21,614 nt of DNA, taken from a virus. The stretch is taken from positions 1 through 21,614 of IMG/VR virus record IMGVR_UViG_3300024273_001186; one strand, written 5' to 3'. This document shows, one piece after another, positions 1 to 21,614 of this stretch. A program made the position numbers and the translations under genes. Each line of letters opens with the position of its first letter. Positions within the stretch are counted from its first letter, which is position 1. The notes beneath the pieces are model-generated. The model was not told where the DNA came from. It did not search any database and saw nothing but the letters and a program-made list of their open reading frames with translations.

Positions 1-60
1 GTGATGGCACCCGTATCATTAGTACGTTCTGGAAATCGTACTGAGCAAGAAGGAATTTAA
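1..60 (+). CDS. 3' end of an upstream gene (partial, unidentified)
   Basis: The frame starting at base 1 stays open to a TAA at 58-60 and gives a 19-residue tail ending RTEQEGI. Its third codon positions are mostly A or T, like the genes downstream, and its stop sits two bases before the gp53 start. Another frame (3-44, ending STFWKSY) is also open but has many G/C third positions, so I prefer frame 1. In T4-like phages a tail tube cap/baseplate gene such as gp48 or gp54 often lies near here, but 19 residues are too few to identify it. Confidence 0.4.
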   Translation: MMAPVSLVRSGNRTEQEGI

Positions 61-62
61 TA

Positions 63-437
63 ATGTCTAGATATTTTGAAAATTTTCCAACTATAACTTA
101 CGAAGGCCAAAAGGTTCGTGACATTACTCGTAGAAATCAGTTTACTAAAGTAGTTTCTACTAATCCACTTTTGTATTTGCCATACACAGTTAAAGAAGGT
201 CAAAGACCAGAAGATGTTGCTAACTTCTATTATGGTTCTACTGATTACACTTGGCTTGTTTATGTTTCAAATAACATCATTGATCCATATCACCAATGGC
301 CAATGGCTGAAAATGATTTTAACGCGTATTTAATTGAAAAATACGGAGATAAATCTGGCAAGGTTGGCGAAGATGTGTTAGATTGGACGAGAGATGACAA
401 CGGCGAAAATATTATTTACTATTATAGAGAGGTTTAA
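63..437 (+). CDS. 53: baseplate wedge subunit, gp53-like
   Basis: This 124-residue protein resembles T4-like gp53, a wedge component that helps join wedges around the hub during baseplate assembly. The core is a LysM-like stretch, YTVKEGQRPEDVANFYYG (about residues 41-58), followed by a tryptophan and an N-N-I-x-D-P turn (WLVYVSNNIIDPYHQWP, about 64-80). The end, FNAYLIEKYG (about 87-96), is also typical of gp53-like proteins. It is shorter than T4 gp53 (about 196 residues), as is usual in marine relatives. The AAGAAGGAA ribosome-binding site at 47-55 supports the ATG at 63. Its position at the head of a hub/wedge cluster agrees with the call. The identification is by family resemblance; no alignment was run. 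Confidence 0.85.
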   Translation: MSRYFENFPTITYEGQKVRDITRRNQFTKVVSTNPLLYLPYTVKEGQRPEDVANFYYGSTDYTWLVYVSNNIIDPYHQWPMAENDFNAYLIEKYGDKSGKVGEDVLDWTRDDNGENIIYYYREV

Positions 438-441
438 TTAA

Positions 442-705
442 ATGGCAGTAGATATTATTAAACTTGCACCAGAATCTTTTCGTACAATTTATCTTCGCAA
501 AGAAGATCGCATTATTTTGAGAACTGAGCAAGGTAGAAAGATTATTGTTAAACGTATTATCCCAGAGGAATGGATTGCGTGGAGAATATACGATCAAGAA
601 TCTGCACTGAATAATAACAAGAAAGAAATATTCCTTATTGATAAAAGTTTCTTACCACAAATTAACGATGAATTTAGAAGAAAGATAAGATCTAATAATG
701 TCTGA
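442..705 (+). CDS. small protein of unknown function
   Basis: I do not recognise this 87-residue protein. It is charged and basic (many K, R and E) and probably mixed alpha/beta, with no membrane segment and no cysteine. It contains the tryptophan-rich piece EEWIAWRIYDQE near residues 42-53. It starts four bases after the gp53 stop, and its last eight bases overlap the start of the hub gene (ATG at 698, TGA at 703-705). That spacing and its normal AT-rich codons suggest a real, co-translated gene. Lying between gp53 and the gp27-like hub, it could be a small baseplate or assembly factor, but that is inference from position only. Confidence 0.65.
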   Translation: MAVDIIKLAPESFRTIYLRKEDRIILRTEQGRKIIVKRIIPEEWIAWRIYDQESALNNNKKEIFLIDKSFLPQINDEFRRKIRSNNV

Positions 706-2080
706 GCAAGATTTCGATCCGTCTGGTTGCGATATTGAAGAAGCAATTCTTAGATCTTACGATGGATCTAAGACTGCTGATATTACTGCTAGCATAGTTG
801 GTTTTGAAATAAGCCAATCAATGGATAACGTGAGCTATAACGGAACTATTACACTTTTAGATACTGTTGGACTTTTTGAAAATTTTCCTCTTAGATCTGA
901 AGAAACTATTCAATTAAAAATAGTTGGTTACGATTTAAATACAGTTATAAATTTGAATGTTAACACGTATAAAATTACTGATATGGTTCCTTCTGAAAGT
1001 ACTAACGGTGTTTTGTTTACATTACATTTCGTGTCTGCTGTTACTTTTAATGCAAGCAAAAGAAGAATTTCTAAATTCTTTAAATCGTCGATTGGTGGTA
1101 TAGCTAAGGAAATATTTGATACATATTTTGGAAGACTCGATAGAGTTGACTATTTAGATATAGATGATAAGCGTAAAACATTGCCGTTTGCAACTGGTCG
1201 TCATCCTATTATTTCAGAACCTGACAGAAATTTCTTTATTCAACCAACTGCTGGAATGTCCGGTCTTATTATTCCAAGACTTACTCCAAGCGAAAGTATG
1301 TTTTTTCTTGCAAGCAGAGCGTACGCTGGTTCAGAAACACCATCACAATCTTTTAGATTTTTCGAAACTCTCGAAAATTTCTATTTTTGTACTGACGAAT
1401 ATTTCATTAAAGATATTAGTGAAAACGAAGTAATTAATTTGTTCTACGCTCCCGCATCTTCAGTAGATCCAAGAAATCCAGAAGATCAAATTAACAGAAT
1501 TGAAAGTCTCCAAATTATTGCAAATGGTACAGACACTGCGTCTGACATATATTCTGGCGCCTATAAGAATAGAGTTATAGAGATTGATTTTATTAGAAAA
1601 AATGTAAACAAACTAGATTTTGATTATTCTAAAGATGCTAGATATATTGACATGTCTGGAAATCCTAGAAATCTTAATGATAACCCGCATACAGAAAGTT
1701 TTCGTAACGATACTTTTACTGAAGAAAACGCTAGACAGTTTATGATTTTTAGAGACTACACTAGTAACGGAGATATTCCAACTTCTTTATCTACCGATAG
1801 ACACTTTTCGGAAATAGCAGCAAATAGAGTTTCTTATTATCACCACATGAATAACACTATTCTTGCTGTTGGTTTAAAAGGTAGAATAGATTTAAGACCC
1901 GGAAAAATAGTAAATTTAAATATTAAAAGTTTAAATGCTACTAACGGAGAAGAAATAAACGATATGTTAGCTGGCAGGTATTTAATTAAAAACGTAAATC
2001 ATATTTGCGAAAACGGAATATTAAATACAAGTATGCAATTAGTGAAATTTGACTGGAGTAGAGGTACTGCAAATGTTTGA
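698..2080 (+). CDS. 27: baseplate hub protein, gp27-like
   Basis: This 460-residue protein fits the gp27 / P2 gpD class of hub proteins, which form a trimeric ring linking the tail tube to the spike. The N-terminal part has the usual tube-fold pattern: an ITASIVGFEISQSMDNVSYN strand pair, a TITLLDTVGLFENFPL turn, then an ETIQLKIVGYDL strand (about residues 29-79). The C-terminal part has an R-PGKIVNLNIKS strand and an AGRYLIKNVNHI strand (about 397-435), as expected of the second hub domain. T4 gp27 is about 391 residues, so this one is somewhat longer. It lies directly before the gp5-like gene and overlaps it by eight bases, matching the gp27-gp5 partnership. The assignment rests on pattern and context; direct sequence identity to T4 gp27 would probably be low. 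Confidence 0.75.
   Translation: MSEQDFDPSGCDIEEAILRSYDGSKTADITASIVGFEISQSMDNVSYNGTITLLDTVGLFENFPLRSEETIQLKIVGYDLNTVINLNVNTYKITDMVPSESTNGVLFTLHFVSAVTFNASKRRISKFFKSSIGGIAKEIFDTYFGRLDRVDYLDIDDKRKTLPFATGRHPIISEPDRNFFIQPTAGMSGLIIPRLTPSESMFFLASRAYAGSETPSQSFRFFETLENFYFCTDEYFIKDISENEVINLFYAPASSVDPRNPEDQINRIESLQIIANGTDTASDIYSGAYKNRVIEIDFIRKNVNKLDFDYSKDARYIDMSGNPRNLNDNPHTESFRNDTFTEENARQFMIFRDYTSNGDIPTSLSTDRHFSEIAANRVSYYHHMNNTILAVGLKGRIDLRPGKIVNLNIKSLNATNGEEINDMLAGRYLIKNVNHICENGILNTSMQLVKFDWSRGTANV
2061..2064 (+). promoter_or_regulatory. ribosome-binding site that fixes the gp5 start
   Basis: GAGG lies eight bases before the ATG at 2073. An upstream TTG at 2049 is in the same frame, but the gp5-like OB domain begins at the ATG (MFEHGVGIKN), and the eight extra residues (MTGVEVLQ if TTG is read as Met) have no counterpart in the family. 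The ATG at 2073 is therefore the likely start. Confidence 0.6.
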
Positions 2081-4124
2081 ACATGGTGTAGGAATTAAAA
2101 ATCCGTTATTCTTTGTAGGTGTTGTAGAGAATAACAACGATCCTCGTAAAGAACAACGCGTTCAAGTGCGTGCGTTTGGTATACATGGAACAAATACAGA
2201 AATTTTAACAGAAAATCTTCCTTGGGCTATATGCATAAAAGGCGATTACGATCCTAACGGAAAACCTGGTTGGGGTTTACCTTCGGTCGACTCTTGGGTA
2301 TTTGGCTTTTTCTTAGATGGTAGAGATGCGCAACAACCAATGATACTCGGTTTAATACCAACCCAGAATTTAACAACCCAGACGCCATCTGAGCGTGGGT
2401 GGGGTCGTATTCCAGCTGGACCTTATGGCGAAAGACTTGCTCTTGGAAATGAACCAGAAAATTATGGGCAACCAGCAAATTCACGTTTAGCTCGTGGAGA
2501 AGACATACATGAAACTGCTGTATTTTCTCAGGAAATGGGAAGAATATCAAATATCAAAGTTGGTGGTTCTGAAACAACTTGGGCAGAACCTGTTCCGGCA
2601 TATAACGCAGAATACCCACACAATAGAGTTATTCAGACATCGTGTCATACAATCGAAATAGACGATTCACCCGGCGCTGAAAGAATTATGATTATGCACG
2701 GATCTGGTTCCTATGTTCAAATCGACAATAGAGGAACTACTACTCATAAATCTGTCTCAGACAAATTTGAAATCAATGATAGAAAACAACACGTATATGT
2801 AGGCGGAATGAGCACTGTTACAATTAACGGTAATAGTTATGTATACGTCAAAGGTAATAAGATTGAAGAAATTGAAGGCGATTTGCAAACACTCGTACAC
2901 GGCAATCATATGCTTTCTGTTGGTGGGCAATCTACTATTAACGCTGGTGAGCAAGTGCAGGTGCGCGGTGCTGATGTTAAATTAGAAGCTAATGTTGGTA
3001 CTTTCTCTTTTAAATCTGGTAAAGAAATACAAATTCAATCTGGAGAAGGTATTTACTTTAAGAGTGAAAAAGTTTATATTGAAGGCACTGATGAGCTACA
3101 CATGAAAGGAAATTCTACTTTCTTAAAAGGAACTTCTAGCATTGATATTTTCGGTGAAGCTATAAACATGCAATCAACCGGAGATTTTAATTTAAAGAGT
3201 GGCCTATTATACGTAGGATCTAATGGATTACTGCATATTAGTGGAACTACAGTTAATATTGATGATAATGTTAGTATGGCTAATAGCGAAGCAGTAGCTC
3301 CAGGAAGTGCTTTTGAAGCAGAAGGATCTATTGACGCTGCTTCAGTACAAGCACCAGAGCCTGTATCAAAATCTACTTCTATTAATCCTCCACAGGACGA
3401 AGGTTCTATGGGTTCATCGGGTTATTCTTCAAAAGACCATTCTGGGGAAGGTGGTGGTCAAGGCGGTGGTGGCACATATAACGGAACCGGCGCAATTCCA
3501 ACTACACCTATTTCTTCTGCAACACAAAACGCAATTACACCTCTTCTTGATTTTATTGGAAGCAAAGAAGCTCCTCGCGGATATGACCAAGTATCAGGTC
3601 TTATAAGTCAATCAGATTATCCTTATAAACCTATTACGCAATTGACTATTGGAGAACTTCTTGATTGGCAAGAATCGATAGATCATCTTCAATTATCAGA
3701 AGCTTCGGGTCGCTATCAGATAATAGAAGATACTTTAAGAGGATACGATAACGGCCAGCGTGGCTCTCCTAAGTCTCAGCCGAGTTATTATACCCCGTTA
3801 TATCAGTCGGCCGGATTAAGTCTGAGTGATTTGTTTAGTCCGAAAAATCAGGATAAGATGGCAACTGCTTTATTAAGAGGGGCCGGACTTGACAGATACT
3901 TGGCAGGGACTATGTCTGTACAAGCTTTTGCAAATGCCGTTGCCGGAGTTTGGGCATCTATGCCTATTGTAGATGGTAAAGATGCTGGGCAAAGTGTATA
4001 CGAAGGTGATATCGCAGGAAATAGTGCAAAAAATACTTCAATTCAAGCATACTTATTGGTATTAGATCAAATTAAAACTAGAAATGACACAGTTATATCG
4101 CAACCGCAAATTGGACCACAATAA
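2073..4124 (+). CDS. 5: baseplate hub/tail spike with C-terminal lytic domain, gp5-like
   Basis: This 683-residue protein is the central spike. Residues about 1-100 form an OB-fold domain with the family motif WAICIKGDYDPNG and the phrase QQPMILGLIP. Residues about 190-400 are short alternating V/I-x-V repeats (HVYVGG, SYVYVKGNKIEEIEGD, ADVKLEAN) as in the trimeric beta-helix needle. A Gly/Ser-rich linker follows (about 443-470). Residues about 489-670 resemble the lambda endolysin (R) fold: candidate catalytic Glu499 in GSKEAPRGYD, then SEASGRYQII (542-551) and VWASMP (626-631), matching lambda R AWSEGTD, GAGRYQLL and IWASLP. In T4 gp5 the lysozyme is of a different family (T4-lysozyme type) and sits between OB and helix; here it is after the helix. 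The domain should cut peptidoglycan glycan strands during entry. It overlaps the hub gene by eight bases and the next gene by one (TAATG). Confidence 0.88.
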   Translation: MFEHGVGIKNPLFFVGVVENNNDPRKEQRVQVRAFGIHGTNTEILTENLPWAICIKGDYDPNGKPGWGLPSVDSWVFGFFLDGRDAQQPMILGLIPTQNLTTQTPSERGWGRIPAGPYGERLALGNEPENYGQPANSRLARGEDIHETAVFSQEMGRISNIKVGGSETTWAEPVPAYNAEYPHNRVIQTSCHTIEIDDSPGAERIMIMHGSGSYVQIDNRGTTTHKSVSDKFEINDRKQHVYVGGMSTVTINGNSYVYVKGNKIEEIEGDLQTLVHGNHMLSVGGQSTINAGEQVQVRGADVKLEANVGTFSFKSGKEIQIQSGEGIYFKSEKVYIEGTDELHMKGNSTFLKGTSSIDIFGEAINMQSTGDFNLKSGLLYVGSNGLLHISGTTVNIDDNVSMANSEAVAPGSAFEAEGSIDAASVQAPEPVSKSTSINPPQDEGSMGSSGYSSKDHSGEGGGQGGGGTYNGTGAIPTTPISSATQNAITPLLDFIGSKEAPRGYDQVSGLISQSDYPYKPITQLTIGELLDWQESIDHLQLSEASGRYQIIEDTLRGYDNGQRGSPKSQPSYYTPLYQSAGLSLSDLFSPKNQDKMATALLRGAGLDRYLAGTMSVQAFANAVAGVWASMPIVDGKDAGQSVYEGDIAGNSAKNTSIQAYLLVLDQIKTRNDTVISQPQIGPQ

Positions 4125-5701
4125 TGAGCATACCACATTTAGATCCTTGTTTAAATCCTACTCGTTATGAAACGACGTTTACACCTTTGCCAAACACAAA
4201 TTTTAATGGTGAATACACTTTAAACGTAATTAGTTCTTTTGAAGAAGACTTTAGAAAAACAATAGTAGCAGATACAATTACAAATCCGCTTTCGTTAGCA
4301 GTTAATAAGTATGGTGACACTTTTTATGATGCGGCAAATAGTTTAAATTCCGATTTCTTAAAAAGACCTTACGTATTAAGTAAAATTCCGGATTACGACT
4401 TGTTAAGTGAAAGACTTAAAAATGGTAGAACAATTACAACCTTTGAGTTTGCGCAATTTATAAGTGATTACTCTTATACTCCTGGCGCAGTTGCAGACTC
4501 TTATAATGCAGATCCAAATAAATTCTTAAATGAATTAGATGGTTTTTATAGAGGTGACTTTGTAAATAATATTATGGGAGGTTTTTGTTCTTTATTCGGA
4601 AATGTATTTGGTGCTATTCAAGGTTTCTTTGATATTGTCGGATCAATACAAGGTTTAATCGGAGATGCTCTAAGTTTCATTGCAAAGATTAAAAACATTA
4701 AAAATCCTCTTCTTGCTATTTTTAACGCTGTTAAAGTTAAAGCTCTTATTGAAGCAATTAAAGAAAAAATATCAAAAGTAATTGAAGGCGTGATTAATAA
4801 CGTTAAAAGCGCAATTGAAAATTTTAATCCTGCAAATATCATGAGCCAAGTTCAAAGCTTTATAACAAACAATATCGGAAAAAGAATTGCAGAATTAAAA
4901 GAAAATATTGGCAAATTTTTTACTGAAGAAAATACTAAATATATTAAAGACAAAATTACAGGTCTCATTGATTATTCAACAAGTCTTTTTGAAAATCCGT
5001 CTTTAGAAGAAATTACGTTTATGATTGCGCGCTTTTGCGGATTTGCCGCGGGTGTACAAGGAGTACTTCAGGGACTAAAAGATCCTTTAGATGATTTCTC
5101 AAATAGATATGAGGAAGTATTTAATACTATATCAAATGCATCTAATAGAGTATTAGGCGAATCAATAAGAGCTGGTGCTATAAGAATTGCGCCAGAAAGA
5201 AGAGAAGAAGTAATAAATACACTTAGAGACGAGTGGCAACAAGCTGGTAGTTTAGTCCCAATTGACGGAAATGAAAGAAATGGCGTACCAGAGTGGGATG
5301 ATTTATTAAATGGAAAAGATCCAGATTTGTCTATTGTTGGTCAATGGGTTACACACCCGCTTTGTGGCCGTGAGGGTTGGACTATGATGGATTTAGATTT
5401 TAGAGTTAAAATTATGAGACTACATAAGGCTGCAAAAGCTGCTGAGATTTATAGTGGTAAATTGATATTAAATAGTGGTTATAGAAGTCAACAATATAAT
5501 GCATTAGTTGGCGGTGAACTAACATCTAAACATATTGATGGTATGGCTGCAGATTTAACATGGAATGGCTTTTCTCCTTATAGCCAAAATGTATTACGTT
5601 TTGCTAACCTTGCAAGAGGTCTTGGAATTACTGGTCGTGGTTTTTATAAAACTTTTATTCATACTGCTATAAGCAATGAAAATTTCGATAGAAGAGGATA
5701 A
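4124..5701 (+). CDS. structural protein with C-terminal M15 zinc peptidase domain
   Basis: This 525-residue protein has no recognised N-terminal family. Residues about 1-145 are soluble. About 146-335 are long amphipathic to hydrophobic helices rich in Gly, Ile, Phe and Lys (GFCSLFGNVFGAIQGFF; AIKEKISKVIEGVINNV). Residues about 405-525 match the M15_3 type of D-Ala-D-Ala peptidases: LNSGYRSQQYNALVGG (449-464), then SKHIDGMAADL with candidate zinc ligands His470 and Asp477, and FIHTAIS with third ligand His513. Such enzymes cut peptide stems of peptidoglycan. The gene starts within the gp5 stop (TAATG) and ends three bases before gp25, so it belongs to the hub/wedge operon and is probably a virion protein. 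The role of the helical middle is unknown: a tape-measure-like, hub-plug or membrane-interacting part are all possible. Confidence 0.82.
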   Translation: MSIPHLDPCLNPTRYETTFTPLPNTNFNGEYTLNVISSFEEDFRKTIVADTITNPLSLAVNKYGDTFYDAANSLNSDFLKRPYVLSKIPDYDLLSERLKNGRTITTFEFAQFISDYSYTPGAVADSYNADPNKFLNELDGFYRGDFVNNIMGGFCSLFGNVFGAIQGFFDIVGSIQGLIGDALSFIAKIKNIKNPLLAIFNAVKVKALIEAIKEKISKVIEGVINNVKSAIENFNPANIMSQVQSFITNNIGKRIAELKENIGKFFTEENTKYIKDKITGLIDYSTSLFENPSLEEITFMIARFCGFAAGVQGVLQGLKDPLDDFSNRYEEVFNTISNASNRVLGESIRAGAIRIAPERREEVINTLRDEWQQAGSLVPIDGNERNGVPEWDDLLNGKDPDLSIVGQWVTHPLCGREGWTMMDLDFRVKIMRLHKAAKAAEIYSGKLILNSGYRSQQYNALVGGELTSKHIDGMAADLTWNGFSPYSQNVLRFANLARGLGITGRGFYKTFIHTAISNENFDRRG

Positions 5702-5704
5702 GAA

Positions 5705-6121
5705 ATGGTAGTTAATCTATTAACACCAATATCAAAAAAGATTACGATTTATACAGATTTCAAGAAAAATCTTGAGATCAGTCCTGTTTCTTTAGACATA
5801 ACTCTAGTTAAAGATGAAGAAGCAGTAAAAGAATCTATTAAAAATCTTATTCTTACAAACCGCGGCGAGAGACTAATGCAACCGTTGATTGGTGGTAATA
5901 TTAATGCTATGCTTTTTGAGAATATCACACCCGCAACATTAACTTTAATAGAAGATCAAGTTAGAACAACTTTAGATTTATATGAGCCAAGGGCTGAGCT
6001 TATAGATGTTATAGCGTCGTCAAACATAGACGACAACATGGTTAATGTGAGAATTGTATTTTACGTAAAGAATAGTCAACAGCCAATATCAGTTGATGTA
6101 TTTCTAGAGAGGACTAGATAA
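5705..6121 (+). CDS. 25: baseplate wedge subunit, gp25-like
   Basis: This 138-residue protein belongs to the gp25 / GPW family, the wedge protein that contacts the sheath and starts sheath assembly in contractile tails. The family signature is clear: LILTNRGERLMQPLIGGNI (about 47-65), then LFE, and LDLYEPRAEL (about 91-100), which holds the conserved E-P-R core. It ends with a beta strand VDVFLERTR. Its length matches T4 gp25 (132 residues). The ATG follows the upstream stop closely, and the stop TAA lies one base before the gp6 start. gp25-gp6-gp7 adjacency is a standard wedge arrangement. Confidence 0.95.
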   Translation: MVVNLLTPISKKITIYTDFKKNLEISPVSLDITLVKDEEAVKESIKNLILTNRGERLMQPLIGGNINAMLFENITPATLTLIEDQVRTTLDLYEPRAELIDVIASSNIDDNMVNVRIVFYVKNSQQPISVDVFLERTR

Positions 6122-6122
6122 A

Positions 6123-7919
6123 ATGGCTAAACTTAATATTTCAGAATTAGATTTTGAGACAAACAAAGCACAGTTTAAAGACTACCTGAGGTCTCAAACT
6201 CAATTCAAAGATTATAACTTTGAAGGCTCTAACATGAGTGTGCTATTGGATGTGTTTGCATATAACACTTTCCAAAACAACTTTTATACAAACATGGCCA
6301 TTAACGAAATGTTCCTTGATTCTGCCGTATTGAGAAACTCTGTTATATCTCATGCTAAAGAACTCAATTATCTTCCACGCTCTAGAAAATCTGCTCGAGC
6401 CGTAGTAAGAGTTACAATTAGAGATACTGCTATTGTTGGGCAAACAGTTACAATACCAGCTTATTCTGGTTTTACTACAAACTATTTGGGTGTAAACTAC
6501 GAATTCGTAAATGATAAAACATACATTGCTAGAAAAACAGCGCCTGGAGTGTTTATAGCTGATAACGTAGAAATCTACGAAGGTCAAATGCTAGCAAGCT
6601 TTGAAAGAGAAGGTTATTTTGTTGACGACGACGGCATTTTAAGAGTTATCCTTACAAACGAAAATGCTGACATTGATTCTATTGTTGTATTCGTTGACGC
6701 AGAAGCAACAGAAGATGAAAATACTTTTATTCGTAAAAATGATATTTTCGGAGTAGGCGCTACTGATAAAGTTTTTTATGTTGAACCATATTACGATGGT
6801 AGATATACTGTGTATTTTGGTAACAATACTTTCGGTTTACAACCTCTAGAATACGAAGATATTCGCGTAAGATACAGAATTACAAGCGGTGAAGAAGCGA
6901 ATGGCGCTTTTTCTTTTGCCTTAGGTGCAGAATTAGCTTCTTCTACTATAGTTGTCGAAACGGTTCAAAGTGCCGCAGGTGGTGCTGAAAGAGAAAGTTT
7001 AGAAAGCATTCGTTATTTTGCTCCTAAATCTTTGCAAATCCAAGAAAGAGCAATTACTACAAGCGATTACGAAATTCTCTTAAAACAGGCTTTCCCTGAA
7101 ATTCGCGCAGTATCTGCTTACGGTGGAGAAGATTTAATTCCACCGCAATTTGGCAAGGTTGCTGTTTCAGTTTATCTTGGCGAAGGAAGAGAAGGTTTAT
7201 CTGGAACGCTTTCAAGCGCATATATCGAATACCTAAGACAAAGAAGCCCTCTTGCTATTGAACCTGTATTCGTAAACTCCGAATTTATTTACGCGTGTTT
7301 AAATATCGAAGTTTCATTTAATCCTAAAATTACAAGAAAATCTTCAGGTCAAATCGAGACTTTAGTTAGAAATGCAATCGCAAATTACACAACAATAAAC
7401 CTAGATAACTTTAATACTACATTAAGACTATCTAAACTATCTGCTGATATCGATAATGTAGATATTTCAATAAGAAGTAATACTCTTATAGCTAATCCAT
7501 ATATTGAATACTCACCACCACTTAATATTTCTTTAAGCCCGGCGTTTAAATTCTACGCTGCTTTGATTAAACCATATCCATTTAAAGATACAAATGGCTT
7601 TGATGATTACAAGCCATCGGTAAAAAGTAGCATATTTACATACAACGGTGTTTCAGTTTATATGCAAGATGACGGTTTAGGAAATATTCAAATTGTAACT
7701 TCTGATTTAACAAATCCGCAAATCGTTAAACCTATTGCAGGTGTTGTAGATTATACTACCGGAGAAATAAATTTAGTTGGCTTCATAACTAGTGGCTACA
7801 CTGGCTCTGGTATTAAAATTATGGTGACAACAAAGAAAGAAGATATTACTGCACCAAGTGGAAGAATTTTCTTTATTAACGATTCTGATGTAACAATTAA
7901 TCTAACAGAGACCGCATAA
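6123..7919 (+). CDS. 6: baseplate wedge subunit, gp6-like (baseplate J family)
   Basis: This 598-residue protein is the gp6 / baseplate_J wedge protein, which dimerises and links neighbouring wedges into the inner ring. The N-terminus (LDFETNKAQFKDYLRSQTQF, then DVFAYNTFQNNFYTNMAINE) is typical of T4-like gp6. The J-family core lies at about 285-355: AGGAERESLESIRYFAPKSL, then RAITTSDYEILLKQAFPEI. T4 gp6 is about 660 residues. It directly follows gp25 and overlaps the next gene by one base (TAATG), as expected for translationally coupled wedge proteins. The C-terminal ~120 residues are beta-rich and less conserved. Confidence 0.93.
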   Translation: MAKLNISELDFETNKAQFKDYLRSQTQFKDYNFEGSNMSVLLDVFAYNTFQNNFYTNMAINEMFLDSAVLRNSVISHAKELNYLPRSRKSARAVVRVTIRDTAIVGQTVTIPAYSGFTTNYLGVNYEFVNDKTYIARKTAPGVFIADNVEIYEGQMLASFEREGYFVDDDGILRVILTNENADIDSIVVFVDAEATEDENTFIRKNDIFGVGATDKVFYVEPYYDGRYTVYFGNNTFGLQPLEYEDIRVRYRITSGEEANGAFSFALGAELASSTIVVETVQSAAGGAERESLESIRYFAPKSLQIQERAITTSDYEILLKQAFPEIRAVSAYGGEDLIPPQFGKVAVSVYLGEGREGLSGTLSSAYIEYLRQRSPLAIEPVFVNSEFIYACLNIEVSFNPKITRKSSGQIETLVRNAIANYTTINLDNFNTTLRLSKLSADIDNVDISIRSNTLIANPYIEYSPPLNISLSPAFKFYAALIKPYPFKDTNGFDDYKPSVKSSIFTYNGVSVYMQDDGLGNIQIVTSDLTNPQIVKPIAGVVDYTTGEINLVGFITSGYTGSGIKIMVTTKKEDITAPSGRIFFINDSDVTINLTETA

Positions 7920-10216
7920 TGTCAGAAATAGAAAAGAATATAGCATTTAAAATTGCCCAGCAATTTCCAGCTTATTATAGAGAAAATGGCCCAGAACTAG
8001 TTAAGCTAGTTGAAGAATATTATAGATTCATGGAAACTGAGTCTAATCAAAGCGTATACAATGCAAGAAGAATGTTTGAATACCGAGATATTGCCACTAC
8101 TCTTTCTAGTATGATTATATTCTTTCAAAAGAAATATCTAGTAGATCTTCCGCTTTTAGATGATTCAACTGTAAGATTTATTATTAAAAATATTTTAGAT
8201 CTTTACAGAAGAAAAGGATCTGAAGCAGGAGTTGTACTGTTCTTTAGAATGTTTTATCAAGAAGATGTTGAAATAAGATATCCTGCAAAATATATTTTAA
8301 AGCCTTCTGATTCTTCTTGGCAAACCGGAACATATTTACAATTATTTCCAAACAACAATATATTTTATGCTAATGACGGAATTACATATTACACGTATAA
8401 AGACTTGATCAGTAGAGACATTTATGGATCTATTTCAAAAGCAAAAGCTATTGTAGATAAAATTAACTTTATCTTATTAAATAAAACACTTACGCCTATT
8501 ATCTATATTACTGCTGTAAAAGGTCAATTTATTAAATACGATGATATGATTTCTAGAATTGACGGAAGTGATATATCATTTGGAAAGTTAAATGGATCTG
8601 CTTCTAGTATAGAAATAGATCTTTTGTATGGCGGAACTACTGGAAATAAACCCGGAGATGTTTTCACCTTATTAAGTGAAAAAGCTGGTGTTGGCGGTGT
8701 AGCAGTTGTTACTGAAACTCAAGACGAATTTACTGGAACTGTAACATATGAAGTTACTGATGGCGGCTTTGGTTACACAATACCAAACACAAAACTTCTT
8801 GTTTCAAATCAGTCTGTTGTTTTAGATAACCCAGACTTTTCTTTTGTTCTTTTAGAAACTTTAAGAGATAGTGCTGGAAACGAAGGTATTGTTACAGGCC
8901 AAAATTCTAGCGCAGTTGGCGTAAGAATGAATGATGGAGAAGAATTTAATATTTCTAGACCCATTTCAACTATTGATAGAGATGTTAATGTTACATTTAC
9001 TCGATATATTGCAGGGCCAAATCCTACTGGGCAAATTTTTACTATTTCATCTAAAAATGGCTCATCACCCGGTCTTTTATTACCAGAAAATGGCAATGCA
9101 AATACCGACGTACAAGTTTCAACATTAACAAATATAGAAAATATATCTCTTATCACTGATGTTATTCAAGGTTATCTTGACGTAAGTATCAATGCTGCAA
9201 ATTATAATGATCCGCCTGCTACTCAGCCAATGTCTGGTGTTACAGATCCTGTTACTATTGCAACGGTTTTAGAAGACGCTTTTGACTTAACACCGTTTGA
9301 TATCGGCACGATTGTTTCGTTTAAAAATACTAGCCCTGGTTTAGATTATCAATCTGACGTATTTTCTTTAGCTAGAGATGACGTAATGACTGCCTTTGAA
9401 AGATTTAATCAGTATCTTCTTATTCAAGATTATAGCGCGTCGTTTTCTGTAGGTGATACGGTTACACAGCCAGACAGAAATGTTTCTGGTGTAATAGTTG
9501 GAATTGATAATGATAACAACTTTATTAACGTTAGACCTTATAATTATTACGGCTTTAAAAGTGGGTTTGATATAGTCCACAAAGGAAACGCGTATGGTGT
9601 TTTATCAGTAGAAAGAGATTACTCATCTGAAAAATTTGGCGAAAACGCTGATATAAAATCTACAACACAATTTTCTACTGGAAGAATTTCAGCAGCGATC
9701 ATATCTAACTCTGGCTTTGGATATGTAGATGGTGAAACAGTTTTCTTAGTAAATGAAGCTGGCGAAATACAAGCTAGAGCTATTTTAAGAGCAAATTCAC
9801 AAGGTATTACTGCTGGTTTCTGGGGAAGTTTAAATTCTCACATCAATGGTTACACTAAAACTCTTGCTGGTGACGGTGTTGATGTGTATTTCGATGGTAA
9901 AACTAGAATTCAGGATAGTGATTACTATCAAGAATATTCATATGAAATTAGATCTACTATTGATACTCTCCAGTACGAAGATACTTTAAAGAAAAACGTT
10001 CACTTAGCTGGTACTAAAATGTTTGGTGAATTTGTGTATTCTGCTAAAGAAGTAATTGGCGTAACAAACAAATTTTATAGAGCCATAAAAGAAGACAACA
10101 TTGTTGGCGGAGATCCAATTGTTGGGCCAAATCAAATAGCTACTCAGCAAACAGTTAGATCAGATAATAATATAAGAACTGTAGATGCAACAACATTTAC
10201 TGCCGACATAACTTAA
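7919..10216 (+). CDS. baseplate wedge protein, probable gp7 / P2 gpI-like
   Basis: This is a 765-residue protein. The first ~125 residues are helical (FPAYYRENGPELVKLVEEYY; YLVDLPLLDD) and end in LYRRKGSEAGVVLFFRMFYQ (about 98-117), followed by a short strand. That resembles the R-x-K-G-T-x-x-A helix of P2 gpI, the partner of J in (J)2-I wedge cores, whose T4 equivalent is gp7. The rest is beta-rich and carries repeated G-x-G-Y turns (DGGFGYTIPN near 280; NSGFGYVDGE near 598) between strands. T4 gp7 is about 1032 residues, so this form is shorter. Its place straight after gp6, overlapping by one base, supports the call. Direct identity to T4 gp7 is not visible by eye, so I leave the symbol blank. 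Confidence 0.68.
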   Translation: MSEIEKNIAFKIAQQFPAYYRENGPELVKLVEEYYRFMETESNQSVYNARRMFEYRDIATTLSSMIIFFQKKYLVDLPLLDDSTVRFIIKNILDLYRRKGSEAGVVLFFRMFYQEDVEIRYPAKYILKPSDSSWQTGTYLQLFPNNNIFYANDGITYYTYKDLISRDIYGSISKAKAIVDKINFILLNKTLTPIIYITAVKGQFIKYDDMISRIDGSDISFGKLNGSASSIEIDLLYGGTTGNKPGDVFTLLSEKAGVGGVAVVTETQDEFTGTVTYEVTDGGFGYTIPNTKLLVSNQSVVLDNPDFSFVLLETLRDSAGNEGIVTGQNSSAVGVRMNDGEEFNISRPISTIDRDVNVTFTRYIAGPNPTGQIFTISSKNGSSPGLLLPENGNANTDVQVSTLTNIENISLITDVIQGYLDVSINAANYNDPPATQPMSGVTDPVTIATVLEDAFDLTPFDIGTIVSFKNTSPGLDYQSDVFSLARDDVMTAFERFNQYLLIQDYSASFSVGDTVTQPDRNVSGVIVGIDNDNNFINVRPYNYYGFKSGFDIVHKGNAYGVLSVERDYSSEKFGENADIKSTTQFSTGRISAAIISNSGFGYVDGETVFLVNEAGEIQARAILRANSQGITAGFWGSLNSHINGYTKTLAGDGVDVYFDGKTRIQDSDYYQEYSYEIRSTIDTLQYEDTLKKNVHLAGTKMFGEFVYSAKEVIGVTNKFYRAIKEDNIVGGDPIVGPNQIATQQTVRSDNNIRTVDATTFTADIT

Positions 10217-10902
<686 letters not shown>

Positions 10903-10905
10903 TAA

Positions 10906-12567
10906 ATGCTTAGAGAGTGGATTGTTACTCTTCATAAAAGAGAAGACTTAGAAAGTTTCTATGAAGACATGGAAACTCCAGGCGGCAATTTGTTTATTCC
11001 AAATAGAGCTGTTGAAGTAGCTAATAAAAGACCAATTAGTCGTAACACTCACTACATGTTAACAAACGAGGAAGTTGAACTTTTAAGATCAGATGATAGA
11101 GTTTGGGGAATTGATTTAGTAGAACTTATTGAGTTAACTACAAGACCTCACTATACAATTACAAATGGTGGATTTGATAAAAGCACAACCGACGACGCTT
11201 CTGATATTAACTGGGGTTTACTAAGACATTCCGAAGAAACAAACAGAAATAATTGGGGTGCAAATGGTACATCTTTAGTAGTTGATGATTTATCTATTAC
11301 AGCTTCTGGAAAAAATGTTGACGTTGTTATCGTCGATGGTCATATAGATCCTAATCACCCAGAGTTTGCTACCAATTCAGACGGCACAGGTGGGACAAGA
11401 GTTCAGCAATTTAATTGGTTTTCTTTAACTAATACAGTAACAGGCGGGGCGAACGGAACGTACGTATACGCGCCTTACGTTGATGGCACCAATGCCGAAC
11501 GTACAGGCGACAATAATCATGGTTGCCACGTTGCTGGTACCGTTGCTGGAAACACTCAGGGCTGGGCTAGGGCCGCTAACATTTACAACATTAGTCCATA
11601 CAGTACTAATCCAAATACGCTCTCGAGCACCGCCATGTGGGACTACATACGACAATGGCACAACACTAAATCTGTTAATCCAGCAACCGGCAGACGCAAT
11701 CCAACAGTTACAAATAACAGTTATGGTTCTTCTATATTATCGAACTACACCGGCACCTATACTACGGGTGCCGTAACAAGAGTAAATTATCGTGGAGTTG
11801 ATTTTAATCCTGGCAGAGATTTAACTATTGCTGAATTGCAAGCTCGCGGGTTTTATGCTCCATCTTTAACTGCGTCAATTCCTAATTACTTTGCGTCCCG
11901 TGATGCTGATATGCAAGATGCTATTAATGATGGTATTATTATTGTTGCTTCAGCTGGTAACGATTATTGGAAAACAGTAAATAGTTCAGATCAAGACTAC
12001 GGTAACATTTATTATATGGTATATAACGGTACTAATTTTAATTGGTACTTAAATAGAGGAACTGGTTCTGGAGCTGGATACGCTCCGGTTATTAACGTTG
12101 GTGCAACTTCAAATGACATACTAGAAGACAAAGCTCCTTTTTCAAATTGCGGAAGCCAAGTAGATATTTTTGCAGCAGGGGAAGCAATTCAAAGCAGTAT
12201 ACACGCTGCAGTTGGTGATATTGCCGATCCAAGAAATACAAACTACAACTTTGATAAGTATCAAGGCACAAGCATGTCAAGCCCGCAAGTTGCAGGTGTT
12301 CTTGCTATATTAATTGAATCTTGGCCGAATATGACTCAAGCAGAAGCGCAATCATGGCTAATAAATAATGCATCTATAGATCAAATGCAAGACACTCAAA
12401 CTGATGATCCAATGGATACTAACAGTTTACAAGGCGCGCCAAATCTTTATCTAAGATGGATTAATCAAAGATCTATAATTGGCGAAGCTTTTCCACAAAG
12501 GAATTTTAAACCTAGACCAACTTCTGGAAGAGTTTATCCAAGACCGCGTATACGTAAGAGAGGCTGA
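10906..12567 (+). CDS. subtilisin-family (S8) serine protease with I9-like propeptide
   Basis: This 553-residue protein has a complete subtilase active site: Asp144 in VDVVIVDGHIDPNHPEF, His205 in NNHGCHVAGT, oxyanion Asn352 in IIIVASAGND and Ser456 in GTSMSSPQVAG. The first ~80 residues have the pattern of an inhibitor-I9 propeptide, starting EWIVTLHKREDLESF and ending VELLRSDDRVWGIDLVE, which normally folds and inhibits the protease until cleavage. There is no signal peptide or membrane segment, so export by the Sec route is unlikely. An insertion of about 60 residues (280-335) precedes the oxyanion region. The C-terminus is basic and proline-rich (RPTSGRVYPRPRIRKRG). It follows the small fibre gene by three bases and precedes the gp8 promoter. 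It may be packaged in the virion, process a structural protein, or act in the host; the sequence does not decide which. The stretch around the catalytic His is GC-richer than its surroundings. Confidence 0.92.
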   Translation: MLREWIVTLHKREDLESFYEDMETPGGNLFIPNRAVEVANKRPISRNTHYMLTNEEVELLRSDDRVWGIDLVELIELTTRPHYTITNGGFDKSTTDDASDINWGLLRHSEETNRNNWGANGTSLVVDDLSITASGKNVDVVIVDGHIDPNHPEFATNSDGTGGTRVQQFNWFSLTNTVTGGANGTYVYAPYVDGTNAERTGDNNHGCHVAGTVAGNTQGWARAANIYNISPYSTNPNTLSSTAMWDYIRQWHNTKSVNPATGRRNPTVTNNSYGSSILSNYTGTYTTGAVTRVNYRGVDFNPGRDLTIAELQARGFYAPSLTASIPNYFASRDADMQDAINDGIIIVASAGNDYWKTVNSSDQDYGNIYYMVYNGTNFNWYLNRGTGSGAGYAPVINVGATSNDILEDKAPFSNCGSQVDIFAAGEAIQSSIHAAVGDIADPRNTNYNFDKYQGTSMSSPQVAGVLAILIESWPNMTQAEAQSWLINNASIDQMQDTQTDDPMDTNSLQGAPNLYLRWINQRSIIGEAFPQRNFKPRPTSGRVYPRPRIRKRG

Positions 12568-12575
12568 AGTTTTTA

Positions 12576-12583
12576 TATAAATA
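12576..12583 (+). promoter_or_regulatory. T4-type late promoter (TATAAATA)
   Basis: An exact TATAAATA, the T4 late promoter -10 element read by the gp55 sigma factor with the sliding clamp, lies in the 38-base gap between the subtilase and gp8. Transcription would start roughly six bases after it, giving a leader of about 17 bases that includes the AGCAGGA site (12594-12600) before the ATG at 12606. No -35 element is expected for this class. It would make gp8 and the fibre genes a separate late unit. Confidence 0.7.
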
Positions 12584-12605
12584 TTAGAAAATAAGCAGGA
12601 TTGAA

Positions 12606-14258
12606 ATGACAAACGTACTTACTACAAAATTAAAAAACGACACAACTAGAATGTTCTATCAGGACATTCAAGATAACAACTATTACGTGTTTGTTTCTTC
12701 TGTTTCTTCAGATCCATTAACTCGAATTAGTGCGGTTAATTCCCAGTATAGCAAAAATTTGTTTTTAGAAAAAACTCTTTTTGGCAAAAAAGTATTTGAT
12801 ACTGATACGAAATTTATGATCAAGTATTATCCTTGGCAAAAAGATCAATTATATGTTCAGTACGATGATAAAATTAATCTCGAAGATAAAAGATTTTATG
12901 CAATTGTAGGACCAACCAATAACAACTCTGGAGATTACAGAGTTTATAAATGTTTATCTAATAACAATGGTTCTGTATCTTCAATCCCGCCAAATTACAA
13001 CCCAGTTACAGAAAATCAAATTTATAGAGTTGCTGATGGTTATGTTTGGAAATACTTGTACGTACTTACAGTTACTGAATTTGAAGCTTACAACGCTATC
13101 GGATATATTCCTCTTGTAGGAGATTTCGAAATAGATCCTTCTGCTAATTCTAATAACACAGTTTATGGATCAGAAATTAGTGATATACTTGTAGAAAATT
13201 ATATTGATAATACCGGTTATCCGTATGTAGAAGTTGGAATTATCGCAGGTTCCCCGGGAAATGATTCAACACTACTTGTAAGATCAGATGAACTGAACGA
13301 AATTTCAAACTACTATTCTGGAATGATAATTTACATTTATAATAGTGCCGCTGGAAGATCATACGTATATGAAATAGATACGTATGAATGGGATGCCGCG
13401 GCTGATCGTGGTAGATTAAAAGTTATTGGCAACCCAAAAGCCGATGGGGTTGTAATTAATAGCACATTCCAAATTCTTCCAAGAATTAAAGTATCTGGCG
13501 ACGGCGCAGGTGCTGTAGCTGTTCCAAGAATAAACAATGGTGTAATAGAAACAATACTTCTTATTGAACAAGGAAGCGGCTATAATAATATTACAGCAGA
13601 AGTAATAGATCCAATTTATGATTTTAATCCAGAAGATGTAAACACTGTAGACGTAAGAGCAGTATTAAGACCAGTACTTTCTCCAGTTGGCGGGCACAAT
13701 TATAATCTCATTGATGAAATGCATTGCCGCCATATCTTGCTTTACGGTTATATTACAGAAACTGACAATAATCAAATTGGAGCTACAAACACGTATTCAG
13801 TTGTTGGCGTAGTTAAAAATCCAGAATTCTTATATGCAAACACCGATATAATTCCGAGTGCTAATACACCAGACGTTTTTGATAATAGAATATCAGTTGT
13901 TACAGATGATTACACAAAAGTTGTTGTAAACTCTTTAGTAGTACAACGAAACTTAAATAACGAAGTAACATTTTCTGCCAAAGTTCATGAGATAGACGGT
14001 GCTGCCAATACAATATATCTTTCAGAATATACAGGTCCGTATTTAAATATTGGAAATAATGATACATCTTTAGATCCAAATCAGTATTTAGTTAACAGTA
14101 CAGGCCAGCTAATAATAATAAATACCCCAGTGGCTAATAGTATAATTGAATCACAATATAATCAAAGAACTGGTACAGTGTACTTTATGGATGATCTTTT
14201 TCCACTTACCAGATCTACGACTTCAAGAGAAGAATATAAGTTGGTTTTAGAATTTTAA
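12606..14258 (+). CDS. 8: baseplate wedge subunit, gp8-like
   Basis: This 550-residue protein matches gp8 of T4-like phages, a dimeric wedge protein that binds gp7 and gp10. The N-terminal half has the gp8 hallmarks: NNYYVFVSSV (about 24-33), an FGKKVFDTDTKFMI block, DYRVYKCLSNN (about 110-120) and DGYVWKYLYVL (about 145-155), the last two matching T4 WLVYRCLD and DGYVWEYLF. T4 gp8 has 334 residues; this one carries extra beta-rich sequence, including a GSGYNNITAEV turn (about 323) like those in the gp7-like protein. It ends with a strand-rich tail (REEYKLVLEF). A late promoter lies directly upstream, and the next gene begins 14 bases after its stop. Confidence 0.88.
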   Translation: MTNVLTTKLKNDTTRMFYQDIQDNNYYVFVSSVSSDPLTRISAVNSQYSKNLFLEKTLFGKKVFDTDTKFMIKYYPWQKDQLYVQYDDKINLEDKRFYAIVGPTNNNSGDYRVYKCLSNNNGSVSSIPPNYNPVTENQIYRVADGYVWKYLYVLTVTEFEAYNAIGYIPLVGDFEIDPSANSNNTVYGSEISDILVENYIDNTGYPYVEVGIIAGSPGNDSTLLVRSDELNEISNYYSGMIIYIYNSAAGRSYVYEIDTYEWDAAADRGRLKVIGNPKADGVVINSTFQILPRIKVSGDGAGAVAVPRINNGVIETILLIEQGSGYNNITAEVIDPIYDFNPEDVNTVDVRAVLRPVLSPVGGHNYNLIDEMHCRHILLYGYITETDNNQIGATNTYSVVGVVKNPEFLYANTDIIPSANTPDVFDNRISVVTDDYTKVVVNSLVVQRNLNNEVTFSAKVHEIDGAANTIYLSEYTGPYLNIGNNDTSLDPNQYLVNSTGQLIIINTPVANSIIESQYNQRTGTVYFMDDLFPLTRSTTSREEYKLVLEF

Positions 14259-14272
14259 GGAAACCCAGATAG

Positions 14273-17200
14273 ATGCCTATTAATACAGATCTAAATATTG
14301 CACCGTATTTTGATGATTTCAATGAAGAAAAGCAGTTTTATAAAATTCTGTTTAAGCCAGCGTATGCAGTGCAAGCAAGAGAGCTTACACAGTTGCAAAC
14401 TATTCTTCAAAATCAAATTGAGCAATTTGGTGATAATGTTTATCAAGAAGGTACCATTATTAAAGGATGCGCATTCACCAATTTGAGTGGTTTGCAATTC
14501 GTAAAGGTAATTAACGCAGATAATTTTGATGTATTATCATATATCAGTGGACCTTCTAGTGAAATAATTGCAGGTGTTACAACTGATATTGATGTTGTTT
14601 ATGAAATTGAAGGTGGATCTTCTGGACTTAAGGCGTCTATTGTTTACGCGGCACGCGGTTTTGAAACTCGCCCACCAGATCTTAATACTTTCTTTATCAA
14701 TTATCTTACTTCAAACGAAGCTGACCAAGATTACACTTTTATCCCGGGCGAATTGCTTACAATTAATCGTTACAAATACAATGGTTCTACTCTATACAGC
14801 ACAGAATTAAACGTCGCATCTATTAACGTAACTCTTCAAACAAACCCAACTGGTAGATCATTTGGTATTCAGTCTGCTTCCGGCGTTATATTTCAGAAAG
14901 GTCATTTCCTTTTTGCGAGTGAGCAAACATTAATAGTTTCTAAATATACCGATCAGCCAGATGATATTTCTGTTGGTTATACAGTTGCAGAAAGTTTAGT
15001 TACTGCTCTTCAAGATAATAGCTTATATGATAACGCAAACGGCTCGTCAAACGAAAACGCGCCTGGCGCAGATAGACTTAAACTTGTTCCAACTTTGGTT
15101 GCGATAAGCACAGTTATTGCTGACATTGATCCTAATTTCTTTACATTAATTCGTTATCAGAATGGTTCTGCTGTAGCTCTTAGAGATGTTACGCAGTTTA
15201 ATTCTATTGCCGAAGAAATGGCAAGAAGAACATATGAGGAATCTGGAAACTATATCGTTGATAGATTTAAAATGGACTTTGATCGCAGAGAAACTGTTCT
15301 GACAGCGTTAGTTGGTAAAGGCTCGGCATATGTAAAAGGTTACAGAGTAGAAAACGGTGGTAAAGTAGATTTTGCAATTGACCAAGTTTCTAGTACTGCA
15401 ATTGATCAAAATCAAGCTACAACTATAGATTACGGTTCATACGTAGATATTTTAGACGTAAGCGGTACAATAGGTTTAGGGTACGAGCAAGTAACGCTTC
15501 AAAATATTTCTTCTACTCCAGTCGGAACTGCGTTTGCTAGAAATATAACACCTACTAGATTGTATCTGTTCGGCGTAAATATGAACCTTGGATCTCTTAG
15601 CAGCGTAACACGAGTTGTTGGAACAAGCGGAGTGATTACAATTGCCGCTGGATCTACATTAAAAGATGTTAAGAAAGCCCCACTAATTTTTAGAACTGGA
15701 ACTTCATATTTAAAAGAAGTTACAGATCTTTCTGTACCAGTCAGAGCTCTAGAATCTGCAAGCGTAAATTCAAATGTGATTACTATTACCGCCGGTCCAA
15801 ATGAAGATTTTGGTTTAGATCAAAGCGATATACTCGTAGTTGACGCGTCAAACACTTATATTCCAGTGTTAAGCTCATCTACTTCTTTAAGCAATAGTGT
15901 TTTAACAATCAATTTAGATCCATCAGCAGGCGCGGATCCTACGGCTGCAGTATACTTTAACAAAAGAATTACAAGCGCTACTCCTTCAGATAAGATAGCA
16001 AAAGAACTTTATATTAAAGTCAACTTTACTTCTGCTACGTCAAACTACAGTTTAGGCTTCCCAGATGTATATAAAATTATAGATATTTATTCTGGTAACG
16101 CTACAACTGGAACGTATTACACTGACAGCTTTAAATTAAATGAAAATCACAAAGATCATTTTTATGATATTTCTTATATGGAATATATCCAAGGCAGACC
16201 GCTGCCTGCAAATGGCGTATTAACTATTAAAGTAGCAGTGTTTCAAGTTAACAGTTCGGTCACCGGCGATTTCTTTGCTATCAACAGTTATCCTATTGAT
16301 GACATTTCGGAAACACTACCAAGCGGAAAAATTCGTTCTTCTGACCTTGACGTGTACAAAGGAACAAACGGCGTAATTTACAATTTAAGAGAATCATTCG
16401 ATTTTAGACCATACGCTGATAAAGATCCTATTGCTAGTTATACACAAACCGTGGCGGCTGGGGCTGGAACTATTACAACACCGGTTGGCGGATATAACAT
16501 CGCGTTTAGCGGATCTAGCTATATAATTCCACCACTTAATTCTAATATTATATCTGATCTAGAATATTATCTATCTAGAATTGACGTTATAACAATGAGT
16601 TCGTACGGCAGTCTTTCACTAATTAAAGGTGAAGAAGCAGAACAGCCTGCTCCTGCTAGAGTAAGCGCTGATGAGTTAGTTGTAACTGAAATATTAATTC
16701 CAGGTTATCCAGCTCTAAGTCCAAAAGAAGCAGCAGACCAAGGAAAAAATCAGTGCGCAATTAGATTAATACCAAGAGGTGTTAAAAATTACACCATGCG
16801 CGACATTGAAAAGATTGAAAAAAGAATTGAAGGTTTAGAGTATTACATTAGTTTAAATCAACTTGAGCAAGAAGCTGAAAACTTATTAATCTTAGATGAA
16901 AACGGATTAACCAGATTTAAAAACGGTTACATCGTTGATCCAATGAATGATGCACTAATTGCAAATCTTAATGATCCAAATTACAAAGCAGCAATTCACT
17001 TTGATAAAAGTATTCTTACACCTGCACTAAACACATTTCCGCTAGATTTAAAATATAAATCTTCTTCAAGCGCGTCTATTTTTCCAAGCGTTGGATCTGC
17101 AGAAGTTGCTACTTTAAGCAGAAATTCGCATGTAAAATTACTTGGACAACCTTATGCTACTAATTACAGAAACTGCGTAAGCAACTTCTGGAAGTATGCT

Positions 17201-19603
17201 GGACAAGCTCTTATTTCGCCAGATCACGATATGGTCCCAGCGCTTACTGAGAACCCAGTTCCTGTAAACATCGATCTTACCAGCGTTTTCCAAAACTTGC
17301 AAGAAGCATTCCCATTGACTGGTGTTAAATGGTCTGGAAATGTTAAAGATGGGTCATCATCAACAGTAGGTCGCACAACTACATTCCAGCAAATAGAATC
17401 TGGTGTAAAGAAAACACTACAAGTAAACGATGGTGGCACGAATTCAATTGGTGATTTTGTTAGTAATGTTAATTTTGAACCATTCATGAGATCTAGAAAC
17501 ATTAATGTGTTTGTTAGTGGTTTAAGACCAGACACAAGACACTATTTCTTCTTCGATGGGGTTGATGTAAATCAGCACGTGTGGCGCGGAACAGACGTAG
17601 ATCATCCAAGAAATATGCAAAAATTTGGAAAAAGAAATGCTGCTGTTACTACTGACTCAAACGGTATTCTTAGAGCAGTGTTTAAAATACCAGAAGGTAC
17701 TTTCTTTGTAGGTGACAGAGTATTATCAGTTGCAGACGTCAGTACTATTGGAGATATCGAGTCAGCTGGAACTTCTACAGCAGATATTACATATCACGCT
17801 TATAATATTTCCGTAGAAAAAACTACATTATCTACAAGAATTCCAGAATTTGATGTATCAGTAAGTGCAACATCAAGAAACGTAGGAACAAGAGTAGTTG
17901 TAGCCCGAGGCGGTGACCCATTAGCACAAACATTCTTCATTAAACAAGGTATGGGCAGAGGTTCAAACTCAGTATTCATTTCTAAAATTGATCTTTTCTT
18001 TAAAAGAAAAAGTGAAATTAACGGACTTACTGTTACACTTAGAGAAGTTCTTAACGGTTATCCTTCAGGCGAAATTCTTACATTCTCTAAAATCCACTTA
18101 ACACCAAATCAGGTTAATGTTTCGGATGACGCTACTGCAGCAACAACTATTGACTTTGTCGCTCCCGTAAGAATGGATGTTGAAAAAGAATACGCTGTTG
18201 TTATTATGCCAGACGCTAACGACCCGAGTTACTTACACTTTACTTCAAAAATTGGTGGTGTAGATCTTACTGCTGGACCAACACGCGGACAAGCAGTTGT
18301 TCAAGACTGGGGTGACGGTGTTCTATTCACTTCTACAAACAACAGAGCATGGAAATCTTACCAAGATGAAGATATTAAATTCAACATATATCGTCATAAC
18401 TTTAATGCTTCTGTTGGTACAGTTACATTAACAAACGACGATCATGAATTCTTTACTCTCAGCGATTGGGATGGAAGATTTAGTCAAGAAGAGATTGTTT
18501 ATAAGAACAACGGAACTGCATACACAGTAAGCGTAGTAATTAATACAAGTGTTGTTACTCAATCTGGAAACGATTTTGCCGCAGATTATTCTGCAGGTGA
18601 TTATATTCTTATTACGTCTGGAACAAATTCTGACATATTTAGAATTGGAAGTGTTGATAGTCCAACAACAATGACATTAACAAAGCCGTGCTCATTCACC
18701 GCTGCTTCGGCTGTTGGTACTTCTATTACTGCCGGAATTGTTTCACATTATAACAAATTTAGCCGTAACGAAATGCATCTCAAGCAAAGTTCTGCAACAG
18801 CGTCTAAGAAGTTCGAAGCTGGCGATACCATTATAGGATTTACAAGTGATGTGACTGGCTCTATTGGATCTGTTAACAACATCGAATTAAGTTACATGCA
18901 ACCTATAATCATGAAATCTAATGACTCAGTAACAAATACTTCAATTAACGGTTTGTTTAATAATCCTTCTAACAATTTAGATAATTATGTTTTACAACTT
19001 AAATTCGGCGACAACAACTCGTTTACAAGAAAAGGTGCTCTTGTTTATAGTAAATCGAACAACATAGTAGCGCCAAAACCTTTTGATATAAACGTAGAAA
19101 TGTCGAATAAATCAAACCCAACTTCGACGCCTATTGTAGACTTACAATTAAGTTCTATTATTGCTTATCAGTTTAAATCAACAAACGTGCCAGCCACTAC
19201 TTCAAAATATATTTCTAAAACTATTGAATTAGCTGAAGATTTAGATGCAGAAGATATGCATATAGTTTTAACTGGTCATAGACCAAATAAAACTGAAATC
19301 AAAGTTTATATTAGACCACAGCATGCTCAAGATAGTGCTGAGTTTAATACAATTGGTTGGATTGAATTAGAATTATTTGAAGGTATTAACACTTATTCTT
19401 CGTCTGTAAATGAAGATGATTACAGAGAATACAAGTATAGAGTTGCTGATGCTAATAAAAACGGAAGCGGAATTATACAATACACAAGTACTTCTGGTAC
19501 ATTTGCTAGCTACAGACAGTTTGCTATAAGAATTGACATGCTATCAGAAAGTATTAATGTTGCACCGTTTGTTAAAGACTATAGAGGAATTGCTCTAACA
19601 TGA
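14273..19603 (+). CDS. giant DUF4815-type structural protein (peripheral baseplate/fibre)
   Basis: This 1776-residue protein starts with the DUF4815 signature: APYFDDFNEEKQFYKILFKP, then AVQARELTQLQTILQNQIEQ and FGDNVYQEG. Proteins of this family are large virion proteins of marine T4-like phages, encoded near gp8 and the fibre genes; the function is not well defined, though a gp10-like or fibre-adapter role is plausible by position. Residues about 1-830 are mostly beta-rich. A helical segment at about 839-873 (RDIEKIEKRIEGLEYYISLN) may be a coiled coil. Later come SRNINVFVSGLRPDTRHYFF, DPLAQTFFIKQGMGRGSN (about 1218) and EKEYAVVIMPDANDPSYLHF, all typical of the family. The C-terminal third is a series of beta modules. 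The gene ends in an ATGA overlap with the coiled-coil gene. No enzymatic motif was seen. Confidence 0.85.
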   Translation: MPINTDLNIAPYFDDFNEEKQFYKILFKPAYAVQARELTQLQTILQNQIEQFGDNVYQEGTIIKGCAFTNLSGLQFVKVINADNFDVLSYISGPSSEIIAGVTTDIDVVYEIEGGSSGLKASIVYAARGFETRPPDLNTFFINYLTSNEADQDYTFIPGELLTINRYKYNGSTLYSTELNVASINVTLQTNPTGRSFGIQSASGVIFQKGHFLFASEQTLIVSKYTDQPDDISVGYTVAESLVTALQDNSLYDNANGSSNENAPGADRLKLVPTLVAISTVIADIDPNFFTLIRYQNGSAVALRDVTQFNSIAEEMARRTYEESGNYIVDRFKMDFDRRETVLTALVGKGSAYVKGYRVENGGKVDFAIDQVSSTAIDQNQATTIDYGSYVDILDVSGTIGLGYEQVTLQNISSTPVGTAFARNITPTRLYLFGVNMNLGSLSSVTRVVGTSGVITIAAGSTLKDVKKAPLIFRTGTSYLKEVTDLSVPVRALESASVNSNVITITAGPNEDFGLDQSDILVVDASNTYIPVLSSSTSLSNSVLTINLDPSAGADPTAAVYFNKRITSATPSDKIAKELYIKVNFTSATSNYSLGFPDVYKIIDIYSGNATTGTYYTDSFKLNENHKDHFYDISYMEYIQGRPLPANGVLTIKVAVFQVNSSVTGDFFAINSYPIDDISETLPSGKIRSSDLDVYKGTNGVIYNLRESFDFRPYADKDPIASYTQTVAAGAGTITTPVGGYNIAFSGSSYIIPPLNSNIISDLEYYLSRIDVITMSSYGSLSLIKGEEAEQPAPARVSADELVVTEILIPGYPALSPKEAADQGKNQCAIRLIPRGVKNYTMRDIEKIEKRIEGLEYYISLNQLEQEAENLLILDENGLTRFKNGYIVDPMNDALIANLNDPNYKAAIHFDKSILTPALNTFPLDLKYKSSSSASIFPSVGSAEVATLSRNSHVKLLGQPYATNYRNCVSNFWKYAGQALISPDHDMVPALTENPVPVNIDLTSVFQNLQEAFPLTGVKWSGNVKDGSSSTVGRTTTFQQIESGVKKTLQVNDGGTNSIGDFVSNVNFEPFMRSRNINVFVSGLRPDTRHYFFFDGVDVNQHVWRGTDVDHPRNMQKFGKRNAAVTTDSNGILRAVFKIPEGTFFVGDRVLSVADVSTIGDIESAGTSTADITYHAYNISVEKTTLSTRIPEFDVSVSATSRNVGTRVVVARGGDPLAQTFFIKQGMGRGSNSVFISKIDLFFKRKSEINGLTVTLREVLNGYPSGEILTFSKIHLTPNQVNVSDDATAATTIDFVAPVRMDVEKEYAVVIMPDANDPSYLHFTSKIGGVDLTAGPTRGQAVVQDWGDGVLFTSTNNRAWKSYQDEDIKFNIYRHNFNASVGTVTLTNDDHEFFTLSDWDGRFSQEEIVYKNNGTAYTVSVVINTSVVTQSGNDFAADYSAGDYILITSGTNSDIFRIGSVDSPTTMTLTKPCSFTAASAVGTSITAGIVSHYNKFSRNEMHLKQSSATASKKFEAGDTIIGFTSDVTGSIGSVNNIELSYMQPIIMKSNDSVTNTSINGLFNNPSNNLDNYVLQLKFGDNNSFTRKGALVYSKSNNIVAPKPFDINVEMSNKSNPTSTPIVDLQLSSIIAYQFKSTNVPATTSKYISKTIELAEDLDAEDMHIVLTGHRPNKTEIKVYIRPQHAQDSAEFNTIGWIELELFEGINTYSSSVNEDDYREYKYRVADANKNGSGIIQYTSTSGTFASYRQFAIRIDMLSESINVAPFVKDYRGIALT

Positions 19604-19782
19604 TGCTGCAACGTGACATACAAACTAAAGCTATATTAAATACAGATGTGCAAGCTCTTAATAAATATAAACAGGAAAGGGCTCTTCACAGAAAAGTAGA
19701 AGCTCTAAGCAAAGAAATTGTTGAAATCCGAGAAATTTTAATTCGCGTCTGCGATAAATTAGAAAAGATAGAGAAGCGTTAA
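19600..19782 (+). CDS. small coiled-coil protein
   Basis: This 60-residue protein is almost entirely helical. From about residue 24 it follows a heptad pattern with hydrophobic L, V and I at a/d positions (LHRKVEALSKEIVEIREIL, then IRVCDKLEKIEKR). It has one cysteine and no membrane segment. It starts in an ATGA overlap with the DUF4815 gene (a second ATG at 19603 is also possible) and stops directly against the next ATG (TAA-ATG), so coupled translation is likely. It may be a fibre-associated oligomeriser or assembly factor; T4 gp57A, a small coiled-coil fibre chaperone, is a functional parallel but no homology is claimed. Confidence 0.65.
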   Translation: MMLQRDIQTKAILNTDVQALNKYKQERALHRKVEALSKEIVEIREILIRVCDKLEKIEKR

Positions 19783-20958
19783 ATGTCAAAACCTAGTATT
19801 CAAAACATTACAGTAACTCAGACATTTCAAAACTGGTTTGATAAAACCAACGAAATTGTTGATATTTTTCGAGATCAGGTTGTAACTGCTTCTGTTTCTG
19901 GAGACATTACTACTGGTAACGCAACTCTATTAGGTTCCTTTACAGCTAACACCGTTGTTGCCTGGAACACTCTTCAGGCAAGTAACATAACGGCAGTTAC
20001 AGCAGGCAACACTATAGAATATGATTCTCCTATAAGAATTACTGGAGCCTTAAGCCCAATTGTCGCAACTTTTAAATACGCGAATGGTGGTCAAACCAGA
20101 TATACGGACGGTCTTACATCGTGGGATGTTGGATTAGAAGATTCAACTAATGCTAGATTTGTTATTAACACTGGCGCTGGAAATAAAAAGCTAGCTTTAG
20201 GAACAACAGGCTTGCTTGAAGTTGGTGCAGTAAAAACAGAGTTTGATGCTGTTATTGGAACTGATTTAACTGTTAGCGGTAGAATTTACGGTGATATTAC
20301 TGCAAACAATATTACAGTTACTAATGCAACAGGGAAATTATCGGGCTCTTTAATTGGAGATGTTTATGCTCCAAACGGAACTACAAAAATACTTGAAAAT
20401 GGAAATGGCACAAACATTCCCGCAACACTTACTGGTAACGTAAATGGCACAGTTAGTTCTTTAACAAACCACACTACTTCTGGTTTAGCAGAAGGTACTA
20501 GACTTTACTTTACAGAGACTAGAGCAAGAAACGTGATTGCCGCTGGAACTGGTGTTACATACGCAGCATCTACTGGTACAATATCAATTGGGCAAGGTGT
20601 AGGAACTGGGTCAACTGTAACGTTTGCAGGTGTTGGCGTAAACGGAGCAATTGTTGCTACTGGAAACATTACGGCATTCGGATCTGTTTCAGATATTACC
20701 ATGAAAGAAAATATTACTCCAATTGAGAATGCTTTAGATAAAGTTTCACAACTCGGCGGATATAACTTCAACTATATTGGTGATGATACCCCAATGACCG
20801 GTGTAATGGCCCAAGAACTGTTAAAAGTAATTCCGGGTGCTGTTTACGAAACCGTAGATCCAAGAACTCAAAAAACAATTTATGCAGTTCGTCATGGCAA
20901 TATTATAGGTTTGCTTATTGAAGCCATTAAGGAATTGAAAGAAAAAGTAGGTAAATAA
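19783..20958 (+). CDS. tail fibre with S74 intramolecular chaperone domain
   Basis: This 391-residue fibre protein begins with a short helical attachment region (NITVTQTFQNWFDKTNEIVD, residues 8-27) and continues with beta-repeat fibre sequence, including GTRLYFTETRARNVIAAGTG (about 238-257), a motif common in marine phage fibres. Residues about 303-391 are an S74 chaperone: SDITMKENITPIENALDKV, then GVMAQELLKVIPGAV, then HGNIIGLLIEAIKELKEKV. Ser303 and Lys308 keep the S-x4-K spacing of the catalytic dyad known from endosialidase-type chaperones, so the C-terminal ~89 residues should guide trimer folding and then be released by cleavage just before Ser303. It follows the coiled-coil gene without a gap and precedes the glycine-rich adhesin by three bases. 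It is short for a full fibre, so it is probably a distal or short fibre. Confidence 0.9.
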   Translation: MSKPSIQNITVTQTFQNWFDKTNEIVDIFRDQVVTASVSGDITTGNATLLGSFTANTVVAWNTLQASNITAVTAGNTIEYDSPIRITGALSPIVATFKYANGGQTRYTDGLTSWDVGLEDSTNARFVINTGAGNKKLALGTTGLLEVGAVKTEFDAVIGTDLTVSGRIYGDITANNITVTNATGKLSGSLIGDVYAPNGTTKILENGNGTNIPATLTGNVNGTVSSLTNHTTSGLAEGTRLYFTETRARNVIAAGTGVTYAASTGTISIGQGVGTGSTVTFAGVGVNGAIVATGNITAFGSVSDITMKENITPIENALDKVSQLGGYNFNYIGDDTPMTGVMAQELLKVIPGAVYETVDPRTQKTIYAVRHGNIIGLLIEAIKELKEKVGK

Positions 20959-20961
20959 ACT

Positions 20962-21614
20962 ATGGCTATCAAATCTTCCGGAGCGATTTCAATACAAGAC
21001 ATCGTAAATGAATTTGGCGGAGCAGCTCCTCATTCTTTAAACGAATATTACCGCGGGGGTACACGAGTACCAAGCAGTAACTACTCACAAACTATTCCTA
21101 CGTCAGGTGCTATTAGTTTGCAGAATTTTTATGGCACAATAAATGTATTTTTTCTTAATATTACGGCAAATGTGCTAGAGTTTGATGCAATTACTGCTGC
21201 TGTTAATGCTGGTTGGAATGGATCGAGTGTTTTAAGAATTGTAATTAATTCTGGCGTTTACGCATATTCTGATAACAGAAACAAAGGTGGCTTAATTATA
21301 CCAACACATCCGGGAATTGTAGAAATAGAAAATTCAGGTTACATTATTGGCCGCGGCGGTAACGGTGGTGGAAACACAGCCGCTGGTCAAAATGGCGGTC
21401 CAGCATTGTCTATAGGAAACACGAATGTTTCTATAATTAACAAGTCTGGAGCTTATATTGCCGGTGGCGGTGGTGGTGGCGGTGGAGGCCGAACTACTGA
21501 TGCTGCCGGTGGCGGTGGTGGTGCAGGTGGTGGTAAGGGCGGAAGATCTGACGGCGGCGATGAAACTCCTTTAGGTGGAGCACCGGGTTTTTCTGGATCT
21601 ACTTCTTCTACAAG
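20962..21614 (+). CDS. glycine-rich tail fibre tip/adhesin (3' end beyond window)
   Basis: An open frame starting at the ATG at 20962 runs to the window edge without a stop (217 complete codons). The N-terminus (IKSSGAISIQDIVNEFGG, then LNEYYRGG and IPTSGAISLQNFYGT) is a recurrent start in marine phage fibre proteins. The next part has LRIVINSGVYAY and GIVEIENSGYIIGRGGNGGG, like the tip domains of lambda-J-like and adhesin-type proteins. From about residue 130 it becomes glycine-rich, with runs of nine and eight near-continuous glycines (about 168-176 and 183-194). Such tracts form polyglycine-II bundles in gp38-type adhesins and carry receptor specificity. Being last in a fibre block, it is probably the host-recognition protein. 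The C-terminus is not in the window. Confidence 0.82.
   Translation, partial: MAIKSSGAISIQDIVNEFGGAAPHSLNEYYRGGTRVPSSNYSQTIPTSGAISLQNFYGTINVFFLNITANVLEFDAITAAVNAGWNGSSVLRIVINSGVYAYSDNRNKGGLIIPTHPGIVEIENSGYIIGRGGNGGGNTAAGQNGGPALSIGNTNVSIINKSGAYIAGGGGGGGGGRTTDAAGGGGGAGGGKGGRSDGGDETPLGGAPGFSGSTSST
21463..21543 (+). repeat. GGT/GGC glycine-codon tract
   Basis: Near-continuous GGT, GGC and GGA codons encode nine glycines (21463-21489), then a second cluster (21508-21534) interrupted by one alanine, then more Gly after a lysine. The run is locally G-rich and simple in sequence, in contrast to the AT-rich window. It encodes the glycine-rich part of the fibre tip and could vary in length between related phages. 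Confidence 0.75.

Follow-up and report, generated by a model that had tools for sequence, protein, structure and literature searches.

Which role could a subtilisin-like protease play when its gene lies among the baseplate genes of a T4-like phage, directly behind a short tail fibre? The window, i.e. the whole stretch of DNA analysed here, is a complete 21.6-kb IMG/VR virus record, with genes in the order gp5-like, hub with M15 peptidase, gp25 (named by its size and its position next to gp6), gp6, gp7-like, short fibre, subtilase, gp8-like, a 1776-aa protein and an S74 fibre (Table 1). This order agrees with an earlier sequence-only reading, which had placed the protease inside a baseplate gene cluster and had suggested that it could be a virion cargo enzyme, a maturation protease for fibres or baseplate, or a weapon against host surface or defence proteins. 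The hub protein (4124-5701) ends in a peptidase M15 domain (E 3e-12) and would be a wall-cutting enzyme in its own right, and the gp5-like protein (2049-4124) carries an endolysin-like domain at its C-terminus (PHROG 90, residues 467-681), attached via a Gly/Ser-rich linker.

Table 1 Features of the fibre-protease locus and its flanks in the window.
Feature	Position	Strand	Evidence
gp7-like baseplate wedge protein, upstream flank	7919..10216	+	
Short fibre protein, 217 aa, 3 nt upstream of the protease	10249..10902	+	Fibre-like gene precedes the subtilase across loci
gp9/gp10-type N-terminal baseplate-anchor segment, fibre residues 1-37	10249..10359	+	T4_gp9_10_N, PHROG 677
Fibre C-terminal beta-sandwich (type A), proposed protease dock	10516..10902	+	Type A profile, pLDDT, cargo clustering
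Subtilisin-family (S8) zymogen protease, 553 aa	10906..12567	+	Pfam S8, PHROG 9158, AF2 model
I9-like propeptide, residues 1-79	10906..11142	+	babbab topology, pro-subtilisin E superposition, relatives' Pfam I9 matches
Linker, residues 80-98, expected place of autoprocessing (putative cleavage)	11143..11199	+	Low pLDDT, mature-chain start
Catalytic Asp144 codon	11335..11337	+	Invariant 42/42
Catalytic His205 codon	11518..11520	+	Invariant 42/42
Oxyanion-hole Asn352 codon	11959..11961	+	Invariant 42/42
Catalytic Ser456 codon	12271..12273	+	Invariant 42/42
Arg/Pro-rich C-terminal tail, residues 525-553, probably disordered	12478..12564	+	pLDDT <50
gp8-like baseplate wedge protein, downstream flank	12606..14258	+	PHROG 438, E 5e-45

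The subtilase and its propeptide

The protease ORF is intact from ATG to stop. Pfam Peptidase_S8 was matched at residues 135-497 (E 1e-28), and the profile of PHROG 9158 matched over the full length (residues 1-550, E 8.8e-114). In a phmmer alignment with aqualysin I, Asp144, His205 and Ser456 fell in canonical motifs, and the oxyanion Asn352 lies within SAGN. We confirmed that the subtilisin is complete: the four residues, already named in the sequence-only reading, were identical in 42 of 42 aligned subtilases (the window protein and 41 relatives, with identities down to ~25%), so that catalysis is under selection. The AF2 model, built from 26 sequences, reached a mean pLDDT of 77.9 and a pTM of 0.82, and its catalytic domain superposed on solved subtilases with Z scores of 27-31 over ~265 residues (rmsd mostly 2.3-3.0; VIA-align). 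Overall, the ORF is by its sequence an S8 subtilase with a D-H-S triad and an oxyanion Asn, for which proteolysis is predicted.

Similar to aqualysin I, Meiothermus keratinase (5wsl) and pro-subtilisin E (3whi), the window protease has the catalytic fold (Z about 31 for keratinase and aqualysin; VIA-align), the active-site residues and the I9 topology of the family. Unlike the aqualysin and keratinase subtilases, it has no signal peptide, shows insertions in the catalytic domain and an Arg/Pro-rich tail, and is encoded in a phage tail operon. The region of this tail is the site where C-terminal domains are fused in relatives (L017, L018 and ACG-2014h).

The first residues had been suspected to be an I9 inhibitory propeptide, and the structure prediction bore this out. 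Residues 1-79 of the AF2 model fold as b3-9, a12-23, b38-40, b47-52, a54-60 and b66-71, the babbab order of I9 propeptides. Unprocessed pro-subtilisin E (3whi_A) aligned with model residues 1-522 (330 residues, Z 27.7, rmsd 3.8; VIA-align), and because this is one single alignment starting from residue 1, propeptide and enzyme superpose jointly. Inhibitor_I9 (PF05922) was the most frequent family in a whole-Pfam scan of 33 isolated N-terminal segments, matching 9 of them with a best E of 0.0034; the window's own segment, scanned alone against Pfam, stayed below the threshold, and the propeptide profile found no match among PDB sequences. On the strength of the model, we assign the N-terminus to the I9-type propeptides, and the window protease is almost certainly a zymogen. 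Autoprocessing would be expected in the linker, where residues 80-89 had a pLDDT <50 and from which mature proteinase-K-like chains began to align (only from model residue 89-100 onward; VIA-align). The N-terminus (MLREWIVTLHKREDL...) contains no hydrophobic stretch of the signal-peptide type, and the reported absence of a signal peptide was thus upheld.

Baseplate locus, lineage and fibre partner

In order to avoid bias, contigs of the uncultured T4-like lineage to which the window belongs were fetched with gp6 as bait instead of the protease. Fibre and subtilase lay between gp7 and gp8 in 25 of 25 contigs spanning this interval, none being without them; these contigs include differing assemblies and records also present in the protease-fetched set, and do not represent 25 independent phages. 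The protease-fetched contigs of the lineage kept the same gene order. The search at the same locus in relatives, which the sequence-only reading had proposed as a check, was therefore positive and supports a true tail-module gene. It was considered that the locus might be an assembly artefact or a chimeric contig, for which we see a negligible probability: dozens of contigs, drawn from many metagenomes, repeat this gene order and match collinearly over every gene, and this conserved order refutes a break or chimera at the protease.

In the 31 contigs that contain the full gene set, identity to the window averaged 72% for gp6, 68% for the S8 protease, 61% for gp8, 59% for gp7 and 58% for the fibre. 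The protease was more conserved than gp7 in 28 of the 31, and likewise than gp8 (28/31), and thus evolves in the manner of a core protein. The closest matches of the window's gp6 and gp8 were the Sinorhizobium phages phiN3 and phiM12 and further T4-like phages of proteobacteria, not cyanophages, and no psbA was found across 26 virus records from relatives with the subtilase, which reach up to 221 kb. Contigs of the window lineage were also found binned in one Rhodobacteraceae and one Bacteroidetes MAG, which may be contamination; those in the Rhodobacteraceae MAG Water_Bin34 (L083-L085; FZLS01000008, 12, 13) differ in coverage and could be viral contamination or a hint of the host.

The fibre gene preceding the protease combines a baseplate-anchor segment with a separate C-terminal domain. 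Residues 3-37 matched Pfam T4_gp9_10_N (E 2e-5, 25.2 bits with a cut-off of 25), and the protein matched PHROG 677, a baseplate wedge/tail fibre connector (E 1.7e-12). Its C-domain was modelled at a pLDDT of about 95, and a fold search with this domain returned only generic jelly-roll matches (Z <8) and no specific structural relative. Wherever the upstream sequence was readable, a fibre-like gene was found directly 5' of the subtilase, with a spacing between a 4-nt overlap and a 4-nt gap in nearly all loci; the one exception was S-TIM54, in which the subtilase is fused into a 2140-aa virion protein. The length of the partner fibre varied widely.

Two types of fibre C-domain were distinguished. 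Type A, comprising the last ~128 fibre residues, was matched by its profile in all tested subtilase loci outside S-TIM54 and the P-SSM2/S-T4/S-SCSM1 group. In this group, the fibre ends in an unrelated domain (type B), and homology between the two types was not supported (hhalign probability <1). On the S8 tree, the type of C-domain needs a single change (support 98/93), so that the fibre C-domain type and the S8 clade are inherited together. Type A as a strictly subtilase-specific dock was rejected, since it also precedes non-protease tail genes in S-BM3, S-SCSM1, Sf-CH1b, ACG-2014i, S-H9-1 and PSS2; in S-CAM1, a type A end is followed by a more distant subtilase. Type A sequences cluster by their downstream cargo (3 changes compared to a shuffled mean of 5.8, with 0 of 500 shuffles as low), and the paired type A copies in ACG-2014i, as well as those in S-H9-1, separate by cargo. 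Such clustering does not itself prove contact and would fit a fibre end that holds the product of the next gene.

Cyanophages would thus have an exchangeable slot for fibre end and cargo, where type A is followed by the subtilase or by another tail protein. Tail proteins of 600-780 aa were seen after type A ends in L075:6383-8209, L076:6359-8614, L077:6391-8361, L078:6386-8683 and L079:5393-7723, and several of the non-subtilase proteins following type A fibres share an NGGNTGW motif at the N-terminus. An N-terminal segment serving as a docking domain common to all type A cargo was unsupported, as no profile matches were obtained.

Relatives, added domains and the link to the virion

A tblastn search yielded 41 phage records with the subtilase family, all of them cyanophages or marine single-cell viruses of the same family, and 38 of these covered at least 80% of the query. 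Compared to the ~458 cyanophage records with a gp6 match, the family is present in roughly 9% (duplicates included) and appears patchy among T4-like cyanophages. In S-H38 and S-CREM1 the subtilase occupies the same baseplate neighbourhood, in other cyanophages the fibre region. The sequence-only reading had stated that T4-like phages normally carry a prohead protease elsewhere and not a subtilase at such a place. Its first half held, as an S77 gp21-type prohead protease is encoded elsewhere in a 221-kb relative, and the subtilase as a substitute for it was rejected; its second half did not, because these cyanophage records show that the subtilase is not foreign to T4-like phages.

PHROG 9158 is annotated as 'unknown function', and no functional study of this subtilase family was found in the literature searched. 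The cyanophage members of PHROG 9158 / T4-GC 292 (S-WAM2 gp058, S-H38, S-CREM1_165, Sf-FR1_192, S-RSM4_039 and P-SSM2_297) share with the window protease near full-length homology including the propeptide, the same active site and a position directly behind a fibre-like gene. However, the window protease is only 25-46% identical to them, and its lineage is not a known cyanophage. In the window lineage, the fibre-protease pair is always found between gp7 and gp8; its distribution among cyanophages is patchy, and its place there is often a fibre region near metabolic genes.

Several relatives carry additional domains. Part of the window lineage (L038, L131, L143, L152, L162, L084 and others) has an insert of ~306 residues between the triad Asp and His, with conserved HVHNDMVWY and EHLxHTIH motifs that are possibly a metal site, and L046:8001-10358 has an insert of ~224 residues after the mature N-terminus, possibly a binding module; neither insert had a Pfam or PHROG match. 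Cupredoxin-like C-terminal domains are fused to the subtilase in some relatives, and LamG-type lectin domains in S-SCSM1. An esterase-like alpha/beta-hydrolase domain lies C-terminal to the subtilase in ACG-2014h (L064:7992-10916) and between propeptide and enzyme in S-TIM54 (L005:6402-12824), which has Ig domains too. The added lectin, Ig, cupredoxin-like and esterase-like domains would fit an exposed enzyme of the particle that acts on the envelope.

The S-SCSM1 homologue forms the first part of the 1411-aa PQC12_gp144 and is 27% identical to the window protease. The record notes PQC12_gp144 as 'baseplate wedge subunit (virion protein)' and names the preceding fibre-like gene 'virion protein'. 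For this phage, 45 virion proteins were reported by mass spectrometry, and the authors name a D-Ala-D-Ala carboxypeptidase and an endo-glucosaminidase as detected (PMC9602691). The same virion-protein label is found on S-SCSM1 gp158 (carboxypeptidase by name) and gp159 (noted 'lysozym' and taken as the second enzyme), while several other tail genes of the phage lack it. Since the label coincides with the enzymes named by the authors and is missing from these other genes, we read it as detection by mass spectrometry. It is probable that the window-type protease is carried on the virion, the support being the record label of one fused homologue in another phage, and of the uses suggested earlier, virion cargo gained support from this label.

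A possible role of the protease on the tail

We propose that the subtilisin is made as a zymogen in the infected cell, where the I9 propeptide would keep it inactive or aid its folding, and that it is built into the tail beside the short fibre of the preceding gene, to which it would probably be attached. The fibre would be anchored to the baseplate through its gp9/10-type N-terminus and would carry the protease on its C-terminal beta-sandwich. During adsorption, the mature, virion-borne enzyme would cleave proteins at the host surface and clear a path for the tail, analogous to tailspike depolymerases that cut surface polysaccharide. Tailspike depolymerases and gp38-type adhesins are tail-fibre-associated enzymes and tip proteins encoded downstream. 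The likeness is one of arrangement, an enzyme or adhesin whose gene immediately follows that of a fibre and which is displayed on the tail; there is no sequence relation, the window system would act by proteolysis from a zymogen, and we claim no membership in either group. We give this whole reading, a fibre-paired tail zymogen that cuts host-surface proteins at entry, an even chance of being correct. Its weakest step is the putative host-surface substrate. It counts against the reading that gp7 and gp8 are both less conserved than the protease, which in this respect is unlike fast-evolving proteins in contact with receptors. An extended version, which we consider doubtful, is that the virion keeps the propeptide until it meets the host. 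A rearrangement of the baseplate or host factors would then release the propeptide and trigger surface proteolysis, with the exchangeable fibre C-domain as a holder that in other phages serves unrelated tip proteins too.

An alternative explanation, which is possible although we lean against it, is that the enzyme is a maturation protease. During assembly, it would make one or a few cuts in the fibre next to it or in a different baseplate protein, and then remain on the particle or leave it. Its invariant place between gp7 and gp8 in the window lineage, its core-like conservation and the lack of a signal peptide would suit such a role, and coinheritance with the fibre C-domain type is also what an enzyme-substrate pair would show. 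However, with the family in only ~41 of ~458 gp6-matching T4-like cyanophage records, it is dispensable for T4-like baseplate assembly generally, and lectin, Ig and esterase-like fusions as well as the virion detection of the S-SCSM1 homologue (by label) are unexpected for a transient processing enzyme.

The lack of a signal peptide, which makes the protein cytoplasmic by default, would equally fit an intracellular protease directed against host or defence proteins that lies in a late tail operon by chance. We regard this as improbable given the fixed fibre pairing, the baseplate-operon location, the fusions to fibre and lectin parts and the virion label of the homologue. The adjacency to a fibre, as known for tip adhesins, and the other proteins filling the same downstream slot could also point to a structural use, in which the subtilase fold is kept solely as a tail-tip adhesin and activity is irrelevant; the four active-site residues invariant in 42 diverse sequences and the retained propeptide make this very improbable.

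The sequence family was already annotated, and the protease is neither a new fold nor a new kind. As far as the literature searched shows, the new elements are the I9 propeptide, the constant pairing with a fibre gene in this uncultured T4-like lineage, the joint inheritance with the fibre-end type, the link to the virion and the extra domains that relatives carry as insertions or fusions. Polysaccharide- and peptidoglycan-clearing virion enzymes are well known, and a virion protease acting on host-surface proteins was not described in the literature searched. Overall, the subtilase family occurs widely among T4-like phages of aquatic habitats, retains all catalytic residues and is tied to one fibre gene, and its homologues in the cultured cyanophages S-WAM2, S-H38, S-CREM1 and P-SSM2 make both the question of a tail-borne zymogen and its cleavage target directly testable.
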